Notes: generated from the sequence alone by a model not told the origin. Shown: positions 1 through 33,797, counted from the first letter of the stretch. The stretch is DNA of 33,797 nucleotides from a virus (IMGVR_UViG_3300046533_000547:1-33797); one strand, 5' to 3'. Numbers and translations: made by a program.

Positions 1-2
1 GC

Positions 3-158
3 CGTTCACGGGCAACAGTTAGCCGCATCAGGCGCCGTAAGGTGCGGCCGGATTGGGAGACGATCCAGAATTTACGGGTCTTCACCAAGGGTGATGTGAC
101 TGCCGACGACTTCGAAATGATCGACGGTAGTCCAATGATATCCGTCAAGTCGCGGTAA
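3..158 (+). CDS. C-terminal fragment of an unidentified protein
   Basis: An open frame runs from the window edge to a TAA at 156-158, giving about 51 residues with no convincing start. A GTG at 42 is possible but has no clear ribosome site. The peptide is rich in Arg and Lys at its beginning and acidic in its second half (it contains DVTADDFEMIDG). It lies on the same strand as the following GcrA-like gene and probably heads the same operon. I do not recognise the family. Because the gene is cut by the window edge, its true length and function cannot be judged. Confidence 0.45.
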   Translation, partial: RSRATVSRIRRRKVRPDWETIQNLRVFTKGDVTADDFEMIDGSPMISVKSR

Positions 159-225
159 TTGCGTAGCAGTGCGTGATGTGCGGCGGTCGAGCCGGTGCCG
201 AACTATTTTGTGCGGGGGAAATATC

Positions 226-738
226 GTGGATGCCATCACCAAACGGCCGCGCCGTGCATGGAAAGGCCGTGCCGATCTCGACGACGTCATTCAAGCCAGC
301 TTGCGCCAAGGTCTTTCCTTCGCGCTGATTGCCAGAAAAGTTTCAGAGTTGCTCGGCTACCGGGTCAGCCGCGAGGCCACCATCGGCCGCGCCTATCGCA
401 TTGGTGCCCATGGTTCGGCAAAACCGTTAACGCACCTCAACAACCATCCGCCTAAGAAAAAACGTATCGAAACGAGCGCGGCTTTCGTTGAAAAACTTTG
501 CCGTGTTCGGCCAACGGCCACGCCACTGGTGGAGAGGCAGCTGCCTGCACCTGCTCCCTCAATCCCGGCAGGCACTGGTTTTCTTTCCATTGCCCTCATT
601 GATCTCGATGAAACGCACTGCCGTTATCCGCACGGCGACGGCCTCGCTATCCGATTTTGCGGACAGGCCAAGGTCGAAGGCTCGGCATATTGCGCCGCCC
701 ATACCAAGCTTTGTTACGTCAAAGGAAGGCAGCCGTGA
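226..738 (+). CDS. gcrA-like: GcrA-family cell-cycle regulator, phage-encoded
   Basis: This 170-residue protein resembles GcrA, the alphaproteobacterial sigma70-interacting regulator that responds to GANTC adenine methylation. Residues 13-62 look like the GcrA helix-turn-helix (QGLSFALIARKVSELLG, then TIGRAYRIG). The C-terminal 40 residues carry the family's Cys/His pattern: C132, FCG with C145, YC with C156, H159 and C163. A Pro/Lys-rich linker lies between. The frame is open from GTG 169, but GTG 226 is preferred because GGGGGA at 214-219 is well placed and the family similarity begins there. It overlaps the next start by one base (TGATG). By analogy it would bind host or phage promoters and redirect RNA polymerase; the DNA targets are unknown. 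Confidence 0.85.
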   Translation: MDAITKRPRRAWKGRADLDDVIQASLRQGLSFALIARKVSELLGYRVSREATIGRAYRIGAHGSAKPLTHLNNHPPKKKRIETSAAFVEKLCRVRPTATPLVERQLPAPAPSIPAGTGFLSIALIDLDETHCRYPHGDGLAIRFCGQAKVEGSAYCAAHTKLCYVKGRQP

Positions 739-1346
739 TGGATGAGCTGCCGCGCAATCATTTCGGCGCGATCCTGGCTGATCCACCGTGGCATTTCCAA
801 TCGTGGGCCGGTGGCCGGCTAAATGGAGATCCCCCAGGAAGAAGGGTCTTTACTTCTTCACGAGCGCCCGACTACCAAACTATGCGCGAGGAAGAATTAG
901 CGCTTTTGCGATTACAGGATTTAGCGGCGGGTGACTGCGTTCTTTTTCTATGGGTCTGCTGGCCGATATTGGAACAAGCATTGCGGCTCTTAAAGCAATG
1001 GGATTTCACATATAAAACCTGCGCTTTTGCTTGGGTAAAGGCCAATACAAAGCAGATAGACTTATTTCGCGAAGATGCCGATGCGTTTGCTGGACTCGGC
1101 TACTGGACGCGCGCCAACAGCGAGGTGTGTCTGCTAGCTACGCGCGGCAAACCAAAACGCCTTAACGCCGACGTCAGGCAAGGGATTATTGCCCCTCGAC
1201 GTGAGCACAGCCGCAAGCCGGACGGAATCCACGAACGGATAGAGCGGCTGGTCGCCGGTCCATACCTCGAACTATTCGCCCGTCAGGAACGCCAAGGCTG
1301 GACGACATGGGGCAATGAAACGCAAAAGTTCGGGAGTGTCGCATGA
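738..1346 (+). CDS. MT-A70 family N6-adenine methyltransferase
   Basis: The 202-residue product matches the MT-A70 family of SAM-dependent adenine N6-methyltransferases. The catalytic motif DPPW is at residues 15-18, preceded by FGAILA. A later segment (FLWVCWPILEQALRLLKQWDF, shortened here) has the family look, and the C-terminal part ends with VAGPYLELFARQ, typical of the family. ATG 738 is chosen because AAGGAAGG at 723-730 precedes it and it is coupled to the gcrA-like stop; the longer frame upstream overlaps that gene in another frame. It is one of two adenine methyltransferases in this operon. The recognition sequence is not visible. It could protect phage DNA from restriction or set methylation marks read by the GcrA-like protein. 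Confidence 0.88.
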   Translation: MDELPRNHFGAILADPPWHFQSWAGGRLNGDPPGRRVFTSSRAPDYQTMREEELALLRLQDLAAGDCVLFLWVCWPILEQALRLLKQWDFTYKTCAFAWVKANTKQIDLFREDADAFAGLGYWTRANSEVCLLATRGKPKRLNADVRQGIIAPRREHSRKPDGIHERIERLVAGPYLELFARQERQGWTTWGNETQKFGSVA

Positions 1347-1990
1347 TCGAGGCCGCCCAATTTACCACGCCGATCCAGCGCGAACTGTATGACCATTACC
1401 GTGAAATTCATCTGAAGTTCTTCCCCCTGCCGTCAGCACCGGCCGTGCGGCCATCACCACCGCCGCCGGTCATCGCCGCCCCGCTACCAGAGCCTTCTCC
1501 GCCGCCGCTACCGATGACACCAGTCCCGCTCTCGCAAACGCGGACCCGCATGCGGCTGATCGAGCGCGCCGTCTGCCGCTGTTACAAGGTCACCAAGATC
1601 GATCTGCGCGGACAGCGGCGCACGCCCGAATATGTGCGCCCGCGGCATGTGTTCTGCCTGATCTGCTCGCATTTGACGCTGGCCAGCCTGCCGATGATCG
1701 GCCGTTTCCTCAACGGTCGCGACCACACCACGATCCTGCACGCGATCCGCCGCATGGAGGAAAGAACACGCTGCGATGGCGATCTGGCCGAGCGGGTGCG
1801 CGCGCTGGAAACCAAACTCAAGAACGAATTCAGCGGTCAGGAACGGGGCACCTGCACTGCCCGCTATGTGCAGCATCACCGGGTCATGGACTACCTGCTG
1901 CTCGGCTGGATGCACGCCGCTAACCTCAACGAGTACGCCGCGCTCATGATCTGGCCGTGCAGCTGTCCGTTCGTGGAGCCGAAGCAGTGA
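1343..1990 (+). CDS. Stand-alone DnaA C-terminal (domain IV) DNA-binding protein
   Basis: The 215-residue protein has three parts: a short N-terminal region, a proline-rich linker at about residues 29-62, and a DnaA domain IV-like module at about 68-160. The DnaA-box recognition signature is visible as GRDHTTIL at 125-132, after helices containing RHVFCLIC. The AAA+ ATPase domain of DnaA is absent, so it could bind DnaA boxes but not form the ATP-dependent initiator filament. A C-terminal tail of about 55 residues with CSC is unlike host DnaA. It starts at an ATGA overlap with the methyltransferase gene. Likely roles are blocking or redirecting host DnaA, or phage origin recognition; the sequence does not decide between them. 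Confidence 0.85.
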   Translation: MIEAAQFTTPIQRELYDHYREIHLKFFPLPSAPAVRPSPPPPVIAAPLPEPSPPPLPMTPVPLSQTRTRMRLIERAVCRCYKVTKIDLRGQRRTPEYVRPRHVFCLICSHLTLASLPMIGRFLNGRDHTTILHAIRRMEERTRCDGDLAERVRALETKLKNEFSGQERGTCTARYVQHHRVMDYLLLGWMHAANLNEYAALMIWPCSCPFVEPKQ

Positions 1991-2895
1991 ACGATCTTGT
2001 TCAGAGCAAAGGCAAGCCGCCGGCAGAATTTCGGCCAGAACTTGCCAAGAAAAAACAGGCAGCCACCGATGCCGTTATCACTTATGCGAAAGCTATTCGT
2101 GATTGGGAAATGCTCGTCGAGGCAGTCGACCAGCAGATCGAAGATCAGCAGGCTTTTGTGCACTGGTGGAATGAGAATGTTTCAGTGCGGCAAAGTCCTG
2201 GAAACAAGTCAAACGCGGACCTGCGTTCGACTCTTTCAGTCGACAAGGCGCAGCAATTAACGGAGATCGCGCAGCAAACAGTTACCAAATGGCGTGAGCG
2301 ACTGAAAAACCTTCCGTCTTATCGCGAACTCTTGCGCAGCCCGTCCTATCGTAAAGCCATGGGCGAACGCGGCAGCTCAGATCAGAAAGGCGCGAGTGGC
2401 ACCGGAGAAAATGAATGGTTTACGCCAGAAAAATATCTGGCCTCGGCGCGTGCGGTGCTGGGCGAATTTGATCTTGATCCGGCATCCTCAGTCGAAGCGC
2501 AAGAGATCGTGCAGGCCAAGGAATTCTTCACTAAGAAAATCAATGGGCTTGAGCAGCAATGGCATGGCCGGGTGTGGCTCAACCCGCCTTATGCGCAGCC
2601 GTTGATAGGTGAATTTGTTTCAAAACTCTGCGCTGAGTTCGACACTGAACGTGTGAGTGAGGCCATCATGCTGACGCACAATTATACCGATACGTCTTGG
2701 TTTCACGAAGCGGCTTTAGTTTGCAGCGCGATATGCTTCACCCGGGGCCGCGTGCAGTTCTATAAGGCGAATGGCGAAGTCGCCGCACCGACACAGGGGC
2801 AAGCGTTCTTCTATTTCGGCGAGAACGTTGATCGTTTCGGCCAGATATTTTCAGCCTTGGGCTTTGTCATGGTGCCGTGGAGTAACGGACTATGA
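1987..2895 (+). CDS. dam-like: Phage Dam-type DNA N6-adenine methyltransferase
   Basis: The C-terminal half of this 302-residue protein matches the phage DNA N-6-adenine-methyltransferase family. It shows ENEWFTP, then FDLDPASS as the SAM-binding region, and the catalytic NPPY at 199-202. The N-terminal half (about 1-135) is charged and helical with WRERLKNLPSYRELL, a type of extension often found ahead of this domain and possibly involved in DNA or partner binding. GTG 1987 is chosen over the longer frame: GGAG at 1975-1978 is correctly spaced and the GTGA overlap with the previous stop repeats the coupling style of this operon. Its methylation target is unknown. It is the second adenine methyltransferase in 2 kb. 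Confidence 0.9.
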   Translation: MNDLVQSKGKPPAEFRPELAKKKQAATDAVITYAKAIRDWEMLVEAVDQQIEDQQAFVHWWNENVSVRQSPGNKSNADLRSTLSVDKAQQLTEIAQQTVTKWRERLKNLPSYRELLRSPSYRKAMGERGSSDQKGASGTGENEWFTPEKYLASARAVLGEFDLDPASSVEAQEIVQAKEFFTKKINGLEQQWHGRVWLNPPYAQPLIGEFVSKLCAEFDTERVSEAIMLTHNYTDTSWFHEAALVCSAICFTRGRVQFYKANGEVAAPTQGQAFFYFGENVDRFGQIFSALGFVMVPWSNGL

Positions 2896-3410
2896 CGGAT
2901 ATACGCGGCTCGATCTTCAACGAGGAGGCCTACAAGCTCAGCAAAATGCTTGATCATTCGTCTTGGCAGAAAGGTGATCAAGTATTGCCGCGACGGATTA
3001 CCCCTAGCGATATTGATATGGGCTTTCTGCCGCCCGATGGAGCTGGTTTTAATTTAGATAATAATGGCAACATTATTTTTGGCGAACTAACAAGAGGTTT
3101 TGCTAATTGGCTTAATGTTCGGTATGGCCAGCGGCGATTTTATGAAAGTTGCATTGGGCATTCCCAGCATTGTGCGGCACTTTGTCAGCACAATATTTCA
3201 ATTATGGACAATAGAAACATTGATACGCGTAGCGATATTGTAGCCTTTCAAATTATGATTTTTGATTTTGGAATCGTTGTAACCAAACCTTTTGTGGGCA
3301 ATGAAAACTGGCAGCGATTTGTTTTCCAATGGTTTCAAGATCCTGTTCAGTTGCGAAGATATTTACTCGGCAGAGCTGTTGGCATGATCAAGCCGACGTT
3401 AAAGGCCTAA
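2892..3410 (+). CDS. Unknown protein, possible nuclease-like fold
   Basis: I do not recognise this 172-residue protein with certainty. It starts at an ATGA overlap with the dam-like gene. Visible features are TPSDID near residue 39, a central strand ending GNIIFGELTRG, several aromatic and Cys/His residues (CIGHSQHCAALCQHN) and TRSDIVAFQ in the second half. The spacing of acidic residues before GELTR recalls PD-(D/E)XK nuclease cores, but the lysine is not clear, so this is only a guess. The base composition is clearly more AT-rich than the flanking genes, which suggests separate acquisition. Its position in the operon implies early expression and DNA metabolism. Confidence 0.7.
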   Translation: MTDIRGSIFNEEAYKLSKMLDHSSWQKGDQVLPRRITPSDIDMGFLPPDGAGFNLDNNGNIIFGELTRGFANWLNVRYGQRRFYESCIGHSQHCAALCQHNISIMDNRNIDTRSDIVAFQIMIFDFGIVVTKPFVGNENWQRFVFQWFQDPVQLRRYLLGRAVGMIKPTLKA

Positions 3411-3415
3411 CGCCG

Positions 3416-3865
3416 ATGGGCACCCTCAAATGGTACGCTCGCGATCCGGCACGCGCCTTGGCTGGCATGATGAAAATGACGCTGGAGGAATGTGGTGCAT
3501 ACAGCAAAATCCTCGATCTGATCTACCTGCGCGATGGCAAGTTATTGGATGACCCACAAGAAATATGCCGCTGGCTCAATTGTGATTTGCGAGTCTGGAA
3601 GCGCATTCGCGCAAGATTGATCGATATGGAAAAGCTCTACGTCCATGCCGGGTGTTTGCATAATGAGCGCGCCGATCAGGAGATGGAGCGATTCCGACTT
3701 AGGCACCTAAAAAGTGTCGAAGGTGGCATCAAACGGTGGGCCACTTACAATGAAATCAAACGGTTACGGGATGCCCCCCCAATGCTACTTACAACCACAA
3801 AGAAAGAAAGCTTAAGCGCAAAGATCGTGCCAATTGCTAAGAGGACAACCGAGAAAAGCGAATAA
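3416..3865 (+). CDS. DUF1376-like (YdaU-type) phage protein
   Basis: The 149-residue product shows the DUF1376 pattern: a start with WYARDP, then MTLEECGAYSKILDLIYL at about residues 19-36, and a small winged-helix-like segment with ICRWLNCDLRVWKRIRARLI. The family is common in prophage replication regions and resembles primosome/DnaD-like proteins. The longer frame upstream overlaps the previous gene, so ATG 3416, six bases after its stop, is preferred. The C-terminal 40 residues are lysine-rich and poorly structured. A role in helicase loading or replication control is an inference from family context; no replicative helicase is seen in the window. Confidence 0.75.
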   Translation: MGTLKWYARDPARALAGMMKMTLEECGAYSKILDLIYLRDGKLLDDPQEICRWLNCDLRVWKRIRARLIDMEKLYVHAGCLHNERADQEMERFRLRHLKSVEGGIKRWATYNEIKRLRDAPPMLLTTTKKESLSAKIVPIAKRTTEKSE

Positions 3866-3896
3866 AGTTTAAGGGAGTGAAAATAGGGAGGCGAAC

Positions 3897-4139
3897 ATGT
3901 TGCTACTATCGTTCCCGTTGTCGGGCTTAATCCTGGGCATCATCAATATCGCCATCGTGGTGGCGGTCCTGCTGCTGATCGGCGCCATCATCGTGTGGTT
4001 CTGCGGCTGGATGAGCCTAGCGATCCCCGCGCAGGTGCAGAAAATCTACATGATCGTGGTGGCCCTGATCGCCCTCTACATGCTGGTGGGCTTGATCTTC
4101 GGCTTGCCGGTTCCGGCGATGACTGGCTTGCATGGTTGA
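3897..4139 (+). CDS. Small two-helix membrane protein
   Basis: The 80-residue protein is almost wholly hydrophobic, with membrane segments at about 8-40 and 49-69 separated by a short polar turn (IPAQVQK). GGGAGG at 3886-3891 lies 5 nt before the ATG. The composition would suit a holin or an inner-membrane accessory protein, but the gene is 24 kb from the endolysin. Small two-helix proteins with a similar IP...K turn are widespread in bacteria without a known role. It overlaps the NusG-like start by one base. I cannot assign a function; a holin is possible. Confidence 0.7.
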   Translation: MLLLSFPLSGLILGIINIAIVVAVLLLIGAIIVWFCGWMSLAIPAQVQKIYMIVVALIALYMLVGLIFGLPVPAMTGLHG

Positions 4140-4645
4140 TGATGCAGCGCTGGTTTGTAGCGTTCTGCGATAGCCGCTGCGAGCGGGAAAGCTGTGAAGA
4201 AATTGGGGACATTGGCTTCGCGGCTTATGTGCCGATGGAACGGCATAAACGCTATATCCGCGGCAAACGCACGTATGTCGAGAAGCCGCTGTTTCCCTGT
4301 TATCTGTTCGCGAAGTTCAATTGCGAAGATGCACACTGGAACGCGATCCGCGAGATCGACGGTATCCGCGATATCCTTTGCAACCAGGGCAAACCGGTCG
4401 CTGTCCCGGTCGGCCTGACTGAGAAATTGCAGCGCATGCAGCGGCTTGGATTATTCGATCACACAAAAAGGCCGATGCCGTTCCCGCCGGGAACCAGGGT
4501 CATGTTAGACGACGATGGACCATTTGCTGAGATCATTGGCAAGGTGATGCGGGTGCGAACGGCCGATCGGGCTGACGTGCTGATCCGCTATCTGCACCAG
4601 GAAATGACGGTGAACGTCAGCCTTGCCCGGTTATCCCATATCTAG
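4139..4645 (+). CDS. NusG/RfaH-like transcription elongation factor
   Basis: The 168-residue protein has the two-domain layout of NusG paralogues. The N-terminal NGN-like domain begins RWFVAFC (a WY-V type start) and carries the hallmark PLFPCYLFAKF at 50-60, with IDGIRDIL around 73-80. A C-terminal KOW-like segment at about 116-168 begins PFPPGTRV. The frame is open upstream but the similarity begins at ATG 4139/4142, where TGATG overlaps the preceding stop. It would bind RNA polymerase and increase processivity or antagonise termination. As the last gene before the packaging and head genes, it is a natural candidate for controlling the 24-kb late operon, but that link is inferred. Confidence 0.85.
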   Translation: MMQRWFVAFCDSRCERESCEEIGDIGFAAYVPMERHKRYIRGKRTYVEKPLFPCYLFAKFNCEDAHWNAIREIDGIRDILCNQGKPVAVPVGLTEKLQRMQRLGLFDHTKRPMPFPPGTRVMLDDDGPFAEIIGKVMRVRTADRADVLIRYLHQEMTVNVSLARLSHI

Positions 4646-4918
4646 CGTTTTGGTTGTGCAAATCAGCTAAATAAGGTAGCAAGCAAAGCAAGCAATTATG
4701 TTGTTTGGCTGGTCCGTAGGATCGCACGCAAATTGCTCGGTCAAATGTGGCCCATGCTTTGGAATATTGAGCCAGAGTTGGGCGAAGCTTGCCAGTCACA
4801 AATTTGGAAAATACCAGGAAAAACAAAGCAGGAACTTCCATAAATATAAATGAGAACACCGCTTTTGTTCCCATTGACTGTTTCGGCAGCCGCCCTCCAA
4901 CAACGGATTGCCGGACGC

Positions 4919-4965
4919 TCCCTGCGCGGGTTTTGGTTACCTCCCCAATAGTACTCGCGCAGGGA
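4919..4965 (+). promoter_or_regulatory. Long hairpin with anti-Shine-Dalgarno loop
   Basis: TCCCTGCGCG at 4919-4928 is perfectly complementary to CGCGCAGGGA at 4956-4965. The stem extends inward through a G-U, a G-C and a U-A pair (to 4931/4953). Inside lies a further 4-bp stem, TTGG 4933-4936 with CCAA 4945-4948, leaving the 8-nt loop TTACCTCC at 4937-4944. That loop contains ACCTCC, the same sequence as the 16S rRNA anti-Shine-Dalgarno. No U-tract follows, so it is not an ordinary terminator. Confidence 0.6.
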
Positions 4966-4976
4966 AATGCTTTCCC
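4962..4976 (+). promoter_or_regulatory. Alternative hairpin overlapping the larger one
   Basis: GGGAAA (4962-4967) and TTTCCC (4971-4976) form a perfect 6-bp stem with a TGC loop. Its left arm shares GGGA (4962-4965) with the right arm of the 4919-4965 hairpin, so both cannot form at once. It ends nine bases before the ATG at 4985. Confidence 0.5.
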
Positions 4977-4984
4977 GGTGAATA

Positions 4985-5170
4985 ATGAAAAGCAAAATTG
5001 CCAGGCGCAGGCGAACACGCAAGCACGTGAAACAAGCACGCAAGGATCGCGTCCCGCTGGTCCTCGGGCTAACCACGCCACCATGGGAAGATATGCTTCC
5101 GCATGAACTGCACGAGCAATGGCCGCAATGGAAGCAGCGAGCCTTGCCATTACCGAAATATGGGACGTGA
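4985..5170 (+). CDS. Small basic protein of unknown function
   Basis: A 61-residue frame begins MKSKIARRRRTRKH, so the N-terminus is strongly basic; the second half contains PPWEDMLPHELHEQWPQW. A weak ribosome site (GGTGA, 4977-4981) precedes the ATG, closer than ideal. The main support is that its TGA overlaps the GTG start of the HNH gene (GTGA), the same coupling used elsewhere here. The basic stretch suggests nucleic-acid binding. I do not recognise the family, and a spurious frame cannot be excluded. Confidence 0.5.
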   Translation: MKSKIARRRRTRKHVKQARKDRVPLVLGLTTPPWEDMLPHELHEQWPQWKQRALPLPKYGT

Positions 5171-5481
5171 GCCGTATCCCCACATTAAGGCCTGGCATTC
5201 CGGTGCTCAACGGCCGTTCGGTGCAGCTACCGCCCAAGCAAGTCAACCCGCACTACATGAAGCCGGAACACCAGCTCTGGTCACGGCAAGTGAAGGAGCG
5301 AGCACATTGGACCTGTGAGAAGTGTGGAAGGACAGGAGATCGCCTGTTTGCTGACCACATCAAGGAGATCCGTGATGGTGGAACATGGGACTTAGCGAAC
5401 GGACAAGCGTTATGCGGGAGCTGTCACACGGGGAAGACCATGGCAGCAAGGGCAAAGCGAGCCTTCGCACCGAGCACATAG
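5167..5481 (+). CDS. HNH endonuclease (packaging-associated)
   Basis: The 104-residue protein has a clear HNH/treble-clef nuclease domain: CEKC (C50, C53), the catalytic region FADHIKEI with H64, N78 in LANGQALC, and CGSCH (C83, C86, H87). In HK97-like phages an HNH protein beside the terminase genes is needed for efficient cohesive-end cleavage, and the location here fits that role. The start is GTG 5167 (MSRIPTLRPG), because this opening is common in the family and overlaps the upstream stop. The open frame begins earlier, at 5119, but that part overlaps the upstream gene. Confidence 0.88.
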   Translation: MSRIPTLRPGIPVLNGRSVQLPPKQVNPHYMKPEHQLWSRQVKERAHWTCEKCGRTGDRLFADHIKEIRDGGTWDLANGQALCGSCHTGKTMAARAKRAFAPST

Positions 5482-5675
5482 ATGAGCTGATATGTGAGCG
5501 CATCGAGCAGGCCTACCGCTTTGCCTTGACCCATAGATCAAGCGATGACGATGCAATGTTCATGCTCTATGCCATGCACGCTGCGTTGATGACTCGAATT
5601 GCAATTCAAAATACTATTGACATAAATCAAATGCGACGGGGGGAGGCCATCAACTCGATGGCCAAATCGCTATAA
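5385..5675 (+). CDS. Small helical protein, start uncertain
   Basis: This frame overlaps the 3' end of the HNH gene and ends at TAA 5673-5675. The convincing protein-like part starts after the HNH stop: HIDELICERIEQAYRFALTH and a helical stretch with DDDAMFMLYAMHAALMTR. Possible starts are ATG 5385, with GGTGG before it, and ATG 5412; no start is found right at the HNH stop. About 65 residues are free of overlap. The family is not recognised. It lies between HNH and small terminase, so it may be a packaging accessory, but this rests only on position. Confidence 0.5.
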   Translation: MGLSERTSVMRELSHGEDHGSKGKASLRTEHIDELICERIEQAYRFALTHRSSDDDAMFMLYAMHAALMTRIAIQNTIDINQMRRGEAINSMAKSL

Positions 5676-5744
5676 CCGCACGGGCAACCATTCGCGCTTT
5701 TTTTACTTTCCGTCCAAGGCCTTAGAACCCCACATCGGCCCATC

Positions 5745-6128
5745 ATGCCACAACCGCCGTTCAGAGTGACCCGTCGCATGCGCAAGCTCGTTTCCCTGCT
5801 GGTGGCCACCGGCATGGGCGAACGCGGCATTGCCCTGGCGCTGAAATGTGATCGCAAGACCCTGGTGAAGTACTTCGAGGGTGAGCTGCAGGACGGGCGT
5901 GACTTATACCGGGCTGAGCTGTTGGACATGCTGCAGACGGCGGCCAGTGCCGGCAACGTCTCGGCCATGAAACATCTGGATAAACGCACGTCGGGCGAGA
6001 CGGCCAATCCGGGCGGCTTTGCCGGTGGCAAGAAAGCTGAGCAGATGCGGGCGGCGGATGCCGCTATTACTTCGTCGGAATGGGGTGATGACCTGGCGCC
6101 GATCGCGGTGCCGGTGCGCACCAATTAG
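5745..6128 (+). CDS. terS: Terminase small subunit (putative)
   Basis: The 127-residue protein opens with a helix-turn-helix-like region (RRMRKLVSLLVATGMGERGI, then ALKCDRKTLVKYFEGEL, about residues 9-46). An oligomerisation-type helix follows (YRAELLDMLQTAASAGNVSAMKHLDK). This layout, size and position upstream of the large terminase fit small terminase subunits, which recognise the packaging site. The C-terminal tail is Gly/Ala-rich and probably flexible. It is separated from terL by a minus-strand two-gene insertion, which is unusual since terS and terL are normally adjacent. The assignment comes from pattern and context. Confidence 0.72.
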   Translation: MPQPPFRVTRRMRKLVSLLVATGMGERGIALALKCDRKTLVKYFEGELQDGRDLYRAELLDMLQTAASAGNVSAMKHLDKRTSGETANPGGFAGGKKAEQMRAADAAITSSEWGDDLAPIAVPVRTN

Positions 6129-6270
6129 TGTGGGCAGAGTTTATCTTTTTCAATAATTTCTTAGCATCCTTATGCATGTTATGCTGCGGCCAATCTTTGA
6201 TGAAAAAATACAAAGCTTCGATCGTAACTTCAATCTCGCACATATTTAATTTACATGAGTGCGGTGCCAT
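6067..6270 (-). CDS. Small unknown protein antisense to terS end
   Basis: On the minus strand a 67-residue frame starts at ATG 6270 with a good ribosome site (AAAGGAAAG, just upstream in the minus direction). The first 45 residues look like a real protein, with a helix MCEIEVTIEALYFFIKDW and a lysine-rich segment KDAKKLLKKI. The last 20 residues lie opposite the 3' end of terS and are proline-rich, so that part may be constrained by the other strand. It is 31 bases downstream of the XRE-type regulator and is likely cotranscribed with it. No family is recognised. Confidence 0.5.
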   Translation of the reverse strand: MAPHSCKLNMCEIEVTIEALYFFIKDWPQHNMHKDAKKLLKKINSAHTNWCAPAPRSAPGHHPIPTK

Positions 6271-6301
6271 CTTCTTTCCTTTCGGTACCGACGCGGACTA
6301 A

Positions 6302-6568
6302 TTAGAGCCGTATTTTCCACCGGCCATCACGGATGGCTGGATCTTTGTTTGCCCTGAAATGCGGGACCATGACGTCGCGGGTGTATTTGGCTAAAGCGGG
6401 GTTCTGGATCATTGCCAGCAGGTAAAACACCGGCCCCGGAATCTCGCGCTCGCCGGATTCCCATCTTCGCACGGTGCGGCCTGACTTGACGCCGACCAGA
6501 CACGCGAAACCCTCGGCGGAGAGGCCGAGGGCGTGGCGGGCTTTCTTGAGTTGTGTGGGGGTCATCAT
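6302..6568 (-). CDS. XRE-type helix-turn-helix regulator
   Basis: The 88-residue protein has a Cro/C1-like helix-turn-helix: LKKARHALGLSAEGFACLVG at about 7-26, then VRRWESGEREIPGP at 33-46, the usual recognition-helix and WESG signature. The C-terminal 35 residues are short, so there is no large oligomerisation or peptidase domain. It is transcribed against the packaging genes. Its promoter at 6575-6603 places the likely transcription start at or next to the ATG, predicting a leaderless mRNA. This is the only repressor-like gene seen in the window. It may control terL on the other strand, because its promoter adjoins the terL start. Confidence 0.85.
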   Translation of the reverse strand: MMTPTQLKKARHALGLSAEGFACLVGVKSGRTVRRWESGEREIPGPVFYLLAMIQNPALAKYTRDVMVPHFRANKDPAIRDGRWKIRL

Positions 6569-6574
6569 ATGATT

Positions 6575-6603
6575 TTTATAAGACCATTGGCCCTAGGCGT
6601 CAA
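6575..6603 (-). promoter_or_regulatory. Near-consensus sigma70 promoter for the XRE gene
   Basis: Read on the minus strand, TTGACG (6603-6598) and TATAAA (6580-6575) are separated by exactly 17 bases, a near-perfect -35/-10 pair. Only six bases lie between the -10 box and the ATG at 6568, so initiation at the usual distance would fall on the start codon. The -35 box is three bases from the terL TTG start on the other strand. Confidence 0.75.
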
Positions 6604-6605
6604 CA

Positions 6606-8303
6606 TTGCACCTAATCGTCAATAACGAGCGGAACCCGTGGAGTACGGCCGTTCCCGATTGGGCCGAGCGGATCATGGCGGGCAGGAGTCTTGTTCCCAG
6701 CCTGCCTTTGTTTCCCGATGAAGTGAAGCACGGCCTATCCGCATTCAAGCGGCTGCGTCTGCCCGATGTCATTGGCCAACCGACATTCGGCGAGGCCATG
6801 GGAGATTGGGTGTTTGAGATCGCCGCTGCGCTGTTCGGGTCTTACGATGTTGAAAAGCACACGCGGGCCATCCAGGAATATTTTCTCTTAGTCCCGAAGA
6901 AGAATGGCAAGTCGACGCTGGCTGCCGGTTTGATGGTGGCGGCGGTCTGCCGCAACAGACGGCCGGATGCCGAATTCACCTTCCTGGCGCCGACCATCGA
7001 GGTGGCGGGGATCGCCTTCCGGCAGGCGCGGTCCATGGTCAAGCTCGACCCGACGCTGAGCACCGTGTTTCATATCCAGGACAACATCAGAAGAATTACC
7101 CACCGCAAGCACGGCTCGTTCCTGCAGATCAAGGCGGCCGATGTGGATGTGATCACCGGCGGTAAGCCGCTGGGGTGCCTGGTGGATGAGACGCACGTCT
7201 TCGCCACCAAGTCGCATGCCGCGGATATCTTTCTCGAAATTAGGGGCGCCCTGGCGAGCAGACCGGATGGATTCTTGATCCAGATCACGACGCAGTCAAA
7301 AGCGCCGCCCGCCGGGGTATTCAAGTCGGAGTTGGCGCGAGCCAGAGACGTGCGCGACGGCAAACTGACGTTGCCGAAGCCACTGTTGCCCGTCCTATAC
7401 GAATTGCCGCACAAGATCGCGGCGAATAGCGGATGGGAAAACGAACAAACGTGGTCCTTGGTCAACCCGAATTTGGGGCGGTCGGTCGATGCGGAATTCC
7501 TGCGCTCGCAGCTCATCGACGCCAAGCGCAAGGGACAGGGCGACCTGGCGCTATTTGCATCGCAACATTTCAATGTCGAGATAGGCCTGTCGCTGCGAGG
7601 CGACCGATGGGCCGGTACGGAATTCTGGGAAAAACAGACGGACGAAACTCTGACGCTCGAGCGGTTGCTCGAGCGTTCGGAAATCGTCGTGGTGGGGATC
7701 GACGGCGGCGGGCTGGATGACTTGTTTGGGCTTTGTACTCTCGGACGTTGCCGCGAGACCAAACATTGGCTGGCTTGGTCGCATGCTTGGTGTCACGAGA
7801 GCGTCCTGCAGCGAAGGCAAACCATCGCGGCAACGCTGCAGGATTTCCAGAATAACGGGGAATTGACAATTGTCCAAGACGAACTGGATGACATCACCGC
7901 CATCGTTGAGATCATTTCCGACATCAAGCGAAGAAATCTTCTGGCGGCTGTCGCTGTTGACCCTGCTGGCCTCGGTGAAGTCGTGGACGCGCTCGGACGA
8001 ATCGGAGTCTCCGTCGCCGACAAAAACCTGATCGGCGCACCGCAAGGCTATCAGATGATGAATGCCATCAAGGGCAGCGAACGCAAGCTTGCCAACGGCA
8101 CGCTCTGGCATAGCGGTTCAAGCCTGATGTCCTGGTGCGTGAGCAACGTCAAGATAGAGCCGACCGCTACGGCAATACGAGCCACCAAGCAGAATGCCGG
8201 CGATGCCAAGATCGACTGCGCCATGGCGATGTTCGACGCCGCGCTGGTGATGCAGAACAAGCCGGACGAGGCGCCGGCCTTCCAGATGTTCTTTGTCGGC
8301 TGA
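6606..8303 (+). CDS. terL: Terminase large subunit, HK97-type
   Basis: This 565-residue motor protein packages DNA into proheads. The ATPase half shows a Walker A variant, VPKKNGKST (residues 97-104), and a Walker B, CLVDE with D194 and E195. The nuclease half shows the first acidic residue in VVVGIDGGG (D366, with DD at 371-372) and the last acidic in AKIDCAMAMFD near residue 535. Length is normal for the family. The start is TTG 6606: an in-frame TAG lies four codons upstream, and family similarity (PWSTAVPDWAERI) begins well before the first ATG at 6675. No strong ribosome site precedes the TTG, so translation may be weak or coupled in an unusual way. Confidence 0.93.
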   Translation: MHLIVNNERNPWSTAVPDWAERIMAGRSLVPSLPLFPDEVKHGLSAFKRLRLPDVIGQPTFGEAMGDWVFEIAAALFGSYDVEKHTRAIQEYFLLVPKKNGKSTLAAGLMVAAVCRNRRPDAEFTFLAPTIEVAGIAFRQARSMVKLDPTLSTVFHIQDNIRRITHRKHGSFLQIKAADVDVITGGKPLGCLVDETHVFATKSHAADIFLEIRGALASRPDGFLIQITTQSKAPPAGVFKSELARARDVRDGKLTLPKPLLPVLYELPHKIAANSGWENEQTWSLVNPNLGRSVDAEFLRSQLIDAKRKGQGDLALFASQHFNVEIGLSLRGDRWAGTEFWEKQTDETLTLERLLERSEIVVVGIDGGGLDDLFGLCTLGRCRETKHWLAWSHAWCHESVLQRRQTIAATLQDFQNNGELTIVQDELDDITAIVEIISDIKRRNLLAAVAVDPAGLGEVVDALGRIGVSVADKNLIGAPQGYQMMNAIKGSERKLANGTLWHSGSSLMSWCVSNVKIEPTATAIRATKQNAGDAKIDCAMAMFDAALVMQNKPDEAPAFQMFFVG

Positions 8304-8321
8304 ATTCCCAAAGGTGAAACC

Positions 8322-10244
8322 ATGACACTCAACCGCGCCTATTCGGTGCTGGACATCAAGTCGTTTGATGACGATCAGCGCATCATTGAAGGCATCGCCT
8401 CGACGCCGACGGTCGATCGTGTCGGCGATATCGTCAAGCCGCGTGGCGCCAAGTTCAGCATGCCCATGCCGATGCTGTGGCAGCACAAGTCGGGCGAGCC
8501 GATCGGCCATGTGACATGGGCCGAGGCGCGCGACGACGGCATTCCGTTCCGGGCGAAGATTGCCCAATCAGACGAGCCGGGGAAATTGAAAGACCGGCTC
8601 GATGAGGCCTGGCAAAGCATCAAATTGGGGTTAGTGCGCGCCGTATCGATCGGCTTCAAGTCGGTTGCCGACAAGGTGACGCACCTCAAGGGTGGTGGCC
8701 TGCAATATGATGAATGGGAATGGCTGGAATTATCCGCCGTCACCATCCCGGCCAATGCCGAAGCGTCCATCAATACAATTCGTTCCATCGATCAGGGCCT
8801 GCGCGCCGTGTCCGGCGAAACGCAAGCCAACCCGGCCTCGTCAGGCCCTCAGTCCGCCGCCGTCGCGGTTTCCCGTTCTTTCAAATTGGAGGCCAGGACC
8901 ATGGCCAAGACCAACGCCGAGAGGATCAAGGACCTCGAGGCAAAACGCGCCGCCGAAGTGGCCGCGCGAGAGGCAATTCAAGCGAAGATTGTCGAAGAAG
9001 ACCGTACCAAGGATGAGGCAGAACAGAGCGATTTTGACGAGCGATCTGCCACCATCAAGTCGGTTGACCGTGAACTGAGCGACTGCCGGCTGATCGAAAA
9101 AGAATTGATCAGTAATGCCAAACCAGTGTCGAACGGTGAAGGCGTCGAGATGCATTCGCAGACGATCCAGGTGAAGGCGCCGACGCTGCCGCCCGGTCTC
9201 GGGCTGATCAAGCGGCTGTCCTGTCAGATCCATGCCGATATGTATCATCGTGATGTTGTCGCGGTGGCGCGGCAGTATTGCGGGCAATGGCCACAAATCG
9301 AAATGGACATCAAGGCGGCGGTTGCCACCGGCACGGTTGCCACGCCGGCATGGGCGGGCGTCCTGGTCTATCCGCAGAACCTCGCCAGTGAATTCCTGGA
9401 ATTCCTGGTTCCACAGACCTTCATGGGCCGCATTCCGGGGCTGACGCGGGTCCCATTCAACTCACGCATCCCGCGCGAAAATAGCGTGATCACGGCGACG
9501 TGGGTCGGGGAAGGCGCCTCGAAGCCGGTGGCTGCCGGATCATTCGACACCGTCACGCTGACGTTTGCCAAGACGGCGTGCATCATGGGCGTCACCGACG
9601 AGCTGGCGCGGTTCTCAAGCCCGTCCGTGGAAATGCTGGTGCGCGACAACCTCGCCAAGGGCATCGCCAAGTTTCTTGATGAGCAGTTCATCAAGCCATC
9701 GGTTACCGCGGTGACCAACGTGTCGCCGGCCTCGATCACCAACGGCGCCGACAGCGACGCAGCATCCGGCACCGACATCACGGCAGTGATCCATGATATC
9801 CGGCAGATCCTGTTCCACTTCCAGGAGTACAATATTCCGACCGATAACCTGACGCTGATCATGCAGCCGGTACTGGCGACGGCGATCGGCAGCATGATGA
9901 CGACATTGGGAATCATGCAGTTTCCCAATATCAACGGCAACGGCGGCAGTATCTTCGGGGTCAATGTGATCACCTCGAACAACTCGCCGGCCGGACAGAT
10001 TACGGCAATGCATCCGCCATCGATATTCGTGGCCGACGAAGGCGGCATCCAGATCGATGTATCACGCGAGGCCTCGGTCGAACTCGATTCCGCTCCTGCC
10101 GCGGGCAACTACCACTTGGTCTCGGCATTCCAGAACAACTTGGTGTTCGTGCGTGCCGAGCGTTACATCACCTGGGTACGCGGCCGAGACAAGGGCGTGT
10201 TCTATCTCACCAACGCGGCCTATGCCGGGGCGGTGACCGGATGA
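8322..10244 (+). CDS. Prohead protease / major capsid protein fusion
   Basis: One 640-residue frame joins two HK97 morphogenesis proteins. Residues 1 to about 155 are the U35-type prohead protease: it begins DIKSFDDDQRIIEGIAS, with the catalytic His in LWQH (H55) and the catalytic Ser in VSIGF (S109). Residues 156-193 are a linker. Residues 194 to about 280 form a charged coiled-coil delta domain that would act as scaffold and be cleaved. The HK97-fold capsid follows, with WVGEG and the C-terminal VRAERYITWVRG. An ATG at 8901 with its own GGAGG begins exactly at the delta domain, so a separate capsid precursor is probably also made. The order protease-capsid before portal differs from HK97. 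Confidence 0.92.
   Translation: MTLNRAYSVLDIKSFDDDQRIIEGIASTPTVDRVGDIVKPRGAKFSMPMPMLWQHKSGEPIGHVTWAEARDDGIPFRAKIAQSDEPGKLKDRLDEAWQSIKLGLVRAVSIGFKSVADKVTHLKGGGLQYDEWEWLELSAVTIPANAEASINTIRSIDQGLRAVSGETQANPASSGPQSAAVAVSRSFKLEARTMAKTNAERIKDLEAKRAAEVAAREAIQAKIVEEDRTKDEAEQSDFDERSATIKSVDRELSDCRLIEKELISNAKPVSNGEGVEMHSQTIQVKAPTLPPGLGLIKRLSCQIHADMYHRDVVAVARQYCGQWPQIEMDIKAAVATGTVATPAWAGVLVYPQNLASEFLEFLVPQTFMGRIPGLTRVPFNSRIPRENSVITATWVGEGASKPVAAGSFDTVTLTFAKTACIMGVTDELARFSSPSVEMLVRDNLAKGIAKFLDEQFIKPSVTAVTNVSPASITNGADSDAASGTDITAVIHDIRQILFHFQEYNIPTDNLTLIMQPVLATAIGSMMTTLGIMQFPNINGNGGSIFGVNVITSNNSPAGQITAMHPPSIFVADEGGIQIDVSREASVELDSAPAAGNYHLVSAFQNNLVFVRAERYITWVRGRDKGVFYLTNAAYAGAVTG
8888..8903 (+). promoter_or_regulatory. 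Internal ribosome site and start for capsid precursor
   Basis: GGAGG at 8888-8892 lies eight bases before an in-frame ATG at 8901-8903 inside the protease-capsid fusion gene. The peptide from this ATG starts MAKTNAERIKDLEAKR, a typical delta-domain start. The spacing is ideal and the site is stronger than the one at the fusion gene's own start, which suggests more capsid than protease, as assembly needs. Confidence 0.7.
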
Positions 10245-10435
10245 TGATGCGTGCGTTGAAGGCGTTCGAATACAACTACCGCAGAGTAAAGGCGGGCGAA
10301 ATGTTCGAGGCGCTTTCAGACGCGCATCGCATGGTGTTGACCGCGGCCAAGCTGGCTGCGGAAAGTGAAGATGCAGCGGTGCCGGGCAGCAAAAAACAAC
10401 GCTACCGGCACCGCAAGCTCGAGGCCGAAGAATGA
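10241..10435 (+). CDS. Small unknown protein between capsid and portal
   Basis: The 64-residue product begins MMMRALKAFEYNYRRVKAGE, a pattern I associate with small phage proteins that sit in head gene clusters. It starts at an ATGA overlap with the capsid stop (ATG 10241, with alternatives at 10244 and 10247) and overlaps the portal start by four bases. The C-terminus is basic (SKKQRYRHRK). A structural or head-accessory role is suggested by context only. Confidence 0.7.
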   Translation: MMMRALKAFEYNYRRVKAGEMFEALSDAHRMVLTAAKLAAESEDAAVPGSKKQRYRHRKLEAEE

Positions 10436-11778
10436 AAATTCTCGGTTTCGAAGTCTCTGTGCGCAAGCAGTCGCCGATGCTGCCAACCGCGCTCTATGAC
10501 CGTGGCTGGTGGCCGATCGTGCGCGAGCCATTTGCCGGCGCCTGGCAACGCAACCAGCCGCTGAGCATGGAAAATCCGCTGCAGAACGCGACGCTCTATC
10601 GCTGCGTTTGCATGATTGCCGCTGACATTGCCAAGATGCGGCTCAAGCTGATGCAGCCGATCGATCAGGTATGGGAAGAAACCAACACCTCGGCATTCTC
10701 GCCGGTGCTCAACAAGCCAAACCGCTACCAGAACAGGATACAATTCTTTGAGAGCTGGCTGATCGCAAAACTGCGCACCGGCAATGCCTACATCCTCAAG
10801 GAACGCGACAACCGCAACGTCGTCAGCGCGCTTTATGTGCTCGATCCCAACAGGGTGAAGCCGTTGGTGGCTGCCGACGGTTCAATATTCTACGAACTCA
10901 ACACCGATAACCTTGCAGGACTCACCGAGGAAGACCGCGTCACGGTTCCTGCCGACGAGGTTATGCACGATCGCATCAATTGCCTGTTCCATCCGCTGGT
11001 GGGAATGTCGCCACTCTATTCGACCGCGGCGCCTGCCGCACGCGGGCTATCGATCCAGCAATTTTCTGCGTCATTCTTTGGTAATGCGGCGCGGCCATCC
11101 GGCATTCTCACTGCACCCGGCAACATCGACCAGACCACCGCGGAAAGACTGCAGAACAATTGGAACAGCAATTACACCGGGATAAACCAGGGCCGCGTGG
11201 CCGTGCTCGGCTCGGGCGTGACATGGAATCCGCTGCAGCAGAATGCCGTCGATAGCCAGTTGATCGAGCAGCTCAAGCACAGCGACGAGACGATCTGCAC
11301 GGCATTCGGAATTCCGGCGTTCATGGTCGGGGTGAAAGATCCTCCCAATTACAACAATGCCGAGTTGTTGGATTTACAATATTACAAGTCATGCCTGCAA
11401 AGTCTCATCGAGCACATTGAGCTAACGCTGTCGGAAGGCCTCGGCTTGATCGATGCCGGCTACCGCGCCGAATTCGATCTCACCGGCCTGTTCCGCATGG
11501 ATTCGCAGACGCAGATCACGGTGCTGGCGGAAGCGGTGAGCAAGGGCATTCTGAGTCCGAACGAAGCGCGGCGCGTGCTCGGCTATATCGACGTGACCGG
11601 CGGCGAATCGCCAATGGCGCAGCAGCAAATGTTCACGCTTGAAGCGCTGTCCAATCGCGCCAATGCGCCGGCCTTGCCCGAAGCGCCTGCGCCGACGCCA
11701 AGCCCCACAACGCCGGCACCAATCAATCAGCGCGCCTTGCTCGACGCTATCCGCAGGAGCCTGAGCCATGCAGCTTGA
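10432..11778 (+). CDS. Portal protein, HK97 family
   Basis: The 448-residue protein is a phage portal, the dodecameric ring at the unique vertex through which DNA passes. Family marks include NPLQNATLYRCVCMIAADIA near residue 45, LNKPNRYQNRIQFFE near 91, VLDPNRVKP and the HHNE-like FHPLVGMSPL segment. HSDETICTAFGIPAFMVG follows further on. The C-terminal 35 residues are Pro/Ala-rich and end with RALLDAIRRSLSHAA. It starts by an ATGA overlap with the small gene upstream and overlaps the collagen-like gene by 11 bases. Its location downstream of the capsid gene is unusual. Confidence 0.93.
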   Translation: MKILGFEVSVRKQSPMLPTALYDRGWWPIVREPFAGAWQRNQPLSMENPLQNATLYRCVCMIAADIAKMRLKLMQPIDQVWEETNTSAFSPVLNKPNRYQNRIQFFESWLIAKLRTGNAYILKERDNRNVVSALYVLDPNRVKPLVAADGSIFYELNTDNLAGLTEEDRVTVPADEVMHDRINCLFHPLVGMSPLYSTAAPAARGLSIQQFSASFFGNAARPSGILTAPGNIDQTTAERLQNNWNSNYTGINQGRVAVLGSGVTWNPLQQNAVDSQLIEQLKHSDETICTAFGIPAFMVGVKDPPNYNNAELLDLQYYKSCLQSLIEHIELTLSEGLGLIDAGYRAEFDLTGLFRMDSQTQITVLAEAVSKGILSPNEARRVLGYIDVTGGESPMAQQQMFTLEALSNRANAPALPEAPAPTPSPTTPAPINQRALLDAIRRSLSHAA

Positions 11779-12214
11779 GGACGATATCGGGCGCGAGATC
11801 GCCGAAATTATCAAGCAACAGATTGCACCTTATAGAGAGATCGTCATTCAACAGGAGCAACGCATAGCGGCGCTTGAAGCGCGCAAGCCGGAAAAGGGCG
11901 AACGTGGCGAACAAGGTCCGCCGGGAGAGATCGGCCCGCCCGGTCATGATGGTAATAACGGTCAGGACGGCAAGGATGGCGCCGGTCCATCACGCGGGCG
12001 CTACCGCGGACCATGGAAACACGATGCCGACTATCATATTGACGACATGGTGTCGTGCGGCGGAAATGGCTGGGTCTGCATGGTCGAGGGTGCCAAAAGC
12101 AAGCCGGGCGATACGAAGCAATGGGAATTATTCGTCAGGAAAGGCAGCCACGGCAAGGATGGCGATAGGGGTCCGCCCGGCCCGCAAGGTCCAACTGGCA
12201 AATACGAACCATGA
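11768..12214 (+). CDS. Collagen-like protein with carbohydrate-binding-like insert
   Basis: The 148-residue protein has four visible parts: a helical coiled-coil start (1-40), ten collagen-type Gly-X-Y triplets at 44-73 (GERGEQGPPGEIGPPG and on), a compact segment at about 78-125, and seven more triplets at 126-146. The middle segment begins YRGPWKHDADY and has DDMVSCGGNGWVCM and KPGDTKQWELFV, a layout like small chitin/carbohydrate-binding modules found on phage fibres. GGAG at 11756-11759 precedes the ATG. It is likely a trimeric surface fibre on the head or neck. Its location between portal and connector genes suggests it is a virion component; the function is inferred. Confidence 0.8.
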   Translation: MQLEDDIGREIAEIIKQQIAPYREIVIQQEQRIAALEARKPEKGERGEQGPPGEIGPPGHDGNNGQDGKDGAGPSRGRYRGPWKHDADYHIDDMVSCGGNGWVCMVEGAKSKPGDTKQWELFVRKGSHGKDGDRGPPGPQGPTGKYEP

Positions 12215-12891
12215 GAAAATCCCTTGTCACCATTCTGGAACCGACGTCGCCGGTCTATGACCTGACCACGGTTGATGCGGTGAATGCGGCGCTTGGCATC
12301 ACCGGCAACACCGCGGCCGATGCCGTCATGGGCGACAAAATTACGATGGTATCGCGCATCATCGGCGAATTGTGCGACCGGACCTTTGCTTTGCTGACGG
12401 TTTCCGAGAGCTTCCGCATGTCGTTCTACGATCCGGTGCGCGGGCTGAATCTGCGGCAGTTTCCGGTGACGCAATTCGACTCCATAACGGTCGGCGGCCA
12501 GTCGGTCGACGCAGGCCAATATGAGCTGGATATGGACGCTGGAATTCTTTGGCTGGTGTCGGGCTCATGGGCATGGTCATATTATTCGCCGGCCAACAGT
12601 CATTGGGCGGGCGAAGCAATCGTGCAATACAGCGGCGGTTATGATCTGCCCGACGAAGCGCCGGCGCTGTTGTCGCAGGCCTGCATCGAGACCTTGCGTT
12701 CGCAGCGGTTCAATTCAAACCGCGACCCGGCCATCCGCAGCACAACGCATGGTGACACGACGGTGTCCTATGGCGACTATTTCAACCGTTTCCGCTTGAC
12801 CGCCGCTGCGCAGGGCGCAGCTCCCGAGAGCCTGGTTTTGCCGCCCAATGCAAACGACATGATCCAGCAATATAAGAGGCTCATCGTTTGA
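12211..12891 (+). CDS. Head-tail connector protein, gp6-like
   Basis: The 226-residue product fits the HK97 gp6 / phiE125 gp8-type adaptor family. It starts with LDxxTVDAVNAALGI-like sequence (DLTTVDAVNAALGI, about 17-30), then helices with SRIIGELCDRTF. A beta-rich middle with LRQFPVTQFDSITVGG follows, and then the conserved YSGGYDLPDEAPALLSQACIE near residue 140. Adaptor rings dock under the portal. ATGA overlap links it to the collagen-like gene. The next connector-type gene (17976) is 5 kb away, separated by an accessory block. Confidence 0.82.
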   Translation: MRKSLVTILEPTSPVYDLTTVDAVNAALGITGNTAADAVMGDKITMVSRIIGELCDRTFALLTVSESFRMSFYDPVRGLNLRQFPVTQFDSITVGGQSVDAGQYELDMDAGILWLVSGSWAWSYYSPANSHWAGEAIVQYSGGYDLPDEAPALLSQACIETLRSQRFNSNRDPAIRSTTHGDTTVSYGDYFNRFRLTAAAQGAAPESLVLPPNANDMIQQYKRLIV

Positions 12892-13508
12892 ATTGGCGGG
12901 TTGAGCCACTCTGGAAAGGGGAAGTCGGCTATATCGTTGGCGGCGGAACGTCACTGCTCGAGCAGAACCTTGAACTGCTCAAGGACAAGAACGTTATTGC
13001 GATCAACAGCTCTTATGCCGCGGTGCCCTGGGCGCAGTATGTTGTTTTTGCCGACATGCGCTGGTTTCTGCATCATCGCAAGGCGCTGATGAGTTTCGGC
13101 GGCAAGATCGTCAGTTGCTCAACTTCTGCCAGCGGGCCGCCGCCGATCCTGACAATGATCCGCAAGACCACGCCCGGACTGGCCACCGATACACATACGC
13201 TGATGGTGAAAAACACCACGCTGACGGCGGCGCTGAATCTCGCGGTGCATTTGGGCGTGGTCAAGATCGTCTTGCTCGGCATCGACCAGAAGGCCGGGCC
13301 GGACGGGAAGATTCACCACCATCCACCGCACCCTTGGAAACCGACCGCGGATTGCTGGAAACGGCAGCAGACCGACTTGCCGAAGGCGGCCGAGGATCTG
13401 ACGGCGCTTAATATCGAATGCGTCAATGCATCGCCGGGTAGCGCTTTGTCGATTTGGCCGATTGTGAATCTGGAAGACCATGTTGCTGCCGCCGCTCAAG
13501 CCGCATGA
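12888..13508 (+). CDS. DUF115/MptE-like protein, possible glycan enzyme
   Basis: The 206-residue protein has a nucleotide-binding-like start, VGYIVGGGTSLLEQ (residues 13-26), then KDKNVIAINSSY and VVFADMRWF. This series resembles the MptE-like/DUF115 fold found in flagellin-glycosylation accessory proteins and some phage proteins. A later strand has KIVLLGIDQK followed by a histidine-rich loop (HHHPPHPWKP). The start is TTG 12888, a TTGA overlap with the connector stop; AAGAGG lies a few bases upstream and no ATG fits. It is followed by a glycosyltransferase-like and a methyltransferase gene, suggesting a shared modification pathway. The exact reaction is not known. Confidence 0.7.
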   Translation: MNWRVEPLWKGEVGYIVGGGTSLLEQNLELLKDKNVIAINSSYAAVPWAQYVVFADMRWFLHHRKALMSFGGKIVSCSTSASGPPPILTMIRKTTPGLATDTHTLMVKNTTLTAALNLAVHLGVVKIVLLGIDQKAGPDGKIHHHPPHPWKPTADCWKRQQTDLPKAAEDLTALNIECVNASPGSALSIWPIVNLEDHVAAAAQAA

Positions 13509-14442
13509 CCTGCACGTTCTCGGTATGCAGGGGTTGGGCGACAACATTTTCCAGCGCGCATTTATCCATGCGCTGTCACGGCAAAAAGAAATCTATCTTG
13601 AGACTTCATGGCCGGAATTTTATGCCGACTTGCCGGTCAAGTTCGTGCGGCCAACCGGTGGTTACTCGCGGCTGCGCACGCAGAATAAGAATGTCGCCAG
13701 AAGCCGCATCGTCTGGCAACCGCGGCCGACGCGCATGCAAGCTGTGCGCAACAGCTACCAACGCGCATTCCAGATGGGCCTTTCGATCATCAACGGCATG
13801 GAGCAGTCGTTCGGCATCAAACTGGAACCGCGACTGCTCGATCTGCCGGTATTGCCACCGCCGCCCACTATTCGCACCGATAAGCCGTTGGCCTTCGTTC
13901 GGCCGGTCACGGTGCGGAGTGAATGGTTCAATTCGGCGCGCAATCCCGAGCCGCAATATATTCTCGATATCGTCGAGGCGTTGCGGCCGACGCATCATAT
14001 TGTCTGCGTGGCCGATGTTGTGGATCGGGAAGAGTACTTCGTTGGTCAGCCGCCCAAGGGAGATACGGAATTCATTCGTGGCGAACTGTCGGCCATGAAC
14101 ATGCTGGCGCTGCTGGCGGCATCGGACATCATTATTGGTGGCATGGGGTTCATCGTTCCGGCATCACTGGCGCTGAAGAGGGATTGCTTCGTCGTGCTCG
14201 GCGGTCAGGGCGGGCATAACGCGCCAAATCGGGTGCTCGATCCGCGGCTCGACTGCTCGCGCATCGGCTTCGCTACCCCGAAGGACTTCTGCCAATGCAC
14301 GAACATGCGGCACGACTGCAGCAAGGCGATCCCCGACCTGATGCAACAATTCTGTCGTTTCCTCGACCGACGCTGCACGAGCACATCGCCGCCGGCCGGT
14401 TACAATGGTTCCCCGAAATTGGAGTCGGCTATTTCCCGGTAA
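13480..14442 (+). CDS. Glycosyltransferase-like protein (GT-B/heptosyltransferase type)
   Basis: The 320-residue frame resembles GT-B heptosyltransferase-like proteins. It opens with LHVLGMQGLGDNIFQRAFIHAL (glycine-loop start; shortened, residues about 11-32). A central PLAFVRPVTVRSEW strand leads the second domain, and MLALLAASDIIIGGMGFIVPASLALK near 205-230 resembles the donor-site region. A Cys-rich stretch (FCQCTNMRHDC) precedes the end. The last 50 residues are coded opposite nothing but overlap the next gene in another frame and look poorly conserved. It overlaps the upstream gene by 29 bases. Likely substrates are sugars on a virion or host surface protein, by context only. Confidence 0.68.
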   Translation: MLLPPLKPHDLHVLGMQGLGDNIFQRAFIHALSRQKEIYLETSWPEFYADLPVKFVRPTGGYSRLRTQNKNVARSRIVWQPRPTRMQAVRNSYQRAFQMGLSIINGMEQSFGIKLEPRLLDLPVLPPPPTIRTDKPLAFVRPVTVRSEWFNSARNPEPQYILDIVEALRPTHHIVCVADVVDREEYFVGQPPKGDTEFIRGELSAMNMLALLAASDIIIGGMGFIVPASLALKRDCFVVLGGQGGHNAPNRVLDPRLDCSRIGFATPKDFCQCTNMRHDCSKAIPDLMQQFCRFLDRRCTSTSPPAGYNGSPKLESAISR

Positions 14443-14987
14443 CGGAGTCGCCTTACGATCAGGCGTATTTCGATCGCTTTGCCGAGCAGGCCGACAGCCC
14501 GATCGGCCGGGAGCTGATGGCGGGCAGGGTTCACTTCGTCGATCAATACTATCGTGGATGGATGGTTGATATCGGTATCGGTTCGGGGGCGTTCGTCGAA
14601 AAGCGCAATGCGATTGCCCCGACATTCGGCTTTGACATCAATCCGGCCGGTGTGGCGTGGCTCGAGGAACGTGACCTTTGGTGCGATCCCTATGCCGGGC
14701 CTGTGCCGGCCATATCGATGTGGGACGTGCTCGAACACATGCATGATTTCCGGCCGTTACTGGCCAATGTGCGGCACTGGCTGTTCCTGGCGGTGCCGAT
14801 ATTTCGCGACGCCGAGCACATCTTGCGCTCGAAGCACTACCGCAAGGACGAGCACTGCTGGTATTTCACGCGGACCGGACTGGTCAGCATGCTGCGCGGC
14901 CTGGGGTTTGAATTGATTGCGGACAGCAATATGGAAATGAGTGCTGGCCGCGAGGACATCGGTGCCTTCGCATTCAGGAGAATATGA
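14295..14987 (+). CDS. SAM-dependent methyltransferase, class I
   Basis: The 230-residue protein shows class I methyltransferase motifs: VDIGIGSGAFVE (motif I, about residues 91-102), FGFDINPAG (acidic residue for the SAM ribose), and MWDVLEHMHD (motif with conserved EH). A C-terminal HCWYFTRTGLVSMLRGLGFE is typical of Methyltransf_11/23-like enzymes acting on glycans or small molecules. ATG 14295 gives a 148-base overlap with the glycosyltransferase-like gene. Residues 36-50 (LQWFPEIGVGYFPVT) look conserved and already lie in the overlap, so a later start is unlikely. It probably methylates a sugar made or attached by its neighbours. Confidence 0.8.
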   Translation: MHEHAARLQQGDPRPDATILSFPRPTLHEHIAAGRLQWFPEIGVGYFPVTESPYDQAYFDRFAEQADSPIGRELMAGRVHFVDQYYRGWMVDIGIGSGAFVEKRNAIAPTFGFDINPAGVAWLEERDLWCDPYAGPVPAISMWDVLEHMHDFRPLLANVRHWLFLAVPIFRDAEHILRSKHYRKDEHCWYFTRTGLVSMLRGLGFELIADSNMEMSAGREDIGAFAFRRI

Positions 14988-15458
14988 ATGGCCTACTATA
15001 CCGCGCTGATAAATGCCTGGAATAATCCGACGCAGCCGCCACCGGGGGTTATCGGTAATGCTCTGGTCGGGACCATGACCACGGCGCAGAAAGTGACGAC
15101 GGTCAACGGATGGAAGGTCGCAGCGGCGGCTCAGCCAATGCTTATTCCGACATATAAAATCTATAATTGCATCGTCATCGCGGAATGGGATGCATTGACT
15201 GACATTCAGCGGCAAAAGGTGCGTGACATTTTCATGCTGACGCAGACGGATGGCTCACCAAATACCAACACGCGCAACACATTGTTGGCGACGTTCGGCG
15301 CCGGATCACAGACGCGGACCAATCTCATCGCATTGACCACGCAGTTCGATACGCCGGGTAATGTCGATTGGTGTTACACGAATTCTTATCCAACCTATGG
15401 TCCGCCAGGGCCGGGCAATCTCTCAACCTCTGATGCGGCAAACGCGGGGCTAGTCTGA
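14988..15458 (+). CDS. Conserved-looking phage protein, unknown
   Basis: The 156-residue protein begins MAYYTALINAWNNPTQPPPG and contains MTTAQKVTTVNGW and a mid-region YKIYNCIVIAEWDALT. I believe I have seen this N-terminal pattern in rhizobial prophages, always without a known role. The C-terminus is Gly/Pro/Ser-rich. AGGAG at 14975-14979 lies eight bases upstream. Its position in the accessory block with fibre-like genes suggests a structural role, perhaps minor tail or decoration; nothing in the sequence proves it. Confidence 0.7.
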   Translation: MAYYTALINAWNNPTQPPPGVIGNALVGTMTTAQKVTTVNGWKVAAAAQPMLIPTYKIYNCIVIAEWDALTDIQRQKVRDIFMLTQTDGSPNTNTRNTLLATFGAGSQTRTNLIALTTQFDTPGNVDWCYTNSYPTYGPPGPGNLSTSDAANAGLV

Positions 15459-15922
15459 TGGCAACAGAAAAATGGATCGCAGGTTCCGGTGTCGGCTTTA
15501 CCTGGACCACATTGATGTCCACGGAATTGAATTCCATTGCTTCGGGTAACGCCATCTTGGGCGGCACGGCAGTAACAAACCAGACCGCGCTGGATATTTT
15601 CTGCGATTTCTCGCTGGTGCTTGCGAGCGCGGCGTTTGTCGCCCCAAATTTTGTGGGACTGTATTTGTACGGCCTTAACGATGACAATTCGTCTTATGGA
15701 GACGGTCGCTTTACAAGCTCAGCCGCTGGGCCACCGTCGTCGAATTATTCTGTCGGTAGCATCGGCATTGTTGCGTTGACGCAGGCGCAGACCGGGACAC
15801 TGGTACGCGTGGTCATGCCGCCGGGAACTTGGAAGCCGGTGGTTTACAATCAAGGTGGTGTTGCCTTGGCATCGAGCGGCAACACGCTGAAGTATCGCAC
15901 TTACAATCGGGCCATTGCCTGA
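15458..15922 (+). CDS. Beta-rich probable virion protein
   Basis: The 154-residue product is rich in Gly, Ser, Thr and aromatic residues with alternating hydrophobics, as in beta-sandwich virion proteins. Landmarks are WTTLMSTELNSIASGNAIL near the start, and FVGLYLYGLNDDNSSYGDGRF in the middle, then a Pro/Gly turn (VVMPPGTWKPVVYNQGG) near the end. It begins where the previous gene stops (TGATG) and ends with the same arrangement. I do not recognise a named family; similar proteins occur beside LamG-like genes in phages. Confidence 0.65.
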   Translation: MATEKWIAGSGVGFTWTTLMSTELNSIASGNAILGGTAVTNQTALDIFCDFSLVLASAAFVAPNFVGLYLYGLNDDNSSYGDGRFTSSAAGPPSSNYSVGSIGIVALTQAQTGTLVRVVMPPGTWKPVVYNQGGVALASSGNTLKYRTYNRAIA

Positions 15923-16767
15923 TGTTTGTAGCAGAAAGGCAGCGAGGACTCGTACGCCCGACAGGAAAAACGGCCATCAATTGGTCGCATCCACGAGCAT
16001 CCAAGCTGGCGGGCGCATGGGTGTTCGGTGGATTGGCTGGAAATACGGGGCTATGGATTGATGAATTGACGGGGAAGTTTGCCCCTAAAATTACACTTAC
16101 CCCCGGCGTCCCAGTAGAATATAACACCGTTGGCGCTGTTGGTCCGTGCGTAGCGGGTGTCTTAGGTACTAGTTCTACTGTAGCTTACGCGACTAATTGT
16201 CTTTCATCTGGTCTTAATAGCGGGGTAAGCCTTGTCACTGTTGGCATGATGCCAACCGCCCACACTGCAAGTTATTATCCCTACGTTGTTGGTACGTCTG
16301 CGGGCGGTGGTGGGGATGGAATTGCTCTAGGCTACGGCCAATATCCATCAGGACAAAAAGTAACCTTTGCCGCGATTACTTCTTCGGTTGAAACGGCGTC
16401 GGGAATGTGGCTCGACGGTAAAAAACAAGCCTCCGCTACGGTGTCTGACGCCGACCTTCCCTTCAGCCGATGGTTTTGTACCGGCCATACCTGCAATCCT
16501 ACGGTACACGGTTATCCAAACGTCAAACTTATAAGACCACCGGACAATTCAGCCTTTATACATATTGACTGCAATTTAGTCAGCTTTATTGCGCTATTCA
16601 ATACTGTATTGCCTGATGCGACAATGTCTGCACTGACGCTAAACCCGTATGATCTGCTAATGTTTAAGGAAGACGAATTTTTCGTACCGGTATTGCAAGC
16701 AGCTGCATTCAAACCAGCATGGGCACGCGGTTCCAACCTTCCAGTCATCGGGACGGGGGTCTTCTAA
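15922..16767 (+). CDS. LamG/ConA-like probable adhesin or decoration protein
   Basis: The 281-residue protein has the look of a concanavalin A-like lectin/glucanase fold: an N-terminal NWSHPRASKLAGAWVFGG, a beta-rich middle with MWLDGKKQASATV, and the C-terminal LNPYDLLMFKEDEFF, which resembles the NPWQLF ending of many phage LamG-like proteins. ATG 15922 is used because it overlaps the previous stop; the longer frame only shadows the upstream gene. The coding sequence is more AT-rich than the flanking head genes, as is common for receptor-facing genes that are exchanged. A sugar-binding role is an inference. Confidence 0.65.
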   Translation: MFVAERQRGLVRPTGKTAINWSHPRASKLAGAWVFGGLAGNTGLWIDELTGKFAPKITLTPGVPVEYNTVGAVGPCVAGVLGTSSTVAYATNCLSSGLNSGVSLVTVGMMPTAHTASYYPYVVGTSAGGGGDGIALGYGQYPSGQKVTFAAITSSVETASGMWLDGKKQASATVSDADLPFSRWFCTGHTCNPTVHGYPNVKLIRPPDNSAFIHIDCNLVSFIALFNTVLPDATMSALTLNPYDLLMFKEDEFFVPVLQAAAFKPAWARGSNLPVIGTGVF

Positions 16768-17535
16768 ATGTATCGCAAGAACACAGCGGGACAATTCATC
16801 TGCGTGCAGTTGCTGTTGACTGCAACGGGCGCGGTAGCGACCGGCTTGTCACCGGCAGCGCGCCGCTGCATCGATGGCACCTTTGCTGCCGGCGGCGGCA
16901 CGTTCACCGAGGATGGAGCAACCGGGTCATATAAATACGCGCTGGCGCAGGCCGATACCAATGGCAACGATATATCCATCATCGTGACGGCAGCCGGGGC
17001 GATGCCGGTTTGCATTAATCTTGTTACGACGGCAGCCGATCCGACCGATGGTGTTCGCCTCGGGCTTACCGCATTGCCAAACGTGGCGGCGGGAGCAAAC
17101 GGCGGATTGCCGACCGGCGACGCTACCGGCAAGGTGGCATTGCAGGCGGGGCAAGTCGTCGGATCGGTCAGCGGCAACGTCGGCGGCAATGTGGTTGGTT
17201 CTGTCGGGTCGGTGGTTGGTCTGGCTGCTTCGAACCTCGATGCCACCATATCAAGCCGGATGGCGACGTTCACCTATACCACACCGGACAACGCGAGCAT
17301 TGCCGCGATCAAGGCGAAGACCGATAACCTGCCATCCGATCCGGCCGACCAGTCCTTGCTGATTGCCGCAATCGGCGCGGTCACACCGCCAGACAACGCA
17401 AGCATTGCCGCCATCAAAGCCAAGACCGACAGCCTGACATTCTCGATTGCCGGGCAGGCCGATGCGAATATCCAGTATGTCAACAACGTGCTGGTGAACG
17501 GCACCGGCGCCGCCGGCAACGAGTGGGGTCCCTGA
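16768..17535 (+). CDS. Fibre-like structural protein with internal repeats
   Basis: The 255-residue protein has a beta-rich first half (residues 1-90), a glycine/valine-rich low-complexity stretch (SGNVGGNVVGSVGSVVG) and two near-identical copies of DNASIAAIKAKTD (about residues 173-185 and 209-221). These repeats resemble triple-helical or coiled shaft segments of phage fibres. The gene follows the LamG-like gene without a gap. Its C-terminus (VLVNGTGAAGNEWGP) leads to a tiny Trp-rich gene. A tail or head fibre shaft is the best guess. Confidence 0.65.
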   Translation: MYRKNTAGQFICVQLLLTATGAVATGLSPAARRCIDGTFAAGGGTFTEDGATGSYKYALAQADTNGNDISIIVTAAGAMPVCINLVTTAADPTDGVRLGLTALPNVAAGANGGLPTGDATGKVALQAGQVVGSVSGNVGGNVVGSVGSVVGLAASNLDATISSRMATFTYTTPDNASIAAIKAKTDNLPSDPADQSLLIAAIGAVTPPDNASIAAIKAKTDSLTFSIAGQADANIQYVNNVLVNGTGAAGNEWGP

Positions 17536-17681
17536 TGGCTTCGTCATGGGGCACCTCGTGGCTGACGAGCTGGCTCAACAGTTGGGGCACCGTTACTGAA
17601 TTTCCAACGGTGTTCATCTGCGACCTGGGCGCGACGCTAACCTCGACCACCATCACCGTGGACATCAGGTGTCATGGCTGA
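17535..17681 (+). CDS. Tiny Trp-rich protein (48 aa)
   Basis: A 48-residue frame begins at the TGATG junction with the previous gene and ends by overlapping the next start by eight bases, so its limits fit the gapless operon. The first 18 residues hold four Trp in a repetitive pattern (SSWGTSWLTSWLNSW); the rest is Thr-rich with hydrophobics (TSTTITVDI). I have seen short SWGxSW-type peptides in phage fibre regions, but no function is known to me. Confidence 0.5.
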   Translation: MASSWGTSWLTSWLNSWGTVTEFPTVFICDLGATLTSTTITVDIRCHG

Positions 17682-17979
17682 GAAACACATCCGCGGCGAG
17701 ATGTTGATTTTTGCTGCATCCCCCAAGGACGAGCTGGGCAACTCAGTCACGCCGGCAACCATCAGGCTGTATCTCAATTACAAGCACGCCAACGGCACAA
17801 TTTCCACGGACAGCCCGATCGACATGACACTTATTACCGCCGGCATGTATGAAACGGCATTCGATAGCAAGGTCTGCGAGCCGAGCACGCTGTTCTGGTC
17901 GATCAGGACGGTTAGCCCATCCTCGGCACAGGATGGCAAGATCAGCATCGTGGCCAACGCCGCGAACCCCGATCCATGA
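17674..17979 (+). CDS. Small beta-rich structural protein, unknown
   Basis: The 101-residue product has alternating hydrophobic strands (LIFAASPKDELGN, ATIRLYLNY, TLFWSIRTVSP) and resembles small Ig-like phage proteins that describe a polynomial-like ligand domain; no named family is certain. It starts within an eight-base overlap with the Trp-rich frame and overlaps the head-tail joining gene by four bases. Its place just before the head closure gene suggests a virion or assembly role. Confidence 0.6.
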   Translation: MAEKHIRGEMLIFAASPKDELGNSVTPATIRLYLNYKHANGTISTDSPIDMTLITAGMYETAFDSKVCEPSTLFWSIRTVSPSSAQDGKISIVANAANPDP

Positions 17980-18314
17980 TCGACTGGCAGACGCACTATG
18001 ACCCGATTTATAATACCCTCGGGGTACCGGCCGAGATTGCATCCTCCGGTGGACAATCCGCAACCGTTACCGCCGTTGACAGAACCAGCGGCATCAGCAT
18101 CCCCGATCCACGCACGCAGATCGAAACCGTTCGACCCGTGGCGCGGGTCCGGGCGCGCGAGCTCGAACAGGTCGGCATCCCGGTGGCGGATCTGCCGGAA
18201 GGTCAGATCACTCTTAACGGGCAGGCGTGGCGCATAAAAACCTATCAGCCGATGCCGTCACCGGCCGGCGAGGCTGACGGTGAAATCATGCTGATCCTGC
18301 TGTTTGAATCATGA
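17976..18314 (+). CDS. Head-tail joining (head closure) protein
   Basis: The 112-residue protein fits small head-tail joining proteins of the gpFII/stopper type: an N-terminal MIDWQTHYDPIYNTLGVPAEI, a central PVARVRARELEQVGI and then a strand with ITLNGQAWRIKTYQP, ending with a hydrophobic strand IMLILLF. Such proteins form the ring that closes the head after packaging. ATGA overlaps connect it to both neighbours. Gene order (joining protein, tail terminator, tail tube) supports the call. It is separated from the other connector gene by the accessory block. Confidence 0.72.
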   Translation: MIDWQTHYDPIYNTLGVPAEIASSGGQSATVTAVDRTSGISIPDPRTQIETVRPVARVRARELEQVGIPVADLPEGQITLNGQAWRIKTYQPMPSPAGEADGEIMLILLFES

Positions 18315-18775
18315 GCTTCCTGCGACGCGAATTGATCCTGGCCCGCCTGGCCGTCGTGGTCGGTGGCATTTCCGGCATAGAAACATCCGGGCGCAATCTG
18401 GATCGCGTGGCCGACACCAAACTGCCGGCGGCGATCGTGTTCGATGGCGACGAGGACACCGTTGACAATCCTAACGCGACAGGCAGTGCGCCCAATGTTG
18501 CGGTCATGACGCCGGTCATCGTGGTGTCGCTGGGCGACGTGCCGGAAAATATCGGCACGGTGACAAACCAATGGCTGGCCCTCGTGCAGAAAGCTGTCCT
18601 GTTCGATAGCGAAATCGAACTGCTATGTTCCGGCACGGCCTCGGGCAGACGGCGCGATCGGCGCGGGGCGCGCTATCTCAATTCCACCAATTCACTGCAC
18701 GAAGGGCGCTCGTCGCAAGTCGATCTGAATGTGTTTTTTACTGTTGCCTATCCGTTCATCCCCAGCGAACTCTGA
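18311..18775 (+). CDS. Tail terminator-like protein
   Basis: The 154-residue protein starts with a helix (RRELILARLAVVVGGI), then LPAAIVFDGDED, and VMTPVIVVSLGD, a layout seen in tail terminator or minor tail proteins of siphoviruses that cap the tail tube and join it to the head. It lies directly upstream of the major tail protein and downstream of the joining protein, which is the expected place. Sequence identity to a specific family is not something I can verify by eye, so the call rests partly on order. Confidence 0.65.
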   Translation: MSFLRRELILARLAVVVGGISGIETSGRNLDRVADTKLPAAIVFDGDEDTVDNPNATGSAPNVAVMTPVIVVSLGDVPENIGTVTNQWLALVQKAVLFDSEIELLCSGTASGRRRDRRGARYLNSTNSLHEGRSSQVDLNVFFTVAYPFIPSEL

Positions 18776-18790
18776 CAAGGAGAAACATCA

Positions 18791-19345
18791 ATGCCCGTAA
18801 GCCCCGGAACGATACCCTCGATCACGAACTATCAGATACCGACCGGCAAAGTCTACTGGACGGACGACCACGCCCTCACGGCTGGGCGGATCAATCTTGG
18901 CAACTGCGTTGAATTCTCGATTAGCCCCAGCATCACGACCAAGGACCACACCCGTACCTATGGCGGATCACGATTGATCGATAAGACCATCGTCACGCTG
19001 GCATCCAGTACGGTCAATTTCATCTTGGACGAAATAACGCAGCTTGCCGTCGGCATGTTTTCGCTCGGCACTGTCACCGACAATACCGGCGGTGCTGGTT
19101 GGGATATCATGGCGCTGACGAAATTGAACTTCAACGGGGTTCTTGAAATTAATGGCGACAACGTAGAGGGACCGCAGCTCGATTGGATCGGTTATGTCAA
19201 CATGTCGCCGACATCCAATCTCTTCCTCATCCGCAACAACGACGATTGGAATCAGGTGCCGTTGCAGGGCAAGGTTCAGGCGCATCCGGTGCATGGCCTG
19301 GGGCACTTCACCGAGCGTGCACTGCATGAAGGCCTGACGGCATGA
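18791..19345 (+). CDS. Major tail tube protein
   Basis: The 184-residue protein is a beta-rich tail tube subunit: PTGKVYWTDD, then VEFSISPSITTKDHTRTYGG, a TVNFILDEIT strand and, near the end, the LQGKVQAHPV segment. AAGGAG at 18777-18782 sits eight bases before the ATG, one of the strongest ribosome sites in the window, fitting the most abundant tail protein. It is followed by the tail assembly chaperone pair and the tape measure gene, the standard siphovirus order. Confidence 0.85.
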   Translation: MPVSPGTIPSITNYQIPTGKVYWTDDHALTAGRINLGNCVEFSISPSITTKDHTRTYGGSRLIDKTIVTLASSTVNFILDEITQLAVGMFSLGTVTDNTGGAGWDIMALTKLNFNGVLEINGDNVEGPQLDWIGYVNMSPTSNLFLIRNNDDWNQVPLQGKVQAHPVHGLGHFTERALHEGLTA

Positions 19346-19821
19346 GCGACTTTCTCTCGATCAATCCGGCACCTGACACGGTGACGATCGGCGGCAAGAA
19401 AGTATCGGTGCATGGCATATCCATGGAGGGGTTCGGGCATCTGATCCCGCGCTTTCCCGGTCTGATGCAGAAAATGCAGGAACGTATGCAAAAGGATGGC
19501 GCCCTTTCATTGCCCGCCATTATGGAAGTCGCCGGCCCGGCGATTGGTCCAGTGTTAGCTGCAGGTTTCGGCTTGCCGGGCAACGAAGAAGCGGAACAAA
19601 AGGCGGCGCTTTTGTCGGCGGCCGAGCAATTAAAGGCGCTCACCAAAATAGTGGAGAAGACCATGCCCGATGGCCTCGGCCCTTTCGTGGAACAGTGGGC
19701 CGGGCTTATGGCGAAGTTCACCGCACCGCCACCACGCAAGATGCGCTTCAAGGTTTTGCCGACACCATCGAATTCCTCGCCGGAGAATGCGGACATTCCC
19801 TCGAAGCAATCTGGCGCATGA
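19342..19821 (+). CDS. Tail assembly chaperone (gpG-like)
   Basis: The 159-residue product lies between the tail tube and tape measure genes, where siphoviruses encode gpG-like chaperones. It has an N-terminal beta part (DTVTIGGKKVSVHGIS) and a helical body with EAEQKAALLSAAEQLKALTKIVE. The last 20 residues in this frame are Pro/Ser-rich and disordered. A -1 slip near 19752-19758 would join residues 1-139 to the next frame, making a 181-residue gpG-T-like fusion ending at 19886. The start overlaps the tube gene by four bases. Confidence 0.78.
   Translation: MSDFLSINPAPDTVTIGGKKVSVHGISMEGFGHLIPRFPGLMQKMQERMQKDGALSLPAIMEVAGPAIGPVLAAGFGLPGNEEAEQKAALLSAAEQLKALTKIVEKTMPDGLGPFVEQWAGLMAKFTAPPPRKMRFKVLPTPSNSSPENADIPSKQSGA
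19752..19758 (+). promoter_or_regulatory. Probable -1 frameshift slippery site
   Basis: In the chaperone frame the heptamer reads G GTT TTG. After a one-base backward slip, translation continues at GCC 19758 (ADTIEFLAGE...), the frame that remains open to 19886. The A-site codon TTG can re-pair on TTT; the P-site match is imperfect, so the exact heptamer is the best candidate rather than certain. Confidence 0.5.
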
Positions 19822-19886
19822 CGCCGCGGCAGCTCACCGGCTACATGAGTTTGGCCAAGAAACGTTTCGAGCGGATGAAGCCATGA
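19758..19886 (+). CDS. gpT-like extension of the tail chaperone
   Basis: This frame, -1 relative to the gpG-like gene, encodes 42 residues after the proposed slip: DTIEFLAGECGHSLEAIW, then MTPRQLTGYMSLAKKRFE. The W-x-MTPRQL pattern is characteristic of small chaperone/gpT-like proteins before tape measure genes in alphaproteobacterial phages. The frame is open from 19695, but no ribosome site is seen for an independent start, supporting fusion by frameshifting. It ends at a TGA that overlaps the next ATG (19883). Confidence 0.65.
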   Translation, partial: ADTIEFLAGECGHSLEAIWRMTPRQLTGYMSLAKKRFERMKP

Positions 19887-20536
19887 GGATCGTCACCAAG
19901 GCCGACGCCGGGCAATGGCTGAAGGCGACCAACGAATACGAGCGCATCATCGCCAAGGCGGCAACGCAGGCTATGCGTGATGTTGGCAAGCTGGCGGTCA
20001 AGAATGGCCGCGCGGTCATGGCTGAGGCGGGATTTAGCGGCAAATTCCAGCGAACGTTACGCGCTATTAACAGGCCGGCATCTGGGTACGTGCTCAATCC
20101 ATCGGAGTATGTACATAGCACTGTCAATTATTCCGACATCTTTGAGACTGGCAAAACCATTACCGGCTCACCGTTTCTCTGGTTGCCATTGCCGAATGTG
20201 CCGCGTTCTGCTGACCGAGCGCATATGACGCCATCACAATATGTGCGATTTGTCGGGCCATTAGTCACAATGCGACGGCCGGGAAGACTGCCGATGCTGG
20301 GCGCTCGCGTGGAGAAGGGCGGTCGGCCAACGCTCAAGCGCTTGCGCCGCACGCAGACGCATCGCGTCAACCTTGGCGAACGGGCGCCTGCCTCGATTGT
20401 TATTCCACTGTTTGTCGGTGTGCCGTCGGTGACTATCCCGCCGAAATTCAATCTTAAGAACGCATGGCAGGAAGCATTCGATCACCTGGATGAATTCTAT
20501 GCAGCGCGTCTTGAGCCATATGAAGGACGCAAGTAA
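19883..20536 (+). CDS. DUF6441-like minor tail protein
   Basis: The 217-residue protein has the layout of DUF6441: an N-terminal helix (AATQAMRDVGKLAVKNGR), then SGKFQRTLRAI, a central FLWLPLPNVPRSADRAHMTPSQY, a basic linker and C-terminal SIVIPLFVGVPSVTIPPKFNLKNAW. Proteins of this family lie between the chaperones and the tape measure in rhizobial prophages and gene-transfer-agent-like clusters. ATG 19883 is chosen because it overlaps the upstream stop (ATGA); the frame upstream only shadows the chaperone. It is presumed to be a minor tail component. Confidence 0.75.
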   Translation: MRIVTKADAGQWLKATNEYERIIAKAATQAMRDVGKLAVKNGRAVMAEAGFSGKFQRTLRAINRPASGYVLNPSEYVHSTVNYSDIFETGKTITGSPFLWLPLPNVPRSADRAHMTPSQYVRFVGPLVTMRRPGRLPMLGARVEKGGRPTLKRLRRTQTHRVNLGERAPASIVIPLFVGVPSVTIPPKFNLKNAWQEAFDHLDEFYAARLEPYEGRK

Positions 20537-22446
20537 TGGCCATTAAAGAAGTCATTACATTGGAGGGCGCCGAAGAGGTTAAGTCTCAACTGGCCAGCAT
20601 CAACAAGGCCGGTGAAGACAGCCTGAAACAGTTTCGTGACCTCGGAAGTGCCAGCGGGGCCGCGGCCGACCCGTTCGGCAAACTGGTTGACAGCGCAAAG
20701 AATGCCGGCCTCGAGTTTCAGAGCACATCGCGTCACACCAATACATTACGAGAAGCATTGCATGCCCTGCATCCGATCCTGCAGGTTGCCGGCGTGCGTA
20801 TGGGTGAGCTGGGAAGCTTTGCCCGCCTTGCTGGCGCTAGTCTGCCGGCGCTAGCTGCCGCGGCCGGCGGTGCCATTGTTATTGCTCTGGCAACTCTGGA
20901 AGAGACCGCCAAACGAACGCAGGGCAGACTTCAAGACCTGTTCGGTGGCAGCACGACCGCAGGCGCACAAGCCTTTAAGGCTCTGGAAACCTCGGCCAAA
21001 GGTCTCGGCACGACAGTTGAAGCTCTGGCGCCGGGATTCGAGGCACTAAAGACGGCAGTCGATCGCTTCGCCCAATCGACGCAGGGGTTCAAATTTGTAG
21101 CGCTCAGACCCGAGGATCTGCCAACCGGATCGGCGCAAAATATCAAGACGCTTACCGATGCCTATGAGAATTTCATAAAAGTCCTGCGCGCCGGCAGGTT
21201 GGATCAGGAGAATGCCGGTAAGGCAGCAAAGGTGTTCTTTGATGCATTGAAGGAAGGCGGCAAGCTTACCGGCGACATCCTCAAGCAATTGCCAGTCGGT
21301 ACAATAGGGTTATTGGCCGACGCACTCGGCAAAGGCAGGATCAGCGCTGAGGCGTTTATTGCCGAAGCAAATCTGGCGCCAATTCCCATCAACAAGTTGG
21401 TCGAAGCGTTGGCCCGTTTTGGACCGCAGGCGCAAACGGCATTCGATACAAGCGCCATAAAGACCTTTGGCGACTCGTTTGGAAAACTCGTCAACTCACT
21501 GCAGGAAGGGTTCAAGACGATTTCCGGCACGACGTTCAGCGATGCCGCAGTTGGTTTTCTCGACAAGGTAACTCAGTCGATAAAATCCACTAAGGACGAG
21601 ATTCAGTTATTTATCGATACTTGGCAGGCATTCAAGAATCTGTTTCCGACGCTGCCGCAAATTATAGGAACCACCGAAACCGTTCCCTTGCCCCGGCCAC
21701 GGCCAATAGAAGCACCGCCCAAAGGCTTCATAGTTCCGCCGCCCGATACCAAACAGATATCGGAGGCAATCGATCAGATTGATCAGGAGGTGACTCCGAA
21801 AGTAGATGAGCTTGGAAAGAGGTGGGGTGAGGCGCTGTTCGGCAAGTCAATAAATGACGCGCTATTGAATGTCGATGCTGCGGTAGCCGGTGCTTTCAAA
21901 GATACCCCCATTGACATGACGACCCCCGAGCAAAGTTTTCAGGAGGGCATGAATCAAATCATAGCTTCCGCGCAATCGGCGTTTGACAAAATTCTGGCGA
22001 TCTTCTCACAGCCGATCAAGGTCAACTTCGATACCAGCAGCGGCAGCTTACTCGGTTCGCAACCTACCAGCCTTGCCGGTGGTGGTCATGTGCGCGGGCC
22101 GGGTTCATCGACATCAGATTCGATCATGGCCTGGTTGTCAGACTTCGAGTACGTCATCAACGCACGCGCCGTGCGCCATTACGGTGCCGATCTGTTTGGT
22201 GCGCTCAATGCTATGGCCTTGCCCAAGGACTTCATGAACCGCTTTGCCATGGGCGGTCTCGCGCGTTCTGCCGGCAACCGGTTTGCATCAGGTGGGCAAG
22301 TAAGTTCTGGCAATTCCGTAACACTCAAGATCGACCGGCATATTTTCAACATGACGGCGGGAGACGATACCGTGGCGGCCATCAAACGCTTCGCGGTGGC
22401 GGCGCAGATATCATCGACCGGGCGCAAGCCGGGGTTTGTCAGATAA
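20536..22446 (+). CDS. Tail tape measure protein
   Basis: The 636-residue protein is the length-determining tape measure. It is largely helical, with an N-terminal coiled coil (EVKSQLASINKAGEDSLKQF), a hydrophobic segment at about 101-120 that could cross the host membrane, and a Pro-rich break near residue 390. The C-terminus has the frequent tape-measure ending GGGHVRGPGSSTSDSI and a glycine-rich repeat (FAMGGLARSAGNRFASGG). The size predicts a tail of roughly 95 nm at 0.15 nm per residue. Start and stop overlap neighbours (TAATG at both ends), and it is followed by tail-tip genes. Confidence 0.9.
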   Translation: MAIKEVITLEGAEEVKSQLASINKAGEDSLKQFRDLGSASGAAADPFGKLVDSAKNAGLEFQSTSRHTNTLREALHALHPILQVAGVRMGELGSFARLAGASLPALAAAAGGAIVIALATLEETAKRTQGRLQDLFGGSTTAGAQAFKALETSAKGLGTTVEALAPGFEALKTAVDRFAQSTQGFKFVALRPEDLPTGSAQNIKTLTDAYENFIKVLRAGRLDQENAGKAAKVFFDALKEGGKLTGDILKQLPVGTIGLLADALGKGRISAEAFIAEANLAPIPINKLVEALARFGPQAQTAFDTSAIKTFGDSFGKLVNSLQEGFKTISGTTFSDAAVGFLDKVTQSIKSTKDEIQLFIDTWQAFKNLFPTLPQIIGTTETVPLPRPRPIEAPPKGFIVPPPDTKQISEAIDQIDQEVTPKVDELGKRWGEALFGKSINDALLNVDAAVAGAFKDTPIDMTTPEQSFQEGMNQIIASAQSAFDKILAIFSQPIKVNFDTSSGSLLGSQPTSLAGGGHVRGPGSSTSDSIMAWLSDFEYVINARAVRHYGADLFGALNAMALPKDFMNRFAMGGLARSAGNRFASGGQVSSGNSVTLKIDRHIFNMTAGDDTVAAIKRFAVAAQISSTGRKPGFVR

Positions 22447-22826
22447 TGTCCTTATCCGACAGCACATTGCTTGCCATCACCGGCATCCCCATCCCGGATT
22501 ATGCCATCCGCGGGCTGACGCTCAATCTTCAGCTCATCAACGCCAGCGATGGTCTGCAGCGCTCGATCAACGGCTCACTGCTCGATCTGACGGCACCGCA
22601 ATTCCGCAAATACAAGGCGACGCTGACATGCGAAGACCAGGATGTGCCGACGCTGACCGACATATGGCAGGGGCAGATTGTGACACTCACCTGTATTCCC
22701 GGTGTCGGCCCGGCCAACAATACCGACGGCACACTAACAATGAGCATGATGGTTGACGCATGGACAACAAGCCGGGCGGAATGGGATGCGCTGACAAGCT
22801 GGTCGATAGACTTCCTGGAAGTCTGA
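22446..22826 (+). CDS. Probable minor tail protein
   Basis: The 126-residue product lies between the tape measure and the tail-tip genes. It starts with LAITGIPIPDYAIRGLTLNL, has FRKYKATLTCEDQDVPTL in the middle and ends WDALTSWSIDFLEV. The beta-strand pattern and position resemble small distal-tail or tip accessory proteins, but I do not recognise a named family. It begins at a TAATG overlap and stops one base before the next ATG. Confidence 0.7.
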   Translation: MSLSDSTLLAITGIPIPDYAIRGLTLNLQLINASDGLQRSINGSLLDLTAPQFRKYKATLTCEDQDVPTLTDIWQGQIVTLTCIPGVGPANNTDGTLTMSMMVDAWTTSRAEWDALTSWSIDFLEV

Positions 22827-22827
22827 A

Positions 22828-24783
22828 ATGACGGCGGCGGTTGGCCCGTACTATTTCGCCTGGGTGGCCGAAACCGAAACGACATTCGGTCCCGAGCACC
22901 ACGTTGAGGATGAGGAGATCGTCCGTTTCCGCATCGCGCAGGTCGAAGGCGATTTTGCTACCTTGAGCCTCGATGTACGCAACCCGCGTATCGGTCTGCT
23001 CAATCCCGGCCGCAAGGTGTGGGCCTGGTTTTCCTGGGACAGTGCCGGGACCGGTGGCGTGGTTCCGTTGTTCTTCGGCCGTCTGGTCGGCTCACCGTCG
23101 AACATGTTTGCCGAGGTCGTGACGCTGGAATTCGTCGCCAAGCCGCTGGACTTCAACGCGCAAAAGGCGGCACTGGCGGAAAGCCTGAAGGTTCGGCCGT
23201 ATTACGATCCGATCTTCATTGACGAACAGAAGCGCTCCGACCCCGACACCGTGCTCGAGGGCTACAGTGCGTTGTGGCACATCGGCCGCACGGACCTGGC
23301 CGTCACCATCAGCGACGTGTTGCAAGGTGAAGACGGCATACTGGTATTCACTTCCGACGAAGTTCCTTACGCCAGCGTGCAACAATCATTCGGCAAACCA
23401 CCGCTAACATCTGTCCAGGTTACCGGTGACGTCAATTGGGCGCAGGCTGCGACCGGGACCATCGACTTCGGCACACGGTCGTTCGATACATGGACCGGCG
23501 GCTCCATCGTCTCATCATGGCCGAAGACCGGCGCGCAATTGTCCGGCGGCTGGAGCGTGCGCAATGGCTTTGCGATCGACGTACTCAATGTCGGCGGACA
23601 ATCGGCGACCAGCCACAATTTAAGCTGGGAAAACCGCGCCAAGCAGCACGCAGTCGGCGATACAATGTCCATGCATCAGAGCTGGACGACCTTCCCTGTC
23701 GGAGGACAGGTTTTTACTTCCGGTCTGCAACGGCAGGCGGGTGTCGTTCCGGCGCAGCAGATTATTTCCTACGATAGCGCTGGGCAGTCGTTCAATCCGT
23801 ATGCCGCTATAGACAACCCCGACGGCAGCGAGAAAGCTGCGATCCCGCTACATGTCGAATATCACCAAACGCTGGTGGCCGGTTGGCTGGTCAATACCGG
23901 GCTGGTGCTTGACTACAATGCCAACAACAAGCGCGAGGAAACCGTCCTGTTCACCATTGCCGCCGATCTGCAGCCGATCGTGACGCTGCCTGATCCGGCC
24001 GATGTTGTGGAGCAGATACCATTGAACGGCGCCGATGTCGGCATCCCGATCGACGGTGTGGCGCCGCAAACGGACACAAGTCGCTATGTTTATTTCGAGA
24101 CCGACCGCGGACGCTGGTCATTGGAATACATGATCTCGGTGGCCTGCGCGCATATCCGCTACCGAGCGCGCGCGGTCAATCTGTCATGGGCCATTCCATT
24201 CGAGCGGGCGGTGGAATTATCCTGCCGCAAGAATGCAACGCTATACGACGACCGTATCGGCGGCGGCTCGGCAACCGGAAAAATAATTTCTTATGAATTG
24301 ACCGGCGATGGGCCAGCGGGCCTGCAGATCGGCAATGTCACTATCGGGTGTGCTATCGGCCGCGACGGCACGGTTGCAGCAGTAGCAGGGACGCCGACAT
24401 GGGTCGAGATCGGATGGGTCAATGATGGCTGGCAGGCCATGGATGGGGCAACCACGACGCTAGGCGGCGGCAGCGTGGCCTATGAATTGCCATCGGTAAC
24501 GCCGGGCGGACTGATCTATCCGCTGACCAAGGATCAGGTGGTCGTGGCGGAACGGATCGACACCACCACGACTGAGCCAGTGCAGGTTGGCGAAGACCCG
24601 CCGGGACGGCGCGAGCCGTTCATCTATACCGACGTGACGAAATACTTTCAGTCATTCCCGAGCCAGTCGTATTATCTGGAGCTGCTGCCGACCACCGATA
24701 ACGTATTTAACACGCCATATACGGCAAATGTCAGCCTATTAAAGATTCCCAAGCAGATCGATCTTGAGGCGGCGCCGATATGA
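22828..24783 (+). CDS. Tail tip / baseplate hub-like protein
   Basis: This 651-residue protein follows the minor tail gene. Its N-terminal 110 residues contain a beta-rich domain with VEGDFATLSLDVRNPRIGLL and PLFFGRLVG that resembles hub domains of tail-associated proteins, and VTLEFVAKPLDF after it. Central parts are beta-rich; near 430-470 helices (ISVACAHIRYRARAVNLSW) recur in such proteins, and the C-terminal 60 residues are variable. It probably forms the tail tip that contacts the host envelope. No lysozyme or peptidase motif is evident. Confidence 0.75.
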   Translation: MTAAVGPYYFAWVAETETTFGPEHHVEDEEIVRFRIAQVEGDFATLSLDVRNPRIGLLNPGRKVWAWFSWDSAGTGGVVPLFFGRLVGSPSNMFAEVVTLEFVAKPLDFNAQKAALAESLKVRPYYDPIFIDEQKRSDPDTVLEGYSALWHIGRTDLAVTISDVLQGEDGILVFTSDEVPYASVQQSFGKPPLTSVQVTGDVNWAQAATGTIDFGTRSFDTWTGGSIVSSWPKTGAQLSGGWSVRNGFAIDVLNVGGQSATSHNLSWENRAKQHAVGDTMSMHQSWTTFPVGGQVFTSGLQRQAGVVPAQQIISYDSAGQSFNPYAAIDNPDGSEKAAIPLHVEYHQTLVAGWLVNTGLVLDYNANNKREETVLFTIAADLQPIVTLPDPADVVEQIPLNGADVGIPIDGVAPQTDTSRYVYFETDRGRWSLEYMISVACAHIRYRARAVNLSWAIPFERAVELSCRKNATLYDDRIGGGSATGKIISYELTGDGPAGLQIGNVTIGCAIGRDGTVAAVAGTPTWVEIGWVNDGWQAMDGATTTLGGGSVAYELPSVTPGGLIYPLTKDQVVVAERIDTTTTEPVQVGEDPPGRREPFIYTDVTKYFQSFPSQSYYLELLPTTDNVFNTPYTANVSLLKIPKQIDLEAAPI

Positions 24784-25076
24784 GCGGCCTCGAAGGCATT
24801 GTTAGACCGTTCCAGACCAGCGACATCGGGCCGCCGCGGTCGCCACTGCTCGGCAGTCTTGGGACATCGACGGCGACATCGACCACCGCCGATGCGGCAA
24901 AAAACACCATCATAAATCCGGGCAAGGATGGTCAGGTTAAGACATTTTCCGGAAGCTTCAGCCTGACCATCACGTTCTATTTTATAAAGAAACCGAAAGA
25001 GAAAAAGAGCGCAGCAACCCCGGACAGCAGCGGCGGCAATCCGAATCCACCACCAGTGGATGGCAATCCGCCATAA
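24780..25076 (+). CDS. Small tail-region protein, unknown
   Basis: The 98-residue protein begins MSGLEGIVRPFQTSDIGPPR, has a Thr/Ala-rich stretch and a strand (FSGSFSLTITFYFIKKPKEKK) and a Pro/Gly/Asn-rich end. It starts at an ATGA overlap with the tail-tip gene. The N-terminal RPFQT pattern occurs in small phage proteins next to tail tips, without assigned function. Its place suggests a structural or assembly role. Confidence 0.6.
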   Translation: MSGLEGIVRPFQTSDIGPPRSPLLGSLGTSTATSTTADAAKNTIINPGKDGQVKTFSGSFSLTITFYFIKKPKEKKSAATPDSSGGNPNPPPVDGNPP

Positions 25077-25085
25077 GGAATATCA

Positions 25086-25805
25086 ATGCCTCTCATCCTG
25101 CGCGCTGACAAAGGATCGAACCTGACGCCCAACGAGGCGGATGGCAATTTTACCTATCTGAACAGCCTTATCGCAAGCGTCGAAGACAATATAACGGCTG
25201 GACGCGGCATCGACAGCATCACCTATAGCGGCGGTATCTTTACCTTCCACATGAGCGACTCGACGTTGGAAACGGTGACGATTCCGCCAGCGACTTTCGC
25301 ATGGAATCCGAGAGGTGAATGGCAGCCATCAACACTCTATGCCGTCAACGATGTGGTTTCTTATTTCGGGTTTCTCTATCTGGTCATTTTCGCGCATACG
25401 TCTGTCGCCACATTTGATCCCAGTGAAAACGACGGACTAGGCCACAATTATTATGCGCTGATTTTGCCGAAGGAGCCGATATGGGGGCAGACGATTAGCG
25501 GCACGAGTTACACAACCACGCTCATTGACGCCAATACATATATGCGGTTCAGCAGTCCGACCGGGTGCGTCATTACAATCGATCCGTCGGTGGATTATCC
25601 GGCCTGGACCGAGATGCATTTCAGGGACGAAACGGGAATGGCCAACGGGGGCATCAGCGTTGAATGTCCGACGCCGGGCGGGATCAACCAGGTCAACGGC
25701 TATAATAATTCATCGCTGACGAGCGGTGCGACGATAACCGTCAAACAGGTTTTTGATAGCGGCGTATTCGATATCATGGGGCTGTTGTTGCCGGTGACGG
25801 CATAA
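25086..25805 (+). CDS. Tail fibre protein with carbohydrate-binding-like domain
   Basis: The 239-residue protein begins with LRADKGSNLTPNEADGNFTYL (first part; residues 5-25), a signature of tail-fibre N-termini of many proteobacterial phages. Residues about 73-110 (NPRGEWQPSTLYAVNDVVSY) match the layout of small carbohydrate-binding modules of the CBM5/12 type, with aromatic residues spaced for sugar stacking. The remaining C-terminal part is beta-rich with a Gly/Thr pattern. It is the best receptor-binding candidate in this region. It ends at a TAATG overlap with the next gene. Confidence 0.75.
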   Translation: MPLILRADKGSNLTPNEADGNFTYLNSLIASVEDNITAGRGIDSITYSGGIFTFHMSDSTLETVTIPPATFAWNPRGEWQPSTLYAVNDVVSYFGFLYLVIFAHTSVATFDPSENDGLGHNYYALILPKEPIWGQTISGTSYTTTLIDANTYMRFSSPTGCVITIDPSVDYPAWTEMHFRDETGMANGGISVECPTPGGINQVNGYNNSSLTSGATITVKQVFDSGVFDIMGLLLPVTA

Positions 25806-26302
25806 TGGCGCAGGAAGGCAGCAGGACGACCAGTAAAAAACGCATCTATAATCCCGACGACAATTTGCAATTCGTCGATATACCAGTCATCGACTTGATT
25901 TCGTTTCTTGATCCGTTTGACCGCTACCAGGAAACGCAACACGCCTATTCCAACAACGACGATACCGGGGCGCGAACAGTACACGAGGTTACAGTGACCT
26001 CCACGACTACGCCGCCGGATCACGTCAAGGTCGAGCGTATCGATGTTCTGAAAGTGATTGACCCACTTGATCGATACCAGGAAACGCAATTCAGCATCGA
26101 CAACGTTACCGGCGAAGACTCGACGCCGCCGCATTTTACCAGTCACTTGAAAACGCACGTCAAGCGGATACACGGAGTTGGTGTTAATAAGGCGTGTTAC
26201 ATCGACGTCGAGAGAATAGATAAATTGCAAGTGATCGATGCAAGCGACAGGTATCAGGAATCGATATACGAACTAGGTCCGTGGCTGGACGAGCAGGAAT
26301 AG
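25805..26302 (+). CDS. Three-repeat protein of unknown function
   Basis: The 165-residue protein contains three spaced copies of a motif close to RIDxLxVIDPxDRYQET. The DRYQE cores start at residues 39, 89 and 148. Copies two and three are preceded by VERID; the first is more diverged (VIDLISFLDPFDRYQE). Spacers are acidic and Thr-rich. I do not recognise it. The gene sits between a tail fibre and other adhesion-type genes and is somewhat AT-rich. The repeats might bind a trimeric fibre partner, but that is only a guess. Confidence 0.7.
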   Translation: MAQEGSRTTSKKRIYNPDDNLQFVDIPVIDLISFLDPFDRYQETQHAYSNNDDTGARTVHEVTVTSTTTPPDHVKVERIDVLKVIDPLDRYQETQFSIDNVTGEDSTPPHFTSHLKTHVKRIHGVGVNKACYIDVERIDKLQVIDASDRYQESIYELGPWLDEQE

Positions 26303-26782
26303 ATGGATATCGATCCGCCCTACAGGTTGGACCCGTTCCAGAATATTATCGATGTGCATTGGATTCCTACGGCAACCGGGGAATGCCAGGATTCAAGATA
26401 TGCCATTACGCAAAATCCAGGAGTGTATCCCGTTGATGGGGCGATTCTATATTATGCAGATGAGATAAGCTTTGAAAATCATCTGGCGCCAAGTCATTTC
26501 GTGGAGACATGGTATGTTGCCGAGACGCTTGACATGCGCAGCATAACGCAGCCTGAAACCGGTCTCATCGGGTGGACCAACAACGAGTGGATAAATTATT
26601 TCAATTTTCTCGGCGGCACGGCTTATCTGGCGGCACATCCGGGAACGCAAATATTCCAGATCGGATTCTATCATCCAAGCGCGCAGGCAATTGCCAATAC
26701 CTGGTGGGACAATACACTCGGCGGGCCGCGTCCTGGGTTTATTCTGCTGTTCCTGTGCGAGCGAGTGACGGGTACGGCATAG
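26303..26782 (+). CDS. Unknown protein in the tail-fibre cluster
   Basis: The 159-residue protein begins immediately after the repeat protein. Its first residues PPYRLDPFQNIIDVHW faintly echo the RID..VID repeat of the gene before, so the two may be related. The rest is rich in Trp, Tyr and Asn (WTNNEWINYFNFLGG), consistent with an aromatic, surface-exposed domain. It ends next to the LamG-like gene. No family is recognised. Confidence 0.65.
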   Translation: MDIDPPYRLDPFQNIIDVHWIPTATGECQDSRYAITQNPGVYPVDGAILYYADEISFENHLAPSHFVETWYVAETLDMRSITQPETGLIGWTNNEWINYFNFLGGTAYLAAHPGTQIFQIGFYHPSAQAIANTWWDNTLGGPRPGFILLFLCERVTGTA

Positions 26783-27535
26783 ATGCTTTACGGTATCACG
26801 GCGCAAAGCTCGCTTGCCCAAGGTGTTACAACCGGCAGACCTGCGGTGCGGTTTGACAATTCCAGCGTCTCGGCCGGGCTGACAAAAACGCTGTCGATTG
26901 CCGATAGTCCGTTACTGACCATCAGTATGTGGGTAAAAGTAAACGATCTCAGCTCGCAATGGCAGATTATTTCGTTTGAGGATTTCAACACTTATTACGG
27001 TGTGGCCGTCTTATACGCCAGCGATATTTGTGGCGTGTTCAACGATTCAACATTCTCCAAGTATTTCCAGATCGGTTCGAACAATGGTGTTGTCTCTGCC
27101 GGGGCCTGGAATCATTTTTTTGCGTCGGTTGATCTCAACCATGGTGCAGGCGCCAAGCTCGGCAATCTTTTATGGAACGGCGCCGATGTAAAATATGCGC
27201 CATCGACGCAGGACACCAACGCGGCATTTAATATTCCCTTCAACGGCAAACCATTTGGCATCCCGGCAAACAGCGCCGGACTTGGGGCCGGCAGCATCAT
27301 CAGCTACTGCGATGTCTGGATCGCACCGGGCGTTTATCTGGCGACAACCGATGTGACGAAATTCAGGACAGTGGGCGGCGCGCCGGTTGACCTCGGAGCC
27401 AATGGACAAATCCCGACCGGGACGGCGCCAGCCTATTTCTTTACTGGTGACGCAACCACATTCGCCACCAATATGGGGACGGGGGGCGCAGTGACTCAAG
27501 TCGGCTCGATGACTTCGGTTTCCGGACCACCGTAA
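26783..27535 (+). CDS. LamG/ConA-like tail adhesin
   Basis: The 250-residue protein fits a concanavalin A-like (LamG) beta-sandwich: VRFDNSSVSAGLTKTLSI, LLTISMWVKVNDLSSQWQII (first strands), a central WNHFFASVDLNHGAGAKLG and a late FRTVGGAPVDLGANGQIPTG. These are the marks of LamG domains in phage tail proteins that bind polysaccharides. It is the second LamG-like protein in the window, the other being at 15922, in a different cluster. Likely a receptor-binding or side fibre component. Confidence 0.75.
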   Translation: MLYGITAQSSLAQGVTTGRPAVRFDNSSVSAGLTKTLSIADSPLLTISMWVKVNDLSSQWQIISFEDFNTYYGVAVLYASDICGVFNDSTFSKYFQIGSNNGVVSAGAWNHFFASVDLNHGAGAKLGNLLWNGADVKYAPSTQDTNAAFNIPFNGKPFGIPANSAGLGAGSIISYCDVWIAPGVYLATTDVTKFRTVGGAPVDLGANGQIPTGTAPAYFFTGDATTFATNMGTGGAVTQVGSMTSVSGPP

Positions 27536-27558
27536 GCGACAACAAAGGAGAAAACAAA

Positions 27559-27912
27559 ATGGCGCAAGTACCTGTTTCCATGCAAGTGGTAGTCTATCCA
27601 CGCGACAAAAGTGTGAAGCCTTATCCAGCGACTATCGTCGGCTATGCCTGGCTTACTGGACTGAGTGTCGGTGGCGGTCCAATGCCGGGCGGCTCCGGTG
27701 GGCATCCCGATCAGACTTTGCCGGGGGATTTGCCACACCCGGCGCACCCGATTGTGCTGCCGCCAGTCGATCAGCCGCCTCCGGTTGAAGGCAGCGGCGC
27801 GAGCATTACGATCACCGTCAAGGAAGCACCGGCCAATGGCGGTTGGGGTGTCAATACCGACGAAGGTTGGTACTGGACGCCCGGTCCAGGGCAGGCGGGT
27901 CCGAAAAGGTAA
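27559..27912 (+). CDS. Gly/Pro-rich small protein with strong ribosome site
   Basis: The 117-residue product begins MAQVPVSMQVVVYPRD, has a Gly/Pro-rich middle (GGGPMPGGSGGHPDQ, then DQPPPVEGSG) and ends with a small WYWTPGPGQ motif. AAAGGAG at 27544-27550 lies eight bases from the ATG, so high expression is expected, unlike most coupled genes here. It might be a decoration protein or an accessory fibre, but I do not recognise it. A 43-base gap with a perfect hairpin separates it from the endonuclease gene. Confidence 0.7.
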   Translation: MAQVPVSMQVVVYPRDKSVKPYPATIVGYAWLTGLSVGGGPMPGGSGGHPDQTLPGDLPHPAHPIVLPPVDQPPPVEGSGASITITVKEAPANGGWGVNTDEGWYWTPGPGQAGPKR

Positions 27913-27925
27913 TGTGTGGCATAAT

Positions 27926-27950
27926 CCTCGCTCCGATATTCGGAGCGAGG
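27926..27950 (+). promoter_or_regulatory. Perfect hairpin sequestering the endonuclease VII ribosome site
   Basis: CCTCGCTCCGA (27926-27936) and TCGGAGCGAGG (27940-27950) form a perfect 11-bp stem with a TAT loop. The next gene's ATG is at 27955, and the only Shine-Dalgarno candidates (GGAG 27942-27945 or GAGG 27947-27950) lie inside the right arm. No U-tract follows, so it is not a standard terminator. Confidence 0.75.
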
Positions 27951-27954
27951 GGCC

Positions 27955-28335
27955 ATGCCGTACAAAGATTACCAGAAACAGGTTGCAGCATCCAAAGCCA
28001 GTTATGCGCGTCTGGTTGCCAGAACGACACCACAGGAACGCACCGAGAGAAAACGATACTTTCCTAGTCGATCATACCAATCTCGCCGCAGGGCGCATTT
28101 GAAAGAACGGTATGGCCTTACGCTTGAGCAATGGGAGGCGATGTTTGAAGCGCAGGGCCGCAAATGCGCGATCTGTAGCGCAACAACGCCGGGCTGGAAA
28201 CGCGCATGGCACACCGATCACGATCACAGTTCAGGCGCGGTGCGGGGCATTCTGTGTCACCTCTGCAATCGTACTTTGGCGAATTACGGGGTTGCACGCT
28301 TTCAAGCATTCATCGCTTACCTCATGCGGGAATGA
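27955..28335 (+). CDS. Recombination endonuclease VII-like HNH nuclease
   Basis: The 126-residue protein matches the T4 endonuclease VII (gp49) family: RYGLTLEQWEAMFEAQGRKC leads into a zinc-binding, His-Me-finger domain with C71, C74, the catalytic DHDH at 88-91, C101, C104 and N105. Endonuclease VII resolves branched DNA such as Holliday junctions before and during packaging; some relatives are homing endonucleases. The basic N-terminus (residues 1-50) may bind DNA. Its ribosome site is buried in a hairpin. It overlaps the next gene by four bases. Confidence 0.88.
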   Translation: MPYKDYQKQVAASKASYARLVARTTPQERTERKRYFPSRSYQSRRRAHLKERYGLTLEQWEAMFEAQGRKCAICSATTPGWKRAWHTDHDHSSGAVRGILCHLCNRTLANYGVARFQAFIAYLMRE

Positions 28336-28535
28336 TGTTCGCCCTCATCCTGCTCACATCGCTGGATGGCAAGCCAATTTGGGTCGAGAGCACGGCGGTG
28401 GTCATTATCAGAACGCAGTCGCATGAATGCAAAGAGGGTCATGGCTCTGTCATCCGCGTCGGCGCCAATGCTTTATGCGTGAGGGAAACGCCAGACCAGA
28501 TCAGGGAGGCGATCAAAAATGCGGATCGTTATTAG
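28332..28535 (+). CDS. Small FlbD-like phage protein
   Basis: The 67-residue product starts at an ATGA overlap with the endonuclease (ATG 28332 or 28335). The pattern LTSLDGKPIWVESTAVVIIR, then SVIRVGANALCVRETPDQI resembles the small FlbD-type fold known from flagellar operons; phage versions exist without known role. It ends inside the start of the endolysin gene (17-base overlap). I am not sure whether it takes part in lysis or simply lies near. Confidence 0.6.
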   Translation: MMFALILLTSLDGKPIWVESTAVVIIRTQSHECKEGHGSVIRVGANALCVRETPDQIREAIKNADRY

Positions 28536-29445
28536 CAGTGGCCACGGACTGAAGATACGTGGCGCCTCTGGAATTCTCGACGAGGTTGACGAGGCGCGCA
28601 AAGTCGTCCCGGCGGTTGCCGAAAACCTGCGCAAATTTGGCCATGAAGTAAAAACTTTCAATGACGATATTTCCACTTCGCAGAATGAAAACCTGCATCG
28701 CATTGTGGACTTTCATAATGCTCAATCGCGAGACCTCGACGTTAGTGTTCATTTTAACGCCTACATGCCGACTGATACTGGCATGGGGACGGAGGTGCTT
28801 TATCTCACGCAGGAAGATCTAGCGCGGCGCGTGGTTGACGCGATCAGTAATGCATCCGGCCTGATAAACCGCGGGCCGAAGAAGCGCACAGATTTGTATT
28901 TTCTCAACAACACTGACGAGCCGGCCATCCTGATCGAGACGGCGTTCGTTGACAGCAAGTGTGATGCAGATCTTTACCGGAAATATTTCGATTCCATCTG
29001 CATGGCGGTTGCCCGCGTTGGCAACAAGGGGCGACCGCAGCAATATCAATGGGAAGGCTTGGTCAGCTTTTTTGGCGGACCGGAGGACACTGGCGTATCG
29101 CCATCAGAAGGACTCGCTTTCATCTATGAGGTTGATGATCAGCCTGATTTATTTTTGCCGGAACAGCCACCGGGCACAACAGGGCTTGCGCGTCGACTCG
29201 ACCCCGAAGAAGATTACATCGCGCTGAGATGGGACTACGAACAGACGCCGCGTGAAATGCTTTTGCAAAAGAAATGTCTGGTTCGCGCGCCAAAAACCGG
29301 CAAAGAATTTCTCGCATTTCCCGCGGATTGGGGGCCAGCCGATTGGACTGAAAGAGTGGCGGATATATCGCCCGGCCTCATGACGCGTTTAGGAATTCAG
29401 ACTGACGACGAAGTCCAGATTATATTTCCCGCACCAGAACGCTGA
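28519..29445 (+). CDS. N-acetylmuramoyl-L-alanine amidase endolysin
   Basis: The 308-residue protein is an Amidase_3-type zinc amidase that cuts the bond between MurNAc and the stem peptide. Zinc ligands and catalytic residues are visible: H9 in SSGHG, E22/E25, H78 in SVHFNA and E140 in ILIETAFVD. After residue 185 a second region has RWDYEQTPREMLL, PADWGPADWTERVADISPG and LGIQTDDEVQIIF at the end, like a small double-psi beta-barrel-type domain seen on rhizobial phage lysins; it may bind the wall. There is no signal peptide, so a holin is required; none is adjacent. GGGAGG at 28504-28509 precedes the ATG. Confidence 0.88.
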   Translation: MRIVISSGHGLKIRGASGILDEVDEARKVVPAVAENLRKFGHEVKTFNDDISTSQNENLHRIVDFHNAQSRDLDVSVHFNAYMPTDTGMGTEVLYLTQEDLARRVVDAISNASGLINRGPKKRTDLYFLNNTDEPAILIETAFVDSKCDADLYRKYFDSICMAVARVGNKGRPQQYQWEGLVSFFGGPEDTGVSPSEGLAFIYEVDDQPDLFLPEQPPGTTGLARRLDPEEDYIALRWDYEQTPREMLLQKKCLVRAPKTGKEFLAFPADWGPADWTERVADISPGLMTRLGIQTDDEVQIIFPAPER

Positions 29446-29644
29446 CGTTTGTGCTTTGGAAGTGTCTAACCCTGAGAACAATTGAGCAATTCTGAGTGTC
29501 TACCCCTTTGATAACTCTATTAATCCGCACAATGGGGGTATATGGGAATATTAAAACAAATCAAATGCATGCAGTGTCTAACCTTTAAAAACCTGTCCAT
29601 GGAAATACTAGGGAATTTTAGTTTAGCGTCTAACCTTCAACCCT
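29446..29644. other. Non-coding region between convergent operons
   Basis: About 200 bases separate the end of the late operon from the end of the minus-strand operon. The DNA is AT-rich. The main content is four copies of an 11-bp motif. I see no rho-independent terminator with a strong stem and T-run for either side, although both operons should stop here. An attachment site is plausible because the integrase operon ends at this point, but I cannot identify a core. Confidence 0.5.
29461..29641 (+). repeat. Four direct copies of AGTGTCTAACC-type motif
   Basis: Copies start at 29461 (AGTGTCTAACC), 29495 (AGTGTCTACCC), 29573 (AGTGTCTAACC) and 29625 (AGCGTCTAACC), all in the same orientation. 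Two are identical and two differ by a single base over 11 bp. Most continue with a C/T-rich then A-rich tail (for example CTTTAAA after copy three). Start-to-start distances are 34, 78 and 52 bases. They could be integrase arm sites or regulator-binding sites. Confidence 0.75.
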
Positions 29645-29815
29645 TTAACTCTTTAACTCTTTTTCCATTTTGATGCTCCATTCTTTAAGGCAGGTAAAAG
29701 TGCAAAATGTAGCAGAATGCAATTCGCCGGTGTCCCAATCTGGATATTTTAGAAAGAATGGACCTGGAAGGCCGATCTCATTCTTGCAACAATCGCATTT
29801 ATAAATTTTGGTCAT
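29645..29815 (-). CDS. Small zinc-finger-like protein (56 aa)
   Basis: A 56-residue frame starts at ATG 29815, overlapping the TGA of the gene upstream (ATGA), and ends at TAA 29645. It opens IYKCDCCKNEIGLPGP and later has FCTFTCLKEW, so C7/C10 and C38/C42 form a plausible zinc site of treble-clef or ribbon type. The lysine-rich end corresponds to a tandem CTTTAACT repeat on the plus strand. It is probably cotranscribed with the integrase genes. Its function is unknown; a DNA-binding accessory of integration is possible. Confidence 0.6.
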   Translation of the reverse strand: MTKIYKCDCCKNEIGLPGPFFLKYPDWDTGELHSATFCTFTCLKEWSIKMEKELKS

Positions 29816-30159
29816 GGCTCATCCTTCAATGCACGGATGGCAGCGGCGATAGCTTGCGCTGATGGATCAATGGTTTCCGCCACCTGTGCGCAGCGCTCGA
29901 TGGTGACGGACTTTAGATTTTCGATGGTTGGCCTTTGGGCCTCCATCCCGGCATCATAACCGCGTTGCCATTCACCCACCCCCGCAGCGGCGGTGAGGGC
30001 GGCTAATATCTCTTTAGCTATTTCGGGGTTTTCGCAGGTGCAGACATGCCCATTGGCATCGGCAATGTCGCATTCTCGATAAATCTCAAAGGGCGGCTTA
30101 ATGCTAACATTGGCTCTGTTAGTATGCGGGTTAATGTTATCACCCACCCTCCGTGTCAT
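29812..30159 (-). CDS. Unknown protein coupled to integrase
   Basis: The 115-residue product starts at ATG 30159 in an ATGA overlap with the integrase stop. It contains FEIYRECDIADANGHVCTCENPEIAKEILAAL (abridged; residues about 23-54), a pattern in phage hypothetical proteins that handle a small ligand-like fold, and ends with a helix (ERCAQVAETIDPSAQAIAAA). The later ATG-to-stop region looks like a normal small helical protein. The frame can start 33 bases earlier, inside the integrase gene, but this is less likely. No function can be given. Confidence 0.65.
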   Translation of the reverse strand: MTRRVGDNINPHTNRANVSIKPPFEIYRECDIADANGHVCTCENPEIAKEILAALTAAAGVGEWQRGYDAGMEAQRPTIENLKSVTIERCAQVAETIDPSAQAIAAAIRALKDEP

Positions 30160-31202
30160 TTGGCCTTCCTCGCGGCATCCGCCGCTTCCCATCGCAACAT
30201 CGCATTCTTCGCCAACTGCTTCCTTGCCGCGCGCTTCGTGTAATGCAGCGCCATCTTCGCCGAGCGGTGACCGGTGACGGCCATGATCTCGTCAATTGAG
30301 CATCCGGCCTCGGCCAGTGCCTGCGCGGCATTCTTGCGCAAGCCGTGGAATGAATAGCCCTTGATGCCGAGCCGCTGCAGCTGTTGCCGCACTAGGCGGG
30401 ACAGGCTGGCCGGATCGTAAGGATTGCCGCGCTCACCGAGCAGGATGAATTCACCCTTGCGCGGCATGGAAGCCAGCACAAGCCGCATCGCTTTGTGGCA
30501 GGGTATCACCACGAATTCTTTGGTTTTCTGTTGCACCACCTCGATGGTTTCGCCGTCGAATTGTGACCATTTCATCTTGACCACATCGGAGCGGCGTTGC
30601 CCGGTATAGCGGCCCAGCATCACAGCCAGCCGTAAGTGAGCCGGGGCCGCGGCGTCGAAAGCAGCGAACAGTTCCTCACTCCACGGCTGCCTTTCATTTT
30701 CCTCCCTGTGGCCATGCAGCCTGCTCACCCCAACGGTCGGATTTGCCTCGAGCTCAAGATCAAGGTGCTGATCGGCAAACTGCCATAGCACTGACAGGCG
30801 GCCGAGCGCGCTGTCGGCCACCGAGGCCGAAAAGCAGCGATGAAAGTGATCGCGCATCGCCTTCACATGCCGTGGCCGCAGATCGCGCAGCATGCCGCCG
30901 CCGAATGTTCGCTTGAGTTCGTCAAATATTCTGCGGTCTGATCGCCAGGTATTGGGCGCGCGCTCGTTGAATGCCTTGGTGGCGACGAATTGATCGATAC
31001 CCCAGCCCAGCGTGCCGCGCAGAAAGCCGATCTTGCTGGCATCGATCTTGAATTTCTGTGTGCAGCTTGCCGCTTCATAGGCCGCCATGAAGCCGGGCGC
31101 ATGCGGTGGCGGCAGTTGGACGCTTGGATATCCCTTGCGGCGGAAATAATAGCGTGCCCTGCCGTGGCGATCTTTGTATGCCTTGATGAAAGGCAGCTTC
31201 AT
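30156..31202 (-). CDS. int: Tyrosine recombinase (phage integrase)
   Basis: The 348-residue protein has the catalytic set of tyrosine recombinases: R203 in YTGQRRSD, K226 in QQKTKE, H286 and R289 in HGLRK, H312 in TGHRS and the nucleophile Y321 in HYTK. An N-terminal arm-binding-like part (RARYYFRRKGYPSVQLPP) and a core-binding helical domain (about 65-160) precede it. It would integrate and excise the phage at an attachment site. It lies in the minus-strand operon with an excisionase-like gene overlapping its start by four bases and a coupled small gene at its end. Confidence 0.95.
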   Translation of the reverse strand: MKLPFIKAYKDRHGRARYYFRRKGYPSVQLPPPHAPGFMAAYEAASCTQKFKIDASKIGFLRGTLGWGIDQFVATKAFNERAPNTWRSDRRIFDELKRTFGGGMLRDLRPRHVKAMRDHFHRCFSASVADSALGRLSVLWQFADQHLDLELEANPTVGVSRLHGHREENERQPWSEELFAAFDAAAPAHLRLAVMLGRYTGQRRSDVVKMKWSQFDGETIEVVQQKTKEFVVIPCHKAMRLVLASMPRKGEFILLGERGNPYDPASLSRLVRQQLQRLGIKGYSFHGLRKNAAQALAEAGCSIDEIMAVTGHRSAKMALHYTKRAARKQLAKNAMLRWEAADAARKAK

Positions 31203-31453
31203 TTTCTCACGCTGGAAATTATCATATCAAAGCTGTTCGGTCGGTCATTGTCGCTGGTCATTTGCTCAAAGGCTAGCTCCAACGCCAGCCGGTCCCAAAG
31301 CGCTAAACTATCGATATGAACTGGTTTCGGCAGCTTGCCTTGCTCGACCAGTTCGAGGAATTTGCTGCGCGATATGGACAGATAGGCGGCCGCCCGCTCG
31401 GCCTTCATGGCGCGCGGTGGATAGGCAAGATGGTCGTGCAGTTTACTTCCCAT
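31199..31453 (-). CDS. AlpA/Xis-like helix-turn-helix protein
   Basis: The 84-residue protein carries a MerR-like/AlpA winged-helix start: MKAERAAAYLSISRSKFLEL, followed by GKLPKPVHIDSLALWDRLAL, as in excisionases and AlpA regulators. The first 15 residues before MKAERAAAYL may be an extension; a second ATG there (31408) could be the true start. The stop overlaps the integrase start (ATGA). It probably directs excision by bending attachment-site DNA, or activates integrase expression. Confidence 0.82.
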   Translation of the reverse strand: MGSKLHDHLAYPPRAMKAERAAAYLSISRSKFLELVEQGKLPKPVHIDSLALWDRLALELAFEQMTSDNDRPNSFDMIISSVRK

Positions 31454-31898
31454 TCATTCTCTCAGCCAGGATGCGCAGGCCATATTCACGCAACGCCTCG
31501 TGTGGCAAATCCTCCAGGGGCGGCCAGCAGCAACCATCCTCGGTGACCTTCAATGGTTCATCGCTTCGTAACGGTGCTTGTAATTTAGGTGCGGGTAAAA
31601 TTTTATCTTCTGCATGGTGAGAAAATACCGGGTCAAATTTTAGATTGCGCGGCGGACCTCGGCGGTTCGACCAGCATCTATCGCGGCTGTACCAAAATAA
31701 ATGAGACTTAGGCCATAAATGCCTAGCTTCCTTTTTCGAGAGACAGACCGTGCTTGCCCCTGCCGACTGCGTCATTACTAAAATCATGAGAGACAGCGTA
31801 AGGATGATCAGGCCGAGAGCAATGATCAGCAGATAGAGCTGGCGTATAAGGTGATCACGCCGCATGATTTTTTCCGCCTGGCGGTCAATTGACAGCAT
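31443..31898 (-). CDS. Membrane-anchored protein of unknown function
   Basis: The 151-residue protein has a basic start, one strong membrane segment at about 21-42 (LYLLIIALGLIILTLSLMIL) and then a periplasmic-type part with two Cys (TVCLSKKEARHLWPKSHLFW, and DRCWSNRR). I have an impression that C-x8-W-x-H-L-x-W patterns occur in rhizobial secreted proteins, but know no function. The region after residue 85 is Pro-rich and loosely structured. ATG 31898 and GTG 31901 are both possible starts, overlapping the upstream stop. Its location in an integrase operon is unusual and suggests a lysogeny-expressed envelope protein. Confidence 0.68.
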   Translation of the reverse strand: MLSIDRQAEKIMRRDHLIRQLYLLIIALGLIILTLSLMILVMTQSAGASTVCLSKKEARHLWPKSHLFWYSRDRCWSNRRGPPRNLKFDPVFSHHAEDKILPAPKLQAPLRSDEPLKVTEDGCCWPPLEDLPHEALREYGLRILAERMNGK

Positions 31899-32389
31899 CA
31901 CACGGCCGGTGACTTGTTTTGGTTGCCGATTAACGCGCTCATTTGCTTGTGCGTCGGCGGCGCTGCGAGTTTTGGTGCCTCGGCATCCTCGGCCACCGTC
32001 TGACGAATGACCGGCACCGATGGGATTTCAAAGGCGCGCAATTGGGCCAGCACCGAAGCGAACAGGCCTTGCAGCTTGCCGTGGCGCACCACTGCCTCAT
32101 CGCGTTCCAACTGGTAGCCAGTGCAGCGGCTCTTGAGATCGCCGATCTCGTTTTGCAGGCCGATAATGGTGTGCTTGGCCTGCGTGCAAAGCTCCATGGC
32201 CCGGTCATAATCGGCCCGGACGTTGTCACGATCTTCCTTGACGGCGGCAAACTCGGCAATGCCGGCCTCGATGGCGGCCTGTGCCTGTGACGAGCGCGGG
32301 CGGGCCAGCGCTGCGATCTTGGGAATGTCGGGCATATCATCCCTCCGGATTGCGTTTTTCAGAGATTGCATTCGGCTGGTGACTGACAT
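31898..32389 (-). CDS. Coiled-coil protein of unknown function
   Basis: The 163-residue product is dominated by a helix (about 45-105: FAAVKEDRDNVRADYDRAME and onward) with heptad-like spacing, ending LQGLFASVLAQL. The N-terminus is basic; the C-terminus is Pro/Ala-rich with THKQMSALIG. A second ATG (MQSLKNAI) seven codons in is a possible start. It lies 12 bases downstream of recT, so it may serve recombination or replication, but no family is recognised. Confidence 0.65.
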   Translation of the reverse strand: MSVTSRMQSLKNAIRRDDMPDIPKIAALARPRSSQAQAAIEAGIAEFAAVKEDRDNVRADYDRAMELCTQAKHTIIGLQNEIGDLKSRCTGYQLERDEAVVRHGKLQGLFASVLAQLRAFEIPSVPVIRQTVAEDAEAPKLAAPPTHKQMSALIGNQNKSPAV

Positions 32390-32401
32390 TGTGCATTGCC
32401 T

Positions 32402-33208
32402 TTATGCTTTTTGATTTTCCAGTTCGTCACTGATCTCGGCACCCGGCTGTGCTTTTTCCTCGTCACCCCCGAAGGCATCGAGCGCCTCGATCATGTTGGC
32501 GATCGGCTTGACGTCGGAGGCTGGATTATTTGGCTTGTTGAATTCATATAAATCGTCGTCGGCCCGGATCAGATCATCGAGGTCGGATGACATCGGCAGG
32601 CGCTTGGCCAGATTTCGCAGTACGGTTTTTTGCCAGGCCTCCTCGGTCCATTCGGTCCATAGCGGGGAATTTTTTGCGCGCGAGACATTGCGGCGTTTAT
32701 TGATTTCGCTCTCCGACATGACTTCAACCATGATGCCGCCGTCGCGAGTGTTGGCAATTGCATATGCCCGCACTGGCTTGCCGGTGCCATCACCCGGTAC
32801 ATGATTCAGATGCGGTCCATGCTCGTCTTTGTAGTAGTGGAACACGTCATTATCTCGCACGATATCGACATCGATTGATTTAAATTGTCCGGAATTTCTA
32901 AATCTTTTTAATAGACCGCCGACCATCGGCAACCACTGCGCCTTGTCCTTGAATGGGACGATGGCGCCCTCGCGGCCGTCGGGCAAAAGTCCATCACTTG
33001 CTGCACGCAGACAGGCGCTCCACAAGCTTTGTCTATCGCACGCCAAAAGATCGGGATTTATTTGGCAGCAAGTTAAAACCACGCGGATGAATCGCTCGGG
33101 CGGAATGTGGACCGGCAAGGCATTCTTTAGTTCACCGGCGCGGGCGTCGAAGTGTTCGCGCAGGGTGACTAGCGGGTGCTTTGATTTTTCGGCTTTGGCG
33201 GTGGTCAT
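32402..33208 (-). CDS. recT: RecT-family single-strand annealing protein
   Basis: The 268-residue protein fits RecT: an N-terminal PERFIRVVLTCCQINPDLLA, then the signature SLWSACLRAASDGLLPDGREGAIVPF (abridged, near 66-91) and the WLPMVGGLLKRFRNSG segment. VMSESEINKRRNVSRAKNSP and a conserved W-x-EW-x-EEAWQKTVLRNLAKRLP follow. It anneals complementary single strands in phage recombination. ATG 33208 is preferred over 33235 because GGAG lies seven bases upstream. A RecE-like exonuclease, the usual partner, is not seen in the window; it may be outside. Confidence 0.92.
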   Translation of the reverse strand: MTTAKAEKSKHPLVTLREHFDARAGELKNALPVHIPPERFIRVVLTCCQINPDLLACDRQSLWSACLRAASDGLLPDGREGAIVPFKDKAQWLPMVGGLLKRFRNSGQFKSIDVDIVRDNDVFHYYKDEHGPHLNHVPGDGTGKPVRAYAIANTRDGGIMVEVMSESEINKRRNVSRAKNSPLWTEWTEEAWQKTVLRNLAKRLPMSSDLDDLIRADDDLYEFNKPNNPASDVKPIANMIEALDAFGGDEEKAQPGAEISDELENQKA

Positions 33209-33288
33209 ATTTTGCTCCAGAGATTTATGCTGCATTCCGTTTGATAGAGCCGCGGCTTTTTCAATTTCACTACATTCGTTTTCATCAT

Positions 33289-33783
33289 TTAGCGGTTGTC
33301 CTGCGGGAGTGATGGCTGCACGCCAGGCTGTCCATTGCCGCCCTGATTGTAGGTCGAGTTGTAGTACCCACGCGGAAGCGGGGCCGGTTCGCTCACGGTG
33401 TTCTCACCGATGAACTGGCAGCCCTGTTCCCAGCATGAGAACTGCATAAAGCTGGCCGCGTTCGCCTTGTTGTGGATCTTGACGAAGCCGGAACCTTGCG
33501 CGTCGACTACGAGCGTTACGTTTCTGATCGGTTCCTTTTGCTCATTAAACAAAAGGATGTTGGTGGTGCCGGTCTTGCGGCCCTCGATCAGCACCGCATG
33601 ATCGGTCAGTGGCCTAACGTCAGCGACGAGCGGATTGCCAACCGCCAAGTCCGTGAAGGCGGCATCGGTGCGATAATAGGATGCCACCCCTTGCGTGATG
33701 TGGATGGTATCGGGGGTGATTTCAGGCTGTGCTATGGCTGATGTGGTCGAGAGCAGCAGGACGGCGAGTGCGTATTTATTCAT
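33289..33783 (-). CDS. Secreted CpaC/pilus secretin N-domain-like protein
   Basis: The 164-residue protein has a clear signal peptide (MNKYALAVLLLSTTSAIAQ). Residues 22-95 match the N-terminal domain of pilus secretins CpaC/RhcC-type: HITQGVASYYRTDAAF, then VGNPLVADVRPLTDHAVLIE and GRKTGTTNILLFNEQ. The secretin pore domain, which makes CpaC several hundred residues longer, is absent. The C-terminal tail is Gln/Asn/Pro-rich with two Cys (SCWEQGC). AAGGAAC lies seven bases from the ATG. It sits upstream of recT in the minus operon. A phage protein mimicking part of the Tad pilus secretin could block pilus use; this is an inference. Confidence 0.82.
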   Translation of the reverse strand: MNKYALAVLLLSTTSAIAQPEITPDTIHITQGVASYYRTDAAFTDLAVGNPLVADVRPLTDHAVLIEGRKTGTTNILLFNEQKEPIRNVTLVVDAQGSGFVKIHNKANAASFMQFSCWEQGCQFIGENTVSEPAPLPRGYYNSTYNQGGNGQPGVQPSLPQDNR

Positions 33784-33797
33784 GACTTGAGTTCCTT

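Follow-up and report, generated by a model that had tools for sequence, protein, structure and literature searches.

Caulobacter GcrA contacts sigma70 and acts at methylated promoters (PMC7403470). Phage-borne homologues have been reported as gp222 of phiCbK (PMC3556154), as a GcrA-like gene in brucellaphage Y17 (PMC11836647), in a coral phage (PMC11309003) and as GcrA-like genes in phiLM21-like prophages (PMC12429752). In the accessible portions of the phiCbK, Y17 and phiLM21-like reports these are single genes, with no coupled methylases and no pairing with a gene for DnaA domain IV, hereafter dnaA(IV), described. Alphaproteobacterial phages are also known to carry GANTC-specific methylases beside their replication genes (PMC5537653). 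Single GcrA homologues and GANTC methylases of phages are therefore already on record; what appears to be new here is a recurrent gcrA-dnaA(IV) pair, of which we found no description in the open-licence literature on GcrA with DnaA, MT-A70 or GapR.

Sinorhizobium phage phiLM21 (KJ743987) has a gene order like that of the locus analysed here: repressor, Cro, methylase, DUF1376, DnaA(IV), NusG, HNH and terminase. In this isolated phage the genes for DnaB, DUF1376, DnaA(IV) and NusG are consecutive and follow a proven GANTC methylase. Unlike our locus, phiLM21 has a non-homologous methylase and its own DnaB, and no GcrA was found in it. Plasmid pUSDA31-2 of Bradyrhizobium elkanii (NZ_CP126028) resembles our locus in that dnaA(IV) overlaps a GcrA-family gene, with a PF01555 methylase downstream of the two; however, the order is reversed, and the plasmid GcrA has helix-turn-helix domains (HTHs) and lacks the sigma70-interacting domain (SID). 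In the early right operon of lambda, cro-cII-O-P, cro is followed by an activator and then by the replication initiator. The operon described below occupies the same position, although its proteins are unrelated to those of lambda.

The window, by which we mean the whole 33.8-kb stretch of IMG/VR DNA that was analysed, carries genes of a temperate tailed phage, including integrase, RecT, terminase, portal, tape measure and endolysin. Its host is likely an alphaproteobacterium, since the nearest terminases among named phages are those of Roseibium and Agrobacterium phages. The following features were identified:

3-158, plus strand: small gene of which the 3' part is present, probably a cro-like HTH regulator (phrog_18104 'transcriptional regulator' matched weakly, E 0.004)
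226-738, plus strand: gcrA-like gene, 170 aa, with N-terminal HTH, linker and C-terminal SID (PF07750, 7.5e-17)
738-1346, plus strand: MT-A70 family adenine methyltransferase, 202 aa, with DPPW motif (PF05063, 2.5e-27; phrog_359, 1.5e-67)
1343-1990, plus strand: 215-aa protein that consists of DnaA domain IV after a Pro-rich N-terminal part (PF08299, 3.4e-21)
1987-2895, plus strand: phage Dam-type N6-adenine methyltransferase, 302 aa, with NPPY motif (PF05869, 5.2e-18; phrog_111, 2.3e-36)
2892-3410, plus strand: orf5, 172 aa
3416-3865, plus strand: DUF1376/primosomal (replisome organiser) protein (PF07120, 2.4e-11; phrog_9327 primosomal, 1.2e-13)
3897-4139, plus strand: small membrane protein, a hydrophobic open reading frame read from the sequence and also kept in relative L003
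4139-4645, plus strand: NusG-like transcription antiterminator (PF02357, 1.2e-15; phrog_6386, 8.5e-17)
6606-8303: terminase
30156-31202, minus strand: integrase
32402-33235, minus strand: RecT

The sequence-only reading had assigned the genes between 226 and 2895 to four families in a translationally coupled run. All four assignments (PF07750, PF05063, PF08299 and PF05869) score above the Pfam cut-offs, and the stop-to-start overlaps of gcrA, MT-A70, dnaA(IV) and dam are present in the sequence. Each of these genes overlaps its next gene by one or four bases: gcrA and MT-A70 at TGATG (TGA at 736-738, ATG at 738), MT-A70 and dnaA at ATGA (1343-1346), dnaA and dam at GTGA (1987-1990), and dam and orf5 at ATGA (2892-2895). 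Two details needed revision. The start of dam, placed before at 1957, is most likely the GTG at 1987, which gives the protein of 302 aa, and the run extends past 2895 through orf5, DUF1376, the membrane protein and the NusG-like gene. It also begins upstream of the window, as the first base falls inside the small gene at 3-158. On the best reading, the four genes open the early rightward operon of a temperate phage of alphaproteobacteria and hold the position that cro-cII-O has in lambda. Searches of Pfam, PHROG, NCBIfam and the viral contigs returned no relatives of orf5. Elsewhere in the window, the small and large terminase genes flank a lone HTH regulator gene that runs against them (6302-6568, minus strand). 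Four copies of GTGTCTAACC, each with at most one mismatch, stand within 175 non-coding bases (29462-29635) in the gap that separates the endolysin from the leftward genes; the window holds no other copy, and 0.6 would be expected over its whole length.

The GcrA-like protein matches PF07750 with 62.6 bits (cut-off 26.9), and its best match in both sequence and predicted fold is C. crescentus GcrA (PDB 7ye1/7ye2). The two share an HTH, a C-terminal SID and the same Cys/His pattern, with C132, C145, C156 and H159 kept in the phage protein, and the predicted SID fold matches the GcrA SID of 7ye2 (TM to target 0.71). However, similarity to the Caulobacter protein is about 26%, a below-family level, and the HTH loop is longer. 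The NCBIfam equivalog for host cell-cycle GcrA (NF050816) was not reached (40.3 bits against 280). Judged by sequence, the window protein is a homologue and not the host regulator. Its recognition helix reads SREATIG(R) where the family-typical form is RNAVIGK-like, so that Glu replaces Asn. In an unbiased set of 42 GcrA domains, which leaves out loci that had been selected by that same motif, 24 carry the Asn, and Glu was seen only in the lineage of the window. No relatives of the window gcrA were present in the GTDB genomes searched.

The DnaA(IV) protein matches PF08299 (Bac_DnaA_C) with 75.5 bits (cut-off 31.5). Its predicted model superposes on the structure of DnaA domain IV bound to a DnaA box, 1j1v, with a TM of 0.95 and an rmsd of 0.7. 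Six residues that align with DnaA-IV of 1j1v (R93, R101, P117, D127, H128 and T129) are invariant across 15 phage DnaA(IV) proteins; based on the 1j1v structure and on sequence alignment, we take them to be the equivalents of the E. coli DnaA-box contacts R399, R407, P423, D433, H434 and T435. An AAA+ domain is absent from the 215-aa protein, as the DnaA initiator profile TIGR00362 matched at positions 343-437 only, with 82 bits against the required 343.9. Counts of DnaA boxes and G-boxes in the window were at chance level and no clusters were seen. Neither did a meta-profile of 88 loci give a convincing peak of DnaA boxes, iterons or cumulative GC skew around dnaA(IV). A cluster of eight GATC sites within dnaA(IV) (1558-1784) was considered as an oriC-like region and rejected: the gene holds 11 sites against 5.6 with codon use kept (P 0.007), and the genome-wide P is 0.23.

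Relatives were found by scanning with each window protein and afterwards by broader scans of viral contigs, which returned DnaA(IV) relatives in 506 contigs and GcrA relatives in 117; 80 loci of each were read (loci are given by L numbers). In L002, whose proteins are 82-95% identical to those of the window, gcrA overlaps dnaA(IV) directly and MT-A70 is absent. L003 lacks MT-A70 as well. A PF01555 methylase and an HNH-like gene stand there instead of dam and orf5, but L003 retains dnaA(IV), DUF1376, the membrane protein and NusG. From these swaps it follows that gcrA and dnaA(IV) are constant and the methylases variable. In both of these close relatives, L002 (5228-5455; phrog_8008, 2e-10; Pfam P22_Cro, 1.5e-5) and L003 (2594-2827; weak match), a cro-like HTH gene lies directly before gcrA; further upstream of gcrA, L003 has a divergently oriented Cro/C1-type repressor gene. 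In the Bradyrhizobium loci L241 and L242, dnaA(IV) is preceded by a cro-like gene and followed by a replication-type gene. In L003 the HNH-like gene that occupies the place of orf5 comes after the different methylase.

Home-made profiles seeded with the window genes detected 39 gcrA-dnaA(IV) pairs among the viral contig loci, all 39 with both genes on the same strand, 23 in one order and 16 in the other. Grouped at 60% identity, their GcrA proteins form 29 clusters. At E 0.01, Pfam recognised 27 of 28 representatives as GcrA; because some of these fall under the curated cut-off, we count at least 25 paired clusters. In runs that hold both genes, drawn from a simple gene caller of our own and compared with shuffled positions, gcrA and dnaA(IV) adjoined each other in 13 of 22, where 5.3 such adjacencies would be expected (P ~3e-4). 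Put through the same test, control pairs had no such excess, whether GapR, DUF1376 or the N6/N4-methylase (PF01555) was paired with DnaA or with GcrA, or NusG was used. The sequence-only reading had named a lack of conservation beyond this phage as a refutation. Conservation is seen, but not of the four-gene order: only gcrA and dnaA(IV) are kept together, in either order. MT-A70 adjoined gcrA in four of six runs (1.4 expected, P 0.02) and dnaA(IV) likewise in four of six (1.8 expected, P 0.06). Among 32 MT-A70-anchored loci, GcrA and DnaA(IV) were each present in six, and their joint presence was hardly above chance. Mere co-occurrence of GcrA and DnaA(IV) is weaker evidence than direct adjacency, and against a joint module, 71 of the 80 GcrA loci are without DnaA(IV) and 59 of the 80 DnaA(IV) loci without GcrA.

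We lean modestly towards the view that the locus is an early transcription and replication module, composed of a sigma70 cofactor and a DnaA-box binder and accompanied by exchangeable methylases. What the sequences show directly is which genes are present, how they overlap, which domains and residues they keep and that the neighbourhood recurs; the activities that follow are inferred. By way of sigma70 region 2, the GcrA-like protein would probably bind the RNA polymerase of the host and raise the output of chosen promoters, those of phage early and middle genes and perhaps of host replication genes. DnaA(IV) would probably bind DnaA-box-like sites and, with the downstream DUF1376 organiser, mark a site on the phage genome for helicase loading. 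Given that gcrA and dnaA(IV) stay together, their products probably share sites or a complex, and together they could achieve a transcription-coupled activation of phage replication. Since no DnaA-box, iteron or GC-skew signal was located, the replication role is drawn from the neighbourhood and not from cis sites.

A more specific form of this view is possible, and we hold it only tentatively: the GcrA SID and DnaA(IV) would constitute one two-protein activator, in which the choice of site falls to DnaA(IV), aided or not by the GcrA HTH, and RNA polymerase is recruited by the SID. Pfam-confirmed genes of 59-80 codons that encode a bare SID without HTH occur in L058 (6249-6482), L069 (620-862), L223 (4992-5186) and L228 (4986-5165). 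In two cases, L058/L213 and L069/L216, the bare SID overlaps dnaA(IV); if the activator is real, L058 and L069 would carry its minimal version, with the DnaA box serving phage transcription and replication as an upstream activator site. In L063 and L085, a SID-only GcrA is found near a DnaA with AAA+ domain. SID-only genes were rejected as proof of a shared complex, as the bare SID of L228 overlaps MT-A70 with no DnaA(IV) at the locus; that of L223 is without MT-A70, dnaA(IV) or AAA+ DnaA. The converse form, a GcrA with HTH and no SID, is present in L038, L107 and L074. Phage DnaA proteins with both AAA+ Walker motifs and domain IV are encoded next to or near GcrA genes in L052 (5086-6309), L063 (4828-6279) and L085 (5008-6291). 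The phage gene pool includes a third DNA-binding protein of the Caulobacter cell cycle, GapR (PF10073), whose homologues recur in the same early operons, in 34 of the 80 DnaA(IV) loci and 27 of the 80 GcrA loci (for example L058 7518-7766 and L076 2181-2450); the window itself has none.

The two genes might instead be passive neighbours, drawn from a common early-gene pool and adjacent without acting together. Such a pool does account for part of the co-occurrence of gcrA and dnaA(IV), since GapR, DUF1376 and the methylases are found in that region too, and the frequent occurrence of each gene without the other, as well as the two gene orders, would fit. We nevertheless consider this account doubtful, because gcrA-dnaA(IV) adjacency exceeds expectation whereas pairs with GapR, DUF1376, the N6/N4-methylase or NusG, members of the same runs, do not.

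The methylases bear on another explanation, the writer-reader loop that had been suggested from the sequence, in which a phage methylase would write m6A, at GANTC or a different motif, and phage transcription would be timed by the GcrA-like protein reading that mark. This would accord with the action of Caulobacter GcrA at methylated promoters (PMC7403470), with the GANTC methylases beside replication genes in alphaproteobacterial phages (PMC5537653) and with the tendency of MT-A70 to adjoin gcrA. MT-A70 is a clear family member (PF05063, 96.3 bits, cut-off 23.9; DPPW read in the sequence). The Dam-type enzyme exceeds the PF05869 cut-off (65.7 bits, cut-off 28.1) but scores below the TIGR01712 equivalog (54.6 bits, cut-off 97). 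However, BLASTP and HMM comparison of the Dam-type enzyme with the proven GANTC enzyme PhiLM21_p027 gave no match, and on this absent homology we set aside its assignment as a GANTC enzyme. GANTC is moreover depleted in the window, with 56 sites against 144 after shuffling and 51 against 77 with codon use kept, and the 1,735 non-coding bases hold none, a weak point as only about three would be expected. The recognition-helix Asn is Glu in this lineage, and MT-A70 is missing at this place in the near relatives. The GcrA/GANTC loop is thus not supported so far, and we judge a writer-reader loop of any motif to be unlikely. In the window genes GANTC, TTAA and CCWGG are all under-represented. GATC is in excess, both over the whole window (250 sites against 184 after shuffling) and in genes when codon use is kept (199 against 167).

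Phage MT-A70 enzymes may have rRNA rather than DNA as their target, as one from a prophage methylates 16S rRNA (PMC10810198). We regard the methylases as exchangeable accessories, most likely for self-methylation against restriction, the simplest role for them, and possibly for regulatory marks.

The sequence-only reading had also suggested a hold on the host cell cycle. In this account the GcrA-like protein would push the host into S phase while DnaA(IV) acted at oriC as a competitor of the host DnaA, which would free replication machinery for the phage; a host cell-cycle role of phage GcrA is also put forward for phiCbK (PMC3556154). Although the families are those of the host circuit, the DnaA-box contact residues are kept and GapR homologues occur in the same operons of related phages, we find this very unlikely, as the dnaA(IV) genes of phiLM21 and the Bradyrhizobium loci adjoin phage replication genes, a placement that phage replication fits at least equally, and the window GcrA is far under the host equivalog score (40 against 280 bits).

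Under the favoured reading, an early transcription and replication module, host cell-cycle parts (GcrA, DnaA-box binding, GapR and adenine methylation) would be reused by phages as interchangeable modules. The bare-SID genes make the sigma70-recruiting mechanism directly testable, and the gcrA-dnaA(IV) pair is a testable candidate for the means by which temperate alphaproteobacterial phages may tie early transcription to replication.
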